From Thermoanaerobacter ethanolicus JW 200 (lineage in GTDB: Bacteria; Bacillota; Thermoanaerobacteria; Thermoanaerobacterales; Thermoanaerobacteraceae), in the NCBI RefSeq assembly GCF_003722315.1, contig NZ_CP033580.1, positions 557,001 to 621,000 of the forward strand: a DNA stretch of 64,000 nt. The letters run 5' to 3'. This document shows positions 1 through 64,000 of the stretch, piece by piece (position 1 is the stretch's first letter; every line of letters begins with the position of its first letter). The translations under genes and the position numbers were made by a program. Under the pieces are notes generated by a model. That model was not told where the DNA came from. It saw only the letters and a program-made list of their open reading frames with translations, and did not search any database.

Positions 1-42
1 TCAGAAGGTTCTTGCGCAGCTTTTTATAAGTACGGGGCTTAA
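1..42 (+). CDS. hypD: HypD C-terminus (partial)
   Basis: The first 13 codons end in residues SCAAFYKYGA followed by TAA. This fits the C-terminal end of HypD, the iron-sulfur scaffold for the Fe(CN)2CO unit of NiFe hydrogenases. The rest lies upstream of the window. The direct neighbour hypE supports the call. Only the last residues are visible, so the identity rests on the tail and the context. Confidence 0.7.
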   Translation, partial: SEGSCAAFYKYGA

Positions 43-57
43 GAAAGGATGAGAAGT

Positions 58-1047
58 ATGGATAAAGTTTTGCTGTCTCATGGTGGCGGCGGAACCATGA
101 TGGAAAATTTAATTGAAGAAGTTTTTTCAAAGGCTTTTGACAATGAATATATAAAAGGGATGGAAGATGCGGCATTGCTTTTTGGGAATATCACTCTTAC
201 CACTGACAGTTTCACAGTAAAACCTATCTTTTTCCCTGGAGGAGACATAGGAAGACTTGCAGTGTGCGGGACAGTAAATGATGCGTCTATGAGAGGAGCT
301 AAACCTTTATATTTAACCTCAGCCTTTATAATTGAGGAAGGTTATCCAATAGAAAATTTGAAGAGAATAGTAAAATCTATGGCTGAAACAGCAGAAGAAG
401 CAGGTGTGAAAATAGTCGCGGGAGATACTAAAGTCGTAGAAAAAGGCGGAGTCGACGGCGTATTTATAAACACTTCTGGTATAGGTGTAGTGTATGAAAA
501 TGTAGATGTGTCAATTAAAAATGCCAGACCTGGAGATGTAGTGTTAATTTCTGGAACAATAGGAGACCACGGGATGGCTATTATGAGTGCGAGAGAGGAA
601 TTGCAATTTGACCCTCCTATTTTGTCGGACGTTTCACCTCTTAACAAGTTGATAGAAAAGCTCATGACTTTGGGGAAAGCCGTTAAGGTATTGCGGGACC
701 CTACAAGAGGTGGCGTTGCGGAAGTTCTTTATGAGATATCAAAAATGAGTGGTGTTGGTATTAAAATATACGAAGATAAGTTGCCTGTAAAAGAAAGTGT
801 AAAATCTGCTTGTGATTTGATGGGATTTGACTTTTTGCACTTAGCAAATGAAGGAAAGTTAATTGCGGTTGTTGACAGGAAATATGCGGAGGAAGCTCTA
901 GAAATCATGAAATCAGACAAATATGGAAAAAATGCAGCGATAATAGGTGAAGTGAATGATTCAAAACTTGTCACAATCAATACAGTTTATGGAACTTCGA
1001 GAATTATAGATAGACCTATAGGGGAACTGCTTCCTAGGATATGCTAA
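58..1047 (+). CDS. hypE: Hydrogenase maturation protein HypE
   Basis: HypE dehydrates the carbamoyl group on its own C-terminal cysteine to a thiocyanate, which supplies the cyanide ligands of the NiFe hydrogenase active site. The 329-residue protein has the N-terminal glycine-rich segment (LSHGGGGTMMENLI), the AIRS/PurM-like ATP-binding fold segments (NDASMRGAKP, DPTRGGVAEVLYE), and the diagnostic C-terminal PRIC ending in the acceptor cysteine. I chose the ATG at 58 over the ATG at 49 because AAAGGA (44-49) lies 8 bases upstream of it and would overlap the earlier start. It follows the hypD stop by 15 bases, so the genes are probably cotranscribed. Cytoplasmic. No hydrogenase structural genes are visible in the window. 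Confidence 0.95.
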   Translation: MDKVLLSHGGGGTMMENLIEEVFSKAFDNEYIKGMEDAALLFGNITLTTDSFTVKPIFFPGGDIGRLAVCGTVNDASMRGAKPLYLTSAFIIEEGYPIENLKRIVKSMAETAEEAGVKIVAGDTKVVEKGGVDGVFINTSGIGVVYENVDVSIKNARPGDVVLISGTIGDHGMAIMSAREELQFDPPILSDVSPLNKLIEKLMTLGKAVKVLRDPTRGGVAEVLYEISKMSGVGIKIYEDKLPVKESVKSACDLMGFDFLHLANEGKLIAVVDRKYAEEALEIMKSDKYGKNAAIIGEVNDSKLVTINTVYGTSRIIDRPIGELLPRIC

Positions 1048-1075
1048 ACTGCTTGTAGGACAGGAGATATAAGGT

Positions 1076-1174
1076 GTGTTGAGGCAGAGACTTTTTAGAG
1101 ATGGCAAATATTACGACGAGTATATAATGAGCATATTAAAAGAGGAATTTGATGAGAAATATGGAAGGAGATAG
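1076..1174 (+). pseudogene. Truncated C-terminal fragment of a GNAT acetyltransferase
   Basis: A 32-codon frame starting GTG/TTG behind AGGAG (1062-1066) reads LRQRLFRDGKYYDEYIMSIL and then KEEF. This is the typical C-terminal strand-helix of RimJ/RimL-like N-acetyltransferases (pattern: lR.....dGk.yDe.imsiL..E). The frame is closed by a TAA just upstream, so the acetyl-CoA binding core is gone. The remaining 145 bases to the next gene hold only its promoter. It could also be a newly expressed micropeptide, but a decayed gene end is the simpler reading. Confidence 0.45.
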
Positions 1175-1238
1175 ACAGGAATTTAAAGTAAGTGGGGAAA
1201 CTAATTCATAAATTTTTTAATAAATTTTTAATTTAAAA

Positions 1239-1265
1239 AGAGGAATATTTATTTTTTTGTAGAAT
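1239..1265 (+). promoter_or_regulatory. Sigma-H type promoter of the receiver gene
   Basis: AGAGGAATA (1239-1247), an 11-base spacer, then GTAGAAT (1259-1265). This matches the Bacillus sigma-H consensus RNAGGAWWW-N11-RNNGAAT at every defined position. It lies 54 bases upstream of the single-domain response regulator. In B. subtilis spo0F is read from a sigma-H promoter. Confidence 0.7.
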
Positions 1266-1319
1266 ATTAATTATTGTGTGTGCTAAAGAAAGATTTATGG
1301 GTGTAAAAGGTGGCATAAA

Positions 1320-1670
1320 ATGAGTAGAATTTTAGTTTTAGATGATAATAAGGGAATCTGTAATTTAATAGAAGAAATTTTCACGATGGATGGACATGAA
1401 GTGAGAACTTACAGTGATATTAGCCATTTTGACAAAGAGATAGAAAAATTTAGACCTGATATAGGCTTGTTTGATTTACACATGGCAAGCGATATGTTAA
1501 AAATTATCAGAAAGATTAAAAAAATTTATCCCAATATGAAGAGTATTATAATGTCAGCGGAAGAGCCACAAGAGCCTTTTACGGAATTTCCTTTTATATC
1601 TAAACCTTTTGACATAACAGCGCTAAAAAATTTAGTTTATGATAATCTAAGGCAAGAAATGGCTGTGTAA
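1320..1670 (+). CDS. Stand-alone receiver domain, Spo0F-like
   Basis: A 116-residue CheY/Spo0F-type receiver with no output domain. The acidic pair D8-D9, the phospho-acceptor D52 (GLFDLHM), the switch serine S79 (IIMSAEE) and K95 (ISKPFD) are all present. The stretch between S79 and K95 is about six residues shorter than in B. subtilis Spo0F, so helix 4 is abbreviated. The order receiver, fba, rho, rpmE, tdk resembles the spo0F-fba-rho region of B. subtilis, and the sigma-H promoter supports a sporulation role. Clostridia are generally described as lacking the phosphorelay, so its partner kinase and acceptor are unknown. Alternative: a CheY-like regulator of another pathway. The 20-base palindrome directly after the stop was its terminator before IS insertion. 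Confidence 0.75.
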   Translation: MSRILVLDDNKGICNLIEEIFTMDGHEVRTYSDISHFDKEIEKFRPDIGLFDLHMASDMLKIIRKIKKIYPNMKSIIMSAEEPQEPFTEFPFISKPFDITALKNLVYDNLRQEMAV

Positions 1671-1690
1671 AAAGGTACGTTTGTACCTTT
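1671..1690 (+). repeat. Left copy of duplicated terminator hairpin flanking the IS
   Basis: AAAGGTAC-GTTT-GTACCTTT is a perfect 8-bp stem. An identical 20-base copy follows the element at 3251-3270, where it keeps its T-run. This left copy has lost the T-run to the insertion. The two copies are read as a target duplication that spans the whole hairpin of the receiver gene's terminator. Confidence 0.85.
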
Positions 1691-1710
1691 CAGACTGTTG
1701 ACAAAATATC

Positions 1711-1748
1711 GGGAACCCGTTATTATGAGAAGGGTTCCTTGTTTTTTT
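1711..1748 (+). terminator. Terminator inside the left end of the IS
   Basis: GGAACCC (1712-1718) pairs with GGGTTCC (1732-1738) and is followed by TTGTTTTTTT. It lies between the left terminal repeat and the transposase start. It probably stops transcription from the receiver gene from entering the transposase gene. Confidence 0.75.
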
Positions 1749-1777
1749 ATGAAGCAAAAGAGGAGAGGAGAAGAAAG

Positions 1778-3292
1778 ATGTTATCAAAGAAACAGGATGC
1801 CAGACATCAAATAGAATTTGTAAGCATAGATCAGTTAGTTCCAAAAGATCACCTTTTAAGGAAGATAGAAAGAGTTATAGATTTTAGTTTCATATATGAT
1901 TTAGTAAAAGACAAATATTCCGAAGATCACGGCAGACCAAGCATAGATCCAGTAGTATTAATAAAAATCCTGTTTATTCAGTATCTTTTTGGCATACCCT
2001 CAATAAGGAGGACAATATCAGAGATAAAAACAAATGTGGCATATAGGTGGTTTTTAGGGTATGGGCTAACAGAAGAAATACCTCATTTTTCAACATTTAG
2101 CCAGAACTACATAAGAAGATTCAAAGGGACAGACATATTTGAGAAAATATTTACGAAGATTTTAGAAGAAGCAATAAGGCATGGGCTAGTAAATGCGGAG
2201 GAAGTATTCATAGATTCAACCCATGTAAAAGCAAGTGCCAACAAGAAGAAATACACCAAAGAAATAGTAGAACAAGAAGCCAGGACTTATCAAGAAAAAC
2301 TAGAAGAAGAAATAAACAAAGATAGAGAAGCTCATGGCAAAAAGCCATTAAAGAAAATCAAGAAAATAAAGACGAAAGAAGTGAAAGTAAGCAAAACAGA
2401 CCCAGATAGCGGAATGTTAAACAAAAACGGAAAAGAAAAATGTTTTGCATATTCTTTTCATACAGCCTGCGATAAAAATGGATTTGTATTAGGAGTAAAA
2501 GTAACAGCTGCAAATGTCCACGACAGTGTAATGTTTCAAGAAGTATTAGAAGAAGTTGAAAAGAGAGTAGGAAAACCGAAAGCAATAGCAGTGGACGCAG
2601 GCTATAAAAATCCGTACATATTAAAGACAATATTTGATAAAGAAATAATACCAGCAGTGCCGTATACAAGACCAATGACAAAAGATGGTTTCATGAAAAA
2701 GCAGCAGTACGTATACGATGAATATTATGACTGTTACATATGCCCACAAAATGAAATATTAACATATGTTACAACCAATAGAGAAGGATATAGAGAGTAC
2801 AAATCAAATCCAGAAAAATGTAAAAATTGTCCTTTAAGAGAAAAGTGTACCCAAAGTAAAGACTACACAAAGAGGATATTCAGGCACATATGGGAAGGAT
2901 ATGTAGAAGAAGCAGAACACCTAAGGCATACACCTTATTGTAAGGAAGTATATGAAAGAAGGAAAGAGACAATAGAGAGAGTATTTGCTGATATGAAAGA
3001 GAAGCATGGTTTGCGATGGACAACATTAAGAGGAAAAGAAAAACTGTCCATGCAAGCGATGCTTGTTTTTGCTGCCATGAATTTAAAGAAAATGGCAACA
3101 TGGTTATGGAGGAGGGGCAAGAGCCCTTTGGGTACTTTGAATTTTTATCCATTATTTGGAGTTTTAAAGAAAATTTTATCCAGATACATACAGCCCCTGT
3201 TTTCGGAAATAGGAAAACAGGGGCTTAAATTTTGCTTTGTCAACAAACTGAAAGGTACGTTTGTACCTTTTTTTATAATTTCCTTGAGCTAA
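1778..3292 (+). CDS. IS1182-family DDE transposase
   Basis: A 504-residue transposase. The N-terminal DUF772-like region (QLVPKDHLLRKI to RWFLGYGL) is followed by the DDE catalytic domain: aspartates in FIDSTHVKA and AVDAGYKN, and the glutamate region in RRKETIERVFADMKEKHG. A lysine-rich insert and a Cys-rich patch (CYICPQNE, CKNCPLREKC) lie between them. The ATG at 1778 has the GAGGAGAGGAG ribosome-binding region just upstream, so I prefer it to the ATG at 1749 that the open frame also allows. The frame has no stop inside the element. It runs through the right terminal repeat at 3250, so its last 13 codons come from the hairpin duplication and host DNA. The gene is otherwise intact. Confidence 0.92.
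   Translation: MLSKKQDARHQIEFVSIDQLVPKDHLLRKIERVIDFSFIYDLVKDKYSEDHGRPSIDPVVLIKILFIQYLFGIPSIRRTISEIKTNVAYRWFLGYGLTEEIPHFSTFSQNYIRRFKGTDIFEKIFTKILEEAIRHGLVNAEEVFIDSTHVKASANKKKYTKEIVEQEARTYQEKLEEEINKDREAHGKKPLKKIKKIKTKEVKVSKTDPDSGMLNKNGKEKCFAYSFHTACDKNGFVLGVKVTAANVHDSVMFQEVLEEVEKRVGKPKAIAVDAGYKNPYILKTIFDKEIIPAVPYTRPMTKDGFMKKQQYVYDEYYDCYICPQNEILTYVTTNREGYREYKSNPEKCKNCPLREKCTQSKDYTKRIFRHIWEGYVEEAEHLRHTPYCKEVYERRKETIERVFADMKEKHGLRWTTLRGKEKLSMQAMLVFAAMNLKKMATWLWRRGKSPLGTLNFYPLFGVLKKILSRYIQPLFSEIGKQGLKFCFVNKLKGTFVPFFIISLS
3190..3227 (+). repeat. Long hairpin near the right end of the IS
   Basis: AGCCCCTGTTTTC and GAAAACAGGGGCT form a perfect 13-bp stem around an 8-base loop, followed by TAAATTTTG. 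It lies inside the last codons of the transposase. It may act as a terminator or mRNA end for the element. Confidence 0.6.
3251..3277 (+). terminator. Right copy of the duplicated terminator hairpin
   Basis: An AAAGGTAC/GTACCTTT stem followed by a run of T. This is the functional half of the terminator of the receiver gene, now separated from that gene by the IS. It would also end transcripts leaving the transposase gene. Confidence 0.8.
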
Positions 3293-3312
3293 CTTTAAAC
3301 AAATGTTATAAT
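3284..3312 (+). promoter_or_regulatory. Sigma-A promoter of fba
   Basis: TTGAGC (3284-3289), a 17-base spacer, and TATAAT (3307-3312). It lies outside the IS and 67 bases upstream of the aldolase start, so fba keeps its own promoter despite the insertion. Confidence 0.65.
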
Positions 3313-3379
3313 GAAAAAGAAAAGTTACATAATATAGGTAGTATTTTGAAAACCAGTTATAATAAAGGAGTTGTTGGCA

Positions 3380-4231
3380 ATGTTAGTAACAGGTATAGAG
3401 ATATTAGAAAAAGCCCACAAAGAAGGATATGCAGTTGGAGCTTTTAACACCAGTAATTTAGAGATTACCCAAGCCATTGTGGAGGCGGCAGAAGAAACTA
3501 AATCACCAGTCATAATACAAGTTAGTGAGGGAGGATTGAAATACGCTGGTATTGAGACGATTTCTGCGATCGTCAGGACAATGGCTGAAAAGGCATCAGT
3601 TCCAATTGCTCTACACCTTGACCATGGTACAGATTTCAATACAGTCATGAAATGCTTGAGAAATGGCTGGACTTCTGTAATGATGGATGCTTCTAAATTG
3701 CCTCTCGAAGAAAATATAAAAGTGACGAAAACTGTGGTGCAAATTGCTCACGGAATGGGAGTTTCTGTTGAAGCTGAAATCGGAAAAATCGGTGGTACGG
3801 AGGATAATATCACAGTAGATGAAAGAGAAGCGGCCATGACAGATCCAGAAGAAGCTTTAAAATTCGCAAAAGAAACAGGAGTAGATTATTTAGCTATAGC
3901 TATCGGGACGGCTCATGGACCTTACAAAGGGGAACCTAAGCTGGACTTTGATAGACTTAAAAAGATAAAAGAAATGCTCAATATTCCTTTAGTTTTACAT
4001 GGAGCTTCAGGAGTTCCTGAAGAGGCTATAAAAAAAGCTGTAAGCCTTGGCATAAATAAGATAAACATAGATACAGATATAAGACAAGCTTTTGCACGAA
4101 GGCTAAGAGATTTGTTAGAAAAAGATAGAGAAGTATACGACCCAAGAAAAATTTTAGGTCCTTGCAAAGATGCGATGAAAGAAGTAATTAAACAAAAGAT
4201 GATTTTATTTGGAGCAGCAGGAAAAGCATAA
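3380..4231 (+). CDS. fba: Class II fructose-1,6-bisphosphate aldolase
   Basis: This enzyme cleaves fructose-1,6-bisphosphate to dihydroxyacetone phosphate and glyceraldehyde-3-phosphate in glycolysis and runs the reverse in gluconeogenesis. The 283-residue protein has the class II TIM-barrel signatures: LHLDHGT with the metal-binding histidine and aspartate, AIGTAHGPYKG, and VLHGASG near the C-terminus. I placed the start at the ATG at 3380 because AAAGGAG (3364-3370) is 9 bases upstream; the TTG codons at 3371 and 3374 are too close. The call could cover a tagatose-bisphosphate aldolase of the same family, but the length and the Firmicute position beside a Spo0F-like gene and rho favour FbaA. 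A terminator follows. Confidence 0.93.
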   Translation: MLVTGIEILEKAHKEGYAVGAFNTSNLEITQAIVEAAEETKSPVIIQVSEGGLKYAGIETISAIVRTMAEKASVPIALHLDHGTDFNTVMKCLRNGWTSVMMDASKLPLEENIKVTKTVVQIAHGMGVSVEAEIGKIGGTEDNITVDEREAAMTDPEEALKFAKETGVDYLAIAIGTAHGPYKGEPKLDFDRLKKIKEMLNIPLVLHGASGVPEEAIKKAVSLGINKINIDTDIRQAFARRLRDLLEKDREVYDPRKILGPCKDAMKEVIKQKMILFGAAGKA

Positions 4232-4235
4232 GTTA

Positions 4236-4260
4236 AAGCGGGGTTTCACCCGCTTTTTAT
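4236..4260 (+). terminator. Terminator after fba
   Basis: AAGCGGG (4236-4242) and CCCGCTT (4249-4255) form a stem over a 6-base loop, followed by TTTAT. Confidence 0.85.
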
Positions 4261-4321
4261 ATTTTATGTATAAATTTTCTATAAATTGTCAATTATAAAT
4301 TTTGGGACTGAAAATAACTAC

Positions 4322-4350
4322 TTGACATTCCAAAAAAATATAAATAAAAT
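4322..4350 (+). promoter_or_regulatory. Sigma-A promoter of rho with long leader
   Basis: TTGACA (4322-4327), a 17-base spacer and TAAAAT (4345-4350). It leaves an untranslated leader of about 185 bases before rho. The leader is pyrimidine-rich and holds CTCATTTTT (4442-4450) pairing with AAAAATGAG (4484-4492). No open frame of note is seen in it. Confidence 0.75.
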
Positions 4351-4540
4351 AGAGTAAGATTATACGTATTCATTTCTTTTAGCATTTTCTTTTTGTGCTT
4401 TTTAATAGTATCCTTTGCGAGAAGTGTGTTGTGCAGAAATTCTCATTTTTATCCTCCAGGTAAGTTCCCTCTTATACTTTTTTAAAAATGAGGTAATGAG
4501 GACTTAGTTTGTTAAAATTCTACTTTTGGGAGGTGTACCT

Positions 4541-6067
4541 TTGCGTTTTGATATTAATACTTTGGAAAATTTGAGTTTGATGGAACTAAGAGAAATTGCA
4601 AAAGAGCTAGGCATTAAAAGTATTACGAAATACAGAAAACAAGAACTGAGAGAAAAAATTTTGGAAAAAGCTAGTCAATTAAATGGAGAAAATTTAATTC
4701 AAGAGGATAACAAAAAAGAGGAAGGTTTAAATGAAGGGCAAACAGAAGGATTACAAGAAAGTACGATAGAGAAAAGTACAGATGATACTTCAAATACTAA
4801 TTCTAACATATCGAAAAATGGTTATGCAAAGTCTATTGTTACTGAAAATAGCGCAAATGGTTTACAAGCTCAATCAACTTCTTCAAAAGGGAACTTGCCA
4901 ATTGCTAAAGAACTTTCCGATCCGTTGAAAGAACTTATACAGACACAAGGAGATGTAGTGGCAGAAGGCATTCTTGATATTTTGCCAGATGGTTACGGAT
5001 TTTTAAGAGTGGAAAACTTTGTCCAAGGGCCCAAAGATATATATATTTCTCAATCGCAAATAAGGCGCTTTGGCTTAAAAGTTGGCGACAAAGTAAGAGG
5101 TATTACAAGGATTCCTAGAGAAGGGGAAAAATATTCTGCAATTCTTTATGTGGAATCTATAAATGGTGAAGATCCCGAAAATGCCAAAAAAAGGATTCCC
5201 TTTGATGAATTAACTCCTATTTTCCCAAATGAAAAATTGAGATTAGAGACTTCACCTACAGAATTTTCCATGAGATTGGTAGATATCATTGCTCCTATAG
5301 GTAAAGGGCAAAGGGGTATGATTGTTGCACCGCCAAAAGCAGGAAAAACCACTTTACTTAAGCAAATTGCCAATAGCATTTCACAAAACCATCCAGAAGT
5401 TATTCTCATTGTGCTTTTAATTGATGAACGCCCTGAAGAAGTAACTGACATGAAACGTTCTATAAAAGGAGAAGTAGTATATTCTACTTTTGATGAACTC
5501 CCAGAACACCATACTAAAGTGGCTGAAATGGTATTAGAGCACGCTAAAAGACTTGTGGAGTATAAAAAGGATGTGGTAATTCTTTTAGATAGTATTACCA
5601 GGCTGGCAAGAGCTTATAACCTTATTACACCTCCTTCAGGAAGAACTCTTTCTGGTGGCATTGACCCTTCTGCATTACATCCTCCGAAAAGATTTTTTGG
5701 AGCAGCTAGGAATATAGAAGAGGGTGGAAGTTTAACTATCCTTGCTACTGCTTTGATTGAAACGGGAAGCCGTATGGATGAAGTTATATTTGAAGAATTT
5801 AAAGGAACAGGCAATATGGAACTTCATCTTGACAGAAAATTACAAGAACGAAGGATATTCCCTGCTATTGATATATACAAATCGGGTACAAGAAAAGAAG
5901 AATTGCTGCTTACAAAAGAAGAATTGGAGGCCATGTGGATATTAAGGAAAGCTATGTCAAATTTACCGCCTACAGAGGTTACAGAGATGTTAATTGAAAA
6001 ATTAATACGAACTAAATCTAATGCGGAGTTTATAAATATGATAAGGGCACAATTATATAAATCTTGA
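4541..6067 (+). CDS. rho: Transcription termination factor Rho
   Basis: A hexameric RNA-dependent ATPase that ends transcription at C-rich unstructured RNA. The 508-residue protein has a Rho_N/SAP-like helical domain (about 1-45), a low-complexity Ser/Asn/Gln/Glu linker (about 50-135) typical of some Firmicutes, a cold-shock RNA-binding domain (about 138-205, [10 protein letters not shown]), and a RecA-type ATPase domain. Walker A is [11 protein letters not shown] with K269, and Walker B is [15 protein letters not shown]. The Q- and R-loop region ([19 protein letters not shown]) is intact. I chose TTG 4541 because GGGAGGTG (4528-4535) is 5 bases upstream; the TTG at 4526 overlaps that site. 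A long leader suggests autoregulation. The gene leads the rho-rpmE-tdk-prmC-prfA group. Confidence 0.95.
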
Positions 6068-6092
6068 TATTGTGTATAACTTGTGTTATAAT
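6064..6092 (+). promoter_or_regulatory. Sigma-A promoter of rpmE
   Basis: TTGATA (6064-6069), a 17-base spacer and TATAAT (6087-6092). It overlaps the rho stop codon and lies 38 bases before the L31 start. Confidence 0.75.
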
Positions 6093-6129
6093 TTCTCCGT
6101 ATGAGTTTTGGTTGAAAGAGGTGAAAGCT

Positions 6130-6339
6130 GTGAAACCGAATATACATCCTACCTATTATCATGATGCGGTTGTAAGGTGTGCATGTGGAAATACTTTTAT
6201 AACAGGTTCTACAAAGAAAGAAATTAGAGTAGAAATATGTTCCAAATGCCATCCCTTCTTTACAGGCCAGCAGAAGATTGTAGATACAGGTGGAAGAGTC
6301 GAGAGATTTAGAAAGAGATTTAATTTAGAAGAAAAATAA
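6130..6339 (+). CDS. rpmE: 50S ribosomal protein L31 (zinc-type)
   Basis: A 69-residue L31 that bridges the large and small ribosomal subunits. It is the zinc-binding C+ form: RCACGN and EICSKCHPF supply four cysteines. The GTG start at 6130 has AAGAGGTG (6116-6123) 6 bases upstream, and the protein starts MKPNIHP as expected. The open frame extends further upstream, but that part overlaps the promoter. It has its own promoter and its own terminator (6346-6380), so it can be expressed apart from rho and tdk. Confidence 0.96.
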
Positions 6340-6345
6340 TTTGGG

Positions 6346-6380
6346 GGTTAGAGTGGTGAAGACTCTAACCTTTTGTTTTT
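6346..6380 (+). terminator. Terminator after rpmE
   Basis: GGTTAGAGT (6346-6354) pairs perfectly with ACTCTAACC (6362-6370), followed by TTTTGTTTTT. Confidence 0.9.
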
Positions 6381-6407
6381 AATTTGACATTAAGAAAGGT
6401 GGTTTTT

Positions 6408-6989
6408 ATGATATACGGTTCTTTGGATCATGGTTTTATAGAGGCTATAGTTGGTCCTATGTTTAGCGGTAAAAGTGAAGAACTCATAAGAAGGATTAAA
6501 AGAGCCCAAATTGCCAAACAAAAAGTACAAGTCTTTAAACCGGCTATTGACGATAGATATTCTATTGACAAGGTGGTATCTCACAATGGCACTAATATAA
6601 ATGCTATTAGTGTAGTAAAGGCTTCTGAAATAATTGAGCTTTTAGAAGAAGACACAGAGGTTATCGCAATTGATGAAATTCAGTTTTTTGACCATTCGAT
6701 TGTGGATGTTGTAAGAGAAATTGCAGATCTAGGCAAAAGAGTCATTTGTGCTGGCTTAGATATGGACTTTAGGGGGGAACCTTTTGGCCCTACTCCTGAT
6801 ATAATGGCAATTGCGGAGTCTGTAGATAAACTGACGGCTATATGTGTGAAATGTGGCAATCCTGCTACTCGCACTCAAAGGCTTATCAATGGGAAACCTG
6901 CAAAATACGATGACCCAATCATTTTAGTAGGGGCCCATGAAACCTATGAAGCAAGGTGTCGAAAATGCCATGAAGTTCCTCGTACATAG
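6408..6989 (+). CDS. tdk: Thymidine kinase (type II)
   Basis: Phosphorylates thymidine to dTMP in the salvage pathway. The 193-residue protein has the P-loop GPMFSGKS near the N-terminus, the DEIQFF Walker B-like motif, the lasso/zinc domain with CVKCG and CRKCH, and the substrate loop around [11 protein letters not shown]. The ATG at 6408 has AAAGGTGG (6395-6402) 5 bases upstream; an upstream TTG-extended frame is ruled out by the terminator. It is 15 bases before the DUF1385 gene. The rpmE-tdk-DUF1385-prmC-prfA order is common in Firmicutes. Confidence 0.96.
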
Positions 6990-7004
6990 AAAAGAGGTGT
7001 AGAG

Positions 7005-7931
7005 ATGAAGAAAACCGATATAGGTGGTCAAGCAGTAATTGAAGGAGTTATGATGAGAGGACACAATAGCGTAGCGACAGCTGTACGAAAAGGAGATGAA
7101 ATAATTATAAATAAAGAGTATGTAAAACCCTTGACTAAAAGGAATAAATTTTTTTCATTGCCTTTTATAAGAGGTACTTTTGCTCTTTTTGATTCTCTTA
7201 TCATAGGTATAAAAAGCCTTACTTATTCTGCAGAACTTTTTGAAGAAGAAGATGAGGAAAATATTTCAAAATTTGATTCATTTTTACAAAAAATTTTTGG
7301 AGATAAGTTAGATGATGTTTTGATGTATTTTTCTGTCGCAATATCTTTAATTTTATCAATTATCATATTTTTTATCGGGCCGACATATGTAGCCGATTAT
7401 ATCAAATTATTTACAAAAAATACTGTAGTTATAAATTTTGTCGAAGGATTGTTAAGAGTTGCTATTTTTATTTTGTATCTTGTATTAATATCACAGATGA
7501 AAGATATAAGAAGAATATTCGAATATCATGGGGCAGAGCATAAAGCTATTCATTGCCTTGAGCATGAAGAGGAATTGACAGTGGAAAATGCTCGCAAATA
7601 TACTACTTTACACCCTCGATGTGGGACAAATTTCCTCTTCATAGTCATGATAGTTTCTATAATAGTTTTTTCTTTTTTAAAATGGCCTACTCTTTATATA
7701 AGGATACTTAGTAGAATTCTTTTGCTTCCTGTAGTTGCTGGTATATCTTATGAAATAATAAAATTAGCGGGGCGAAGTGACAATAAAATAATAACGGCTT
7801 TTGTATATCCTGGCTTGCTATTACAAAAGCTTACCACAAGGGAGCCTGATGACAGTCAATTAGAAGTTGCTATTGCATCACTAAAAAGTGTTTTAGAAGA
7901 TGAGGGAGGACGTGAATTTGAAAATATATGA
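7005..7931 (+). CDS. DUF1385 family membrane protein (YqhQ-like)
   Basis: A 308-residue protein starting with the family signature DIGGQAVIEGVMMRG. It has several hydrophobic segments: about residues 98-120 (YFSVAISLILSIIIFFIG), 140-160, and 205-250. The conserved internal motif YHGAEHKAIHCLEHEEELTVENAR and the TLHPRCGTNFL segment are present. The function of the family is not established; it is almost always beside prmC and prfA, as here. The end overlaps the start region of prmC by 14 bases, which suggests translational coupling. RBS AGAGGTG lies before the ATG. Confidence 0.85.
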   Translation: MKKTDIGGQAVIEGVMMRGHNSVATAVRKGDEIIINKEYVKPLTKRNKFFSLPFIRGTFALFDSLIIGIKSLTYSAELFEEEDEENISKFDSFLQKIFGDKLDDVLMYFSVAISLILSIIIFFIGPTYVADYIKLFTKNTVVINFVEGLLRVAIFILYLVLISQMKDIRRIFEYHGAEHKAIHCLEHEEELTVENARKYTTLHPRCGTNFLFIVMIVSIIVFSFLKWPTLYIRILSRILLLPVVAGISYEIIKLAGRSDNKIITAFVYPGLLLQKLTTREPDDSQLEVAIASLKSVLEDEGGREFENI

Positions 7932-8757
7932 GGCAATAAATTTGGGGGCAAAAGAACTTAAAAATATTTGCGAAAATCCTAAACTTGAAGCGGAACTGCT
8001 CCTTGCTTACTGTTTGGGGATGGATAGGATAAATCTAATAATTAAAAGAGAAGATGAAGTGGAGGAAGGGGAGTTAGCAAAGTTTTTAGGACTTTTAAAT
8101 ATGAGAAAATCTCACATTCCTTATCAGTACATTGTAAAAAAGCAGCATTTTATGGGATTAGAGTTTTTTGTAGATGAGAACGTGTTAATTCCTAGGCCAG
8201 AGACAGAGATTCTTGTAGAAGAAGTGTTAAAAAGGGTGGAAAGAGGAAATGTAATTTTGGATATAGGTACTGGTAGCGGTGCTATAGCTGTAAGCATATC
8301 TAAATATTTTGCAGATTGTACTGTGTACGCAGTTGACATCAGCAAAAAAGCTATTGAAGTTGCAAAGTACAATGCTGAAAAGCAAGGAGTTTTAGATAGG
8401 ATATTCTTTATAGAAAGTGACCTCTTTCGTAATCTTCCGCCAAATTTAAAGTTTGACTTTATTGTGTCAAATCCTCCCTACATTAAAAGAAATGAAATTG
8501 AGCTACTGCAGGAAGAAGTAAAAAAAGAGCCTATTGTCGCGTTAGATGGAGGAGAAGACGGACTTTTCTTCTACAAAAAAATTATAAAAGAAGCTCCTTT
8601 TTATATGAAATCAGGCGGAAAAATTGGCTTTGAAATAGGATATGGCCAAAAAGAAGAAATAACTAATTTTTTAGAAAAAGATGGATTTAAGGATATTGAA
8701 ATAATTAAAGATTTGGCGGGTATTGACAGAGTGATAATAGCGAAGTATAAGTTATAG
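7918..8757 (+). CDS. prmC: Release factor glutamine methyltransferase PrmC
   Basis: Methylates the glutamine of the GGQ motif of release factors, here most likely the neighbouring RF1. The 279-residue protein has an N-terminal helical domain, then a Rossmann methyltransferase fold with the SAM motif DIGTGSGAIAVS and the catalytic SNPPYI (asparagine at about 184), which binds the substrate glutamine. I chose TTG 7918 because GGGAGGA (7904-7910) is 7 bases upstream; ATG 7900 and GTG 7912 overlap or crowd it. The gene overlaps the end of the DUF1385 frame and sits 48 bases before prfA. Confidence 0.93.
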   Translation: MKIYEAINLGAKELKNICENPKLEAELLLAYCLGMDRINLIIKREDEVEEGELAKFLGLLNMRKSHIPYQYIVKKQHFMGLEFFVDENVLIPRPETEILVEEVLKRVERGNVILDIGTGSGAIAVSISKYFADCTVYAVDISKKAIEVAKYNAEKQGVLDRIFFIESDLFRNLPPNLKFDFIVSNPPYIKRNEIELLQEEVKKEPIVALDGGEDGLFFYKKIIKEAPFYMKSGGKIGFEIGYGQKEEITNFLEKDGFKDIEIIKDLAGIDRVIIAKYKL

Positions 8758-8786
8758 TTTTCACAAAAGATAATATGTGGTATAAT
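8758..8786 (+). promoter_or_regulatory. Possible promoter of prfA
   Basis: A perfect TATAAT (8781-8786) lies 17 bases after a weak TTTTCA (8758-8763), 19 bases before the prfA start. The weak -35 lowers confidence. Confidence 0.4.
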
Positions 8787-8805
8787 CAATCTTTGAGGTG
8801 AGATA

Positions 8806-9876
8806 ATGATTGATAAATTGCAAGCAATAGAAGATAGATATGTAGAATTAAGTCAAAAAATAAGTGACCCTAATATTATTTCAAATGTAAATGAATGGAG
8901 AAAGTATGTAAAAGAGCATGCGGCTATTGAAGATATTGTGTTAAAATACAGAGAATACAAAAAAGTTTTGGAAGATATAGAGGCTACAAAAGAGTTGTTG
9001 TCTTCAAATGATGAAGAACTTAAAGAGATGGCAGAGGAAGAACTTTCTCAATTAGAAGAAAAAAAAGAAAAATTATTAGAGGAGATAAAAATTCTTTTAA
9101 TACCAAAAGACCCAAATGATGAGAAAAACGTCATAATGGAGATTAGGGCAGGAGCAGGAGGAGAAGAGGCAGCTCTTTTTGCCCATGACCTTTTTAGGAT
9201 GTATTCCATGTATGCAGAGAAAAAAGGTTGGAAAGTAGAAATAATGAGCTCCAATGAAACAGATATCGGAGGATTTAAAGAAGTAATTTTGAATATTTCT
9301 GGAAAAGGGGCTTACAGCAGGTTAAAATACGAAAGTGGTGTTCATAGGGTTCAAAGGGTTCCAACCACTGAAGCCGGGGGAAGGATTCACACTTCTACCG
9401 CTACAGTGGCAGTTTTGCCTGAAGTCGAGGAAGTTGATGTAGAGATAAATCCAAATGATATAAAGGTAGATGTATTTAGGTCAGGCGGTCATGGAGGGCA
9501 GAGTGTAAATACGACTGATTCCGCAGTCAGAGTTACCCATATTCCAACAGGAATTGTCGTAACTTGCCAAGATGAAAGGTCACAGATTCAAAATAGAGAA
9601 AGAGCTCTTAAAATTTTGCGAGCAAAGCTTTATGAAATGGCTCTACAAGAACAACAAAGAGAAATTGCTGAGACACGGAAATCCCAAGTAGGTACTGGGG
9701 AAAGGAGCGAGAGGATAAGAACTTACAATTTTCCACAAGGTAGAGTCACTGACCACAGAATAGGTTTAACTTTATATAGATTACAGGAAGTTCTTGATGG
9801 GGACTTGGATGAAATTATAGATGCTTTAATTTTAAATGACCAGGCAGAAAAACTCAAGAATATGAATTTAAATTAA
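8806..9876 (+). CDS. prfA: Peptide chain release factor 1
   Basis: RF1 reads UAA and UAG stop codons and triggers peptide release. The 356-residue protein has the N-terminal coiled-coil domain 1, the PxT anticodon-like tripeptide in the form P186-T-T188 ([14 protein letters not shown]), which marks RF1 rather than RF2 (SPF), and the GGHGGQSVN catalytic loop around residue 230. The glutamine there is the target of PrmC, encoded directly upstream. The ATG follows GAGGTGAGATA. A strong terminator ends the rho-to-prfA block. Confidence 0.97.
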
Positions 9877-9902
9877 AGGAACAGGGAAACCTGTTCTTTT
9901 TT
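9876..9902 (+). terminator. Terminator after prfA
   Basis: GAACAGG (9879-9885) pairs with CCTGTTC (9890-9896) around GAAA, followed by TTTTTT. Confidence 0.88.
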
Positions 9903-9966
9903 ATTCCTTAAAAGGATATGAAGTGTGTATTATCAAAAAATATAGGTATAATTTAAATTTTTGTGC

Positions 9967-9995
9967 TTGACTAAATAATCGTTATAAATTATAAT
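9967..9995 (+). promoter_or_regulatory. Strong sigma-A promoter ahead of a short transcript
   Basis: TTGACT (9967-9972), a 17-base spacer and TATAAT (9990-9995). The predicted start is near 10002. An intrinsic terminator follows about 130 bases later and no open frame of note lies between them. Confidence 0.75.
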
Positions 9996-10001
9996 TATAA
10001 A

Positions 10002-10138
10002 AAAACACTTTATTAAGTTAAACTAAGAAATAGCAGTATGTGACAAAATACATACAATTTAACATTGCCCCCCAGCTGTCCTCTATAGAGGACGCTTTAT
10101 TCGCTCGATGGTCCTCCTACCTTCGAGCGAATTTTTTT
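10002..10138 (+). ncRNA. Candidate small RNA or leader upstream of the ZIP gene
   Basis: The stretch is bounded by a strong promoter and a perfect 10-bp terminator (ATTCGCTCGA 10099-10108 with TCGAGCGAAT 10123-10132, then seven T). Inside are a GTATGT/ACATAC hairpin (10036-10055) and a 16-bp perfect palindrome centred at about 10085 (GTCCTCTATAGAGGAC). C-rich single-stranded patches include TGCCCCCCAGC and, in the terminator loop, GGTCCTCCTACC. GAGGAC (10088-10093) can pair either inside the palindrome or with GTCCTC in the terminator loop. It may be a trans-acting C-rich sRNA or an attenuator of the metal transporter gene that starts 70 bases later. I recognise no known riboswitch class. Confidence 0.5.
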
Positions 10139-10207
10139 GTGCTAAGCATAAGTTCAATAACGATTTAATACATTTGAAGTAGATTTAAAAATTAAGGGGA
10201 TGTTTTT

Positions 10208-10927
10208 ATGTCTACCTTCAATGCTATGATAATAGGCTCTTTGGTTGGAGTGATTGGCACAGGGCTGGGGGGAGCAGCTACATATTTTTTCAAAAACCCT
10301 TCTGCTAGATTTTTTAGTGGAATTATGGGGATTACTGCGGGCTTGATGCTCTCTATTGTAGTTTTTGACCTGTTGCCTCATGCTTTTGATATAGCAGGTC
10401 TTACATTGGGGACAATTGGGATATTAATAGGAGCTATTTTGATTTCTTTTTTTGACATGATAATAGAAAATATGGATATCGCTGGAGGCTTCATAAAAGA
10501 AGGTGTATTATTAGGAATTGCAATTGCTTTACATAATTTTCCTGAGGGACTTGCAGTGGGCTCTGGTTTTATGGTATCTCAGTCATTAGGTATTAACATC
10601 GCATTGGTTATTGCTTTGCACGATTTTCCTGAGGGTTTAGCAATGGCAACGCCATTTTCTGCAGGCGGCATACCTCCTTATAAAAATGTAATATACACCG
10701 TATTAGCTGGGATTCCTACAGGAATAGGGGCTTTAATTGGAGTTTTGACGGGTGGTATATCCCCTTATTTTATTGGACTTAATTTAGGTATAGCAGGAGG
10801 GGCTATGTTGTATGTGACCTGTGGTGATATAATTCCTGAAGCCAGAAATATTTATAAAGGAGAAATTTCTATTTTGGGGATGATATTAGGTATTATAGGT
10901 GGTATAATAATAACAAAGCATTTGTAA
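10208..10927 (+). CDS. ZIP family metal transporter
   Basis: A 239-residue integral membrane protein that probably imports zinc or another divalent metal. About eight hydrophobic segments are visible. The two ZIP signature helices are clear: ALHNFPEGLAVG and ALHDFPEGLAMA carry the metal-binding His/Asn/Asp, Pro and Glu residues. It resembles the ZupT/bacterial GufA-type group. Starts at ATG 10208 behind AAGGGGA. It follows a promoter-terminator leader region, which may control it. No terminator is seen before the next gene, 27 bases away, so readthrough is likely. Confidence 0.88.
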   Translation: MSTFNAMIIGSLVGVIGTGLGGAATYFFKNPSARFFSGIMGITAGLMLSIVVFDLLPHAFDIAGLTLGTIGILIGAILISFFDMIIENMDIAGGFIKEGVLLGIAIALHNFPEGLAVGSGFMVSQSLGINIALVIALHDFPEGLAMATPFSAGGIPPYKNVIYTVLAGIPTGIGALIGVLTGGISPYFIGLNLGIAGGAMLYVTCGDIIPEARNIYKGEISILGMILGIIGGIIITKHL

Positions 10928-10954
10928 GTTTTAATTCTACAAGGAGTGCCTTAA

Positions 10955-12019
10955 ATGACAAAAATAGTACGCATTAATAAAAATGATCCAGAAATTGAGC
11001 TTATTGATTTTGCAGCAAATGTGATAAGAGAAGGGGGACTTGTGGCTTTTCCTACAGAGACAGTTTATGGAATTGGAGCTAATTCTTTTAATGAAGAGGC
11101 TGTAAAAAAAATATTTATAGCAAAGGGAAGGCCTCAAGATAACCCTCTTATTGTTCATATCGCAGAACTAAAGCAGATTTATGACCTTGTCGAAGATGTA
11201 CCTCAAAAAGCTAAAACTCTTATGAAGAAATTTTGGCCAGGCCCTTTAACACTTATTTTTAAAAAATCAGAAAAAGTACCCTATGTTAATACGGCTGGCA
11301 TGGATACTGTAGCTATAAGGATGCCTTCAAATCCGATTGCTCATCTTTTAATCAAAAGGGCAGAAGTACCTATATCTGCTCCCAGCGCTAATGTTTCAGG
11401 TAAGCCTAGTCCTACTGATGCTTCTCACGTTATTGAAGATTTGTATGGAAAAGTAGATGTAATAATAGATGGAGGAAAATGTGATGTTGGCGTAGAATCT
11501 ACTGTTTTGGATTTGACAGAAAAGGTGCCGGTCATTTTAAGACCGGGAGCAGTTACTTTGGAAATGCTTAAAGAAGTGATAGGAAATGTTGAAGTGGATC
11601 CTTCACTTTTAAAAAAGCCAAAGGAAGATTTAAAGCCTAAGTCTCCTGGCATGAAGTACAAGCATTATTCTCCTAACGCGGAGGTCTATATAGTGACAGG
11701 AGACCTCGAGAAAGTTGTAAAAAAAATTCAAGAATTGACAGAAGAACAATTGAAATATGGTAAAAAAGTTGGTATAATGGCAACGGTACAAACTTCGACA
11801 CAATATGAAAAAGGAGAAATTATTGTCGTAGGGGATAGAAATAGACCAGAGACGATAGCGAAGAATCTTTTTGCAGTCTTACGACAATTTGACAAAAAGG
11901 GAGTAGATGTCATTTTTGCTGAAAGTTTTGAATATGACAACATTGGACTTGCTATTATGAATAGATTAGAAAAAGCTGCCGGTTATAAAGAAATAAGTGC
12001 TGAAGGAGAATTGCCATGA
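10955..12019 (+). CDS. Threonylcarbamoyl-AMP synthase, Sua5 type
   Basis: Makes L-threonylcarbamoyladenylate from threonine, bicarbonate and ATP for tRNA t6A37 modification. The 354-residue protein has the YrdC domain (about 10-205: FPTETVYGIGANSF, KGRPQDNPLIVHI, SAPSANVSGKPSPT) followed by the C-terminal Sua5 domain (about 230-350). The length fits Sua5/YwlC, not the shorter TsaC. The ATG follows AAGGAG. Its last codons overlap the next gene by 4 bases (ATGA). The order matches ywlC-ywlE-rpiB-upp of B. subtilis. Confidence 0.93.
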   Translation: MTKIVRINKNDPEIELIDFAANVIREGGLVAFPTETVYGIGANSFNEEAVKKIFIAKGRPQDNPLIVHIAELKQIYDLVEDVPQKAKTLMKKFWPGPLTLIFKKSEKVPYVNTAGMDTVAIRMPSNPIAHLLIKRAEVPISAPSANVSGKPSPTDASHVIEDLYGKVDVIIDGGKCDVGVESTVLDLTEKVPVILRPGAVTLEMLKEVIGNVEVDPSLLKKPKEDLKPKSPGMKYKHYSPNAEVYIVTGDLEKVVKKIQELTEEQLKYGKKVGIMATVQTSTQYEKGEIIVVGDRNRPETIAKNLFAVLRQFDKKGVDVIFAESFEYDNIGLAIMNRLEKAAGYKEISAEGELP

Positions 12020-12924
12020 AAGTATTATTTGTGTGCACTGGGAATACCTGTAGAAGCCCTATGGCAGAGGGACTTTTTAATGACAAAGCGAAAGCTTTCG
12101 GTAAGGACTTTGAAGCAAAATCTGCTGGAGTATTTGCTCCAGAAGGTTTTCCAGCTTCACAAGAAGCAATAGAAGTATTAAAACAGGATTATAATATAGA
12201 TATTTCAAACCACAGGTCAAAAAGTTTAAGACGTCAAGATTTAGAAGAGGCTGATTTAATTTTAGCTATGTCGAATTCTCATAAACAGAGCATACTTTCT
12301 AAGTACCCAGAATATTCCAATAAAGTTTTTACTATAAAAGAATTTGTAGGGCTAGAGGGAGAGGTTGAGGACCCTTACGGCATGCCTATAGAGGTGTATA
12401 GAGAGACAGCTCGAGAGTTAGAGGATTTAATTTCAAAGATCATAACAAAAATTTCACAAGAAAGGAAGGGTAAAATGGTGATTGCATTAGGAGCTGACCA
12501 TGGTGGCTATGAACTTAAAGAAGCTATAAAAAAGTATTTAGATGAAAAAGGAATAGCCTATAAAGATTTTGGAACTTTTAGTACAGAATCTGTCGATTAT
12601 CCAGATTATGCCCTCAAAGTAGCAGAGGCTGTTGCATCTCATGAGTGCAGCGAAGGAATTTTAGTCTGTGGGACAGGCATTGGTATGTCAATAGCGGCAA
12701 ATAAAGTACCAGGAATTAGAGCTGCTCATGCAGAAGATGTTTTTTCAGCAAAAGCCGCTAAGGAACACAACAATGCTAATATTTTGTGCTTGGGAGGACG
12801 CATTACAGGACCAGGACTTGCTGTGATGATGGTGGAAGAATGGTTAAATGCAACTTTCCAAGGAGGACGTCATCAGAGAAGGATTGACAAAATAGCGGAA
12901 ATTGAGAAAAAGTATAGCAAATGA
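12016..12924 (+). CDS. Fusion: low-molecular-weight phosphatase and ribose-5-phosphate isomerase B
   Basis: A 302-residue fused protein. Residues 1-150 are a low-molecular-weight phosphatase with the P-loop VCTGNTCRSPMAEGL (C7) and the catalytic D119 (VEDPYGMP). The threonine in GNT, where classical tyrosine phosphatases have isoleucine, is the protein-arginine phosphatase signature of YwlE. Residues 154-302 are RpiB, with ADHGGYELK and the catalytic C218 in VCGTGIGMSIAANK. In B. subtilis these are separate neighbours (ywlE, ywlF). The join is in frame, but an internal ATG at 12475 has AAGGAAGGG (12462-12470) just upstream, so free RpiB may also be made. RpiB interconverts ribose-5- and ribulose-5-phosphate. 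Overlaps the sua5-type gene by 4 bases. Confidence 0.9.
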   Translation: MKVLFVCTGNTCRSPMAEGLFNDKAKAFGKDFEAKSAGVFAPEGFPASQEAIEVLKQDYNIDISNHRSKSLRRQDLEEADLILAMSNSHKQSILSKYPEYSNKVFTIKEFVGLEGEVEDPYGMPIEVYRETARELEDLISKIITKISQERKGKMVIALGADHGGYELKEAIKKYLDEKGIAYKDFGTFSTESVDYPDYALKVAEAVASHECSEGILVCGTGIGMSIAANKVPGIRAAHAEDVFSAKAAKEHNNANILCLGGRITGPGLAVMMVEEWLNATFQGGRHQRRIDKIAEIEKKYSK

Positions 12925-12970
12925 TATTAATTTGTGATTAGAAAAGAAATTTTAAACTTACAGGAGGTAA

Positions 12971-13606
<636 letters not shown>

Positions 13607-13623
13607 TAGCGAGGGATGTACAA

Positions 13624-14067
13624 ATGAGACCCTCATGGGATGAATATTTTATGCAAATTGTAGATGTTGTAAAAACTCGCTCTACTTGTCTTAGAAGACA
13701 AGTAGGGGCTATTTTGGTGGTGGACAAACACATAATTTCAACAGGATATAATGGTCCTCCTACAGGGCTTGCCCATTGTGAAGAGACAGGCTGTTTGAGG
13801 GAGCAATTAGGAATACCGTCGGGAGAAAGGCCAGAACTTTGCAGAGGAGTACATGCAGAGCAAAATGCGATTATACAAGCAGCATTGCATGGAGTAAGTA
13901 CCAAGGGGGCTACTTTATATGTAAGCGCTAGCCCCTGTGTTATATGCGCTAAAATGCTAATCAATGCAGGAGTTAAGCGGATTGTATATGAAGAGGAGTA
14001 CCCCGATGAGTTAGCTTTTAAGCTTCTAAAAGAAGCAAATGTTGACTTAGTAAAAATTGAGAGATAA
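13624..14067 (+). CDS. dCMP deaminase (ComEB-like)
   Basis: Zinc-dependent cytidine/deoxycytidylate deaminase, 147 residues. Zinc ligands are in HAEQNA (His and catalytic Glu) and SPCVICAKM (two Cys). The N-terminal [26 protein letters not shown] segment and the inserted [10 protein letters not shown] region are typical of the dCMP deaminase/ComEB group. I chose ATG 13624 with GAGGG (13611-13615) 8 bases upstream over the longer frame that overlaps upp. Supplies dUMP for thymidylate synthesis; ComEB is not needed for DNA uptake in B. subtilis. No terminator follows before the TagO-type gene. Confidence 0.92.
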
Positions 14068-14135
14068 AATAATAGTGGTGTATATTAAATCAAATGAATA
14101 AGATAGAGTGAAAAACTCTCAAGGAGTGTTAAAAA

Positions 14136-15176
14136 ATGAAGGTATACCTCCTATCTTTTATTGTGGCATTTATAGTGTCACTTATTGCTACTCCCATAGC
14201 GAAAAAATTGGCTTTTGCGATTGGAGCCATTGATATACCTGATGAAGAAAGACGCATCCATACAAAACCTATACCCAGATTAGGTGGATTGGCTATATTT
14301 TCTGGTACGATAATAAGCATATTACTCTTTTTGCCCAAAACTTCTGAAACCATTGGTATAGTCTTAGGAGCCACAATAATTGCAGTCTTGGGATTGTTTG
14401 ACGATAAGTACAGTCTTAGTGCAAAAATTAAACTTTTAGGACAAGTTGTAGCAGCCGTAGTACTAATAATAAGTGGTGTGAGAATAGATTGGCTTTCTAA
14501 TCCTTTGGGAGATGGAATGATATATCTGAAAAGCTGGGTAGCCATTCCTCTTACGCTTTTTTGGGTAGTAGGGATTACAAATACTATGAATCTCATCGAT
14601 GGCCTTGATGGACTGGCAGCAGGAATAGCAGTCATATCATCGGGTTCTCTTTTTATAGTCTCTCTTTTAAATGGCAGATTTGCAACCGCTGTTATTTCAA
14701 TCGCTATTGCTGGTGCTGCTTTAGGTTTTTTGCCTTACAATTTTAATCCTGCAAAAATTTTTATGGGAGATACAGGGTCTATGTTTTTAGGATTTGTGCT
14801 GGCAGCTATATCCATACAAGGAGCAGTAAAATCAGCAGCGGCAATCGCCATTGCAGTGCCAATTCTTGCCTTAGGAGTTCCGATATTTGACACAGCCTTT
14901 GCAATTATTAGAAGATTAATAAACGGCAAACCAATTATGGAAGCAGATAAAGGACATTTGCACCACAGGCTTTTAGAAAAAGGCCTTACACAAAAACAGG
15001 CTGTGCTTATAATGTACGGCGTAAGTCTGTTGCTAGGAATAAGTGCTATATTGATATCTTTCAGTAGCGAATTAAAAGGACTGATAATCCTTTTAATTTC
15101 AATTTTGCTTGTAATGTGGGGTGCAGATAAACTTGAGCTTTTAGAAAGGCAAAAAAAAGGTACACAAGCTCGTTGA
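14136..15176 (+). CDS. Undecaprenyl-phosphate GlcNAc-1-phosphate transferase (TagO/WecA type)
   Basis: A 346-residue polytopic membrane enzyme of the MraY/WecA family. It would transfer GlcNAc-1-phosphate from UDP-GlcNAc to undecaprenyl phosphate and so begin synthesis of wall teichoic or secondary wall polymers. Signatures are DDKYSLSAKIK (Asp-Asp metal motif), NLIDGLDGLAAG, KIFMGDTGSMFLGF and the cytoplasmic GHLHHRL histidine motif; the last marks TagO/WecA over MraY. About ten hydrophobic segments. AAGGAG lies before the ATG. It is directly followed by the epimerase gene, which makes the activated ManNAc used in the same polymer pathways. Confidence 0.9.
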   Translation: MKVYLLSFIVAFIVSLIATPIAKKLAFAIGAIDIPDEERRIHTKPIPRLGGLAIFSGTIISILLFLPKTSETIGIVLGATIIAVLGLFDDKYSLSAKIKLLGQVVAAVVLIISGVRIDWLSNPLGDGMIYLKSWVAIPLTLFWVVGITNTMNLIDGLDGLAAGIAVISSGSLFIVSLLNGRFATAVISIAIAGAALGFLPYNFNPAKIFMGDTGSMFLGFVLAAISIQGAVKSAAAIAIAVPILALGVPIFDTAFAIIRRLINGKPIMEADKGHLHHRLLEKGLTQKQAVLIMYGVSLLLGISAILISFSSELKGLIILLISILLVMWGADKLELLERQKKGTQAR

Positions 15177-15206
15177 TAATTGCAACATATTAAGGAGTGT
15201 AAAATT

Positions 15207-16361
15207 ATGACATTAAAAATCATATCTGTTTTTGGGACAAGACCTGAAGCTATTAAAATGGCACCTCTTATTAAAGCTTTGGAAAGAGAAAAAGATTTTG
15301 AATCAAAAGTTTGCGTTACAGCCCAGCACCGGGAGATGCTCGATCAGGTGCTGAGGCTTTTTAATATTACTCCGCATTATGATTTGAACATCATGAAAGA
15401 AAAACAGACATTATCTGAAATTACTACTTCTGCCCTTATAGGGCTTGAAAGAGTCTTTAATAGCGAAAAGCCGGACCTTGTACTTGTACACGGAGATACT
15501 ACAACAACTTTTGCTGCTGCATTAGCAGCTTTTTATCACAAAATTAAGGTGGGACATGTAGAAGCAGGGCTGAGGTCTTTTAACAAATGGTTTCCATATC
15601 CCGAAGAGATAAACAGAAAGCTTACAGGAGTTTTGACAGATTTACACTTTGCTCCTACAAGCAGGGCAAAATTGAATCTTTTAAAAGAAGGAGTAAGTGA
15701 AGAAAGCATTTTTGTTACAGGCAATACTGTCATAGATGCAATGGCATATACTGTAAAGAAAGATTATGTTTTTAGGGATGAACGGCTCAACCAAATTGAT
15801 TACCATGATAAAAAAGTTATTGTAGTTACAGCTCATAGAAGAGAAAATTGGGGTAAACCTCTTGAAAATATATGCAATGCCCTCAAAAGGATTGCTCAAA
15901 ATTACAAGGATGTTTATATAGTATATCCTGTCCATAAAAACCCTGTAGTGAGAGAAACTGTATTTAGCATGTTGGGGGAACTTGGCAATGTGCTTCTTTT
16001 GGACCCTCTTGATACAGACGAAATGCACAATCTCATGGCAAAATGCCATATGGTGATGACTGATTCGGGGGGCTTACAGGAAGAAGTACCTTCTCTGGGC
16101 AAACCCGTGCTTGTTTTGAGAGATGTTACAGAAAGACCGGAGGCTGTTGAAGCAGGGACAGTAAAAGTAATTGGAACAGAACAGGAAGTTGTATACAATG
16201 AAGGAACATTGCTTCTTGAAAACAAGGAAGAATATGATAAAATGGCTAATGCGGTAAATCCCTATGGTGATGGTAAAGCCTCTTTGAGAATAATTCAGGC
16301 GATAAAATATGCGTTTAACTTGAGTGACACAAAGCCAGAGGAATATAAAAGCGGGGAGTAA
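15207..16361 (+). CDS. wecB: UDP-N-acetylglucosamine 2-epimerase (non-hydrolysing)
   Basis: Interconverts UDP-GlcNAc and UDP-ManNAc for wall polymer linkage units (MnaA in B. subtilis). The 384-residue protein has the N-terminal FGTRPEAIKMAPLI, the VHGDTTTTFAAALAAF motif, VEAGLRS, TAHRRENWG and the C-terminal TDSGGLQEEVPSLGKPVLVLRDVTERPE, all diagnostic. I chose ATG 15207 with AAGGAGTG (15192-15199) 7 bases upstream; the longer frame starts inside that site. In many Firmicutes the ATP synthase operon follows mnaA; it is not here. Confidence 0.95.
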   Translation: MTLKIISVFGTRPEAIKMAPLIKALEREKDFESKVCVTAQHREMLDQVLRLFNITPHYDLNIMKEKQTLSEITTSALIGLERVFNSEKPDLVLVHGDTTTTFAAALAAFYHKIKVGHVEAGLRSFNKWFPYPEEINRKLTGVLTDLHFAPTSRAKLNLLKEGVSEESIFVTGNTVIDAMAYTVKKDYVFRDERLNQIDYHDKKVIVVTAHRRENWGKPLENICNALKRIAQNYKDVYIVYPVHKNPVVRETVFSMLGELGNVLLLDPLDTDEMHNLMAKCHMVMTDSGGLQEEVPSLGKPVLVLRDVTERPEAVEAGTVKVIGTEQEVVYNEGTLLLENKEEYDKMANAVNPYGDGKASLRIIQAIKYAFNLSDTKPEEYKSGE

Positions 16362-16372
16362 ACCCCGCTTTT
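16347..16372. terminator. Bidirectional terminator between wecB and the minus-strand gene
   Basis: AAAAGCGGGG pairs with CCCCGCTTTT over AGTAAA. It overlaps the wecB stop and has A/T runs on both sides, so it can serve both converging genes. Confidence 0.85.
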
Positions 16373-16383
16373 ATGAATTTATT

Positions 16384-16680
16384 TTATTTATTAGCTTCTG
16401 CTTTTGTTTGACTTTTAGCGATTAGGTACCACAAATAACCAATTACTATTGCTCCAATGAATCCACCTATTACGTTGTAATCAGCGACTATCCAGCCCCA
16501 TTTGCCAAGATAAGCGCCGCCAAGCCATGCTCCTATTAGATGTGCAACTAGTGCTGCCCAATATGTTCCGTAGATTTTATTTAGCTTTTCGCCGTAAGAT
16601 TCTCCAGCTTTGGAATTGAACAAAGGATGAAATACAAGACTAGATATAAGTCCTACTACAATAAGTGTTACCCAGAACAT
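16384..16680 (-). CDS. Small membrane protein, possibly GlsB/YeaQ-like
   Basis: A 98-residue hydrophobic protein with about three membrane segments (VTLIVVGLISSLVF; YWAALVAHLIGAWLGGAYLG; VIGGFIGAIVIGYLWYLIA) and a charged Lys/Glu tail. The glycine-rich GAWLGG...IGGFIGAIVIGYL pattern faintly resembles transglycosylase-associated (YeaQ/YmgE) proteins, but I cannot assign it firmly. The start has AAAGGAGG upstream on its strand. It is the only minus-strand host gene in the first 55 kb. Its upstream region holds four regularly spaced TGAC half-sites (16761-16825) that may be regulator boxes. Confidence 0.7.
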   Translation of the reverse strand: MFWVTLIVVGLISSLVFHPLFNSKAGESYGEKLNKIYGTYWAALVAHLIGAWLGGAYLGKWGWIVADYNVIGGFIGAIVIGYLWYLIAKSQTKAEANK

Positions 16681-16760
16681 ATACTACGCCTCCTTTTTGA
16701 GAGATTTTTCCTTCCACTTATAATTTTACTTTATAAAAATTATAAAACAAATTTGATTTT

Positions 16761-16826
16761 TGACCTTATTTGACTAAAAAAGTTCACCAGGAAAATTTAT
16801 CTACACATATCTGACCTTTTCTGACT
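16761..16826. promoter_or_regulatory. Phased TGAC direct repeats, candidate regulator boxes
   Basis: TGAC occurs at 16761, 16771, 16812 and 16822. Spacing within pairs is 10 bases and between pairs 51 bases, all close to whole helical turns. This arrangement resembles tandem sites of OmpR-type response regulators. It lies 80-145 bases upstream of the minus-strand gene. No known box is claimed. Confidence 0.4.
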
Positions 16827-16945
16827 TATTCTCTTTTTATCTAATTATTTCTAATAGATGTCCGTTTTTCCTATTATGTAAATAATGAAATTTTTTAGAT
16901 TGATGAATAAATCTTGTTATTTCCGTTAATAATTAAAAATAGAAG

Positions 16946-17008
16946 GGCGGTAAAAATCGGCGGATCCATTCTCCCCCTTGTGGATTCGCTGATATTTTAC
17001 CGCCTTTT
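16946..17008 (+). terminator. Long hairpin with T-run ahead of the YwmB-like gene
   Basis: GGCGGTAAAA (16946-16955) pairs with TTTTACCGCC (16995-17004), and the inner arms GGATCCA/TGGATTC continue the stem around a CTCCCCCTT loop. TTTT follows. It may be a terminator for unseen transcription or an attenuator 34 bases before the gene. Confidence 0.65.
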
Positions 17009-17041
17009 CTCTTTAAGAAAGTATATATGGAGGTATGAGGT

Positions 17042-17791
17042 ATGGTTAAGAGGATAATTATAGGAATAATAATTTTTACAGTTTTATTTTCATTGAGTGT
17101 CCAAAGACAAGCTTTTCTTTCTTTTGATGATAATGTAGAACTTGTAAAGATGACTTTCTTAAATACGGGTGCAAAATATGAATATGCAAATATAAACGCA
17201 TGGGCAAAGATTAACAATGATTTTACATCTTTTTACAAAATAAATGAATATGTCGAAATAGCGATAAAAAACATGAATATCAATAAGCAAAAAACCAAAA
17301 TATCTCGCATTGAAGAAAACAATTTTAGACAAGTGGAAGTGGAATATACGGAAAACACTAGACATATAAACATAGCAGTTCAAAGTTTAAAAAATGGTTC
17401 AAAGAGCGAAACTTATATGTTAATAGACGAATATCTTATTAACGGTTATGACAATGCTTTAAAAGAGAAGGCACTTATAAATAATACTTTTAAAATATTC
17501 AAGATAAAACCTAAGGTAACAGTATGTTTTGTCGGAACTTTTAAAGGTAAGTTGAATAAAGAAAAAAATAGTAGTATAGTTAAATTAGTACTTGACAAAT
17601 TACATGCACAAAAAGTAGAAGGAATGGAAGATGAAAACATAATAAGTGTTTCTGCTTATTCGAGCAAATTAAAAGAATATATTAAATTAGGAAGTGAAAA
17701 AATAAATTTAAACGTAGCAATAAGATATAGTTCTTTTGATGATAAGACTTATTTGTGGGTTGCAACACCTATTATAGCTATAGAATATTAA
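17042..17791 (+). CDS. YwmB-like (DUF1779) protein
   Basis: A 249-residue protein with an N-terminal hydrophobic segment (IIIGIIIFTVLFSLSV, a signal anchor or signal peptide), then a predicted mixed alpha/beta domain. Length, the signal anchor and the place directly before murA, as in the B. subtilis ywmB-murAA-spoIID-spoIIQ group, are the basis of the call; motif evidence is weak. Function of the family is not established. ATG 17042 has GGAGGT 7 bases upstream; the nearer ATG at 17035 opens a four-codon frame only. murA begins 6 bases after the stop. Confidence 0.65.
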   Translation: MVKRIIIGIIIFTVLFSLSVQRQAFLSFDDNVELVKMTFLNTGAKYEYANINAWAKINNDFTSFYKINEYVEIAIKNMNINKQKTKISRIEENNFRQVEVEYTENTRHINIAVQSLKNGSKSETYMLIDEYLINGYDNALKEKALINNTFKIFKIKPKVTVCFVGTFKGKLNKEKNSSIVKLVLDKLHAQKVEGMEDENIISVSAYSSKLKEYIKLGSEKINLNVAIRYSSFDDKTYLWVATPIIAIEY

Positions 17792-17797
17792 AAGAAG

Positions 17798-19048
17798 GTG
17801 ATAAAAACGAAATTTATTGTTGAAAAAAGTCCACCCCTTAAAGGAAGTGTAAAAATAAGTGGAGCTAAAAATTCTGTATTACCTATAATTGCCGCTTCTT
17901 TATTATCATCAGGAGAAATAGTGCTAGACGACATACCTACTTTAGAGGATGTCAATGTCATGATAGAGTTAATTAAGCATTTTGGTGCTATATGTGAATT
18001 TGAAAATGAGAAATTAAAGATAAAAGTGGATATTAAAGATGTAGAAGCCCCATATGATTTGGTGAAGAAAATGAGAGCATCGTTTTTGGTGATGGGACCT
18101 ATACTTGCTAGGCTTGGGCATGCTAAAATTTCTATGCCAGGTGGGTGTGCTATTGGTTCTCGCCCAATAGATTTGCATTTGAAAGGATTTCAAACTTTGG
18201 GAGCAGATATTACTATAGGACATGGTTATGTAGAAGCACGAGCTAAAAAATTGACAGGCAAAAAAATTTATTTAGATTTTCCAAGTGTTGGAGCTACAGA
18301 AAACATCATGATGGCGGCAGTTTTTGCAGAAGGAGTTACTATAATAGAAAATGCTGCGGAAGAGCCGGAAATTGTTGACCTTGCCAATTTTCTCAACAAG
18401 ATGGGAGCGAATATTAAGGGTGCTGGTACAGATACAATAAGAATTGAAGGAGTAAAAGAGCTAAAAGGGGCTGAGCATACTGTCATACCAGATAGAATTG
18501 AAGCGGGGACCTTTATGGTAGCAGCTGCAATGACTGGAGGAAATGTTCTTATAGAAAATGTCATAGTGGATCACGTCAGGTCTATAATTGCGAAATTAAC
18601 AGAATGCGGAATTAAGATAACAGAAGAACCTAAAGGACTGCGAGTCAAAGGAATTAAAAATTATAAAGCGGTGGACATAAAAACTCTTCCTTATCCAGGC
18701 TTTCCTACAGATATGCAAGCTCAAATGATGGCTATGATGACAGTGGCAAAAGGGACAAGCGTTATAATAGAAACAGTTTTTGAAAATAGATTTATGCATG
18801 TGGATGAGCTAAAGCGTATGGGGGCAAATATAAAGATAGAAGGAAGAAGTGCTGTTGTTACAGGAGTAGAACATTTGACAGGTGCAGAAGTTAAAGCAAC
18901 GGATTTAAGGGCGGGAGCAGCCTTAGTATTGGCTGGACTTATTGCAGAAGGTAAAACTGAAATAAATGATATTTATCATATTGACAGAGGCTATGTAAAA
19001 ATGGAAGAAAAGTTAAAAAATCTTGGAGCAATAATATATAGGAAATAG
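17798..19048 (+). CDS. murA: UDP-N-acetylglucosamine 1-carboxyvinyltransferase
   Basis: First committed step of peptidoglycan synthesis: transfers enolpyruvate from PEP to UDP-GlcNAc. Target of fosfomycin; the reactive cysteine is C117 in [14 protein letters not shown]. Other marks are [10 protein letters not shown] and [13 protein letters not shown]. Length about 416 is normal. The start is unclear. The GTG at 17798 overlaps the only Shine-Dalgarno match (GAAGGTG, 17794-17800). If that site is used normally, initiation would fall near the ACG at 17807, giving a protein that begins with [10 protein letters not shown]. The stop is followed at once by a terminator into which a MITE has inserted. 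Confidence 0.94.
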
Positions 19049-19068
19049 AGGCGTCATATTGACGCATT
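19048..19068 (+). repeat. Left copy of duplicated murA terminator hairpin
   Basis: GCGTCA-TAT-TGACGC is a perfect 6-bp stem directly after murA. A related copy with its T-run lies at 19332-19358 after the MITE. The 21-base copies match at 17 positions, so this duplication is older than that around the IS at 1691. Confidence 0.75.
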
Positions 19069-19331
19069 CAGACTGTAGACAAACTTTCGAAAATAGGATA
19101 TTTTGCATAAGGAACGACTTGTGACAAAGCGGCAACAAAACTTAACAAGACCAAGGGTGGAGGCAGGGCCGAAGCCAAGGAAGGCGGAGGCGGGCACTAA
19201 GACAAGGATGTCGAATGTGCCCGGTACCCTGCCGGAACCCGAAGGTCGAGTTTAGTTTTGTCGCTTTGGAACATCGGAGTGACGATGCAAAATATCCTAT
19301 TTTAAAAATTTTTGACTTTGTCAACAAACTG
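19069..19331. mobile_element. MITE-1, non-autonomous relative of the IS1182-type element
   Basis: 263 bp with ends CAGACTGTAGACAAA and TTTGTCAACAAACTG, the same termini as the complete IS at 1691-3250. Subterminal arms AGGATATTTTGCAT and GATGCAAAATATCCT are complementary. The core is GC-rich, unlike its surroundings, and forms several conserved stems shared with MITE-2: GGCAGGG (19162-19168) with CCCTGCC (19227-19233), and GGCAC (19193-19197) with GTGCC (19217-19221). No credible protein is encoded. It could be moved in trans by the IS transposase. Confidence 0.85.
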
Positions 19332-19358
19332 GAAGCGTCATATTGGCGTCTTTTTTGT
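19332..19358 (+). terminator. Right copy of the murA terminator
   Basis: GCGTCA-TAT-TGGCGT (two G-U pairs) followed by CTTTTTTG. This keeps the T-run of the original terminator downstream of the MITE. Confidence 0.7.
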
Positions 19359-19491
19359 ATACAAAAAATTTTTAAGAAATAGAAGGATTTTTTTATATTT
19401 TGAAGAATAATATAGTGTAGTATAAATTGTGTATAGTTTTTAAATGTAAATGTTTAATTAGACACAAATAGAGGGGGGATGACATAAAAGG

Positions 19492-19527
19492 ACAAAATTT
19501 GTTAAATTTTGTTCAAAATCATTTTGA
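19492..19527. promoter_or_regulatory. Two adjacent operator-like dyads before the OPT gene
   Basis: ACAAAATTT-GTT-AAATTTTGT (19492-19512) and TCAAAA-TCA-TTTTGA (19513-19527) lie end to end, directly upstream of the ribosome-binding site. They look like sites for a dimeric regulator, but the factor is unknown. Confidence 0.45.
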
Positions 19528-19541
19528 ATAGGAGGATTAAA

Positions 19542-21491
19542 ATGGCCAAAGCACAAGGTTCAGAAAAGAGAAAATTGTCTCATGATGCTTACGGTGGAGT
19601 GCATGGTAGTGAATATATTCCCTTTATACCGGCAGATAAAGCACTTCCAGAACTTACAGCTGTGGCAGTCATAGTTGGCAGCTTATTTGCTATACTTTTT
19701 GCTGCTGCAAATGCCTACTTAGGTTTAAAAGCTGGGATGACAATTAGTGCCGCTATCCCGGCTGCAGTATTAGCAACGGCTTTATTAAAAGGTGTTTTTA
19801 AGCGAGATAGCATATTAGAGTCAAACTTAGTGATGGCTATTGCTGCAACAGGTGAAAGCCTGGCGGGTGGCATCATATTTACTCTTCCTGCTATTATTTT
19901 GTGGGGATTCGAGGACCAATTTACTTTAATTAGAATTGTTTTTGTCGTTTTAGTAGGTGGACTTTTAGGTGCTTTATTTGTAATTCCTTTAAGAAGATAT
20001 TTGACAGTTGAAGAACATGGCAAACTTATCTATCCTGAAGGAATGGCTGCTGCTGAAGTACTTGTGACCAGCAATCAGGGTGGAACAGGCTTTATGACAG
20101 TTTTATCAGGCATGTTAGTAGGTGGAATTTACAAGCTTTTATCTGGTGGCTTTGGAATATGGTCAGAAAACCCTTCTTGGGTTATAAAGAGGTTTGAAAG
20201 TACGGAAGTAGGTGTAAATGTACTTGCTTCTTTAATGGGTGTTGGCTTTATTGTTGGTTTGGATGTAGCACTTTACATGTTGGCTGGTAGTGTTCTTGCT
20301 TGGTTAGGGTTAATACCTCTTATAAAATTCTTTGGGGCAGGACTTACCACCCCAGTATACCCTGCTACGGACCTTATTAAAGATATGTCTGCGGGTGCCA
20401 TATGGAGTAAATATATTAGGTATATAGGTGCAGGTGGCGTTTTAGCAGGAGGTTTCATAAGTTTAATAAAAGCTCTTCCTACGATAGTAAAAGCTTTTAG
20501 AGAATCAATGGTAGGGTTAGGAATGAAAGGCAAAGATGTTAAAAGGACAGATATTGATGTTTCCTTAACGTGGGTAATATTTGGAGCGGCCTTTGTATTT
20601 TTTGTAGCATGGTTAGCACCTTCTCTTGGTGTTACTGCATTAGGAAGTTTGTTAGCAATATTGTTTGCCTTCTTCTTTGCAGTTGTATCCGCAAGAATTA
20701 CAGGACTGGTAGGAGTTTCTAACAATCCTGTGTCTGGTATGACAATAGCTACATTGCTCATTGTAACATCTGCTTTGAAACTTATTGGGGTTGTTGGAAA
20801 CGAAGGGATGGTAATAGCTATTACCATTGGGGGTATAGTATGTGTTGCTACTGCTATAGCTGGAGCAAATGCACAATCTCTGAAGACTACTTTTATTATA
20901 GGTGGAACTCCCAAATATGTTGAGATATTTACCTATGTTGGTATAATAGCCGCCTCAGTATTTGCTGGATTAATTTTAATACTTTTAAATAATGCCTACG
21001 GTTTCGGCTCAAAAGATATTCCAGCGCCTCAAGCTACCATCATGTCAATGGTTGTAAAAGGCATTATGACAGGTGACTTGCCTTGGACCTTTATAATAGC
21101 AGGTGTTTTTATGGGGATAATGGCGGAGATGATGCACGTTCCTGTACTGCCATTTGCATTAGGACTTTATTTGCCTTTTGAATTAAGTGCCGCTATTGCA
21201 GTTGGTGGTATAATAAGATGGATAGTTGATCAACGTTACAGGAAAAACGAAAAATTGCAAAAAGAAAAAGTGGAAAAAGGTATTCTCATTGCCTCAGGAC
21301 TTGTTGCTGGAGATGCCTTAATGGGACTTATTATTGCTGCTTTTGTGGCTTTAAAGATAAATATAGATTTTGCTTCTAATTGGATTACAAATACCTCATC
21401 GTTTGCACCGTGGTTTTCATTAATAATGTTCTTGTTAGTTGGATTGTTCCTATATTTATACACTTGTAAGAATGATAAAGAAGAGGCTTAA
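19542..21491 (+). CDS. OPT family oligopeptide transporter
   Basis: A 649-residue polytopic membrane protein of the oligopeptide transporter superfamily (the shorter bacterial form). About 14-16 hydrophobic segments are present, with the family motifs NAYLGLKAGMTISAAIPAAV near the start, EGMAAAEVL, SNNPVSGMTIATLL in the middle, and MHVPVLPFALGLYLPFELSAAIAVGGIIRW near the end. Substrates of bacterial members are peptides or metal chelates; this one is unknown. ATG 19542 has AGGAGG 6 bases upstream. Two operator-like dyads precede it. It is first in the accessory block that separates murA from spoIID. A hairpin lies between it and the PqqD-like gene. Confidence 0.9.
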   Translation: MAKAQGSEKRKLSHDAYGGVHGSEYIPFIPADKALPELTAVAVIVGSLFAILFAAANAYLGLKAGMTISAAIPAAVLATALLKGVFKRDSILESNLVMAIAATGESLAGGIIFTLPAIILWGFEDQFTLIRIVFVVLVGGLLGALFVIPLRRYLTVEEHGKLIYPEGMAAAEVLVTSNQGGTGFMTVLSGMLVGGIYKLLSGGFGIWSENPSWVIKRFESTEVGVNVLASLMGVGFIVGLDVALYMLAGSVLAWLGLIPLIKFFGAGLTTPVYPATDLIKDMSAGAIWSKYIRYIGAGGVLAGGFISLIKALPTIVKAFRESMVGLGMKGKDVKRTDIDVSLTWVIFGAAFVFFVAWLAPSLGVTALGSLLAILFAFFFAVVSARITGLVGVSNNPVSGMTIATLLIVTSALKLIGVVGNEGMVIAITIGGIVCVATAIAGANAQSLKTTFIIGGTPKYVEIFTYVGIIAASVFAGLILILLNNAYGFGSKDIPAPQATIMSMVVKGIMTGDLPWTFIIAGVFMGIMAEMMHVPVLPFALGLYLPFELSAAIAVGGIIRWIVDQRYRKNEKLQKEKVEKGILIASGLVAGDALMGLIIAAFVALKINIDFASNWITNTSSFAPWFSLIMFLLVGLFLYLYTCKNDKEEA

Positions 21492-21494
21492 AAA

Positions 21495-21527
21495 ATCAAC
21501 ACTCCCATCTAAAGTGGGAGTGTTGAT
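21495..21527 (+). terminator. Strong hairpin between the OPT and PqqD-like genes
   Basis: ATCAACACTCCCA (21495-21507) pairs perfectly over 13 bp with TGGGAGTGTTGAT (21515-21527). There is no T-run, so it may be a weak terminator, an attenuator or an mRNA-stabilising structure. Confidence 0.6.
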
Positions 21528-21544
21528 TGTAAAGGGTGGAAGAG

Positions 21545-21907
21545 ATGAAAAGCAAAGGAAAAAAGAGCGACAATTTCTTGCTTTATGTACCTCATCGTAG
21601 TGATAAGGTAGAATGGGAAAATAGGAAAGGAAAAGTAGTGTTTATATTTCATCATAACAAATTGATTGAAAAAACAGTGAGGCTTTTTGTTAAAAGGCCA
21701 AAGACCACTACTTTAGAGTTAGATGAAATAGGAAGTGCTGTATGGAATTTAATAGATGGTGAGAGGAATGTTTATGAAATAGGGCAAAAACTAAAAGAAA
21801 AATTTGGAGATGAAGTTGAGCCTCTTTATGAAAGGTTGATAATGTTTATAAGATATCTTAACAGAAGAGGATGGATATATTTTTCAAGGAGTGGACATTC
21901 TAAATAA
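21545..21907 (+). CDS. PqqD-like protein (RiPP recognition element fold)
   Basis: A 120-residue protein. The central part (TVRLFVKRPKTTTLELDEIG then SAVWNLIDGERNVYEIGQKL, and the following helix) matches the PqqD winged-helix pattern: a conserved LDEIGSAVWNLIDG turn followed by two helices. PqqD-type domains bind leader peptides of ribosomally made, modified peptides or act as chaperones in cofactor synthesis. No precursor peptide, radical SAM enzyme or pqq gene is seen next to it, so its partner is unknown. ATG 21545 follows AAAGGGTGG by 5 bases. It sits 53 bases after a peptide transporter gene. Confidence 0.75.
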   Translation: MKSKGKKSDNFLLYVPHRSDKVEWENRKGKVVFIFHHNKLIEKTVRLFVKRPKTTTLELDEIGSAVWNLIDGERNVYEIGQKLKEKFGDEVEPLYERLIMFIRYLNRRGWIYFSRSGHSK

Positions 21908-21958
21908 AAAGATAGTATGTTGTTTGCTTAAAAATTTTTATGATTTCTATTTTTTGTT

Positions 21959-21985
21959 GAAGGATTTTTAGTATTTTTGTAGAAT
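21959..21985 (+). promoter_or_regulatory. Sigma-H type promoter of ald
   Basis: GAAGGATTT (21959-21967), an 11-base spacer and GTAGAAT (21979-21985). This fits RNAGGAWWW-N11-RNNGAAT at every defined position, with the same -10 as the receiver gene promoter at 1239. It lies 50 bases before alanine dehydrogenase. Confidence 0.65.
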
Positions 21986-22035
21986 TAATATATTGAAAAG
22001 GTTTTGGCAAAAGATTGATAAAGGGGAGATAGAAT

Positions 22036-23160
22036 ATGAAAATTGGTGTTCCCAAAGAGATAAAAACTGCAGAAGCTCGTGTGGCTATTACTCCTGCGGG
22101 AGTGGAAGCTTTTATAAAAAATGGACATGAAGTATATATTGAAAAAAGTGCAGGAATGGGAAGTGGCATAACTGATGAAGAATATGCAAAGGCTGGCGCT
22201 AAAATACTTTCTACTGCAAAAGAAGTATTTGATGTAGCAGATATGATAATGAAAGTAAAAGAACCGCAGCCAAGCGAATATGACTATTTCAAAGAAGAAC
22301 AGGTTCTTTTTACTTATCTTCATTTAGCTCCTGATAAACAACAAACAGAAGCTCTATTGAGGAAAAAAGTGGTAGGAATTGCTTATGAGACAGTACAACT
22401 AGATAATGGAGCTCTTCCTCTTTTGACTCCCATGAGTGAAGTAGCTGGAAGGATGTCGGTGACAATAGGAGCTTATCTTCTCACCAACATAAATGAAGGA
22501 AGAGGAATTGTAATGGGGGGAGTCCCAGGAGTGGAGCCAGCAGAAGTGGTAATAATAGGTGGGGGAACAGTAGGTACAAATGCAGCCAAGGTAGCTGTGG
22601 GGATGGGAGCAAGAGTTACAATATTGGATGTAAATCCTGCAAGACTTGCATATCTTGATGACATATTTGGAGGACGAGTTACAACTTTGATGTCAAATAG
22701 TTTTAATATTGCTCAGAGTGTGAAAAAAGCTGACTTGTTGATAGGAGCAGTTTTGATACCTGGAGCAAAAGCACCAAAGCTTGTGACAGAAGAAATGGTA
22801 AAGACGATGAAGAAAGGTGCAGTAATAGTGGATGTTGCAATAGACCAAGGTGGTTGTATAGAGACCTGTGATAGAACGACTTCTCACAAAGACCCGTACT
22901 TTATAAAACATGGAGTAGTACATTATTCTGTGCCTAACATTCCAGGAGCTGTTCCGAGAACCTCTACTTTTGCTTTAACTAACGTAACATTGCCTTATGC
23001 TTTAGAAATAGCAAATAAAGGATATAAGAAGGCTCTACTTGAGAATAAAGCTTTATTAAAAGGATTAAATGTTTATAAAGGAATGGTAACATACAAACCT
23101 GTTGCAGATGCTCAAGGTTTAGAGTATGTCGATCCTGTTGAAGCTTTAGATAAAGAGTAA
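22036..23160 (+). CDS. ald: Alanine dehydrogenase
   Basis: NAD-dependent oxidative deamination of L-alanine to pyruvate and ammonia, or the reverse. The 374-residue protein has the N-terminal [17 protein letters not shown], the substrate residues in [10 protein letters not shown] and LHLAPDK, and the NAD-binding loop [23 protein letters not shown] 22036 follows AGGGGAGAT. In B. subtilis ald (spoVN) is needed for normal sporulation, and the sigma-H promoter here would fit such a link. A strong terminator follows. Confidence 0.96.
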
Positions 23161-23182
23161 GATTTTCTGAATGAAAATATCT

Positions 23183-23217
23183 ACCTCTCACAAAGAAATT
23201 TTGTGGGAGGTTTTTTG
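23183..23217 (+). terminator. Terminator after ald
   Basis: ACCTCTCACAAA pairs with TTTTGTGGGAGGT around GAAA, followed by TTTTTTG. Confidence 0.88.
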
Positions 23218-23246
23218 TTGTTTACTAAAAAATCTCATGTTATAAT
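23218..23246 (+). promoter_or_regulatory. Sigma-A promoter of the PEP/pyruvate-binding protein gene
   Basis: TTGTTT (23218-23223), a 17-base spacer and TATAAT (23241-23246). The -35 abuts the T-run of the ald terminator. The predicted start near 23253 supports ATG 23283 as the translation start. Confidence 0.6.
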
Positions 23247-23282
23247 TTGTGTAAAGTTAAAATGTCAATAGGCGGTGAAAAA

Positions 23283-24983
23283 ATGGCTGGGACTTTATTA
23301 TATAAAGATTATGATCCTCGCTTGAATAAAAAAAATAATGAGAGAATTTTTGGAGAAGGGCATATTGGAGGGAAAGCTTCGGGACTTTGTTTTGCAGAAG
23401 AAGTATTAGAAAAATATAACGATGTTTTTAAGCAAAGTGTAAAAATACCTGAAAGCTTTTTTATAGCTACTGATTATTATCAAATGTTTTTAGATTATAA
23501 TAATTTGAGTGATATAACGGAAGATACTCCTTATGAGGAAGTAGAAATGAGATTTAGAGAAGCTAAATTTCCTCCAGAATATAAAAAAATGCTGACAGAG
23601 ATTTTAAATAAAATGTATTATCCTTTAGCTGTGAGGTCTTCTTCTTTATTAGAAGATAATGTAAAATATTCTTTCGCTGGCAAGTATTATACCACTTTTA
23701 TTCCTAACAAAGGTACAGATAGAGAAAGGCTTAAACAATTAGAAAAAGCTATTAAAGAGATTTATGTAAGCGTATATGGCCCAGATGCTGTCGCATATAG
23801 GAGAAAACATGCTCCTGATCAAAAAGAATTAATGGGGGTAATTGTGCAACAACTGATAGGTTCACAAAAAGGCATGTACTTTTATCCAGAGGTTTCTGGA
23901 GTAGGCTTCTCTCGAAACTACAGACGGTGGACTGACAGAATTAAAATAGAAGATGGAGTTGTGAGATTAGTTTTTGGCTTAGGGACAAAGTGTACAGGTA
24001 GAGGATATGCGAGAATTTTTTCTCTAACTAATTTGCGCTTACGACCCGAAGGCAATAATCCTAAAGAAATTGCCAAAAATTCACAAGAAGCTTTTGATGT
24101 ATTAAATTTAATCACAGGAGAAGTAGATACTTATAACATCAATGAAACACCTCAATTTTTAGCTTATCATGAAAAAATAGGTGATATTGTTCAAATATAT
24201 TCAAAAAGAGAAAATGCGATTTTTGACATAAATATGCTAAATAGCAGTGATGCCTCTAATAAATATATCTTTACATTTGAAAATTTTTCCAGAAGGCATA
24301 AAGGATTTTTTAATATAATTTCTAAACTATTTAAGTATCTCGAAGAAGAGATGGAAATGGCGGTTGATATTGAATTCACTTATGACTTAAAAAAAGGCGA
24401 ATTTTATCTTCTTCAAACACGACCATTGAGTTCTTACGAAAGTTTCAGAAAAGTCCACATTCCTAAGGATATTGAAAAAAAATGTGTCTTGTTGAAAGGG
24501 GATAGGATGCTTACAAATGGCATCTTGAAAAACATAAGATATATAGTATACGTAGACCATGAAGTTTATAGCCAATATAAAGATAAACATGAAATTGCGA
24601 GAATAATAGGTAGACTCAATAAAAGTATAGGAGACAAATACATTCTTGTAGGTCCGGGAAGATGGGGGTCCTCCAATCCCTATTTAGGGGTACCTGTTAT
24701 ATACAACGAGATATCTAATGCCGCTATGATTGTAGAACTTGGAATAAAAAATGGCGATTTTATGCCGGAACTTTCTTATGGTACACACTTTTTTGCTGAT
24801 TTAGATGTAGACAATATTTTGTATATGCCAGTTTTTGATGGATATGAAAATAACATTTTTAACGAAGAATGGTTTAAAAAAGGGGCATATATCGACACAG
24901 GAGTAAAAATTTTTGAAGGACGGTTCGACGCCTATTTAGATGGAGATAAAATGATAGGATATGTGATAGCACAAGAAAAATAA
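23283..24983 (+). CDS. PEP/pyruvate-binding (PPDK N-terminal-like) protein
   Basis: A 566-residue protein. The first part (about 20-390) resembles the ATP-grasp nucleotide-binding domain of pyruvate phosphate dikinase and PEP synthase: EGHIGGKASGLCFAEE, YPLAVRSSSLLEDN and SFAGKYYTTF, and VSGVGFSRN. The swivelling phosphohistidine domain and the PEP-utilising barrel of those enzymes are absent. The C-terminal 150 residues (VGPGRWGSSNPYLGVPVIYNEI, LSYGTHFFADLDVDN) form a separate conserved region I cannot name. Its reaction is therefore unknown; a phosphotransfer or nucleotide-dependent role is an inference. ATG 23283 is preferred (GGCGGTG upstream). Confidence 0.8.
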   Translation: MAGTLLYKDYDPRLNKKNNERIFGEGHIGGKASGLCFAEEVLEKYNDVFKQSVKIPESFFIATDYYQMFLDYNNLSDITEDTPYEEVEMRFREAKFPPEYKKMLTEILNKMYYPLAVRSSSLLEDNVKYSFAGKYYTTFIPNKGTDRERLKQLEKAIKEIYVSVYGPDAVAYRRKHAPDQKELMGVIVQQLIGSQKGMYFYPEVSGVGFSRNYRRWTDRIKIEDGVVRLVFGLGTKCTGRGYARIFSLTNLRLRPEGNNPKEIAKNSQEAFDVLNLITGEVDTYNINETPQFLAYHEKIGDIVQIYSKRENAIFDINMLNSSDASNKYIFTFENFSRRHKGFFNIISKLFKYLEEEMEMAVDIEFTYDLKKGEFYLLQTRPLSSYESFRKVHIPKDIEKKCVLLKGDRMLTNGILKNIRYIVYVDHEVYSQYKDKHEIARIIGRLNKSIGDKYILVGPGRWGSSNPYLGVPVIYNEISNAAMIVELGIKNGDFMPELSYGTHFFADLDVDNILYMPVFDGYENNIFNEEWFKKGAYIDTGVKIFEGRFDAYLDGDKMIGYVIAQEK

Positions 24984-25065
24984 AAAAGTCGATTTATGTA
25001 TAAAAAGATATAAAAATAACAAAAAATGAGACTTAAGTCCTATTTAAAGTACCAAAATAATGTAA

Positions 25066-25165
25066 TATAATTTAAACTGTAAGAATGATTCCCCTTTTCC
25101 CCATAAAATTTAATATATTCTGCACCCCCAACCCATATAGGCTGCTTTAAAGCAGCTATTTTTTT
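25066..25165 (+). promoter_or_regulatory. Promoter-terminator leader before the surface operon
   Basis: TATAAT (25066-25071) with a weak TTTAAA 17 bases upstream is followed by a C-rich stretch and a hairpin (GCTGCTTTAAAGCAGC 25141-25156) with seven T. No open frame lies between. It may be a small RNA, or an attenuated second promoter for the surface genes. Confidence 0.4.
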
Positions 25166-25173
25166 GTTTTTGC

Positions 25174-25201
25174 TAAAGTTTAGCCTTTAAAATGCCGATA
25201 A
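25174..25201 (+). promoter_or_regulatory. Sigma-D (sigma-28) promoter of the TIG/SLH surface operon
   Basis: TAAAGTTT (25174-25181), a 12-base spacer and GCCGATAA (25194-25201). The -10 is the full sigma-28 consensus and the -35 is also consensus; the TAAA-to-GCCGATAA spacing is 16. It lies 83 bases before the first surface-protein start, downstream of a terminator. Confidence 0.75.
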
Positions 25202-25283
25202 ATAAGGTTAGAGGGGTGTTTTGAGAATTGTTTCACATAGAACATTTTACCATTTATTCATAAATCTGAGAGGAGCATGTCGA

Positions 25284-28200
25284 ATGAAGAGATTTTTGTC
25301 ATTGGTTATTGCTGTAAGCATGATATTGTCACTTTTCCCGGGAAATATGTCGAAAGCATATGGAGCATATTCTCCAAATATAACATCGGTAGCTTCTTTG
25401 AGATTAGATGGGACAATGGCATCTCCTGCTAAAGGTCCTGTTGACCAATACACTGACATAAAAATTACAGGAAGCGGTTTTGTTACATACGACACAAATG
25501 GCAATGTAGTCTCTTCTGTCAGTGCAGTTTACATTGATTCACCCATAGATTCCAATAAGCTCACAATACTAAGTGCAAATGAAAATACAATTTATGCAAA
25601 AGTTCCCCCAGCGTCTAAAATTGGTCTTAGCCCAGATACTCCTTATACTATAATAGTTCAGCGAAGTGACGGACAGAGTGCAGCTATATTTAATGGCTTT
25701 ACATATATAAATAACCCATATATTTCAAAAGTAGCTCTTGATAACTTTATTACACTTGTCAAAGATTCCAATGGCAATATTATAAGCAGAACTACAAAGT
25801 CATATATAAGAATGGAAGGAAGTTATTTAAATGACATAGGATTAGCTCAGATCAACGGAGAAACAGCTTCAGTTGTTTCGCAAAGCGGTTCTGTGCTTAT
25901 TACGACTATTCCTCAAAACATTAACATAGACCCTACAACTTTATACACTGTAAATGTCACAAATATATACCGTGGGCGTTCTAATACAGTGCAAACGAAT
26001 ATTTATGCTGTAAATCAAGACATAACAGGATTATCTCAGTATACTGTCATTGTAGGAGATACAATTACTATATATGGTCATGGTTTTTCCACTCTTGGTA
26101 GCGGATTTAAAGTGTATGTAGGAGCGAATCTTGTAAATTCTTCAGATGTAAATATAGTAAGCGATACTGAAATGACTGTAAAGGTTCCTGCTCCTAAAGA
26201 TACGACACTTGAGTATCAAAATATTGATATTGTCGCAGCTGACGGTTCTACTGCTACTTTAGTTGATGCTTTAAAAATAATACCTACACCTGCTGTAATT
26301 ACCATAGATAATATTACTCCAAATGCAGGTTCTGTATCAGGAGGAACAAAAGTTATAATTGTAGGACAAAATTTGAGAGAAGATTTAATAGTAAAATTCG
26401 GTGGGGTTGTAGCAAAAAGTGTACAAAGCATCACTTTGCCTGGTCTTACAGCAAATCAGCGTGCTATACAAGTTACTACGCCTCCTTACAGTAAGTCCGG
26501 TCCTGTGGATGTGAGTTTAGTTGACCCTATTACAGGGTATACTGTAACCAAACAAAATGGATTTTTCTACCTTGCTGTTGAAGATACTATGGTAGTTGTT
26601 GATATGAATCCCGACCACGGATATGAAAACGGAAACACAGATGTAACACTATGGGGATTTAATTTTCAAAGAAGCGATGACCCGTCCATTTACACTGCTA
26701 ATTCTGACAACACAGAGATAACTTATACCAATACAAATTACACTTACAAAGACCCTGCAACAGGAAATTTAGTAGAAGGTTCCAGAGAAAGAAAACTTTA
26801 TGTCACTTTTGGCGGTAACAAAGCCCAGATAAAAAGCATATTCAATCCTGGAACAGGACAACAAACTTTGAATGTGTTGTCTCCTAGTGTGACACTTAAT
26901 CCCCCTGGACAAGATATGCCAGTAGATGTGGTTGTTACAGTGGAAACGACTATAAAAGATGCTAATGGAAATGTAGTCATGCGCTACTCTGAACAGAGTT
27001 CTCCACCTACAAAATTTACTTACAATCCATTGCCTTCAAATCCCCAAATTTTAAGCATATCACCCAGTTCGGGAAGCCGTGCCGGTGGAGATACAGTGAT
27101 TATTCAGGGATTTGATATAAGGCCAGGTGTAAAAGTGTACTTTGGGGATAAATTAGCTACTGTTAAAGATTTAACAACTGGTGGAGACAATAAGTCAGTG
27201 CTTACAGTTATTTCGCCACCATCTACTGCTTTGGGTTATGTAGACGTGAAAGTTGTAAATAAGGATGCGGATGCCAATAGAGGCTTTGCAATTTACTCAA
27301 AAGGCTATTATTACTATACTGCTCCTTCTATAAGCAATATTTTTACAAATTTTGGTTCAAAATATGGTGGTAACTTTATTACAATAACAGGTAGTGATTT
27401 TTATGTAGGGCAGACAGTCATAGATGGGGTGTATATGCCTAAATATCCTGATGTAAGAATTGGAAATATTCAATTAAAAGTAATTTCTGTTGAAGACAAA
27501 GATGGCAATATAATAGATGGAAAGAAACTTAACATTGGTACAAAGATTAAAGCTATAGTACCTGAAACACAAGTGCCTTATACAGTTGGATGGCAAGATA
27601 TGACAATTCAAAATTACGATGGCATAAGTGGTACTGTAGGCGGAAGTGTGACTTTGCAAAATGCTTTTGAGATAAAAGATACTCAAAAGAATCCGACTAT
27701 TACCTCCGTTGACCCTAATAAAGGGCCCACAAAAGGTGGCACACCTATCAAAATTTTGGGAAGCAATTTTGAAAAGGGAAGCATAGTTACAATAGATGGA
27801 GTGCAGGCAACCGTCACAAAAGTCTTAAGTGGCAATACTGAAATAGATGCGACTACTCCACCGGGGACATTGGGCAAAAAAATAGTTCAAGTTGTAAATC
27901 CTTCTGATGGCGGTACAGCGACATTAGTAGATGGATTTGAGTATCTTTTGATTGAAACAAAGCCCCAGATAACTAAAGTTGTTCCTAATTACGGCGGCAA
28001 AGGGACGCTTATATACATTTTTGGAAGCGACTTTTCACTGAAAGCTGGGGATAGCGAAGGGGCAAAAGCTTATATAGGAGATACTGTTCTTGAAAATGTG
28101 TATGTAATAAATGACACGACAATTACAGGAATAATACCTGACATGAGGTACTCTGGCCTTTACGATATAAAAGTTGTAAATCCTGATACTGCTCAAGCTG

Positions 28201-30581
28201 TGGCTCCCGAAAAGTTTCATTTCCTTGTACCAGAAAGTAGCCCAATAATAACTTCTGTATATCCGAACTTTGGTACAGTAAAGGGTGGTACTTCTATCTT
28301 GATTGAAGGAAGTGATTTTAGAAGGGGTGCAGAAGTATTTATAGGAGGCAACAAAGCCACAAACGTAACTGTAAGTCCTGATGGAAAGACGATAACTGCT
28401 ACTACTCCTCCAGGAGTTCCAGGTAAAACTTATGTAACTGTTGTAAACTATGATGGTGGCAATTACACTTATGGACTTCATGAGGGGGAAAGCGGGTTTA
28501 CATATGTTGTGCCCAACAGCCAGCCTGTCATTACAAAGATAGAACCTAATAGCGGCTCTACTTATGGAGGACAAGAAGTGACCATATGTGGTCAAGACTT
28601 TAGAATTTCTAAAGACGAAAATGGAAATATACTAAAAGATGAAAACGGCAATCCAATAGGCCCCGAAGTGTATTTTGGAAATGTCAAAGCGGAGAAGGTC
28701 ACTTATATTGATTATGGAACTTTAAAAGTTATTACACCTCCTAACGCGCCTGGAAAAGTCAGAGTAACCGTTGTAAACTATGATGCAGGACTTGGCTACC
28801 TTGAGAATGGATATACCTATATTCAATCTAAACCTCAGATTAAAGAAGTTATACCTCCAAAGTTTGACAAGGCTGGAGGAACTTATAGTATTATCATAGG
28901 AAGTGATTTTGCAGTTCCTGTATATGATAACGGCAAATTAGTAGTACCGGGTTCTTCTGTTTATATTGATGGAGCTAAAGTGCATGATGTAAAAGTTGTA
29001 GACAGTACAATGATAAAATTTACTGCTCCTCCAGTGGACAAAGTAGGCATGAAGGAATTAAAGGTGGTAAATCCAGATGGAGGGACTGCTGTATTTAAAA
29101 TAGAGTATGTATCTCCAAACTCACATCCTTTAATAACTTCTATAACTCCAAATAAAGGCAGTATTAATGGGGGCAATTATGTAACTATCAAGGGACAAGA
29201 CTTTAGAGAAAAAGTTAAAGTATATTTTGATGCTTATGAAGCGAAAGTAGTTGCGAATACCTCTGATACTATTACTGTAATCACTCCTGCCGCAGACCCG
29301 CAGAAAGACTTAGACCGTCTTGTGGATGTGACAGTGTTTAATATTGATGACGGAGGAAGTTATACTTTAAAGGAAGCATTTATGTATATCGCTACAGAGT
29401 CCAACCCGAAGATAACTTCTATTACTCCTAATACAGGGTCTACAAAAGGAGGAGAAACAGTAACCATAACAGGTAATGACTTTAGACAAGGAGCAAGGGT
29501 GTTTTTTGGAGATGTAGAAGCTTATAATGTAATTGTGAAAAGTTATAACACGATTGTCGTGACAACCCCAGGGCATGCAGAGGGAAAAGTAGATGTAATT
29601 GTGAGAAATCCCGATTATGCAAATGCTGTTTTGCCTCAAGGTTTTACCTATGTGCAAACAGTACCGGATAATCCAGTAGGCTTTTGGGCCGAATCAATAG
29701 CCGGTAACGACCATACATTATATTTACATTGGTCAGAGGCAAAAGGAGCAAAATACTATGAAATCTATGGTAAGACAGCTAATTCGGCAGATTACAAATT
29801 CATCGCTGCAACAGATAAATTGGAGTATTACGTGACAAATCTTTTGCCAAATACTACTTACTCCTTTGCCATGAGAGCTGTAAATGATTTGGGCCCCAGT
29901 GATTTTGTATACACTTATGCTACTACTGATACTTCTTCTAACAGCAAATATGACACTTCTGTTACAGGAGTAAAAAATGACACTACTTATGCAACAGCAA
30001 ACGGCTCGCTGGTCATTACATTAGGAGATGATATTTTAAATACGACTACTTATAAAATTGATTTGACAGGCAACCAATATAAAAATATAAGCAAATGGGT
30101 TATAAACATACCATCTAAAAATAAAAATAAGACTTTTACCACTATATGGGTTATAATGCCTGGATTTAATATAAAATTTACCCTTAACAGCCTCTACCTA
30201 TCAGGAGATTATGACAGAATAACAATAAATAAGCTATCGGATAAGACTTATGACGAAATATCAAGAAATATGCCAAAAGGGTATAAGATATTATCTGACA
30301 TTTATGACATGACTTATGAAAAAATTGACGGCGATAAAACAAGCAGTTATCCATATTTTTACAACAAAGTGAATGTAGCATTAAATGTTGACAAAAATAG
30401 ACTTGGCAATAGAAATATAAGCTTTTCAAAGCTCATGTATATAACGGCTTGCATGAGTAGTGTACCATGTACGAGGCTGTCAATAAGCAATAATGGCATA
30501 TCAAATATGATGGTAGATAGCGCATCGAATAATGTATTAGGTGATATATCTTATCCAGGCAGGTTAGCTGTTATTTATTGA
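25284..30581 (+). CDS. Large secreted protein with tandem IPT/TIG domains and an FN3 domain
   Basis: A 1765-residue exported protein. The signal peptide is MKRFLSLVIAVSMILSLFPG with cleavage near AYGAYSP. It is followed by about 14 Ig-like IPT/TIG repeats with the pattern P.IT.I.PN.GS..GG..VTI.G.DF; the last seven are the most alike. After them comes a fibronectin type III domain (about 1480-1575: LHWSEAKGAKYYEIYGKT, LLPNTTYSFAMRAVN) and a C-terminal domain I do not recognise. It has no SLH domain or sortase motif, so anchoring may depend on the two SLH proteins that follow. Start ATG 25284 has GAGAGGAG 8 bases upstream. A sigma-D promoter suggests co-control with motility genes. Role in adhesion or surface assembly is inferred. 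Confidence 0.88.
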   Translation: MKRFLSLVIAVSMILSLFPGNMSKAYGAYSPNITSVASLRLDGTMASPAKGPVDQYTDIKITGSGFVTYDTNGNVVSSVSAVYIDSPIDSNKLTILSANENTIYAKVPPASKIGLSPDTPYTIIVQRSDGQSAAIFNGFTYINNPYISKVALDNFITLVKDSNGNIISRTTKSYIRMEGSYLNDIGLAQINGETASVVSQSGSVLITTIPQNINIDPTTLYTVNVTNIYRGRSNTVQTNIYAVNQDITGLSQYTVIVGDTITIYGHGFSTLGSGFKVYVGANLVNSSDVNIVSDTEMTVKVPAPKDTTLEYQNIDIVAADGSTATLVDALKIIPTPAVITIDNITPNAGSVSGGTKVIIVGQNLREDLIVKFGGVVAKSVQSITLPGLTANQRAIQVTTPPYSKSGPVDVSLVDPITGYTVTKQNGFFYLAVEDTMVVVDMNPDHGYENGNTDVTLWGFNFQRSDDPSIYTANSDNTEITYTNTNYTYKDPATGNLVEGSRERKLYVTFGGNKAQIKSIFNPGTGQQTLNVLSPSVTLNPPGQDMPVDVVVTVETTIKDANGNVVMRYSEQSSPPTKFTYNPLPSNPQILSISPSSGSRAGGDTVIIQGFDIRPGVKVYFGDKLATVKDLTTGGDNKSVLTVISPPSTALGYVDVKVVNKDADANRGFAIYSKGYYYYTAPSISNIFTNFGSKYGGNFITITGSDFYVGQTVIDGVYMPKYPDVRIGNIQLKVISVEDKDGNIIDGKKLNIGTKIKAIVPETQVPYTVGWQDMTIQNYDGISGTVGGSVTLQNAFEIKDTQKNPTITSVDPNKGPTKGGTPIKILGSNFEKGSIVTIDGVQATVTKVLSGNTEIDATTPPGTLGKKIVQVVNPSDGGTATLVDGFEYLLIETKPQITKVVPNYGGKGTLIYIFGSDFSLKAGDSEGAKAYIGDTVLENVYVINDTTITGIIPDMRYSGLYDIKVVNPDTAQAVAPEKFHFLVPESSPIITSVYPNFGTVKGGTSILIEGSDFRRGAEVFIGGNKATNVTVSPDGKTITATTPPGVPGKTYVTVVNYDGGNYTYGLHEGESGFTYVVPNSQPVITKIEPNSGSTYGGQEVTICGQDFRISKDENGNILKDENGNPIGPEVYFGNVKAEKVTYIDYGTLKVITPPNAPGKVRVTVVNYDAGLGYLENGYTYIQSKPQIKEVIPPKFDKAGGTYSIIIGSDFAVPVYDNGKLVVPGSSVYIDGAKVHDVKVVDSTMIKFTAPPVDKVGMKELKVVNPDGGTAVFKIEYVSPNSHPLITSITPNKGSINGGNYVTIKGQDFREKVKVYFDAYEAKVVANTSDTITVITPAADPQKDLDRLVDVTVFNIDDGGSYTLKEAFMYIATESNPKITSITPNTGSTKGGETVTITGNDFRQGARVFFGDVEAYNVIVKSYNTIVVTTPGHAEGKVDVIVRNPDYANAVLPQGFTYVQTVPDNPVGFWAESIAGNDHTLYLHWSEAKGAKYYEIYGKTANSADYKFIAATDKLEYYVTNLLPNTTYSFAMRAVNDLGPSDFVYTYATTDTSSNSKYDTSVTGVKNDTTYATANGSLVITLGDDILNTTTYKIDLTGNQYKNISKWVINIPSKNKNKTFTTIWVIMPGFNIKFTLNSLYLSGDYDRITINKLSDKTYDEISRNMPKGYKILSDIYDMTYEKIDGDKTSSYPYFYNKVNVALNVDKNRLGNRNISFSKLMYITACMSSVPCTRLSISNNGISNMMVDSASNNVLGDISYPGRLAVIY

Positions 30582-30593
30582 GGAGTGAGAAAG

Positions 30594-33167
30594 TTGAAAA
30601 AGATATTTACAATTTTACTTACAATAATTCTATTTGTTTTAAATAGTGTTTATACTTATGCTTCGGACAATCCTGTATATTACGGTACGGACAATGTGCA
30701 AAGCATCTATTACAATATGTCCTTCAAAGATATAAAAGATAGTTTTGCTAAAAATGACATAATGAAAATGACTGCTCTTTCAGTTATTAGAGGTGGAGGA
30801 AGTCAAAAATTTTATCCTAAAAGCTATTTAAAAAGAGAAGAGGCAATAGCATATATTGTAAGACTAATGGGACTGGAAGAACAAGTACAAAAAACACCTA
30901 TATCCTCCTCTACTGCAGTAGGGGGGAGTAACCCTCCTACTGCTAATTCTAATCAGACTGGGCAAAATAATGCTTCTTCTCAATCAGGTCCCAAAGTAGA
31001 TTCGTGGGCACAAGGAATAATTGATGTGGCAGCGAAAAATAATCTTTTGAGGAAAGAGGATATGGCTTTGGATTTTACAGCAAATGCAACAAGAGAGGAA
31101 GTTGCTTATTGGATAGCAAAAGGATTGAATCTTGCGCCGATTTACGGAAAAGATTTACAAAAAGTTTATGCTTTTTCGGATGCTAAAAGTTTTAATACTG
31201 ATTATATGCCATATATTGAAGCAGTTTTAAAAAGTGGAATAATGACAGGTTACTATGATAGTAAATTTGGACCTAAAGACAACATAACCAGAGAGCAGAT
31301 GGCGTCAGTTTTGAGTAGAGCTTTTAACTTAGGGTATAATTTAATGGGCTATTCAATAATAAATGCTACAGTGCAGGATATACTTTACGAAGAGGTTGCT
31401 GGGAAAAATAGTATAAAGAAAACTTTTGTTCTTCTCAATAATAAAGGGCAAAATGAGTATATTGTGGTTCAACGAACATATTCTTCAAAAGGAATAGTTC
31501 ATAATTCAGATTTTTTGACTATTAGCAATGGAGTTCCTTCTTTTTCTGATTCTATTGAAAAAGGGGATAATGTGAATTTTTATATAAGCGGTCAAAATGT
31601 GATATTTGCTGAAAAAAACCCTGTATTTCAGAGCACTTTGTACGGAGAGATAAAAGACATATCAGCTTCTAACATAACACTTACATCTGAATCAGGAGTT
31701 GAATATGTATTTTCTTATAACCCTAATACAAAAATCTATATAAATGATTATCCTGCTTCTATAAAAGATTTACGATATGGTCAAATAGCTACAGTGTACC
31801 TTAATGGTAACACGGCTTATGCAATAAATGTTGATTATGAAGATTTGGGAAGTGGGAAAATCGATACAGGCTCAAGACAAGTAACAGGAAGCATAATGGC
31901 TATAGATAAACAAGATAATGGCATAAATATTAAATTAGACAATGGACAATTTTATTCTATTGCTTATGATGTGCCTATCATAAAAGATGGAAATACTGTG
32001 TCTTTGTCTTCAATAAAAGAGGGAGACTATGTAAATTTGTATTTTGATGACCCTTATACAAATGCACCCATCAAGGTATTAGTAGAAAATGGATATCACA
32101 AAGTCTACTATATCATAAGAGGAAATCTCGGAAGTTTATTGGCTTCCAACAATTCTATTTCAATAAACAATGTGGAAAAGTATTATCAAGGTACATGGCA
32201 AAGTGCAAATAATTTTGCTTATTATCCTTTAGATGAAGCTAAAATATATTACAATGGCTTTGAGGTCAGCAAAGAAGACCTTAAAAATTACAAAGGAAAT
32301 CAAATATATGCTACAGTTGAGAAGCACTTTGGAACAGATTCGATTACGTTTATAAACATAACCCCAAGTTTTACAATGAGTTACAGTGGCATTGCAAGTT
32401 TTGATACTCAATCGATGATTCTTACATTAAATGATGGCAGAAAAGTAACTGTAAACGACGGCACAATTATTTTAAAAGATGGAATGAAGATACCCTATAC
32501 TTCACTTATAGGAAATAAACAAGTATATGTATCTTTTTCCCAGACGGATAGAAGCTTATATGCTAATTTCATCTCAGTAATTGATAGTGTATATCCAGAG
32601 TATTACTATGCGAAAGGTTTTATAACCAGTGCAACATCAAATTCTATCACTATTGGTAACTTATATACAAGTTGGTGGTATCAAGCATATGGGTATTATG
32701 CTATACAAAACAATCAATGGAATATTGTAGGAGGCACAAAAACTTTCTATGTGGGAGATAAAACTTATATAGTTGACAATAGAGATAAAGATTCAAAAGT
32801 TATTCCCTACACAGAGCTTTTGGATGTAAAATATGGAAAATCTAAATACACCTCTGCCCATGTGTATGTGGTATCACAAGGAGACAATGCTATTGCAATA
32901 AACATTATGAATTCAACGGGGCAAGAAAGAGTGTCTACTGCTGATGTTGTATCTATTGATGGTACCAAGTTAACTCTAAATAATGTAAATGATTGGAATG
33001 AATTAAATGGGGTTTGGAATCTGAATACTTCTCTTGATACAGTAGATGTATCAAAAACGGTAATAATTAAAAATGGACAGGCAGTCAATATAAGTTCTAT
33101 AAATCCGGGAGATTCACTCTATATTATAAGAAATGGGTCATCTGCTGTTATTGTAACGGTGAAGTAA
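30594..33167 (+). CDS. S-layer homology domain protein with beta-rich repeats
   Basis: An 857-residue exported protein. Signal peptide MKKIFTILLTIILFVLNSVYTYA. Three SLH motifs lie at the N-terminal side (about 25-245: DSFAKNDIMKMTALSVIRGG, DSWAQGIIDVAAKNNLL, YMPYIEAVLKSGIMTGYYDS), with a Ser/Asn/Thr-rich linker inside. SLH domains bind pyruvylated wall polymers. The rest (about 255-857) has repeated small beta units of the DUF5666-like type, each with an ID...ITL..G pattern and a KEGD or NPGD turn. TTG 30594 has AGGAG 8 bases upstream, preferred to GTG 30585. It starts 12 bases after the TIG gene stop, in one operon. Confidence 0.85.
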   Translation: MKKIFTILLTIILFVLNSVYTYASDNPVYYGTDNVQSIYYNMSFKDIKDSFAKNDIMKMTALSVIRGGGSQKFYPKSYLKREEAIAYIVRLMGLEEQVQKTPISSSTAVGGSNPPTANSNQTGQNNASSQSGPKVDSWAQGIIDVAAKNNLLRKEDMALDFTANATREEVAYWIAKGLNLAPIYGKDLQKVYAFSDAKSFNTDYMPYIEAVLKSGIMTGYYDSKFGPKDNITREQMASVLSRAFNLGYNLMGYSIINATVQDILYEEVAGKNSIKKTFVLLNNKGQNEYIVVQRTYSSKGIVHNSDFLTISNGVPSFSDSIEKGDNVNFYISGQNVIFAEKNPVFQSTLYGEIKDISASNITLTSESGVEYVFSYNPNTKIYINDYPASIKDLRYGQIATVYLNGNTAYAINVDYEDLGSGKIDTGSRQVTGSIMAIDKQDNGINIKLDNGQFYSIAYDVPIIKDGNTVSLSSIKEGDYVNLYFDDPYTNAPIKVLVENGYHKVYYIIRGNLGSLLASNNSISINNVEKYYQGTWQSANNFAYYPLDEAKIYYNGFEVSKEDLKNYKGNQIYATVEKHFGTDSITFINITPSFTMSYSGIASFDTQSMILTLNDGRKVTVNDGTIILKDGMKIPYTSLIGNKQVYVSFSQTDRSLYANFISVIDSVYPEYYYAKGFITSATSNSITIGNLYTSWWYQAYGYYAIQNNQWNIVGGTKTFYVGDKTYIVDNRDKDSKVIPYTELLDVKYGKSKYTSAHVYVVSQGDNAIAINIMNSTGQERVSTADVVSIDGTKLTLNNVNDWNELNGVWNLNTSLDTVDVSKTVIIKNGQAVNISSINPGDSLYIIRNGSSAVIVTVK

Positions 33168-33189
33168 GAAAAACATTGGGGGAATTGCA

Positions 33190-34677
33190 ATGAAAAAAAT
33201 TATAGGGTTAGTTATAATATTCACCCTTTTGATTCCTTTTCCTGTTCAGGTTTTTGCCAATGATGCAGGTTTTGAAGGTGGTATTGCCAATGAGCAAGAA
33301 TACAAAGAAGTTGTATTTATAACGGGACAACCTATTATATTTAGTGGTGTTCTTAAAATTAATCAATCTGTAAGAGGTGATACTACTACAACAACATATA
33401 GGTATGACCTTGCTTCCGATTCAGGAGACAAACTCACACGTTCTCTTACTTTTGTTACCCAAGAAACAAAAAAACCTGAATACAACCAAGTGATTAGTCA
33501 GACTACTCTTAAGACATATACTGAAAACATAAAAATAGGGGGAAATACTTACACTTTAGACAGAAATAATGGATATATATACTCAGGCTCTGAAGTAAAA
33601 AGCATAAACCCTGGTGTAACTTACTATGCTGGTAACTATTCAGGCGTAAAATTATACAGGGTCAATGGCAATAAAGGGACTGTAAAAGTGACTATAGATG
33701 ACAAAACAGTAGGATTTACTCATAAATACGGAAGTGCTGATACACATCAAATAAATTATTTAATCGAAAGCACAATGGGGTCAAATGGAGAAGTAAAAAA
33801 ATGGGTTGGAGAGGCTCATGTAAATGTATCTTTTACTGATAAATCCAGTATTGAATATGTAGAAAATGACCCTCAATATATAAGCTTTAGGGGTGGATAT
33901 CTTTTAAGGCGAAATAGCGGTGACATGATGAATTACTCTTATAATCTCCCAAAACTAGATGATAACGGCAACGAAATAGGAAGAAACATAGGAAATGGAA
34001 GTTTGAAACTTGATGGTGTGTCATTCGAAGATAGATTGGTGGTCCCACAGGCTAAAGACATAAATGGAACATGGGGAAAAGAGGATATTAAAAAATTGAT
34101 GAGCATGGAAGTATTTCCTAATGACTCAGAATACTTTGGTCCTAAACTTCCCATATTGCGCTCAGACTTTACCGTTGCAGTTGCAAAAGCAATTGGATTA
34201 AAACCGTATGAACCGCCCAAGAGTACGCTTTATTCAGCAAGAAACAAAAGCGCTATAGAAATTTCACCTTTTATTGATATATCTACTACTGATCCGAATT
34301 ATGGATATATAAAAGCAGCCAGTGATGCAGGGCTTATCTCAGGTACTGCTCCAAATCAGTTCAGTCCTTCAAGGTCTCTTACTCGTGCTCAAGCGGCAGT
34401 GATATTTATAAGAGCTTTGGGGCTTGAGAACCTCGCTCCTTCAGGAAATTCTGATACCGGTTTTTTAGATGACTACGCTATACCATTGTGGGCAAAAAGG
34501 AGTATTTACGTGGCGCGGGAGATAGGACTTATATCAGGCGATGAATATGGAAGGTTTAACCCTGATGGCTATGTTACGCGAGAAGAAGCTGCTTCAATGA
34601 TTTCGAGGATGATAAATTTTATGATGAACGACCTTACTTTTGATTATGTAATGAGGATATTAAATTATCATAATTAA
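33190..34677 (+). CDS. S-layer homology domain protein, C-terminal SLH
   Basis: A 495-residue exported protein. Signal peptide MKKIIGLVIIFTLLIPFPVQVFA. A unique beta-rich region (about 25-290) is followed by three SLH motifs (about 300-485): WGKEDIKKLMSMEVFPNDSE, YGYIKAASDAGLISGTAPNQ and LWAKRSIYVAREIGLISGDE, each with a following TR.QAA or TREEAA helix. It complements the preceding protein, where SLH units are N-terminal. The start at ATG 33190 lies 22 bases after that gene. The three surface genes probably form one operon from the sigma-D promoter, ending at the terminator now split by MITE-2. Confidence 0.87.
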   Translation: MKKIIGLVIIFTLLIPFPVQVFANDAGFEGGIANEQEYKEVVFITGQPIIFSGVLKINQSVRGDTTTTTYRYDLASDSGDKLTRSLTFVTQETKKPEYNQVISQTTLKTYTENIKIGGNTYTLDRNNGYIYSGSEVKSINPGVTYYAGNYSGVKLYRVNGNKGTVKVTIDDKTVGFTHKYGSADTHQINYLIESTMGSNGEVKKWVGEAHVNVSFTDKSSIEYVENDPQYISFRGGYLLRRNSGDMMNYSYNLPKLDDNGNEIGRNIGNGSLKLDGVSFEDRLVVPQAKDINGTWGKEDIKKLMSMEVFPNDSEYFGPKLPILRSDFTVAVAKAIGLKPYEPPKSTLYSARNKSAIEISPFIDISTTDPNYGYIKAASDAGLISGTAPNQFSPSRSLTRAQAAVIFIRALGLENLAPSGNSDTGFLDDYAIPLWAKRSIYVAREIGLISGDEYGRFNPDGYVTREEAASMISRMINFMMNDLTFDYVMRILNYHN

Positions 34678-34678
34678 G

Positions 34679-34699
34679 ACAAGGGAGAAGTCTATTGTT
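34679..34699 (+). repeat. Left, decayed copy of the duplicated terminator
   Basis: ACAAGGGAGAAGTCTATTGTT matches the right copy at 35033-35053 at 18 of 21 positions when aligned. The changes weaken the hairpin on this side. Confidence 0.7.
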
Positions 34700-35031
34700 C
34701 AGACTGTAGACAAACTATTTTGTAAGATTGGCATTTTGTAAAGTAATGCGACTCGCGACAAAGCAGCCCGGCACTCAAGTAAGAAAGTTTATAAAGCAAA
34801 AATAGAAAAACAATCATACTTACTTGAGTGCCGGGAAACTTAGCAAGTGTGATGACGGAGGCGGGGCTGGAGCCACGGATGGCGGAAGCTGCCACCTGAG
34901 ACAGGGATGTCGAATGTGGTCGGAACCCCGCCGGAACCTGAAGGCCGAGCTTTAGTTTTGTCGCTTTGGAGCATCGGAGCGACGATGCAAAATATCTCCT
35001 TTGAATATTTTTTAACTTTGTCAACAAACTG
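34700..35031. mobile_element. MITE-2, related to MITE-1, with a nested insertion
   Basis: 332 bp with the same ends as MITE-1 and the IS (CAGACTGTAGACAAA and TTTGTCAACAAACTG), in the same orientation as MITE-1. The core shares long blocks with MITE-1, including GGATGTCGAATGTG and TTTAGTTTTGTCGCTTTGGA. Stems are kept with paired changes: GGCGGGG (34860-34866) with CCCCGCC (34926-34932), and GCCAC (34891-34895) with GTGGT (34916-34920). A 69-bp palindromic insertion sits at 34767-34835. It lies in the terminator of the surface operon. Confidence 0.85.
34767..34835. repeat. Nested 69-bp palindromic insertion inside MITE-2
   Basis: CCCGGCACTCAAGTAAG (34767-34783) and its exact complement CTTACTTGAGTGCCGGG (34819-34835) flank 35 AT-rich bases. 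MITE-1 lacks this block at the matching position. The 17-bp perfect arms suggest a tiny mobile element or a hairpin insertion of unknown type. Confidence 0.7.
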
Positions 35032-35032
35032 T

Positions 35033-35060
35033 ACAAGGGAGAAATCCCTTGTTTTTTTGT
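35033..35060 (+). terminator. Right, functional copy of the surface operon terminator
   Basis: ACAAGGGA-GAAA-TCCCTTGT is a perfect 8-bp stem followed by TTTTTTTG, directly after MITE-2. Confidence 0.88.
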
Positions 35061-35109
35061 AGACAGAGATTTTTTAGTTTGTAGGGGTGATAAGAGGCTT
35101 AATTAGATA

Positions 35110-35138
35110 GAATAAATATATACATAAGGACATATATT
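35110..35138 (+). promoter_or_regulatory. Sigma-E type promoter of spoIID
   Basis: GAATAAA (35110-35116), a 14-base spacer and CATATATT (35131-35138), close to the sigma-E pattern KMATATT-N14-CATACAAT. It lies 32 bases before spoIID, which is a sigma-E gene in B. subtilis. Confidence 0.55.
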
Positions 35139-35169
35139 TTATTTAGTAGTTCACAATCGGAGGGGAAAA

Positions 35170-36222
35170 ATGAAATATGCCATTTATGGAATTTCTTTAA
35201 TATTTTTTAGTTTAATAATTTTACCTTCTGTAATAGTTTTTGGTTTTAATCCTCACAAAACTTCCTCAACGCCTACGAGTGAGGTCAAGCTTATTGATGG
35301 AGGGAAGCTAGTAAAATTAGACAATTTAGATAATACAGATTTGTACCATACAGTGAATGTTTTTATAACAAATCAAAACAAAATCCAGAAAATGGATTTA
35401 GAAGGGTATGTAAAAGGAGTAGTTGCTGCAGAAATGCCTGCAGAATTTGAAATGGAAGCTTTAAAGGCACAAGCTGTTGCAGCGAGGACTTATGTGCTCT
35501 CAAAAGAAATAGCTTTGGGAGGAAAAGGCTGTGATTTACATCCGGGGGCTGATGTGTGCACTGATTCGGAACATTGCCAAGCATGGCAATCTGAGGGGGA
35601 GCTGAAGGAAAAATGGGGAGAAAATTTTGATAAATACTATGCAAAAATATCTCAAGCAGTAGAAGATACAAAAGGGCTTGTATTAGTTTACGATGATGCT
35701 TTAATTGTGCCAGCTTATCATGCTATAAGTGGAGGAAAAACAGAGAATTCTGAGGACGTATGGCAGAGCAAAATTCCCTATTTAAGAAGTGTGGTTTCTC
35801 CTGGAGAAGAGGCAGCATCAAAATATAAAACTACTGTTATAGTGTCAAAAGAAGAATTTATAAATAAATTAAAGCAAAAAGAGCCTTCTTTGAAATTGGA
35901 TAATAGCAATATTTTAAATCAAATAAAAGATGTAGAAAGAACACAAGTTGGGCACGTTAAAACTTTAAAAATAGGGAATATAACTTTTAATGGTAAAGAT
36001 ATAAAAGAAATTTTTAATTTAAATTCTACAAATTTTAGCTTTGAGGCACAAGGAAATAACATTGTAATAACCGTCATAGGTTATGGTCACGGAGTGGGAA
36101 TGAGTCAATATGGAGCAAATGCAATGGCGAAACAAGGGAAAAAGTTTGACGAAATATTGAAATATTATTATACAGGGATAGAAATAGTAAAAATTGAAGA
36201 TTTATTGAAAATACAGCACTGA
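35170..36222 (+). CDS. spoIID: Stage II sporulation protein D
   Basis: A membrane-anchored lytic transglycosylase that works with SpoIIM and SpoIIP to remodel peptidoglycan during engulfment of the forespore. The 350-residue protein has an N-terminal membrane anchor (ISLIFFSLIILPSVIVFGF), the catalytic SpoIID domain with VAAEMPAEFEMEALKAQAVA, the disulfide/zinc region CDLHPGADVCTDSEHCQAW, and the C-terminal GYGHGVGMSQYGANAMA. Starts at ATG 35170 behind GGAGGGG. It is in the B. subtilis order (murA, spoIID, spoIIQ) but separated from murA by 16 kb of accessory DNA. Confidence 0.95.
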   Translation: MKYAIYGISLIFFSLIILPSVIVFGFNPHKTSSTPTSEVKLIDGGKLVKLDNLDNTDLYHTVNVFITNQNKIQKMDLEGYVKGVVAAEMPAEFEMEALKAQAVAARTYVLSKEIALGGKGCDLHPGADVCTDSEHCQAWQSEGELKEKWGENFDKYYAKISQAVEDTKGLVLVYDDALIVPAYHAISGGKTENSEDVWQSKIPYLRSVVSPGEEAASKYKTTVIVSKEEFINKLKQKEPSLKLDNSNILNQIKDVERTQVGHVKTLKIGNITFNGKDIKEIFNLNSTNFSFEAQGNNIVITVIGYGHGVGMSQYGANAMAKQGKKFDEILKYYYTGIEIVKIEDLLKIQH

Positions 36223-36241
36223 TAAAGTGCTGTATTTTTTG
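36210..36241 (+). terminator. Terminator after spoIID
   Basis: ATACAGCACT (36211-36220) pairs with AGTGCTGTAT (36226-36235), followed by TTTTTG. The stem spans the stop codon. Confidence 0.85.
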
Positions 36242-36270
36242 TATAAATAATTAAGTTAATGGTTAAAATA
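36241..36270 (+). promoter_or_regulatory. Sigma-F type promoter of spoIIQ
   Basis: GTATA (36241-36245), a 15-base spacer and GGTTAAAATA (36261-36270), matching the sigma-F pattern GYWTA-N15-GGNNANANTN. spoIIQ is a forespore sigma-F gene in B. subtilis. Confidence 0.65.
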
Positions 36271-36289
36271 CCATTTGGAGGTGAAAAAT

Positions 36290-37126
36290 GTGAGAATAAA
36301 CAGGGAAAATTTGATAAGATTTTTCGATAGAAAGGGTTTTTACATAGTATTATTTTTATCCGTAGTAGTGATAGCCGCTACATCAGTTTATGTTACTAAT
36401 AATAATTTAAAAAAATTAGAAGAACTCAGAAAAGCACAGCAAGAAGAAATTAATTCAGCTATTGAAAGTGATTGGGGTTATGAAGAAGAACTAGTGCAAG
36501 CTCAGGAAGAAAAAGAACAGCAAAATAATTCTACAGCTGTTATCAGCCAACAACAAGAAAATAACGTATCTGACAAAAAAGAAAATCCTCAACCGGTAAC
36601 AAAAAATAGTGACGAGGTTAAAAGTTCAGGGAAAAATGATAGTTTAACAAACAGCAAAGTAGCAACTGTTATGGCAAGTACTACATCCACAATAAAAAAA
36701 GATAGTAATTTATCTTCTACGATGTTAGTTTTATTGAAGCCTGTAAATGGAGACATAATATTAGAATTTGCTAAAGATAAGCTTGTATTTTCAAAAACCC
36801 TTCAAGAATGGACAACTCATAAAGGTGTAGATATTGGATCAAACTTAGGAGAACCTGTATTGTCAGCTATGGATGGAATTGTGACAAAGGTATATAAAGA
36901 TCCAAAATTAGGGAATACTGTTGTTATAAAAAATGGAAAATGGGAAACACGGTATGCAAATTTAGACGATGAGATTTTAGCAAAGGAACAAGAAAAAATA
37001 GTAAGAGGACAGCAAATAGGGAAAATAGGAGAATCAGCAAAGTTTGAAGTTGGGGAAGGACCCCACTTACATTTTGAACTTTTAGAAAATGGAATACCTG
37101 TTGATCCAATAGCATATTTTAAATAA
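36290..37126 (+). CDS. spoIIQ: SpoIIQ-like LytM/M23 peptidase
   Basis: Forespore membrane protein that pairs with mother-cell SpoIIIAH across the septum. The 278-residue protein has one membrane anchor (about 15-37, GFYIVLFLSVVVIAATSVYV), a charged Gln/Glu/Ser-rich stalk (40-145) and a C-terminal LytM domain. Zinc ligands H177 and D181 (HKGVD) and H259-L-H261 are all present, unlike B. subtilis SpoIIQ, which has lost a catalytic histidine; clostridial forms often keep them. GTG 36290 is 6 bases after GGAGGTG (36277-36283); ATG 36288 runs into a stop at once. Identity rests on position, sigma-F promoter and architecture. Confidence 0.88.
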   Translation: MRINRENLIRFFDRKGFYIVLFLSVVVIAATSVYVTNNNLKKLEELRKAQQEEINSAIESDWGYEEELVQAQEEKEQQNNSTAVISQQQENNVSDKKENPQPVTKNSDEVKSSGKNDSLTNSKVATVMASTTSTIKKDSNLSSTMLVLLKPVNGDIILEFAKDKLVFSKTLQEWTTHKGVDIGSNLGEPVLSAMDGIVTKVYKDPKLGNTVVIKNGKWETRYANLDDEILAKEQEKIVRGQQIGKIGESAKFEVGEGPHLHFELLENGIPVDPIAYFK

Positions 37127-37141
37127 GAACACCTGCTTAAA

Positions 37142-37176
37142 AAGACTTGGATACTTCCCGTATTCAAGTCTTTTTT
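37142..37176 (+). terminator. Terminator after spoIIQ
   Basis: AAGACTTGGATAC pairs with GTATTCAAGTCTT with one mismatch around TTCCC, followed by TTTT. Confidence 0.8.
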
Positions 37177-37256
37177 GTTTTTATAAATATTCTAATGGCT
37201 TTGTTTTGGCATATACATATTAATGAGATTTGAAAAATTTAAAGGGGGTTTTGGGT

Positions 37257-37517
37257 TTGAAAGATTACATAGAAGAGAGAACACTAGAAATATCAAAATA
37301 TATAGTAGAACACAAAGCAACTGTAAGAGAAGCTGCGAAGGTTTTTGGAGTTAGCAAAAGCACAGTTCACAAAGATGTGACAGAAAGGCTTCCAGATATA
37401 AACTTTGAATTATATAAAGAAGTGAGAGAGATTCTAAGCAAAAATAAAGCGGAAAGGCATATAAGAGGAGGAAAAGCAACTAAAATAAAATATCAAAAAA
37501 CGAACAATAAATTTTAA
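37257..37517 (+). CDS. spoIIID: Sporulation transcriptional regulator SpoIIID
   Basis: Mother-cell DNA-binding regulator that adjusts the sigma-E regulon. The 86-residue protein aligns well with B. subtilis SpoIIID: start MKDYIEERTLEISKYIVE, helix-turn-helix EAAKVFGVSKSTVHKDVTER, and the basic C-terminal AERHIRGGKATKIKY. TTG 37257 is 8 bases after AAAGGGGG (37241-37248); TTG 37251 is too close to it. The gene has its own upstream region after the spoIIQ terminator; a sigma-E promoter there is not clear to me. mbl follows, as in B. subtilis. Confidence 0.95.
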   Translation: MKDYIEERTLEISKYIVEHKATVREAAKVFGVSKSTVHKDVTERLPDINFELYKEVREILSKNKAERHIRGGKATKIKYQKTNNKF

Positions 37518-37582
37518 GAAAATAAAAGAGGATTTTGTAAATTTGTAGCGAATTAATAAATTGATAATAAATTAAACATTTC

Positions 37583-37626
37583 GGCATCAATGTCGATAAT
37601 TTAAGTGGATGCCATTTTTGTCGAAA
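37583..37626 (+). promoter_or_regulatory. Hairpin with T-run and a Spo0A-box-like site before mbl
   Basis: GGCATC (37583-37588) pairs with GATGCC (37608-37613), followed by ATTTTTG, a possible terminator for spoIIID. Overlapping it, TTTGTCGAA (37617-37625) fits the Spo0A box TTTGTCRAA. The site ends 23 bases before the mbl start. Confidence 0.4.
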
Positions 37627-37648
37627 TACATAAGAAAGGTGTGTTTGG

Positions 37649-38680
37649 ATGTTTGCGATCTCTAAGGATATCGGAATTGACCTTGGCACGGCATCTGTCC
37701 TGGTCTACATCAAAGGGGAAGGAATTGTTTTAAAAGAACCATCAGTTGTAGCAATTGATAGAAATACTAATAAAATTCTTGCAGTTGGCGAAGAAGCACA
37801 AAGAATGGTAGGCAGGACGCCAGGGAATATATTAGCCATGAAGCCTATGAGGGCGGGAGTAATTTCTGACTACGACGTTACAGAGAAAATGCTTAGGTAT
37901 TTTATAAACAAAGCCTGTGGGGGAAGGTTTTTATTAAGACCCAAAATAATGATTTGTATTCCAAGTGGCGTAACACAGGTAGAAAAAAGAGCTGTCATTG
38001 ATGCAGCATTACAAGCAGGAGCGCGAAAAGCTTATCTCATCGAAGAACCTATTGCGGCAGCCATAGGAGCAGGATTAGATATATCACAGCCTAGTGGAAA
38101 TATGATTGTAGATATTGGGGGAGGCACCACTGACATAGCCGTAATTTCTTTGGGGAGTTCAGTGGTGTCTAAAAATATTAAAGTAGCGGGGGACAATTTT
38201 GATGAGGCAATTATAAGGCATATGAGAAAAAAACATCATATAATAATAGGAGAAAGAATGGCAGAAGAAATAAAAATAAATATAGGTACTGCCTACTTTG
38301 ACGGTAAAGAAGAGAAAATGCTAGTAAAAGGGAGAAGTTTAATGTCAGGTTTGCCTCAGAATGTAGAAGTGACTTCCAGTGAAATATGTGAAGCATTAAA
38401 AGAGCCTCTTGAAGAAATTGTTGAAGCTGTCCACAGTGTATTAGAAAGAACACCTCCTGAATTAGCGGCGGACATAAGTGACAAAGGGATAGTACTCACG
38501 GGGGGTGGAGCATTGCTAAAAGGAATGGACAGGCTTTTAAGGGAAAGGATGAATACACCTGTATATCTTGCAAATGACCCTATAAGTTGTGTGGCTTTAG
38601 GTGCAGGGAAAGCATTGGATTCTCTTGAATTATTAGAAAAATCAGAAACTGTAATAGACGTATACAAAATCAATAAGTAA
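37649..38680 (+). CDS. mbl: Rod-shape actin homologue (MreB/Mbl)
   Basis: Bacterial actin that guides lateral wall synthesis under the membrane. The 343-residue protein starts MFAISKDIGIDLGTASVLVYIKGEGIVL with the phosphate-1 loop DLGTAS, the phosphate-2 loop DIGGGTTDIAVISLG and the adenosine motif LTGGGALLKGMDRL. Paralogues MreB, Mbl and MreBH are hard to separate by eye; the place between spoIIID and flagellar rod genes is that of B. subtilis mbl. AAAGGTG lies 7 bases before the ATG. It is followed 12 bases later by the first rod gene. Confidence 0.92.
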   Translation: MFAISKDIGIDLGTASVLVYIKGEGIVLKEPSVVAIDRNTNKILAVGEEAQRMVGRTPGNILAMKPMRAGVISDYDVTEKMLRYFINKACGGRFLLRPKIMICIPSGVTQVEKRAVIDAALQAGARKAYLIEEPIAAAIGAGLDISQPSGNMIVDIGGGTTDIAVISLGSSVVSKNIKVAGDNFDEAIIRHMRKKHHIIIGERMAEEIKINIGTAYFDGKEEKMLVKGRSLMSGLPQNVEVTSSEICEALKEPLEEIVEAVHSVLERTPPELAADISDKGIVLTGGGALLKGMDRLLRERMNTPVYLANDPISCVALGAGKALDSLELLEKSETVIDVYKINK

Positions 38681-38692
38681 GAAGGTGATTTT

Positions 38693-39448
38693 ATGTTAAG
38701 AGGGCTTTACACTGCCTCTTCGGGGATGATTACCCAAACTAAGATAATGGATGTTTTGGTGAATAATCTTGCAAATGTTAATACAGTAGGATATAAAAGA
38801 GATGTGGTAGTTACTTCCTCTTTCCCAAATTTTGAAGTAACAAGACATGGTGGCGATAACACACCGCCTAACGGGAAAATTGGAAGAATGGATTACGGCG
38901 TGTTAGTTGACACTTTTCATACAAATTTTGAAGAAGGTGCTTTTTCTCAAACAAATGGTAAGTTAGACTTTGCGATAGATGGCAATGGGTTTTTTGTGGT
39001 AAATACCCCTAATGGTCAAAGGTATACAAGGGATGGCTCTTTTACTTTATCCAAAGATGGGTATTTAGTCACACAAGAGGGATATATTGTAGAAGGGGAA
39101 AATGGGCCTATACAGTTGTCACAAGGAGACATTTCTGTTGATGAGATGGGCAATATTATAAACAATGGTCAATTGGTGGACAGGCTTAGAATTGTGGATT
39201 TTGATAATTATGATGGTTTAAGAAAAGAGGGCAATAATTTATTTTTTATAGATAACAGTGCCAATGTACAAGTTATTCCTGCAACAGGGAAAATAAAGCA
39301 AGGTTTTTTAGAACAGTCAAATGTGAATTCCGTTAAAGAAATGGTAAATATGATAAGCGTGATGAGAAATTATGAATCAAATCAGAAGGTTGTAATTGCT
39401 TTTGATGAGACTCTTGGAAAAGCTGTCAACGAAGTTGGAAAAGTATAA
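38693..39448 (+). CDS. Flagellar hook-basal body (FlgG/FlhO-like) rod protein
   Basis: A 251-residue axial rod protein. It starts MLRGLYTASSGMITQTKIMDVLVNNLANVNTVGYK, the rod/hook N-terminal motif, has the central TNGKLDFAIDGNGFFVV and GQRYTRDGSFTL, and ends in a coiled coil (GFLEQSNVNSVKEMVNMISVMRNYE). It corresponds in position to flhO of B. subtilis. Exported by the flagellar type III apparatus; no signal peptide, as expected. It is 5 bases before the next rod gene region and part of mbl-flhO-flhP. Confidence 0.9.
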   Translation: MLRGLYTASSGMITQTKIMDVLVNNLANVNTVGYKRDVVVTSSFPNFEVTRHGGDNTPPNGKIGRMDYGVLVDTFHTNFEEGAFSQTNGKLDFAIDGNGFFVVNTPNGQRYTRDGSFTLSKDGYLVTQEGYIVEGENGPIQLSQGDISVDEMGNIINNGQLVDRLRIVDFDNYDGLRKEGNNLFFIDNSANVQVIPATGKIKQGFLEQSNVNSVKEMVNMISVMRNYESNQKVVIAFDETLGKAVNEVGKV

Positions 39449-39462
39449 GGAGGATGAAAATT

Positions 39463-40263
39463 ATGATGAGGGCATTGTGGTCTGCAGCAACTGGCATGAC
39501 TGCTCAGCAACTTAACGTAGATGTTATCGCGAATAATCTTGCGAATGTAAATACTACTGCTTTTAAAAGAGATAGGGCCGAATTTAAAGATTTAATATAT
39601 CAAACTTTACAAAGAGAAAACGTATATGGTGGACAAGGTAAACCTGTCAATATGCAAGTAGGGGTAGGCGTGAGACCTTCAGCAATTGTAAAAGATTTTA
39701 CGGAAGGAAGCCTCCAGCAGACAGAGAATCCTTTGGATTTGGCATTGGATGGAGAAGGCTTTTTTGCTGTGTTAGGACCGGATGACAAAGTTTATTACAC
39801 GAGGGATGGAAGTTTTAAATTAAGTGCTGACGGTAACACTTTAATGCTTGTAACTGCTGACGGCTATCCTGTATTAGATGACAGCGGTAATCCCATAGTT
39901 TTTGACAGCACTGAAAAAGATATATCAGTATCGCCAATGGGTGTAATAAGCGTAAAAAATCCTGATGGAACTACTCAAGAAGTAGCTACTTTAGGAATCT
40001 ATAATTTTGTCAATCCTCAGGGACTTTTAAGTGTGGGTAGTAATCTCTATGAGCCAACAGAAGCCTCAGGGCAGCCTGGTACAAGAGATGACTTTCAAGG
40101 AAGAATGGGCAAAGTCATGCAAGGATTTTTAGAAACCTCAAATGTCCAAGTTGTAAAGGAAATGGTGGACATGATTGCCGCACAAAGAGCTTATGAAATA
40201 AATTCAAAAGCTATACAAGCAGCTGATGAAATGCTGGGAATTGCAAATAATCTGAGAAGATAA
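39463..40263 (+). CDS. Flagellar distal rod protein (FlgG/FlhP-like)
   Basis: A 266-residue FlgG-type protein: MMRALWSAATGMTAQQLNVDVIANNLANVNTTAFK at the start, TENPLDLALDGEGFFAVLGP in the middle and GFLETSNVQVVKEMVDMIAAQRAYEINSKAI at the end. This C-terminal sequence is closer to classical FlgG than that of the preceding paralogue. ATG 39463 has AAGGAGG (39447-39453) 9 bases upstream; ATG 39454 abuts it. Probably cotranscribed with mbl and the upstream rod gene. Confidence 0.92.
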   Translation: MMRALWSAATGMTAQQLNVDVIANNLANVNTTAFKRDRAEFKDLIYQTLQRENVYGGQGKPVNMQVGVGVRPSAIVKDFTEGSLQQTENPLDLALDGEGFFAVLGPDDKVYYTRDGSFKLSADGNTLMLVTADGYPVLDDSGNPIVFDSTEKDISVSPMGVISVKNPDGTTQEVATLGIYNFVNPQGLLSVGSNLYEPTEASGQPGTRDDFQGRMGKVMQGFLETSNVQVVKEMVDMIAAQRAYEINSKAIQAADEMLGIANNLRR

Positions 40264-40286
40264 TTTATTGAAAGGGATGACCTTGC

Positions 40287-40622
40287 ATGGAAATAAATCC
40301 TATAAATAACAGTGACATAAATAAATTTCAAATTGATTTGCAAAAAGATGGAAGTGATTTTGAACGAATAATACAACAGGCGATAAAAGACAAAGACAGT
40401 AAAAAGCTTAAAGAAGCATGTCAGCAATTAGAGGCAACTTTTATAGGGCTTATGTTAAATGAGATGATAAAGACAATTCCAGAAGACACATTGACGGGAG
40501 ATAGCCTAGCAAATGATGTTTTTACTTCTATGCTGTACGATAAATATGCTGAAATATTGGCGCAAAATGGTTCTTTTGGACTGGCTGACCAAATATATAA
40601 TCAACTTTCTAAGAAAGTGTGA
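40287..40622 (+). CDS. Rod-binding protein (FlgJ N-terminal-like)
   Basis: A 111-residue protein matching the FlgJ N-terminal rod-binding domain: LKEACQQLEATFIGLMLNEM, then IPEDTLTGDSLANDVFTSMLYDKYAEILAQNGSFGLADQIY. It lacks the muramidase domain of enterobacterial FlgJ, as is usual in Firmicutes. Acts as a cap or scaffold for rod assembly. It follows two rod genes and ends this group at a terminator. Confidence 0.88.
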   Translation: MEINPINNSDINKFQIDLQKDGSDFERIIQQAIKDKDSKKLKEACQQLEATFIGLMLNEMIKTIPEDTLTGDSLANDVFTSMLYDKYAEILAQNGSFGLADQIYNQLSKKV

Positions 40623-40646
40623 AAGGGCGCTTGCCCTTTTTATTTT
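40622..40646 (+). terminator. Terminator after the rod-binding gene
   Basis: AAGGGC (40623-40628) pairs with GCCCTT (40633-40638), followed by TTTATTTTT. Confidence 0.82.
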
Positions 40647-40657
40647 TCATTTTTTTG

Positions 40658-40666
40658 TGATATAAT
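40658..40666 (+). promoter_or_regulatory. Extended -10 promoter of fabZ
   Basis: TGATATAAT is a perfect extended -10 (TGN-TATAAT) with no good -35. It lies 62 bases before the fabZ start. Confidence 0.5.
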
Positions 40667-40727
40667 CAATGATAAGCCACTGTTTTGTCATATCTTCTAA
40701 TTCCGCTAAAAAGAGGTGAAACATAGG

Positions 40728-41156
40728 GTGGAAAATAAAGACATAAGAAAAATTCTTCCTCATAGATATCCTTTTTTATTAGTGGATAGAATAATAGAAA
40801 TTGAAGAAGGTAAAAAAGCTGTTGGAATAAAAAATGTGACCGCTAATGAACCTTTTTTTCAAGGGCATTTTCCAGACAATCCTATAATGCCAGGAGTTCT
40901 TATTGTTGAGGCATTGGCACAAGTAGCCGGGATTGCTGTTATGAATATAGAAGAGTTTAAAGGTAAATTAGGGCTTTTTACAGGTATTGATAAATGTCGC
41001 TTCAAAAAAGTGGTAAGGCCTGGTGACCAACTTGTTTTAGAAGTTTTAATAGATTCTATAAAGATGGGGCTTGTAAAAGCTAAAGGTGCTGCAAAAGTTG
41101 GAGATGAAGTTGTAGCTACTGCAGAGCTTATGTTTATAATGACTGAAGAAAATTAA
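40728..41156 (+). CDS. fabZ: 3-hydroxyacyl-ACP dehydratase FabZ
   Basis: Dehydrates 3-hydroxyacyl-ACP in fatty acid elongation. The 142-residue hot-dog protein starts [22 protein letters not shown] and has the catalytic H47 in [23 protein letters not shown], with E61 as the second catalytic residue. GTG 40728 lies 9 bases after AAGAGGTG (40711-40718); GTG 40716 is within that site. fabZ (ywpB) sits after flhO-flhP in B. subtilis too. murJ follows 12 bases later. Confidence 0.95.
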
Positions 41157-41168
41157 GGAGTTGTATGT

Positions 41169-42734
41169 ATGTCGACGGCTAAAAAAACTGTAAAAGCGGC
41201 TAGCGTCATAATGATAATAACTCTACTGAGTAAAGTATTTGGATTTTTGAGAGATATGGCTTTAGCTTCCCAATTTGGTACATCTGTTTCCATGGATGCA
41301 TATAATATGGCGACTGTCATACCTATGATACTTTTTGCAGCAGTAACTGCTTCAATAGCTACTACTGTTGTGCCAATATTTACCGAATATTTACAAAAAG
41401 AGGGGAAACAAAAGGCTTTTGATTTTATAAATAACCTTTTAGGTGTGGTATTAATTGCGACAGTAGTTTTAACTTTCTTGGGTTTTATATTTGCACCTTA
41501 TCTTGTAAAATTTGTAGCGCCAGCTTTTACAGGGGAAAAATTTGAGTTGACAGTAAAACTTACGACTATATTATTACCTACAATGGTGTTAATAGCTGCA
41601 TCTAATATTTTCACTGGTGCTCTTCAGGCGATGGAACATTTTACTGTTCCTGCTATGATAGGTATACCTTACAATATTATCGTAATAACAGTAGCAATTT
41701 TATATGGGAGCAAATTTGGGATTACGATAGTAGCTTATTCTATAATTATTGCTACTTTCATACAAGCATTAATGCAATTGCCTGTTTTATACAAATTAGG
41801 TTACAAATTCAAGTTGAGAGTGAATTTTAAAGATGAAGGAGTAAAAAGAGTCATTTTATTGGCAATGCCTGTACTTATGGGGACAGGGATACAGACTATA
41901 AATGTTTATGTGGATAGAGTGATAGCTTCTTTTTTGCCTGATGGGAGTATTGCAGCATTGAATTATGCCAATAGGCTTAACATGTTTGCATTGGGGATTT
42001 TTTCAACAGCAATTGCAACTGTTATATACCCTGTTTTATCGAAACATTCAGTAGCTGACGACAAAGAAGGCTTTCTAAAGAGTTTAAATTTTGCGGTAAG
42101 TGGTATTTTATACGTATTAATACCTGTATCAGTTGGTGCAATGGTACTCCGAGTGCCTATAATAAAAGTATTATTCGAAAGAGGAGCTTTTGATGAGAGG
42201 TCGACATATCTTACCTCAATTGCCCTTTTTTATTTTGCCATAGGAATGACTGCGTATGGCCTTAGAGATGTTTTAAGTAGAAGTTTTTACTCTATGAAAG
42301 ATACAAAAACTCCTATGATAAATGGTGCTATGGCTGTATTACTAAATATTGCACTTAATTTAATTTTGGTTAGATATTTAAAATTAGGTGGACTTGCACT
42401 TTCTACTTCTATTGCAGCCATATTTACTACTTTTCTTTTATTTACTTCTTTAAAAAGAAAACTTGGGAAAATAGGCGGGAAATACATGTTTATGAGTTTT
42501 ATAAAGGCAATGTTTGCAGCAATTGTAATGGGGGTGATAGTGCATTTTATGTATAATAATTTAATTGTTAAGATGCCGTCAGATAAAAGAATTTATGAGG
42601 TTATAGTCCTGTTTATAACTATATTAGTGGGGGCTATAATTTACTCTACTATTGTATTGGTTACTGATAAGTCTGCTTTTTCTTATCTCAAAAAAGGCAT
42701 AAAATTTCTAAATTCTAAACTTGTACGAAATTAA
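41169..42734 (+). CDS. murJ: Lipid II flippase MurJ (MviN)
   Basis: Moves lipid II across the membrane for peptidoglycan assembly. The 521-residue protein has about 14 membrane segments and the MOP-superfamily pattern: AASVIMIITLLSKVFGFLRDMALASQFG at the start, VDRVIASFLPDGSIAALNYANRL in the middle, and YSMKDTKTPMINGAMAVLLNIALNLIL later. AAGGAG lies upstream of two nearby ATGs; 41169 is in frame. Probably cotranscribed with fabZ. An IS607-type element lies immediately downstream. Confidence 0.92.
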   Translation: MSTAKKTVKAASVIMIITLLSKVFGFLRDMALASQFGTSVSMDAYNMATVIPMILFAAVTASIATTVVPIFTEYLQKEGKQKAFDFINNLLGVVLIATVVLTFLGFIFAPYLVKFVAPAFTGEKFELTVKLTTILLPTMVLIAASNIFTGALQAMEHFTVPAMIGIPYNIIVITVAILYGSKFGITIVAYSIIIATFIQALMQLPVLYKLGYKFKLRVNFKDEGVKRVILLAMPVLMGTGIQTINVYVDRVIASFLPDGSIAALNYANRLNMFALGIFSTAIATVIYPVLSKHSVADDKEGFLKSLNFAVSGILYVLIPVSVGAMVLRVPIIKVLFERGAFDERSTYLTSIALFYFAIGMTAYGLRDVLSRSFYSMKDTKTPMINGAMAVLLNIALNLILVRYLKLGGLALSTSIAAIFTTFLLFTSLKRKLGKIGGKYMFMSFIKAMFAAIVMGVIVHFMYNNLIVKMPSDKRIYEVIVLFITILVGAIIYSTIVLVTDKSAFSYLKKGIKFLNSKLVRN

Positions 42735-42794
42735 TTTTGTAAATGAGGTGGTTAAAACAGTTGACAAAAACATGTAAAAATATATAAAAACTTA

Positions 42795-42823
42795 TTGGAT
42801 ACGTTGTATATTTGAGATATAAT
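42795..42823 (+). promoter_or_regulatory. Promoter within the left end of the IS607-type element
   Basis: TTGGAT (42795-42800), a 17-base spacer and TATAAT (42818-42823). The expected start near 42830 lies downstream of the ATG at 42824, which bears on the tnpA start. Confidence 0.5.
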
Positions 42824-43468
42824 ATGATTAAGGTGATTGTAATATATTCAATAGGTGAATTTTCTAAAAAATTAGGAGTATCAATACAAACTTTGAGAAA
42901 TTGGGATAAGGAAGGTAAATTAAAACCTATTAAATTAAAAAGCGGACATAGAAGATATACAGATGAGCATTTTGTAATAGCAAGTAATTTATTGCACAAA
43001 CCTTTACCACGAAGAACTATTATATATGCAAGAGTATCATCTAATAAACAGAAAAAAGAACTTGAACATCAAATAGAAAGTTTAAAACAATTTTGTATAG
43101 CAAGAGGTATTGTCGTAGATGAAATATTATCAGATATAGGAAGTGCTTTAAATTATAATAGGCCCAAATTTCAAAAATTGTTCGACTTAATATTATCCAA
43201 TCAAGTTGAAAGAGTGATAATAGCATATAAAGATAGGTTTGTTAGATTTGGATATGACTTTTTTGAAAGCATATGCAAAAGATATAATGTAGAAATAATA
43301 GTAATGAACAATGCAGAAGACAAAACTTATGAACAAGAAATGGTTGAAGATTTAATGACAATTATTCATGTATTTTCAGCTAGATTATATGGTAGTAGAA
43401 GTTATAAACAAAAAAAGTTAAAAAAAGTGGCAAAGGAAGTGCTTGAGCGTGAGATTCAAGAAGAATGA
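42824..43468 (+). CDS. tnpA: IS607-family serine recombinase TnpA
   Basis: About 214 residues. An N-terminal MerR-like helix-turn-helix (YSIGEFSKKLGVSIQTLRNW) is followed by a serine-resolvase catalytic domain with the nucleophile in IYARVSSNKQK and the helices QIESLKQFCIARG and VIIAYKDRFVRFGYDFFE. It would cut and join the element without long target repeats. The start is uncertain: the ATG at 42824 overlaps the -10 hexamer, and AAGGTG (42830-42835) lies after it, so initiation at GTG 42833 or at a non-AUG codon is possible. It overlaps tnpB by 20 bases. Confidence 0.88.
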   Translation: MIKVIVIYSIGEFSKKLGVSIQTLRNWDKEGKLKPIKLKSGHRRYTDEHFVIASNLLHKPLPRRTIIYARVSSNKQKKELEHQIESLKQFCIARGIVVDEILSDIGSALNYNRPKFQKLFDLILSNQVERVIIAYKDRFVRFGYDFFESICKRYNVEIIVMNNAEDKTYEQEMVEDLMTIIHVFSARLYGSRSYKQKKLKKVAKEVLEREIQEE

Positions 43469-44639
43469 AGAAAAAATTATACTATGCAAAAAGATAGCTA
43501 TACACCCAACAAAAGAACAAATAGAGTGTATAGAAAGGGATAGTAACTTATGTAAAATACTTTACAACACCTATCTACGCCAGAGGATTGAATATTATAA
43601 CTGTTATGGTAAAACTATAACAATGTCAGAGCAAAGAAGTCAGATTAAATTATTAAGAGAGCAAAATACAGAGTATGCTAAAATATATGCAAAACATTTA
43701 CACGCAGTTTGCATAGATTTAGATACAGATTATAAGAATTGTTTAAAGAAAAGAGCAAATGGTAAAAAATCCAAACTTCCAAGATATAAAAATAAAGATT
43801 ACTTTTACCCATTAAAAACACCGAAAGAATATGTAAAAATAAATGACAATAAAATTAAGTTGGGTTTTTATGAGTTTGATATAGATATTAATGAAATACC
43901 TAAAAATTATGGTGAAGTATGGATAATAAAGTCAAGAAATAAGTATATGCTTTCAATAACCTATGAAGTAGAGAAAATAGAAAACAATTCAAACAATATT
44001 TTAGCAGTTGATTTAGGTATTTCTAAATTTATAACAGGAATAAGCCAAGATGGTAAAGTTATTGAGATTATAAATCCAAGATACGATAAATACTGGAACA
44101 AGAAGATAGATAAAGTAAGGTCAATGAGAGATAAAAAGAAAAAAGGAAGTAGAAGATATAAAAAACTTACAAAAACATTAAACAGGTTGTATGAAAAGAG
44201 AAGAAAACAGCAGGAACATTTCATTCATGCAATAACAAAGTATTTAGTATTAAACAATAAAGAAATAATATTAGGCAATCTGTCTCAAGGACAGATGGTA
44301 AAAAAATCTGAAATGAAAGCTCTAAACAGAAGTGTAAAGGAAAATTGGGGAGTGGGTAAATTTAAGACAGTATTAACATACAAGGCAAAATTGCATGGTG
44401 TTAATATTGTCTATATCGATGAAGCCTATACTTCTAAAACATGCTCAAATTGTGGTAGGAAACAAGATATGAATTTATCCAAAAGAGTATATAAGTGCCA
44501 ATGTGGTATGGAATTAGATAGAGATATAAACTCAAGCATAAATATATTCAACAGATATAAAGGGCATAAAGAGCTAAACTACAAAGAAATAAGTCAAGTA
44601 ACTACTTTACATTTCCGATATGGGAAATTAGTTGCTTGA
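43449..44639 (+). CDS. tnpB: TnpB RNA-guided nuclease, IS607-type
   Basis: A 396-residue TnpB of the OrfB/Cas12 ancestor family. The RuvC-like domain has D188 (ILAVDLGIS) and D359 (CGMELDRDINSSINI), and a zinc ribbon (TCSNCG and YKCQCG). At the usual RuvC-II glutamate position the sequence reads EIILGNLSQG, with G276 in place of Glu. A glutamate, E325, lies 49 residues later in IDEAYTSKTCSNCG. This fits the rearranged active site described for Fanzor proteins and some TnpB relatives, so it may still cut. GTG 43449 lies 7 bases after AAGGAAGTG; the gene overlaps tnpA. The role of TnpB is homing to donor sites guided by omega-RNA. Confidence 0.9.
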   Translation: MRFKKNEEKIILCKKIAIHPTKEQIECIERDSNLCKILYNTYLRQRIEYYNCYGKTITMSEQRSQIKLLREQNTEYAKIYAKHLHAVCIDLDTDYKNCLKKRANGKKSKLPRYKNKDYFYPLKTPKEYVKINDNKIKLGFYEFDIDINEIPKNYGEVWIIKSRNKYMLSITYEVEKIENNSNNILAVDLGISKFITGISQDGKVIEIINPRYDKYWNKKIDKVRSMRDKKKKGSRRYKKLTKTLNRLYEKRRKQQEHFIHAITKYLVLNNKEIILGNLSQGQMVKKSEMKALNRSVKENWGVGKFKTVLTYKAKLHGVNIVYIDEAYTSKTCSNCGRKQDMNLSKRVYKCQCGMELDRDINSSINIFNRYKGHKELNYKEISQVTTLHFRYGKLVA

Positions 44640-44795
44640 CTTAAAGAAAGGAGTGAACAAAAGTACCGTTGGCTCACGGTATGGCATTGTAGAGAGATGC
44701 CATTATGTACACTAAGCCATAAAGGCTTGAGTGTATGAGTAAAACCTATAAATATTGTAGATAATTTTAGATCTTTATAGGTTTTACAGAGCTGG
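44640..44795 (+). ncRNA. Probable omega-RNA at the 3' end of the IS607-type element
   Basis: The non-coding tail after tnpB forms successive hairpins: TACCGT/ACGGTA (44664-44681), TGGCAT/ATGCCA (44682-44702), and TACACTAAGCC/GGCTTGAGTGTA (44708-44735). A perfect 14-bp stem follows, GTAAAACCTATAAA (44739-44752) with TTTATAGGTTTTAC (44774-44787). The guide would start at the element boundary near 44796. Type and place fit TnpB omega-RNA; it is not matched to a known model. Confidence 0.6.
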
Positions 44796-44799
44796 TATT

Positions 44800-45918
44800 A
44801 TGAAATCAAAAGTATATTTTTACAATCTTAGGGCAAACAAAGCTAGCAGTAGTTTGTCCTCCAAAGTAGCGAGAATTTTTGATGTAGCGGGTTTTAAAAA
44901 CATTATTGATAAAAATGATTTGGTAGCTATTAAAATTCACTTTGGAGAAAAGGGAAACAACGCCTACATAAACCCTATATATGTAAGAAAAGTGGTTGAC
45001 AAAATTAAAAGTTATGGGGGAAAGCCTTTTTTAACAGATACAAATACTCTTTACAAAGGCAGTCGTTCAAATGCAGTTGACCATTTGGTGACAGCGATTG
45101 AAAATGGTTTCGCATATGCTGTTGTGAACGCACCAATAATAATTGCTGACGGTATTTTAAGCAAAGATTCTGTAGAAGTGAAAATTGATAAAAAGCATTT
45201 TGACACTGTAAAGATTGCTTCAAATATTTTCTTTGCAAACTCAATGATTGTGATGTCACACTTTAAAGGTCATGAATTGGCTGGCTTTGGAGGAGCTATC
45301 AAAAACTTAGCTATGGGGTGTGCACCTGCAGCAGGAAAACAACAGCAGCATTCAACAGTGCAGCCTGTCGTAGGAAAGGGATGTACCGCATGTCAAATGT
45401 GCATCAGGAATTGCCCCGTAAATGCGATATCTTTGGTCAATGGTTCAGCTTATATTGACCCTTCTATATGTATAGGGTGTGGAGAATGCGTGTCTATTTG
45501 TCAATATGGTGTCATAAAGCCTCAATGGGGAACTGATATGGATGCTTTTGTAGAGAGAATGACGGAATACGCATATGGCGCTTATTCTACAAAAAAAGGC
45601 AAAATTGCGTTTATAAATTTTGTCATGAATGTTACACCACTTTGCGATTGTACGCCTTGGAGCGATGCGCCGATTGTCCCTGACATAGGAATATTGGCTT
45701 CCTTTGACCCTGTTGCCATAGATCAGGCAAGCTATGACCTTGTGAATCAGCAATTTGGCCACAAAGGCACAGCTTTAGAAGAAGCGGGATATGGCATGAA
45801 TCCTGGAGAAGACAAATTTAAAGCTTTGCACCCTGAAACAAAAGGAGAACTACAATTAAAATACGGCGAAGAAATTGGCTTGGGTACAAGAGATTATGAA
45901 CTTATTGAACTAAAATAG
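44800..45918 (+). CDS. DUF362 protein with two [4Fe-4S] ferredoxin motifs
   Basis: A 372-residue protein. The N-terminal and C-terminal parts form the DUF362 domain (VAIKIHFGEKGNNAYINPIYVR, MSHFKGHELAGFGGAIKNLAMG, ASFDPVAIDQASYDLVN). Between them are two cluster motifs, CTACQMCIRNCPVNAI and CIGCGECVSICQYGVI. Likely an iron-sulfur electron-transfer protein; its partner is unknown. Its native ribosome-binding site GAGGTGG appears to have been split off by the IS607-type insertion; only the weak GAGCTGG now precedes the ATG. Translation may be reduced. Confidence 0.88.
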   Translation: MKSKVYFYNLRANKASSSLSSKVARIFDVAGFKNIIDKNDLVAIKIHFGEKGNNAYINPIYVRKVVDKIKSYGGKPFLTDTNTLYKGSRSNAVDHLVTAIENGFAYAVVNAPIIIADGILSKDSVEVKIDKKHFDTVKIASNIFFANSMIVMSHFKGHELAGFGGAIKNLAMGCAPAAGKQQQHSTVQPVVGKGCTACQMCIRNCPVNAISLVNGSAYIDPSICIGCGECVSICQYGVIKPQWGTDMDAFVERMTEYAYGAYSTKKGKIAFINFVMNVTPLCDCTPWSDAPIVPDIGILASFDPVAIDQASYDLVNQQFGHKGTALEEAGYGMNPGEDKFKALHPETKGELQLKYGEEIGLGTRDYELIELK

Positions 45919-45942
45919 CAGGTTAATCCTGCTATTTTTTTT
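45912..45942 (+). terminator. Terminator after the DUF362 gene
   Basis: AATAGCAGG (45914-45922) pairs with CCTGCTATT (45928-45936), followed by TTTTTT. Confidence 0.88.
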
Positions 45943-46022
45943 AAAATTTTTAATGATTTTTGACAACGTTTATAGTATTATATTATTAGAGAAATCAACG
46001 GGAGATAAAGGAGAGAAATTTA

Positions 46023-46184
46023 ATGGAAAAGTATTTTGTTATAATTTCCATAATTTCGGTGGTAACACTAATATTGCTTTTATTAGTTCTGATAGCTTTT
46101 GTTAAATGGACGGATAGAATTTTTGGAATTGAAAATGAGAAAAAAGGGAAAAATGACAAAGATAAAAAAGAAAAAAATAATTAA
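46023..46184 (+). CDS. Small single-pass membrane protein
   Basis: A 53-residue frame. It has one hydrophobic segment (YFVIISIISVVTLILLLLVL) and a Lys/Asp/Asn-rich cytoplasmic tail. AAAGGAGAG lies upstream at normal spacing, and a TTGACA hexamer (45960-45965) with an AT-rich -10 region precedes it. I recognise no family. It is probably real because of the clean start signals and the amphipathic layout. The next gene starts 26 bases later. Confidence 0.6.
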   Translation: MEKYFVIISIISVVTLILLLLVLIAFVKWTDRIFGIENEKKGKNDKDKKEKNN

Positions 46185-46209
46185 TATGGCATAAAAAGGA
46201 GCTGATACT

Positions 46210-47022
46210 TTGGAAATAGGTTTTAAAAGGAATGAGGTAAAAGGAGTAGTTTTTTACACAATACCTTCTTTTGAAAAGACAGGGCTAGTCAAACACCTTT
46301 TTACTACTAGAATTGGCGGTGTAAGCAAAGGCAAATACGCTTTCTTGAATTTAAGCTTAAAAAGATATGACACTAAAGAGGAAGTCTATGAAAATTTTAA
46401 AATAATATGTGATATTGGCGGTTTTTCATATGAAGATATGGTTTTTTCAGACCAAGTTCATGGTGATGTTATAAAAAAGGTGACTTACGAAGATAAAGGC
46501 AAAAACTTTGGTGGAAGTGATATCTCTGGTGTAGATGCCCTTATGACTAATGAAAGAGGCATTCCTCTTGTTACATTTTATGCCGACTGTGTGCCTTTGT
46601 TTTTCTTAGACCCTGTCAAAAAAGTTATTGCCCTTGCACACGCAGGATGGAGAGGCACAGTAGCTTACATTGGGCCTAAAATAGTTAATGCCATGAAAGA
46701 AGAATACGGCTCAAATCCCAAAGATATACTTGTAGGGATAGGCCCTTCTATATACAAATGCTGCTATGAAGTAGGTGATGATGTTGCGAATAAAATTAAA
46801 GATGTTATTGATGAATGGGAAAAAGTTCTTGTGAAAAAGGCGGGGGGCAAATGGATGCTGGATTTACAGCTTACCAACTACATTGAACTTATAAATACTG
46901 GCATACCAGATGAAAACATTACAGTAAGCCAAATGTGCACCCATTGCAATAGTGAATTTTATTCCTATAGAAGAGACAAAGGCATGACAGGCAGTATGGC
47001 AGCTTTTATGGAACTTAAGTAG
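46210..47022 (+). CDS. YfiH/PgeF-like (DUF152) multicopper-fold protein
   Basis: A 270-residue protein of the YfiH/YlmD family (older name: polyphenol oxidase or laccase domain). Motifs are FSDQVHGDVI, TFYADCVPLFFLDPVKKVIALAHAGWRGTV with the zinc/copper histidines, and MCTHCNSEFYSYRRDKG near the end. E. coli YfiH (PgeF) corrects mis-incorporated serine in peptidoglycan precursors; relatives are purine nucleoside phosphorylases or adenosine deaminases. The exact activity here cannot be told. TTG 46210 lies 8 bases after AAAGGAG. Confidence 0.88.
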   Translation: MEIGFKRNEVKGVVFYTIPSFEKTGLVKHLFTTRIGGVSKGKYAFLNLSLKRYDTKEEVYENFKIICDIGGFSYEDMVFSDQVHGDVIKKVTYEDKGKNFGGSDISGVDALMTNERGIPLVTFYADCVPLFFLDPVKKVIALAHAGWRGTVAYIGPKIVNAMKEEYGSNPKDILVGIGPSIYKCCYEVGDDVANKIKDVIDEWEKVLVKKAGGKWMLDLQLTNYIELINTGIPDENITVSQMCTHCNSEFYSYRRDKGMTGSMAAFMELK

Positions 47023-47088
47023 TTTTTCTTTTATGATATTTGTTCTAATATATAAGTTAAAGAAATGGTTATTTATGTTTTTTGCATA

Positions 47089-47141
47089 TTGACTATTTCT
47101 ATATTGGATAATATAATCAAATTGAATAATATGATAATATA
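47089..47141 (+). promoter_or_regulatory. Toxin-antitoxin promoter with repeated operator-like sites
   Basis: TTGACT (47089-47094), a 17-base spacer and TATAAT (47112-47117). GATAATATA occurs at 47107-47115, over the -10, and again at 47133-47141. These are likely operator elements for autoregulation by the antitoxin. Confidence 0.6.
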
Positions 47142-47172
47142 GTAAATAAAAATAGTGAAAGAGGTGGTAAGA

Positions 47173-47406
47173 ATGAGAGTAAATGCTACAGAATTCAAAA
47201 CAAGAGTTGGTAAATATTTAGAATTAGTTGATAAAGAAGAAATTATTATAACGAAAAATGGACGTGAAGTTGCAAAACTTATTCCAGCAAAAAAAGAAGG
47301 TACTCCAAATGCAGATTTTTTGTATGGAATTTTATCTGACTATCCTAACAAAAATATATCTGCTGAGCAAATACGGGAAGAAAGAATAAGAAATAAATAC
47401 AATTAA
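47173..47406 (+). CDS. Phd/YefM-type antitoxin
   Basis: A 77-residue antitoxin. The N-terminal half (MRVNATEFKTRVGKYLELVD, then IIITKNGREVAKLIP) is the Phd/YefM DNA-binding fold; the C-terminal half (SAEQIREERIRNKYN) would bind and block the toxin. GAGGTGG lies 5 bases before ATG 47173, so the longer frame from 47155 is not needed. It is followed by a PIN-domain toxin gene 50 bases downstream, forming a type II module with operator-like repeats upstream. Confidence 0.88.
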   Translation: MRVNATEFKTRVGKYLELVDKEEIIITKNGREVAKLIPAKKEGTPNADFLYGILSDYPNKNISAEQIREERIRNKYN

Positions 47407-47456
47407 AGGGGAGGGAAGATTACCCGTTAAATAACAATATGGGTATAATAGGTTAA

Positions 47457-47876
47457 ATGATGAAAGTGTTAATTGATACTAACGTTATTCTTGATGTTTT
47501 ATTAAAAAGAACTCCCTTTGACGTAGATGCTTATAACATATTAAAATTAGCGGAAGAAAAAAAGATAAATGCTTATTTAGCTGCTTTTTCAATTACGGAT
47601 ATATATTATTTCATAAATAAAAACCTTTCTCACAATGAAAGCATAAAAGCATTAGAAGCTTTGTTAAGTATAGTAGAAGTAGTGAGTATAACAAAACATG
47701 ATATAAAGAAAGCAATGAATTTTAAGGAGTTTAGAGATTTAGAAGATGCTTTACAAATGCAATGTTTGAAAAAGTTAAAGGGTGATTTGATTATTACAAG
47801 AGATGAGAAATTTAAAAAAATAACTAATAAAGCAATATCACCAAAAGATTTTTTATCCAATGAGAGCTTAAATTAA
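47457..47876 (+). CDS. PIN-domain toxin (VapC-like)
   Basis: A 139-residue PIN-domain ribonuclease. The acidic active site includes the aspartate in VLIDTNVILDVL, and the later pair in FRDLEDALQMQC and ITRDEKF. Such toxins cut tRNA or rRNA. No good ribosome-binding site precedes the ATG. A TATAAT (47444-47449) ends 7 bases before it, so a leaderless transcript is possible besides translation from the antitoxin mRNA. The next ATG, 3 bases on, could also serve. Pairs with the Phd-type antitoxin. Confidence 0.88.
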   Translation: MMKVLIDTNVILDVLLKRTPFDVDAYNILKLAEEKKINAYLAAFSITDIYYFINKNLSHNESIKALEALLSIVEVVSITKHDIKKAMNFKEFRDLEDALQMQCLKKLKGDLIITRDEKFKKITNKAISPKDFLSNESLN

Positions 47877-48008
47877 AAACTAATACAAATGCTACCATAC
47901 TTTTTATGCCATAAGACCTATTCAGGGTCTTTTTTATTTTATCTAAAAACTTTTGTTCACAACTTATGCAATTTACTAAATATTCCGCTACAATTCCTGC
48001 CATATTTA

Positions 48009-48024
48009 TGGTATATTTTTTGCA
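48009..48024 (+). promoter_or_regulatory. Sigma-54-like promoter before the LevR-type gene
   Basis: TGGTATATTTTTTGCA has GG at 48010-48011 and GC at 48022-48023 with the required 10-base gap. It departs from TGGCACG-N4-TTGC in the first element. Lies 30 bases before the start. A sigma-A reading (CATAAT) is also possible. Confidence 0.4.
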
Positions 48025-48053
48025 TAATATACATTGAAGGGAGGCTTGTCACT

Positions 48054-50987
48054 ATGATTGAAAGGATTTTTGAAATTATACAAAAAGAGGATAAAAAGAA
48101 TCCTTTAACAGATGACCAAATAGCCGCAATTCTCAATATTAAAAGAGAAGATGTGACACAATTTAGACTGAAAAATAATATTCCTGACTCAAGAGAAAGA
48201 AGAAAACCTTACATTTTAGAAGATGCAAAAAAAATAATTTCAAAGGACCCAAATATTTCAGATAGAAATTTGACAAAACAATTAAATAATTTAGGATATA
48301 ATATTTCTCGTTTTGTAGCTACACAAATAAAAAAGGAAATTTTAAAAGATAAAATTGCAGATAATTTAGTGCAACAAAGTACTATTAAAAACGATAATGT
48401 AAATTTTGAAACTCCTAAAACAGCTAAAAGCTTACTCTCATTTAAAGAGATTATTGGAAGCGAAGGAAGCCTTAAAGTGCAGATAAGCCTTGCAAAAGCT
48501 GCAGTACTTTATCCTCCCCATGGATTGCATACTTTAATAGTAGGACCATCAGGATCTGGAAAAAGCCAGTTGGCTGAAGCAATGTACAACTATGCAATAG
48601 AGTCTGGAAGATTTAATGAAAATGCGCCTTTTGTAGTTTTTAACTGTGCTGATTATGCGGATAATCCACAACTACTCATGGCGCAACTTTTTGGTTATGT
48701 AAAAGGCGCTTTCACAGGGGCTGATACTGCAAAAGCGGGATTGGTAGAAAAAGCTGATGGTGGAATTTTGTTTTTGGACGAAGTCCACAGGCTTCCAAGT
48801 GAAGGACAAGAGATACTCTTTTATTTGTTGGACAAAGGAAAATTCAGACGATTAGGGGAAACAGAAAGTACTAGAGAGGCACAAATTATGCTTATTGCTG
48901 CTACTACTGAAAATCCTGAATCTTCGCTATTACTTACTTTTAGGAGAAGAATTCCTATGGTGATAGAACTTCCTTCTCTTTCAGAAAGACCTCCCCAAGA
49001 AAGATATGAAATTATACATCATTTTTTCTCAAAAGAGTCTTTTAGAATTAATAAATCGATTATTGTAAAAAAAGAGGCAGTAAGAGCTCTTATGCTTTAT
49101 GACTGTCCGGGGAATATAGGGCAGCTAAGGAGCGATATTCAAGTTGCCTGTGCGAGGAGCTTTTTAAATTCATTAGGGAGTAAAAGCTCTTCATTGACAA
49201 TAGACCTTTCAGATTTACCTAACCACGTAAAAATGGGGATAATCAGAGTAAATAAAAGAGATCCCGAAATAGAAAGATATTCAAATGAAGACATTATGGT
49301 GTATCCTGACAAGGAAATTAAGTTATATCCAAAAGAAGATAGATATATGCTGCCTGATGAAATATATCAATTTATAGAAGAAAGGTTTATTGACTTAAAA
49401 AGACAAGGACTTACAAAAGAGGAGATAGATAAAATTCTCGGGAAAGAGATAGAGGCGGAGCTGAAGAAATTTGCTGTAAATGTAAAATCTAACATAACAA
49501 TTTCAAAAAAAGAATTGACAAACATAGTAGGAGAAAAAATTGTAAATGCTGTTGAAAAAGCATACGAGATTGCTAAAAAAAGTTTTAAAAACTTAGAGGA
49601 TAATCTCTTTTATTCCCTTGCTATACACTTAAGTGCTGCTTATGAAAGAATATTAAGCGGCAAACCAATAATTAATCCTCAACTTGAAAACATAGTGAAA
49701 GAATATCCTGTTGAGTATTCTATTGCTAAAATTATGGCAAAACAAATTAACAAAGAATTAGAAATACAGCTGCCTGATGAAGAAGTGGGCTTTATTGCTA
49801 TGTATCTAAGGACATTCTCAGGGGACAAAGAAATAACTAAAGGCAGAGTGGGCGTAGTTGTGCTTACGCACGGCCATGTTGCAAGTGGCATGGCAGAGGT
49901 GGCAAATAAACTCTTAGGGGTAAATCATGCAGTCGGTATAGATATGGCTCTTGATGAAAGCCCAGAATCTGTTCTTGAGAGGACAATTGAAGTAGTGAAA
50001 AGAATAGACGAAGGCAAAGGCTGCATTATTTTGGTTGACATGGGTTCATTAATTACCTTTGGTGAAATTATAACCAAAAGGACAGGGATACCTACAAGAG
50101 TGGTAGGAAGAGTAGATACGGTTATGGTGTTGGAAGCTGTCAGAAGAGCTATTATACCGGATACTAATTTAGATGAAATAGCAGATGCGTTAGACGTAGA
50201 TAAAACATATATAGGAAGAGTTGAAGGTATAAAGAGTAAAGATAAGCTTCCAAAAGCAATTGTAACTGTATGTATTACAGGAGAGGGAACAGCGTTAAAA
50301 ATAAAGAAATATATTGAAGATGTCTTACCACAACTAAAAGATGATTACAAAATAATACCTGTTGGAATGCTCAGGCAGGAAGATATTGAAAAAGAAATTT
50401 CAAAAATAAGAGAAGAAAATGAAGTGGTAGCTTTTGTTGGTACAATAAATCCCGGCATAAAAAGTATACCTTTTATATCTGTTGAAGATATTTTACATGG
50501 CACAGGGATTGAAAAGCTTAAAAAAATCCTCAATTTAAAGGTTGAAAATCCATTGAAAGAAATCATTGATGAAAACCTTATCTTATGTGATGTGGATATT
50601 TCTATGAAAAGTGATGTCATAGATAAATTAGTAGAATTGCTTCAAGATAAAGGTTATGTAGATGATAAGTTTTTGCTAAGTGTATACAAAAGAGAATCAA
50701 TGGGAGCCACCTGGATGAAAGGCGGTATAGCTATACCACATGGATACACGAAAAACGTTACGAAATCTGCCATAGCAATTGCAAAATTAAAAAAACCTAT
50801 TTTTTGGGAAGGAGAGCTTAAAGCGGATTTAGTTTTTATGATAGCGTTAAAAGAAGATTCGAAGGATTATATGCTTGATTTATATAAAGTAATGACAGAC
50901 GAAAAGATTGTAAATGCTTTGAAGGGAGCTAAAAGTCCGGTTCAAATAAAAGAAATAATATTAAAAAATACACTACCGGCCAATTAA
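48054..50987 (+). CDS. LevR-type sigma-54 activator with PTS regulatory domains
   Basis: A 977-residue activator. Order: N-terminal HTH (LTDDQIAAILNIKREDVTQFR), AAA+ sigma-54 interaction domain (about 130-400: Walker A GPSGSGKS near 165, GAFTGA near 220, Walker B GGILFLDEVHRL), a PRD domain (about 430-590), an EIIA-mannose-like domain (VVVLTHGHVASGMAEV), an EIIB-like region (KAIVTVCITGEGTA), and a C-terminal EIIA of the fructose/mannitol type (GGIAIPHG). Classical LevR ends in a second PRD; this one ends in an EIIA instead. It would sense PTS phosphorylation and switch on the sigma-54 promoter at 50988. ATG 48054 follows AAGGGAGG (48037-48044). Confidence 0.9.
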   Translation: MIERIFEIIQKEDKKNPLTDDQIAAILNIKREDVTQFRLKNNIPDSRERRKPYILEDAKKIISKDPNISDRNLTKQLNNLGYNISRFVATQIKKEILKDKIADNLVQQSTIKNDNVNFETPKTAKSLLSFKEIIGSEGSLKVQISLAKAAVLYPPHGLHTLIVGPSGSGKSQLAEAMYNYAIESGRFNENAPFVVFNCADYADNPQLLMAQLFGYVKGAFTGADTAKAGLVEKADGGILFLDEVHRLPSEGQEILFYLLDKGKFRRLGETESTREAQIMLIAATTENPESSLLLTFRRRIPMVIELPSLSERPPQERYEIIHHFFSKESFRINKSIIVKKEAVRALMLYDCPGNIGQLRSDIQVACARSFLNSLGSKSSSLTIDLSDLPNHVKMGIIRVNKRDPEIERYSNEDIMVYPDKEIKLYPKEDRYMLPDEIYQFIEERFIDLKRQGLTKEEIDKILGKEIEAELKKFAVNVKSNITISKKELTNIVGEKIVNAVEKAYEIAKKSFKNLEDNLFYSLAIHLSAAYERILSGKPIINPQLENIVKEYPVEYSIAKIMAKQINKELEIQLPDEEVGFIAMYLRTFSGDKEITKGRVGVVVLTHGHVASGMAEVANKLLGVNHAVGIDMALDESPESVLERTIEVVKRIDEGKGCIILVDMGSLITFGEIITKRTGIPTRVVGRVDTVMVLEAVRRAIIPDTNLDEIADALDVDKTYIGRVEGIKSKDKLPKAIVTVCITGEGTALKIKKYIEDVLPQLKDDYKIIPVGMLRQEDIEKEISKIREENEVVAFVGTINPGIKSIPFISVEDILHGTGIEKLKKILNLKVENPLKEIIDENLILCDVDISMKSDVIDKLVELLQDKGYVDDKFLLSVYKRESMGATWMKGGIAIPHGYTKNVTKSAIAIAKLKKPIFWEGELKADLVFMIALKEDSKDYMLDLYKVMTDEKIVNALKGAKSPVQIKEIILKNTLPAN

Positions 50988-51004
50988 TTGGCACGATATT
51001 TGCA
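50979..51004 (+). promoter_or_regulatory. Sigma-54 promoter of the PTS operon with overlapping palindrome
   Basis: TTGGCACGATATTTGCA (50988-51004) has GG at 50990-50991 and GC at 51002-51003, an ideal -24/-12 promoter. A 14-bp perfect palindrome, GCCAATTAATTGGC (50979-50992), overlaps the -24 element and the end of the activator gene. The palindrome may be an operator for a second regulator. Confidence 0.85.
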
Positions 51005-51041
51005 CTATATAGAAGGGCAGTAGATGAGGAGGTAATTGTTG

Positions 51042-51515
51042 ATGAGAATATCAGAGTATTTCAATAAAGAATTAATTGTTACAAATTTAGATGTTAAAAG
51101 TAAAGAAGAAATATTTAAAGTACTATTTAAAAAACTATATGATAACGGTTTTGTAAAAGAGAGTTTTTTAGATGCAATTATTAAACGTGAAAAAACTTTT
51201 CCAACAGGTTTGCAATTAAATACGTATAATGTTGCAATTCCTCATACAGATCCAGAACATGTAATAAAACCTGCAATAGCTATTGCAACATTGTCAAAAC
51301 CTGTTATATTTAAAAACATGGCAAATCCGTTGGAAGAAGTAAATGTTAGCATTGTATTTATGATGGCACTAAATGAAGCACATAGCCAGGTGGAGATGCT
51401 TCAACAAATGGTTCAATTAATACAGAATGACACATTACTTGAGAAAATAATTGAAGCAAATGGAGGTGATAAAATCATTGATATAATAAAAAATGCTTCA
51501 TTTACATTGAATTAA
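51042..51515 (+). CDS. PTS EIIA component, galactitol/fructose type
   Basis: A 157-residue EIIA of the fructose-mannitol/GatA fold. The phospho-acceptor is H68 in YNVAIPHTDPEHV. It would pass phosphate from HPr to the EIIB encoded further on. ATG 51042 has AGGAGG (51027-51032) 9 bases upstream. First gene after the sigma-54 promoter. It is separated from EIIB by 465 bases with no intact gene, unlike the usual tight gatABC order. Confidence 0.88.
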   Translation: MRISEYFNKELIVTNLDVKSKEEIFKVLFKKLYDNGFVKESFLDAIIKREKTFPTGLQLNTYNVAIPHTDPEHVIKPAIAIATLSKPVIFKNMANPLEEVNVSIVFMMALNEAHSQVEMLQQMVQLIQNDTLLEKIIEANGGDKIIDIIKNASFTLN

Positions 51516-51980
51516 ATTTTAGTAAATGAAGCAAAATAGTAAGCTTTATAAATTTAGGCTTAGAGGTGTAATGTCAACTAGTAATTATTGGAATCTTGAA
51601 AATTAAAGAGTTGATTACTACACTTAGCTAAAGAGGCGTCTTCAGCACTAAAGCTGCCAGATTGATAATTTATTTCACACAAGGCAAGCAAATTCTTGGC
51701 GAATGCGTTAAGATGTTTTGGGATTTCTTTATCCGACTTTTTAAACTGGAAACTAAAGAAATTATAATATTTTCAATAGCCGTGATCAAAGTCATACTAA
51801 CAGTATCGTATCAAACCTGATACACGAAGCATTAGTAGCTTTAGGATAAAAAATTACCTCAAAGGGATAATGGAATCAGCACCTGAAGTATTATGAGAAA
51901 GTGAAGAAAAAAGCTAAGATTGTTGACTGTAGCTAGGGTGTTCCTGAAACATAACTTTAGAGATAGGAGGGAGATAAAAT
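51516..51980 (+). other. 465-base gap between EIIA and EIIB, possible transposase relic
   Basis: No intact gene. Short open stretches hint at decayed protein: FISHKASKFLANALRCFGIS near 51670-51760 and HLKYYEKVKKKAK near 51880. Both look like pieces of a transposase but I cannot assign a family. A hairpin GTATCA-AACC-TGATAC (about 51807-51822) lies inside. The EIIB ribosome-binding site is at the end. Confidence 0.4.
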
Positions 51981-52307
51981 ATGATGACAGGAAAGAATTA
52001 CAAGAATGTGCGTGTACTTGTTGTGTGCGCAGATGGTGTTGCTACTTCTACAATTGCGCTGGTATCTTTAAGAGAAGCTTTGGAGGAAAAAGGTATTCAC
52101 GCAGAATTTGTACAAGGAAGAGTAGTAGATGTTGATAATATGGTAAAAAATGGAGATTTTGACTTTGTGATTTCTACTGCTGGAACAGATTTAGATGTAA
52201 ATATTCCTGTTATTAGTGGAGTTCCGTTCTTAACTGGCATAGGAAAAGACCAAGTTTTTACTCAAATTCAAGATATTATTAACAATAAAGAAAGAGGGGG
52301 TAAGTAA
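51981..52307 (+). CDS. PTS EIIB component, galactitol type
   Basis: A 108-residue GatB-like EIIB with the phospho-cysteine C16 in VRVLVVCADGVATSTIA. It receives phosphate from EIIA and gives it to the sugar carried by EIIC. ATG 51981 follows TAGGAGGGAG. EIIC starts 3 bases after its stop. The SLREALEEKGIHAEFVQGRV helix is typical of the galactitol family. Confidence 0.9.
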   Translation: MMTGKNYKNVRVLVVCADGVATSTIALVSLREALEEKGIHAEFVQGRVVDVDNMVKNGDFDFVISTAGTDLDVNIPVISGVPFLTGIGKDQVFTQIQDIINNKERGGK

Positions 52308-52309
52308 AA

Positions 52310-53689
52310 ATGTTTACGATGATTGTGAAAACCTTTGGGGCTGCTGTTCTACTTCCTATTGTAATACTAATTTTTGAATTAATTCTTGGAGTAAAGTTTT
52401 CTAAAGCTCTCAGATCAGCACTTTACATAGGTGTAGGTCTTAATGGTTTAGTATCAGTCTTAAATCCGTATTTCATGGGATTAATTGGGAAAGCAGTTTC
52501 GGATATGATAACTACGGGAGGAGTGCATTTACCATATGTTGATACTGGTTGGGCTCTTTTAGCAGCAGTGGGTTATTCAACACAAATTGGGGCACTGATT
52601 ATTCCTATTGGTATAATTGTTAACATTATAATGCTTTTATTACACTGGACAGATACTTTAGACTTGGACGTATGGAATTTCTGGCATTGGGCTTTTATAG
52701 GCAGCATGGTTTATTATGCGACTAATAATCTGGTATATGGGTTATTAACTGCGGTAGCAGTTGAAATGTTCCTTCTTATACTTGCCGATATAACTGCTCC
52801 TACCATGCAAACATTCTTTAATTTACCAGGGCTTGCTTTTCCGCATGCAAGTGGTCAAGGAGGAACATTAATAGCTGTTCCTTTGAAATGGTTCTTTGAT
52901 AAAATTGGATTAACCAAGATACAAATTAGTTCACGAACTATAAGAGAAAAATTTGGTATTTTAGGAGATTCTGTTGTTGTGGGCTTTATAATAGCTACAA
53001 TTATAGGGTTTATTGCATGGAGAAATAAATTAGGTGATATGCAAACTTGGTCTGGGATATTGGCATTAGGCATAGGAACAGGTGCTTTTATCTACTTATA
53101 TCCCAAAGCAACCGGAGCTCTCTTGGAAGGATTTGTATCTCTTAATGAGAGAGTAAGAGAGGTACTTTCTAAGAGAGGCGTTAATAGAAAATTAAATTTT
53201 GGGATGGATTCAGCTCTTACTATTGGACATCCGGATGTTCTTACTACAGGGCTTCTGACTATGTTGACTACTGTACCTCTTATATTTTTGCTACCAGGTA
53301 ATAAATTTATCATGTTAGCAGATTTAGGAGTAACACCCTTTTTCTTAGCTTCAGCTGTAACAGCAATAATGGGAGGAAATATTATTGCTTCTTATATCAC
53401 TACAGTTATTGCTGTAATTATAACATTATACTTTGCCAGTGCAGCATCTCCACTTTTTGCCCATATAGTAACTTTGATAGGAACCCAGTTACCTGATACT
53501 GGTAAAGCCATTGTTGGCGCTGATATGAGACCTTTACATGGATTGTTTTGGTTACTGGGGCAATCACCTATAGGACTTGTTGTAGCATTTATAGGTATTT
53601 TTGCGATGCTATTTTTCTTTAAGAGAAGTCCTGAAGTATGGTATAAAGCATTTGGTTATAAAGGCAACGAAAGCAAAGCAAAAATTTAA
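52310..53689 (+). CDS. PTS EIIC component, galactitol type
   Basis: A 459-residue permease of the GatC family. About ten to twelve membrane segments; family marks are ALRSALYIGVGLNGL, PYVDTGWALLAAVGY and LPGLAFPHASGQGG. The substrate cannot be read from the sequence. GatC relatives carry galactitol and other polyols, and may carry sugar acids. Context (sugar-acid dehydratases, an Eda-type aldolase) suggests a hexonate or related acid. Starts directly after EIIB, with AGAGGGGG as the RBS. Confidence 0.9.
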   Translation: MFTMIVKTFGAAVLLPIVILIFELILGVKFSKALRSALYIGVGLNGLVSVLNPYFMGLIGKAVSDMITTGGVHLPYVDTGWALLAAVGYSTQIGALIIPIGIIVNIIMLLLHWTDTLDLDVWNFWHWAFIGSMVYYATNNLVYGLLTAVAVEMFLLILADITAPTMQTFFNLPGLAFPHASGQGGTLIAVPLKWFFDKIGLTKIQISSRTIREKFGILGDSVVVGFIIATIIGFIAWRNKLGDMQTWSGILALGIGTGAFIYLYPKATGALLEGFVSLNERVREVLSKRGVNRKLNFGMDSALTIGHPDVLTTGLLTMLTTVPLIFLLPGNKFIMLADLGVTPFFLASAVTAIMGGNIIASYITTVIAVIITLYFASAASPLFAHIVTLIGTQLPDTGKAIVGADMRPLHGLFWLLGQSPIGLVVAFIGIFAMLFFFKRSPEVWYKAFGYKGNESKAKI

Positions 53690-53716
53690 ACATATTATAA
53701 TAAAATGCAATTAGTT

Positions 53717-53758
53717 GTACCAAACAAGAATAGTTGATAGTTTATTCTTGTTTGGTAC
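53717..53758 (+). repeat. Perfect 16-bp hairpin after EIIC
   Basis: GTACCAAACAAGAATA (53717-53732) pairs exactly with TATTCTTGTTTGGTAC (53743-53758) over a 10-base loop. No strong T-run follows. It may limit transcript decay or reduce readthrough between PTS and enzyme genes. Confidence 0.6.
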
Positions 53759-53831
53759 TATAATTTGTTGATGTGAATCATAATAATGAATATAGGCAGA
53801 TCTGTTTGTGAGACGAGGGAGGAATATTTAA

Positions 53832-54791
53832 ATGAAAAAATGGAAAGTTGTTAGTACAGCAGTTACATTTGGAAAAATTAATAAAGAACCAGTAAAACGT
53901 CTCGAAGAATTTGGTTGTGAAGTTGTACTTAATCCTTTTGGAAGACCTTTTACAAATGAAGAAATAATAAGATATGCTTCTGATGCGGATGCACTGATAG
54001 TAGGAAATGATAAAGTTCCAGGGGATGTTATCAAAAAATGTAAGAAACTCAAGATTATTGCAAAACATGGAGTAGGAGTAGATAGCATCGACGTTAAAAC
54101 TGCGAATCAATTAGGCATTGTTGTTACTAATGCCCCTGGCACTAACAGCGAAGAAGTTGCTGATTTAGCTTTTGGATTACTTCATATGCTTGCTCGTGGG
54201 CTTTATCAAGCAAATACTGATACAAAAAATGGCAAGTGGATTAAGCCAGTTGGTATAAGTTTAAGCAAAAAAACTATTGGAATTATCGGAGTTGGTACAA
54301 TAGGTACTGCAGTGGCAAAACGAGCTACTGGATATGATATGAATATTTTAGGATATGATATCAAGAAAAATCCATTAGCCTTGGAGCTAGGAGTAAAGTA
54401 TGTGGGGCTAGATGAACTTTTATCAGAAGCAGATTTTATAAGTTTGCATTTACCATTAACCAACGATACATTAAATATTCTTAATGCAGATAAATTTAAA
54501 TTAATAAAAAAAGGTGCTATTATGATTAATACTGCTAGGAGTCAACTTATTGATAATGAAGCTCTTTACAACTCTTTGATAGATGGAACTTTAAAGGGGT
54601 ATGCTACTGATGTATATGATTTTGAACCTCCAATGCATTTGCCTCTTTTTGATTTACCTAATGTTATATTAACACCTCATATTGGTGGAACAACTGTTGA
54701 ATCAAATAAACGAATGGGTAATACTGCTGTTGATAATGTAATTGCAGTTTTAAAAGGCGAAACTCCTCCTAATATTGTTTTGGTTGATTAG
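53832..54791 (+). CDS. D-isomer 2-hydroxyacid dehydrogenase (SerA-like) 1
   Basis: A 319-residue NAD-dependent dehydrogenase of the D-3-phosphoglycerate dehydrogenase type. NAD loop IIGVGTIGTAVAKRA; catalytic Arg in INTARSQLID, Glu in DFEPP, His in TPHIGG. No ACT regulatory domain. In this operon it may oxidise a sugar acid or reduce a keto acid, rather than make serine. It is a paralogue of the product at 59480 (both share DADALIVGNDKV in the N-terminal domain). RBS GAGGGAGG. Confidence 0.88.
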   Translation: MKKWKVVSTAVTFGKINKEPVKRLEEFGCEVVLNPFGRPFTNEEIIRYASDADALIVGNDKVPGDVIKKCKKLKIIAKHGVGVDSIDVKTANQLGIVVTNAPGTNSEEVADLAFGLLHMLARGLYQANTDTKNGKWIKPVGISLSKKTIGIIGVGTIGTAVAKRATGYDMNILGYDIKKNPLALELGVKYVGLDELLSEADFISLHLPLTNDTLNILNADKFKLIKKGAIMINTARSQLIDNEALYNSLIDGTLKGYATDVYDFEPPMHLPLFDLPNVILTPHIGGTTVESNKRMGNTAVDNVIAVLKGETPPNIVLVD

Positions 54792-54824
54792 AGCTAAGCT
54801 AAAGTAAATGAGGGGAGATATTAA

Positions 54825-55115
54825 ATGCCTAGTATAAAAAAAGCAATTCTTTTAAATAAAGCGGATAGTGTTGCAACGGCATTGTCACAGATTCAAAAGG
54901 GTGATGTTGTAGATATTATCTATAATAATGAAACAGTTAATAGACTCATTGCATTAGATGATATAGAAATATACCACAAAATCGCAGTAGTACCTATTCA
55001 ATCCGGAAATAACGTTTATAAATATGGGGAGGTTATAGGTAAAGCTATTAAATCTATAGAAATTGGCCAGTGTGTTCATATAGATAATATAGAGAGCGTG
55101 AGGGGTAAGAGATGA
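54825..55115 (+). CDS. Altronate dehydratase small subunit (SAF domain, UxaA N-terminal)
   Basis: A 96-residue SAF-domain protein (AILLNKADSVATALSQIQKG, VPIQSGNNVYKYGEVIGKAI). It matches the N-terminal part of UxaA, made as a separate subunit in many Firmicutes. It would work with the large subunit encoded next, which is interrupted by an IS. Its end overlaps the large-subunit start by 4 bases (ATGA). Starts behind GGGGAG. Confidence 0.85.
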   Translation: MPSIKKAILLNKADSVATALSQIQKGDVVDIIYNNETVNRLIALDDIEIYHKIAVVPIQSGNNVYKYGEVIGKAIKSIEIGQCVHIDNIESVRGKR

Positions 55116-55837
55116 AAATTAAGGCATACAAAAGACCAGATGGTAAATATGGAATAAGAAATAAAGTTTTAATTTTACCTTCTGTAGGATGTGCAAATGA
55201 AACAGCGAGATTAATATCAGAACAAGTTCAAGGTACGACATATATAACTAATCCAAAGGGATGCGGGCAAATTGGAAGTAGCGTGGAACTTATGCACAGG
55301 ACTTTAATAGGGTTGACTTTAAATCCTAACGTATATGGAACCATTATAGTTGGATTGGGATGTGAAACTATTCAAGCTTATGATTTATATGAAGAAGTTA
55401 AAAAAAGGAGTAATAAACCAGTAGAAGTCATAAGTATACAAAGAGAGGGAGGAACACTAAAAACCATACAGAAGGGAATTAAATTAGCACGAAAAATGGT
55501 AGAAGAGATGTCAAAAATAGAGCGTGAAGAAGTTGACATTTCTAATATAACATTAGCAACTAATTGTGGAGGTTCTGATGCTACTTCTGGAATAGCTGCT
55601 AATCCAACATTAGGATATTGCAGTGATATTTTAATAAAAGAAGGGGCTACAGTATTTTTGGGTGAGACTACAGAATTCATTGGAGCGGAACATATATTAG
55701 CCAGAAGAGCAAAAAATGAAAAAGTTAGGAATAACTTATTAACAATAGTTAAAAATTTAGAAAACGAGTTTATTAGATTAGGAATAGATGTTAGGGGCGC
55801 GAATCCTTCACCGGGAAATATTAAAGTATTTCGGTAA
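55112..55837 (+). pseudogene. Altronate dehydratase large subunit, 5' part (split by IS110-type element)
   Basis: The first 236 or so residues match UxaA C-terminal family proteins: GIRNKVLILPSVGCANETAR, NPKGCGQIGS, TLATNCGGSDATSG. The family core reaches GANPSPGNI and then leaves homology at KVFR and a stop. The missing half resumes about 1.86 kb downstream at 57695 with GGLSTLEEKSLG. Reading frames on both sides are open, so the break is recent and due only to the insertion. A truncated product is unlikely to be active. Confidence 0.9.
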
Positions 55838-55969
55838 TATGTCAAGAGGGTGATAAAAAAAATTCAAAAAAAAATTTAATAAAATAACCTAAAAAAGGGC
55901 ATAGCAAAGCTAACCATCACGCAATAAGCTGATGGAAATTAATGTAAAATATGGTTATGGGATAATATG

Positions 55970-57229
55970 TTAACTTATACAATCATCTCCTTTCATTATT
56001 GGGGATTTATAAAGTTTTTCTTCGCGCAGCAGAGCGAAGACTAACCTTACAGTTTTACGTGCAGTCAATACAAGAGCACGTTTATGCTTGTGAGTTTTGC
56101 TTTCTTTAAATTTGCGGGCATAGTATTGTGAGAACTCAGGTAAATACTTCCTGAGCTGGTCAGCTGCTTGAATAAAATAATATCTGAGATACTCATTACC
56201 AGTACGCTTGAGATATGTGTCCTCCGCTTTAAAATCAGCAGACTGGTACTCTGACCAATAAAGGCCGGAAAACTTTGCAAGGGCATTATCATTATCAAAC
56301 CTTGAAATTCCGCCTATCTCAGATATTAAGCCGGCTGCGATGGTTGGGCCAATACCTTTTACTGATGTAAGACAAAGGAATTCATTGTTAAATCCTTTTA
56401 CCTCATTAATAATGGCTTTTTCTACAGCTTTCTTCTGTTTTTCAAGGGACTGTAGATTATCAAAGCAAGACTTGATAACAAAGTTTAAAGAATCATCTAC
56501 AGTAGCATTAATTCTATAAGACTTGTGAACAGCCTCTTGAAGCAATTTAGCTGTAGCTTCTGGATCATCAAAGCGATCTTTACTCTTGTCAACCAAAAAG
56601 CCGGCAAGCTCATCAAGCGGTCGAGCCGCAATATCATCAAGGGTGAAAAACTCATTAAATATTTCAGTAGCAGTTGCTCCAAAATTATTACTAAAGACTT
56701 TATTTTGGCACAAACCGCTAAACTTAAGGAACAAATTGCTGAGGAAATAATTTTTTTCTCTAACAATACTATTAACAATGTGAAAGCGATGGCGAGTAAG
56801 CCTCTGGAGAGCAAGATATCTAAAATCTACAGAACAAGATTTGGGGAGTCTACCGAATCTCAGTTTTTCAGCAATAGCAAAGGCATCAATCCAGTCATTT
56901 TTAGGTAAATTGCCGAGAGACTTTTTAAAAGCATTAATAATATTAGCATTAAAAGTAGTAATAGAAGGTTGATAAGGCTTAAGAGCAGAATGATCAGCCA
57001 AATAATACTGGAGGTGCCAGCCATAGACTGAAGTAGATTCCAAACCAATAAAGACCTTTTGGATATTGTATTTATTACAACACTCCAAGATACGGGAAAC
57101 TATAACATCACAACCATGAGGGTTATTTTCTACAGAAAAACGAGAGGAAGCATCATTACCCTCCTGGTCGAGAATATGAACCTTGACATCATTCAGGCTT
57201 ACATCCATACCAACAAAAAGCTTATTCAA
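55970..57229 (-). CDS. IS110-family DEDD recombinase
   Basis: A 419-residue transposase. The N-terminal RuvC-like domain has the DEDD residues in FVGMDVSLND (D9), GLESTSVYG (E64) and KNDWIDAFAIAE (D112/D115). The C-terminal transposase_20 domain has LTSVKGIGPTIAAGLISEIG and FSGLYWSEYQSADF with the conserved serine, then KRTGNEYLRYYFIQAADQLR. IS110 enzymes recombine donor and target under guidance of a bridge RNA. TTG start at 57229, 10 bases after AAAGGAGG (complement of 57240-57247). The gene looks intact. Confidence 0.92.
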   Translation of the reverse strand: MNKLFVGMDVSLNDVKVHILDQEGNDASSRFSVENNPHGCDVIVSRILECCNKYNIQKVFIGLESTSVYGWHLQYYLADHSALKPYQPSITTFNANIINAFKKSLGNLPKNDWIDAFAIAEKLRFGRLPKSCSVDFRYLALQRLTRHRFHIVNSIVREKNYFLSNLFLKFSGLCQNKVFSNNFGATATEIFNEFFTLDDIAARPLDELAGFLVDKSKDRFDDPEATAKLLQEAVHKSYRINATVDDSLNFVIKSCFDNLQSLEKQKKAVEKAIINEVKGFNNEFLCLTSVKGIGPTIAAGLISEIGGISRFDNDNALAKFSGLYWSEYQSADFKAEDTYLKRTGNEYLRYYFIQAADQLRKYLPEFSQYYARKFKESKTHKHKRALVLTARKTVRLVFALLREEKLYKSPIMKGDDCIS

Positions 57230-57271
57230 GATTGTTACACCTCCTTTCAAAATTGATAAAGTAAGTAAAAG

Positions 57272-57512
57272 TTAATTTGAGATAACCCTAGCAACCAGAT
57301 TATGTAGCAACCTCGCAATTAGCTCTTAATATATAAGCCTGAATCCTCTGCTGCCAGGGGCTTATATATGACAAAGCAGATTTCGCGTAAGAAAAGGCAA
57401 ATCTGGTGTAGGGACCACACTTTAAAGAGCGGTCAAGCCGCATGGAGGACGAAAGCCTGTCCCACATTAACTTTACAGTATAATAATGCTACAAGTTATC
57501 TCAAAAGTAAAT
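57272..57512 (-). ncRNA. Candidate bridge RNA of the IS110-type element
   Basis: The region upstream of the recombinase is enclosed by an 11-bp inverted repeat, TTTGAGATAAC (57276-57286) and GTTATCTCAAA (57495-57505). Inside are further stems: TATATAAGCC/GGCTTATATA (57330-57368), CAGATTT/AAATCTG (57377-57405), GGGAC/GTCCC (57411-57460) and GCGG/CCGC. Long internal loops could hold target- and donor-binding guides. Strand is taken from the recombinase. Match to a bridge RNA model is not tested. Confidence 0.55.
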
Positions 57513-57542
57513 AATAAGGCCGAAAAAAGATGAGACGGCCGC

Positions 57543-57584
57543 GCCATGAATCCTGCATATTGCGCAATATTACGGATTCATGGC
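57543..57584. repeat. Nested palindrome near the IS110 outer end
   Basis: GCCATGAATCC (57543-57553) pairs with GGATTCATGGC (57574-57584). The loop holds a 14-bp perfect palindrome, ATATTGCGCAATAT (57557-57570). It lies just outside the 11-bp repeat that encloses the candidate bridge RNA and may be a promoter or end structure of the element. Confidence 0.6.
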
Positions 57585-57694
57585 AATAGATAAGATTTTA
57601 GACAAGATGAGAATATTAAAGATTTCCAGTTATGAATGCGCTTTATTAAATTTTTAAGAAGTGAGACAAATTTATTGTCTTTAAAATTAATTAT

Positions 57695-58154
57695 ACGAGG
57701 AGGATTGAGTACTTTAGAAGAAAAATCATTAGGTTCGATTATGAAAGGTGGAACAAGTATTATTAATGAAGTTGTACGTTATGGAGAAATTCCGAAAGAA
57801 AAAGGTCTCATTATAATGGATACACCAGGTTATGATATTGAATCTGTTACGGGGATGGTAGCTGGAGGAGCGCAGATATGTGTATTTACCACAGGGAGAG
57901 GTACTCCTATTGGTAATCCTATTATACCTTTAATTAAAATAACGGGAAATAAACAAACGTATGAAAACATGTCGGATAATATTGATTTAGATGTTTCGGA
58001 TATAATTGAAGGTAAAAAAGACATTAAAGAATGTGGTGAAATGCTTTTACAAGAGATAATAGATGTATGTAATGGTAAATTAACAAAAGCAGAGATATAT
58101 GGATTTTCAGAAACGTGTATATATAGAAATCAAGAGATTTGGTGTTCGTGGTAA
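57695..58154 (+). pseudogene. Altronate dehydratase large subunit, 3' part
   Basis: The continuation of the gene broken at 55825. It reads GGLSTLEEKSLGSIMKGGTS, then MDTPGYDIESVTGMVAGGAQ and TTGRGTPIGNPIIPLIKITG, which are the conserved second half of UxaA-type dehydratases. A frame extends upstream to an ATG at 57636, but those codons lie in the insertion element. No ribosome-binding site with normal spacing is seen, so a separate product is doubtful. Precise loss of the IS would restore the gene. Confidence 0.88.
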
Positions 58155-58245
58155 GGTAATAAAACATTCCTTAGATTATAAGAAGCTGAGAGTAAAAAAG
58201 GTTCAACACAAGTAAGACATTAAAATGAGGAGGGGAGAAATAAAG

Positions 58246-59391
58246 ATGAAGATTACATCATTAAAGGTATATAAGGTAAAACCAAGATGGATATTTTTAA
58301 AGATAGATACAGATGAAGGGATTAGTGGATGGGGTGAATTGATTTCGGGTACTAAAACAGAAACAGTTGTTGCAGGCGCATATGAAATGGGAGAGTATCT
58401 TATTGATAAAGACCCGAGACAAATTGAGGATATGTGGCAAGTAATATATAGGTCCTTTTTTAGAGGCGGTCCTATAAATATGACAATTTTATCAGGCATA
58501 GAAATGGCATTATGGGACATAAAAGGCAAATATTATAATGTGCCAGTATATGAATTTTTGGGCGGAAAAGCAAGAGACAAAATAATGGTTTACTCATGGA
58601 TTGGTGGAGACAGACCCTCAGATGTAGTGGAAGCAGCTTTGGATAGGAAGAATAAAGGTTTCAAGGCAATAAAAATGAACGCCACAGAGGAACTTCATTA
58701 TATTGATTCATATAAAAAAATTGAAGCTGTTATTGAAAGAGTGGCATCAATAAGAGATGCTGTTGGTTATGAAATGGAGATAGGGATAGATTTCCACGGA
58801 CGTGTTCATAAGGCAATGGCTAAAGTTTTAGCTAAAGAATTGGAAAAATACAGGCCGATGTTTATAGAAGAACCTGTATTACCCGAAAACAATGAAGCAC
58901 TGAAGGAAATAGCAAGTTATACATCCATACCTATTGCGACAGGTGAAAGATTATATACTAGGTGGGGATTCAAAGATGTATTAAAAAGCGGTGTTGTAGA
59001 TATAATTCAACCCGATGTAGCATTAACAGGGGGTATTCTTGAAGCTAAAAAAATATCTGCTATGGCAGAAGCGTTTGATGTAGCTGTAGCTCCACATGCT
59101 CCGTATGGTCCAATTGCACTTGCTGCTACATTACAATTAGATATCTGTACACCTAATGTGTTTATACAAGAACAAAGCTTAGGCATACACTATAATCAAG
59201 GTTTTGATTTACTTGATTTTGTAAAGAATAAAGAAATCTTTGCGTATAAGGATGGCTTTGTCGATATTCCAACGGGCCCAGGACTTGGTATTGAAATCGA
59301 TGAAGAATTAGTCAAAAAAGTTGATATGGAAGGATTACATTGGACTAACCCAAAGTGGAGGAATTACGATGGAACGGTAGCTGAGTGGTAA
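58246..59391 (+). CDS. D-galactonate dehydratase-like enolase superfamily enzyme
   Basis: A 381-residue member of the mandelate racemase/enolase superfamily, GalD/DgoD subgroup. Metal ligands and catalytic residues are D182, H184, E208, E234 and H284 (GIDFHGR, IEEPV, ATGERL, APHAPYGP), each one position from those known for E. coli DgoD. It would dehydrate a hexonate (galactonate or its phosphate) to the 2-keto-3-deoxy acid. ATG 58246 follows AGGAGGGGAG by 8 bases. Whether the substrate is free or phosphorylated is not known. Confidence 0.88.
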   Translation: MKITSLKVYKVKPRWIFLKIDTDEGISGWGELISGTKTETVVAGAYEMGEYLIDKDPRQIEDMWQVIYRSFFRGGPINMTILSGIEMALWDIKGKYYNVPVYEFLGGKARDKIMVYSWIGGDRPSDVVEAALDRKNKGFKAIKMNATEELHYIDSYKKIEAVIERVASIRDAVGYEMEIGIDFHGRVHKAMAKVLAKELEKYRPMFIEEPVLPENNEALKEIASYTSIPIATGERLYTRWGFKDVLKSGVVDIIQPDVALTGGILEAKKISAMAEAFDVAVAPHAPYGPIALAATLQLDICTPNVFIQEQSLGIHYNQGFDLLDFVKNKEIFAYKDGFVDIPTGPGLGIEIDEELVKKVDMEGLHWTNPKWRNYDGTVAEW

Positions 59392-59479
59392 TATTATTAA
59401 GCAGTAAATAACGCATATATCGGATAATTAAAAAGCAATTTAAACAGTAAATAACATTGGATTTTCAAGGGGTGATACA

Positions 59480-60442
59480 ATGTCTAAGTATAAAGTTGTG
59501 ATTACTGCTAGATCGTTTGGTGAGAGCAGTGATGAGCCGTTCAATATATTAAAAGGGAATGACTGTGAAGTGGTTAAGATTCCTGTTGATAGGCCTTTAA
59601 GTGCAGAAGAACTTATACCTTTAGTGAAAGATGCTGATGCACTGATAGTAGGTAACGATAAAGTAACTGAAGATGTAATTAATGCAGGCAAGAAGTTGAA
59701 GGTTATTTCTCGATACGGGGTTGGATATGATAATGTTGATTTGAATGCTGCAAAGAAAAAAGGAATTGTTGTAACAAATACTCCAAACGCTAATAATAAC
59801 TCCGTGGCTGATTTGGTAATTGGGCTCATGCTCGTGCTTGCAAGGAATTTACTTGCTGTAGATAGAATTGTGAAATCTGGCGGATGGAAGAGAATAATGG
59901 GTACTGAAATCTACGGAAAGACTCTGGGCATAATTGGCTTAGGAAAGATAGGGAAAGGTGTTGCAAAGAGAGCTAAGGGTTTTGATATGAATGTACTTTG
60001 CTATGATGTTTATCCAGATCTAAAATTTTCAGAAGAATATGGAGTAACTTATTGCTCATTTGAGGAACTTTTGAAGCAGTCAGATATTGTAACTATCCAT
60101 GTTCCATTGACACCGGAGACAAAAGGTCTTATTGGCGAAAGAGAACTTGGCATGATGAAACCAACTGCTTTCTTGATAAATACATCAAGAGGTGGTATTG
60201 TAGATGAACGCGCACTATACAATGCTTTAGCGAATAAGAAAATAGCAGGGGCTGCACTTGACGTTATGGAACAAGAGCCACCCATTAATAGCCCACTTCT
60301 TCAGCTTGACAATGTTGTAATAACATCCCATATTGGAGGATACACATGTGAGGCCATTACTAATATGGGAATTGTGGCTGCAAAAAATGTTGTACTAGTG
60401 TTAAATAAAAAGGAAGGCGCACACATAGTTAATGGCGAATAA
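59480..60442 (+). CDS. D-isomer 2-hydroxyacid dehydrogenase (SerA-like) 2
   Basis: A 320-residue paralogue of the product at 53832. NAD loop IIGLGKIGKGVAKRA; catalytic Arg in INTSRGGIVDE, Glu in MEQEPP, His in TSHIGG. It keeps the typical phosphoglycerate dehydrogenase sequence better than the first copy. Two such genes in one operon suggest an oxidation-reduction pair that epimerises a sugar acid through a 2-keto acid; this is an inference. RBS AGGGGTGA. Confidence 0.88.
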   Translation: MSKYKVVITARSFGESSDEPFNILKGNDCEVVKIPVDRPLSAEELIPLVKDADALIVGNDKVTEDVINAGKKLKVISRYGVGYDNVDLNAAKKKGIVVTNTPNANNNSVADLVIGLMLVLARNLLAVDRIVKSGGWKRIMGTEIYGKTLGIIGLGKIGKGVAKRAKGFDMNVLCYDVYPDLKFSEEYGVTYCSFEELLKQSDIVTIHVPLTPETKGLIGERELGMMKPTAFLINTSRGGIVDERALYNALANKKIAGAALDVMEQEPPINSPLLQLDNVVITSHIGGYTCEAITNMGIVAAKNVVLVLNKKEGAHIVNGE

Positions 60443-60461
60443 TTTTTAGGAGGGAATGATT

Positions 60462-61109
60462 ATGAAAAGCTATGAGGTATTAAATAAGATTAAGGAAGTA
60501 GGAATTTGTGCAATTGTAAGGGGTACATCCGTTGATTCATTATATAGAATTGCAGATTCACTGATTGCAGGGGGAATAAAAGCTATTGAAGTTGCATTTA
60601 ATACCCCTGGTGCTGCTAAGATGATAGAAAAACTTGTTGAAAAATATAGTGATCAGGTATTAGTAGGTGCAGGTACTGTCTTAGATGCTGAAACTGCGAG
60701 AATTGCTATACTGTCAGGAGCATCATTTATATTATCACCTTCTTTAAATCTAGAAATGATAAAAATATGCCAAAGGTACAATGTACTACCTGTTCCGGGC
60801 ATTTCGACACCTACAGAAGCAGTAACAGCGTGGGAAAATGGAGCGCAGATTGTTAAAGTGTTTCCTGCTGGAGTCTTTGGGCCAAACTATATAAAACAGT
60901 TAAAAGGACCTTTATCGCAAATAGAAATGATGGCAGTTGGGGCAGTAAATCTTGACAATTTTAAAGATTTTATAAAAGCTGGAGCATGTTCTGTAGGAAT
61001 AGGCAGTGAGCTTGTAAATAATAAGCTTGTCGAGGAAGGAAAGTTTGATGAAATAACAAAGAGAGCTGCAGCATTCGTAAATGCATTTAAAGAAGTTAAT
61101 GGTAAATAA
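60462..61109 (+). CDS. 2-keto-3-deoxy-6-phosphogluconate aldolase (Eda-type)
   Basis: A 215-residue class I aldolase that cleaves KDPG, or the galacto isomer, to pyruvate and glyceraldehyde-3-phosphate. The Schiff-base lysine is K132 (IVKVFPAGVF) and the general acid E43 (AIEVAFNTPGA); VGAGTVLDAETA also fits. ATG 60462 lies 7 bases after AGGAGGG, preferred to ATG 60456. It takes only phosphorylated substrates in known cases, which fits entry through the PTS. No 2-keto-3-deoxy-acid kinase is seen in the window. Confidence 0.92.
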   Translation: MKSYEVLNKIKEVGICAIVRGTSVDSLYRIADSLIAGGIKAIEVAFNTPGAAKMIEKLVEKYSDQVLVGAGTVLDAETARIAILSGASFILSPSLNLEMIKICQRYNVLPVPGISTPTEAVTAWENGAQIVKVFPAGVFGPNYIKQLKGPLSQIEMMAVGAVNLDNFKDFIKAGACSVGIGSELVNNKLVEEGKFDEITKRAAAFVNAFKEVNGK

Positions 61110-61115
61110 CCAAAT

Positions 61116-61174
61116 TTGTTTTTCCTCCCCTGTTTCGGTATAATTAATGTGCAGGATAAACAAGACAGGGGAGG
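61116..61174 (+). promoter_or_regulatory. Promoter and SD-covering inverted repeat before the MFS gene
   Basis: TTGTTT (61116-61121), a 17-base spacer and TATAAT (61139-61144). CCTCCCCTGT (61124-61133) is exactly complementary to ACAGGGGAGG (61165-61174), which contains the ribosome-binding site. The left arm lies in the promoter spacer, so it is present only in readthrough RNA from the upstream operon. Confidence 0.6.
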
Positions 61175-61182
61175 ATATTTTG

Positions 61183-62343
61183 TTGAGAAAAAACGCGTAT
61201 ACAATTGTAATAATTTACCTTTTAATGATGTTAATAGGAATAGTAGAAAATGTCAAAGGACCGCTGATAATAAATATCAAGACTTTTTATGGTGTTGACT
61301 ATACTATGATGGGCTTATTTTTGTCAGTTGGAAGTTTTGGATTTATTTTATCGACTTTTCTAGGAGGATTTTTAGCCGATAAAATAGGCCGTAAGTCAGT
61401 ATTAATAAGTGGTCTAATCCTTATAATAGCCGGAATACTTGGAATTTTTGCAGCTCGTAAATTTATTGTATTTCTTATTTTTGCTTTTGTGATGAACATG
61501 GGGATGGGACTATTGGAGATTGGCATAAATGCAGTTGCTTCAATAGTTTTTATAGTAAACCAAGCACTTATGATGAATTTGCTTCACTTTTTTTACGGAG
61601 TTGGAGCTATTATTTCCCCAAATATGACAGCAAAACTGTTACATATCAATTTTTCGTGGCAACAAGTTTATTTAACTGTTGGAGCAATAGCTTTTATACT
61701 AATGTTAGCCGCACTTGAGATTAAGATACATGGAGAGAAAAAACATATTGCGGGAGATAAAATAGATTACATACAAATCCTAAGTGACAAACGCATGTGG
61801 CTTTTTGCAAGTATGCTTGGATTTTACATTGCCTCTGAACTTGGCGTAGGCAATTGGGTTGTCACATTTTTTAGCGCACAATATAAAATGGACAATACAA
61901 TAAGTTCTCTCTATCTTGGGCTTTTCTTTGCGGCATTCACTTTTGGCAGATTAGTTGGGGGGTTTATTGTTGAAAGAATTGGTTATATAAAAAGTTTGTT
62001 TATATTTTCTTTGGTTTCTTCAATACTTATTGCATCTGGAATGGCCGGAAGAAATTTTGCATTTTTAATTTCAGTAGCAGGATTTTTTTATTCAATAATT
62101 TTCCCAACGACAATTGCTATAGTCATGAAAGAATTTAAACAACATGTAACTATTATAATCGCCATTATTTTGACAATAAGTTCAACAATAAATATGTTGG
62201 CAAATTTTTTAATTGGAAGATTAAACGACATTTTTGGAGTTTTTATTGGATTTTCAGCTATATTGATATTTATGATTTTAGTCGTATTTATGTCTTTAAT
62301 TTTAGCGAAAACAGAAACAACTGATGATTTAGAGAAAGTCTGA
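61183..62343 (+). CDS. MFS transporter
   Basis: A 386-residue major facilitator protein with about 12 membrane segments. The loop 2-3 motif is GGFLADKIGRKSVLISG, and the second half repeats it as VGGFIVERIGYIKSLF. It resembles fucose/sugar permeases of the FucP-like group in layout, but the substrate is unknown. It may import or export a sugar acid used by this operon. TTG 61183 is 8 bases after GGGGAGG; TTG 61180 is also possible. It has its own promoter and a ribosome-site hairpin in readthrough RNA. Confidence 0.85.
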   Translation: MRKNAYTIVIIYLLMMLIGIVENVKGPLIINIKTFYGVDYTMMGLFLSVGSFGFILSTFLGGFLADKIGRKSVLISGLILIIAGILGIFAARKFIVFLIFAFVMNMGMGLLEIGINAVASIVFIVNQALMMNLLHFFYGVGAIISPNMTAKLLHINFSWQQVYLTVGAIAFILMLAALEIKIHGEKKHIAGDKIDYIQILSDKRMWLFASMLGFYIASELGVGNWVVTFFSAQYKMDNTISSLYLGLFFAAFTFGRLVGGFIVERIGYIKSLFIFSLVSSILIASGMAGRNFAFLISVAGFFYSIIFPTTIAIVMKEFKQHVTIIIAIILTISSTINMLANFLIGRLNDIFGVFIGFSAILIFMILVVFMSLILAKTETTDDLEKV

Positions 62344-62461
62344 TTTACAAACTAGCTTAACTTTCCTCTAAAAATTTTTACTTTTCTGTGGTATACTTTT
62401 TATAAATACAGTATGGAGGTGTGCGATAGTTTACTAATTCGCCTTAAAGGGGAGACCATCC

Positions 62462-64000
62462 TTGACAAACAAAGAGAGGGTTTTTAATTTAATAAAGGAT
62501 TTGTCAAAAGATATAAATATTAAAGAAAAGAAGGGATTGACTGCTCAAGAAATTGCAAAAAAGTTGAATTTGAGAAGGAATGTAGCAAGCCATTTATTAA
62601 ATGAACTTTATAAAGAAGGCAAAATAATAAAAATAAACACAAGGCCTGTCTATTTTTTAGACAAAGAAGTTTATGAAAAGAAGGCAAAAGAATTCAAAGA
62701 AACGGCTAAAACCTTTGATTCAACTGTAAAGATTTCAAACGATGACCCTTTTACAAAGCTTATAGGATATAACGGCAGTCTTAAAACACAAGTGAAATTA
62801 TGCAAATCTGCTGCTTCTTATCCTCCCAATGGACTACCTATTTTGCTTATTGGAAATACAGGAGTAGGTAAAAGCTTCATTGCTCAACTTATTTACGAAT
62901 ATGCAAAATCGATCAATGCCATAGATGAAAATGCTCCATATGTGATATTTAATTGCGCTGAGTATGCTAACAATCCTGAACTACTTTCCGCAAACCTTTT
63001 TGGCTATGTAAGAGGAGCATTTACAGGTGCTGATAAAGACAAACCCGGCCTTTTAGAAGAAGCGGATGGAGGATATTTGTTTTTGGATGAAGTTCACAGA
63101 TTGTCGCCAGAAGGGCAGGAAAAACTGTTTCTATTTTTGGACAAGGGAATATTTAGAAGACTTGGTGAGACGGGCAACTGGAGAACGGCGAAAGTGAGGT
63201 TTATTTTTGCTACAACAGAAGACCCTGAGCAAACTCTGACAAAGACTTTTTTAAGAAGAATCCCATTAGTTGTAAATATTCCTTCCCTTTATGACAGACC
63301 TTTACATGAAAGGTTACAACTTATCTATAACTTTTACAAAAATGAGGCCAAAAATCTGGGAATGGATATTTTAATAAGCAAGCAAGTATTGAATGTTCTC
63401 CTTAAGACCAAAATATCCGGCAACATTGGCCAGCTTATGAATGTCATAAAATACAGCTGTGCTCAAGCCTATAACCATGTCATAAGAGAGAAGACTAATA
63501 TATTGCGAATCCATCTATATGACTTGCCGAGAGAAATGCAGGCTGATTTAGATATAATAAAAAGTAATTTTCACTTTAACGGCATGTTAATTTCTCACAG
63601 CAGAAAAGATGAAGATTTAACATGGGATAAAGAAGACGATAAAGAGGTTTATGATATAGTAAACAAGCTATTTGAACTATTTGAGAGATATAGCTGCAAA
63701 GAAATAAGTGAGGATACTTTTAAAAAAGACGCTTTAATTTATTTGAATGAATTTACAGATAAAATAATTTTTAAAAATGACAATACTTATATAGATTCGA
63801 TAGTTTTCAATGCTATCAAAAGTGTAGTGGAAAATGTGTTAAATATAATACAAAATATGTACGGAATTAAATATTATGGTAATTCGGTTTTAGTATTGAC
63901 GCATTTTATTAATTATTTATTAAGCGATGTAACTTACGAGAAGTATTCTGAGAATATAAAAGTGGTATTAGGAGTTTTGAAAAATGTTTTTCCCAAAGAG
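62462..64000 (+). CDS. Second LevR-type sigma-54 activator (partial)
   Basis: The first 513 codons of a gene that runs past the window end. An N-terminal winged HTH (LTAQEIAKKLNLRRNVASHL) is followed by the AAA+ sigma-54 domain: Walker A GNTGVGKSF, GAFTGADKDK, Walker B GGYLFLDEVHRL and the arginine region FLRRIPLVV. The C-terminal part seen (from about 390) resembles the start of a PRD domain. TTG 62462 follows AAAGGGGAG by 7 bases. It is related to the activator at 48054 and probably controls another sigma-54 operon beyond the window. Confidence 0.9.
   Translation, partial: MTNKERVFNLIKDLSKDINIKEKKGLTAQEIAKKLNLRRNVASHLLNELYKEGKIIKINTRPVYFLDKEVYEKKAKEFKETAKTFDSTVKISNDDPFTKLIGYNGSLKTQVKLCKSAASYPPNGLPILLIGNTGVGKSFIAQLIYEYAKSINAIDENAPYVIFNCAEYANNPELLSANLFGYVRGAFTGADKDKPGLLEEADGGYLFLDEVHRLSPEGQEKLFLFLDKGIFRRLGETGNWRTAKVRFIFATTEDPEQTLTKTFLRRIPLVVNIPSLYDRPLHERLQLIYNFYKNEAKNLGMDILISKQVLNVLLKTKISGNIGQLMNVIKYSCAQAYNHVIREKTNILRIHLYDLPREMQADLDIIKSNFHFNGMLISHSRKDEDLTWDKEDDKEVYDIVNKLFELFERYSCKEISEDTFKKDALIYLNEFTDKIIFKNDNTYIDSIVFNAIKSVVENVLNIIQNMYGIKYYGNSVLVLTHFINYLLSDVTYEKYSENIKVVLGVLKNVFPKE

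Follow-up and report, generated by a model that had tools for sequence, protein, structure and literature searches.

We analysed a window of 64,000 nucleotides from the genome of Thermoanaerobacter ethanolicus JW 200, in which a palindromic miniature element (MITE-1) begins 20 bases past the stop codon of a murA-like gene. The coordinates given in an earlier note (19069-19331) are exact, and the element measures 263 bases, running from CAG to CTG. A BLAST search of the genome gave 49 stretches matching MITE-1, and a covariance model (R1), built without Rfam on sequences of the genus and of its sister genus alone, found about 35 copies of the core. The copies are multiple and dispersed and have no coding capacity, as expected of an IS1182-family MITE. 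MITE-2, also in the window, is the element's long form, in which an additional hairpin is inserted. As the earlier note had reported, the two have GC-rich cores in common. These are 82% identical over 196 bp, every stem pair that it quoted is present (GGCAGGG/CCCTGCC versus GGCGGGG/CCCCGCC, and GGCAC/GTGCC versus GCCAC/GTGGT), and a GACA-loop-TGTC hairpin is kept in both. The loop of the long-form insert occurs in both orientations among the copies (L020 and L021 versus L022-L024; window 34768-34835), which suggests that DNA lying between short arms has been inverted. The whole of MITE-1 is one long palindrome with a computed fold of -116.8 kcal/mol (z = -12.2 against dinucleotide shuffles). 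Near one MITE copy lies a group II intron D1-D4-3 segment (155.6 bits; L022, 1-173, minus strand). Annotated phage and plasmid collections held no match to the element.

Table 1. Features of the element, its putative partner and the host csrA gene. Positions are those of the window, except where a genome position (G000:C1) is given.
Feature	Position	Strand	Remarks
Autonomous IS1182-family insertion sequence, MITE-like ends	1691..3250	+	Between two copies of hairpin AAAGGTACGTTTGTACCTTT
IS1182 family transposase ORF	1778..3292	+	NCBIfam NF033551, 492 bits (cut-off 270); Pfam DUF772, DDE_Tnp_1_6
5' copy of duplicated target hairpin, GGCGTCATATTGACGCA	19050..19066	+	Terminator of upstream murA-like gene, separated from its T-tract
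MITE-1, full element	19069..19331	+	5' CAGACTGTAGACAAAC ... CTTTGTCAACAAACTG 3'; same inverted-repeat ends in about 30 full genomic copies
TwoAYGGAY-like RNA core, three-way junction of P1, P2 and P3	19159..19235	+	R1 match G000:C1:576159-576235, 103 bits
P1 5' strand, GGCAGGG	19162..19168	+	Pairs with 19227-19233, CCCTGCC; A-U to G-C and G-C to A-U compensation
P2 hairpin, GCC-AAGGAA-GGC	19174..19185	+	GGA in six-base loop; adjoins tandem G-A internal loop
P3 stem, GGGCAC/GTGCCC	19192..19222	+	Capped by second GGA hairpin
P3 apical hairpin, GAC-AAGGAT-GTC	19201..19212	+	ACAAGGAUGU is identical to the core of RUACARGGAUGU, the published SELEX consensus for CsrA
3' copy of target hairpin plus T-tract, GAAGCGTCATATTGGCGTCTTTTTT	19332..19356	+	
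MITE-2, long form of the MITE-1 element with extra hairpin insert	34700..35031	+	R1 match G000:C1:591857-591934
Hairpin insert of long-form MITE-2, about 67 bases	34768..34835	+	CCCGGCACTCAAGTAAG ... CTTACTTGAGTGCCGGG
csrA, host genome	G000:C1:1031217-1031363		

The window also contains a complete 1.56-kb insertion sequence (1691-3250) with an intact transposase ORF, and the genome encodes at least three IS1182-type transposases. The ends of the MITE are those of this IS1182-family element, as family membership would require; the insertion sequence has the same ends without the GGA-hairpin core. The pattern CAGACTGTWGACAAA, with one mismatch allowed, occurs 40 times in the genome, one occurrence being the start of the insertion sequence at window position 1691. 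Almost every intact MITE copy has a copy of one hairpin, about 15-28 bases long, on either side; the hairpin is often a terminator, with a T-tract on one side, and the insertions are at gene 3' ends. The murA terminator that MITE-1 interrupts is uninterrupted in a relative (G005; L280), where it reads AGAGGCGTCATATTGGCGTCTTTTTT, and the same terminator bears the MITE in two other genomes, in the same orientation in G007 and in the opposite orientation in G010 (L281, L282). The hairpin flanks and the uninterrupted site place insertion in inverted repeats, as expected of an IS1182-family MITE, and we therefore conclude that the whole target hairpin is duplicated on insertion. The window's IS1182-family transposase probably moves the MITE. 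Among genes near MITE copies there was no orientation bias (12 forward, 9 reverse), and orientation bias was rejected on these counts as a proof of RNA selection.

In the core of the element two hairpins each have GGA in a loop of six bases, the arrangement that would be expected of a CsrA-binding RNA. When folded, each of the genome's 33 copies places GGA in one hairpin loop or more, and 25 do so in two, as compared with 33% and 6% of shuffles. GGA is found in both loops of most copies, and some have a strict AUGGAU in both (L013); the loops of MITE-1 and MITE-2 read ANGGAN, those of MITE-1 being AAGGAA and AAGGAU. Tandem G-A pairs, a feature of TwoAYGGAY RNA, adjoin P2 (GAA/GGA) and, in many copies, P3 (GA..GA). 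On the genus tree the GGA triplets changed twice at six sites, versus 35 changes at the four adjoining loop sites. Some copies depart from this layout. In a subtype from G008, a genome of the same genus, the GGA hairpins are replaced by a GNRA-type hairpin, GCGAAAGC (L056, L066), and about seven copies keep the GGA hairpin but have ACCTGACGTAGG or a similar sequence in place of the 3' strand of the basal P3 stem (L022, L023, L024, L025, L036, L038, L069).

TwoAYGGAY RNA (RF01731) was reportedly described by Weinberg in 2010. The Rfam search that the earlier note had called for gave no match to the element at the gathering threshold, either in the window or in eight copies, and HEARO and other transposon RNAs found no Rfam support as its identity; the homology is visible only below the cut-off and with a purpose-built model. 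RF01731 matched the window over its full length at 19118-19275 with 32 bits, under the gathering cut-off of 43 bits, and it matched 20 copies in the same genome (best, 40.1 bits) and copies in the sister genus (best, 42.7 bits). Conversely, R1 gave 48 matches in 92 Rfam-flagged loci of other families (E 4e-10 to 3e-3), which, with the covariation described below, supports common ancestry and fold independently of the Rfam model. Thus, the full-length matches below the cut-off, the R1 matches, the covariation and the conservation of GGA identify the core as a TwoAYGGAY-like RNA.

The earlier note had read the paired base changes as a sign of selection on structure. Covariation held in larger alignments. 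Among 57 distinct cores of the genus, with double compensating changes counted on single branches, we found 10 such changes where 1.2 would be expected, and none of 500 randomisations gave more than 5. In an alignment of 22 sequences drawn from both genera, pairing holds in 99.6% of cells and seven pairs change on both sides, a number reached by one of 500 shuffles; half-changed pairs are nearly absent (2 one-sided versus 31 two-sided cells). Across other clostridial families (43 distinct sequences), pairing holds in 91.4% of cells, both sides vary in 21 of 22 pairs, and covariation is 0.551 versus 0.129 +/- 0.012 in shuffles and at most 0.069 with partners slid, in an alignment that was fitted to R1 and so somewhat favours pairing.

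The compensation is thus real, but it is equally common outside the core: 10 of 37 pairs in the outer, AT-rich arms of the palindrome show it, versus 5 of 24 core pairs. Because the outer arms lie outside the RNA core, compensation alone is no proof of selection on RNA, and palindrome-repair mutation or DNA folding could produce it there. We therefore take template switching as a serious rival explanation of the compensation itself. On this account the element is an ordinary IS1182-derived palindromic MITE in which switching between the imperfect arms repairs the palindrome and so makes paired changes by mutation, not selection. The near absence of half-changed pairs in the two-genus alignment agrees with it, as does the evidence that arms do exchange (the insert loop in both orientations, and a sister-genus element inverted in place); together, outer-arm compensation and arm exchange leave the earlier note's key argument weaker than it appears. 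As an account of the whole element we nevertheless consider it unlikely, since mutation leaves unexplained why GGA stays invariant in two loops whose other bases change freely, why one three-way junction recurs in many clostridial families although the element ends differ, and why the RNA is associated with csrA. The reciprocal homology with TwoAYGGAY, the invariant GGA loops and the cross-family covariation instead support, at the level of sequence comparison, a conserved structured RNA core.

TwoAYGGAY RNA occurs in 40 of 398 sampled genomes of the phylum, mostly in several copies each, and in each of the ten multi-copy genomes that we examined from outside the family the copies are dispersed, MITE-like repeats. 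In a genome from another family of the order (G036), about 20 of 32 RF01731 matches exceed the cut-off, and the elements have different ends (GRTTAYACTGTAARAAC ... TTGTACACTAAAATC) with direct repeats of about 8-9 bases, read by eye where readable (L070, L088, L116, L117). In nine further genomes, copies at unrelated sites are alike over about 110-420 bp, usually 170-310, with sharp ends; one of the genomes examined (G153) again has CAGACTGTAGACAAA ends and duplicated hairpins. In the sister genus there is one orthologous copy per genome, located between the genes for an S41 peptidase and a glycerate kinase (L050-L055). This element is 94-98% identical in most comparisons, versus 76-92% for flanking DNA; one close pair shows no excess conservation, and in one genome the copy has lost the second hairpin. 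Strong purifying selection would be the simple reading, although recent replacement may possibly account for the identity instead. In two of these genomes the element is inverted in place.

The earlier note had left open whether the conserved structure was RNA or a folded DNA used in transposition. On the latter reading, the core would act as single-stranded DNA, an extruded hairpin recognised by the transposase or a host factor. The palindromic form of the whole element (z = -12.2) agrees with this, and IS1182 relatives and the MITE both choose hairpin targets, which indicates that DNA hairpins matter to the IS1182 group. For the core we judge it improbable, because the autonomous insertion sequence has the same ends and no core, one MITE subtype has no GGA hairpins, and the same core is found in elements whose ends are quite different and whose direct repeats are short; nor does it predict strand-specific GGA loops or their co-occurrence with csrA. 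Folded DNA is a possible reading for the outer arms of the palindrome. For the core, then, it is the RNA half of the earlier proposal that the homology, the GGA loops and the covariation bear out.

CsrA binding was predicted for TwoAYGGAY by Gardner and Eldai (2015; PMC4333381). The P3 loop of the window copy, ACAAGGAUGU, fits the CsrA SELEX consensus RUACARGGAUGU (PMC7652899), and the P2 loop, AAGGAA, departs from it. Every one of the family's 20 genomes carries the csrA gene. In the 398-genome sample this gene was found in 39 of the 40 genomes with TwoAYGGAY versus 246 of the 358 without (p = 2e-5), and the association also appeared at the genus level (p = 5e-4), the one level at which the statistics do not ignore phylogenetic non-independence. 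The single TwoAYGGAY genome in which csrA was not found (G213) is a 94% complete draft, and other members of its family have the gene. As controls in the same sample, the IS1182 transposase showed no comparable link (OR 1.1, p = 0.78), and Spo0A showed no significant one (OR 3.2, p = 0.14). Co-occurrence with IS1182 was rejected as an explanation of the TwoAYGGAY distribution, there being no association (p = 1). Least probable among the alternatives is that the RNA is real and conserved but serves a different ligand, for example a ribosomal or other GGA-loop-binding protein, or stabilises mRNA 3' ends: the tandem G-A pairs and conserved junction do exceed a minimal CsrA site, the P2 loop is off consensus and the insertions are at gene 3' ends, but neither the csrA co-occurrence nor the SELEX-like P3 loop would be expected.

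We consider it on balance probable that the element is a mobile, IS1182-mobilised MITE carrying a TwoAYGGAY-like RNA that binds CsrA. The transposase would recognise the ends common to the insertion sequence and the MITE, and insertion into a terminator-like hairpin would duplicate that hairpin. For transcription, CsrA binding and the consequences for host or element, we infer the following. The upstream hairpin copy is parted from its T-tract, so read-through would be expected, and the transcript of the neighbouring gene would continue through the element until the downstream copy terminates it. In a transcript of the GGA strand, the three-way junction would present two GGA loops beside tandem G-A pairs, and the two loops would most likely bind one CsrA dimer. 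CsrA might then be sequestered, or anchored at the 3' end of host messages. Several observations count against this reading. Given the lack of orientation bias, only about half of the copies would yield GGA-sense RNA by read-through, and a search for an internal promoter in the element gave only weak matches. G008 has csrA, yet carries only the MITE subtype without GGA hairpins. The rearranged P3 stems of about seven copies and the compensation in the outer arms also weigh against it.

A broader reading, which we put forward only tentatively, is that TwoAYGGAY is a transposon-borne CsrA sponge that has spread among clostridial genomes on several unrelated MITE backbones, some with IS1182-like ends and hairpin targets and others with different ends and direct repeats of 8-9 bp. 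It would titrate or redirect CsrA, and one genus or more would have retained it as a host RNA in single copy. The known CsrA antagonist in Bacillus is a protein, FliW, and CsrA-titrating RNAs in Firmicutes have been an open prediction since 2015. If the RNA is both spread by transposons and bound by CsrA, mobile elements would scatter the binding sites of a global regulator over the 3' ends of genes, and CsrA activity would depend on how many copies there are; the Rfam label 'cis-regulatory' would be corrected, and the patchy, multi-copy distribution of TwoAYGGAY explained. The single parts (the MITE, IS1182, TwoAYGGAY and the CsrA prediction) were already known. Neither mobility of TwoAYGGAY nor the combination of MITE, IS1182, TwoAYGGAY and CsrA was found in the openly licensed literature searched, and searches on Thermoanaerobacter MITEs and on MITEs with CsrA gave nothing on this element.

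Among known systems, the core most resembles TwoAYGGAY itself, also of Clostridia, in its two GGA-loop hairpins, tandem G-A pairs, three-way junction and enclosing stem, with reciprocal covariance-model matches across the whole model. It differs in that the window copy (32 bits) and the best copy of its genome (40 bits) both score below 43, and the MITE-1 loops are not strictly AYGGAY; moreover, TwoAYGGAY is classed as cis-regulatory in Rfam, and in the sources consulted it is not described as mobile. The transposase in the window belongs to the IS1182 family, and, like IS1272, a studied member of that family, the elements described here insert into inverted repeats, for example terminator hairpins. 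However, IS1272 replaces or partly deletes its target hairpins and leaves no target duplication (PMC5678879, PMC4923244), whereas the MITE and insertion sequence described here duplicate the hairpin. QMITE1 and QMITE2 of Coxiella offer a parallel as MITE-borne structured transcripts, the RNA here being predicted from sequence, but the account of them in a review (PMC10969869) describes no conserved protein-binding motif and no RNA conservation across families. Finally, the Csr/Rsm small RNAs (CsrB, RsmY and others) likewise have GGA-bearing hairpin loops with a SELEX-like ACARGGAUGU; those small RNAs are encoded by host genes and known from Gammaproteobacteria, whereas here about 35 transposon-borne copies, with predicted CsrA binding, are dispersed in a clostridial genome.
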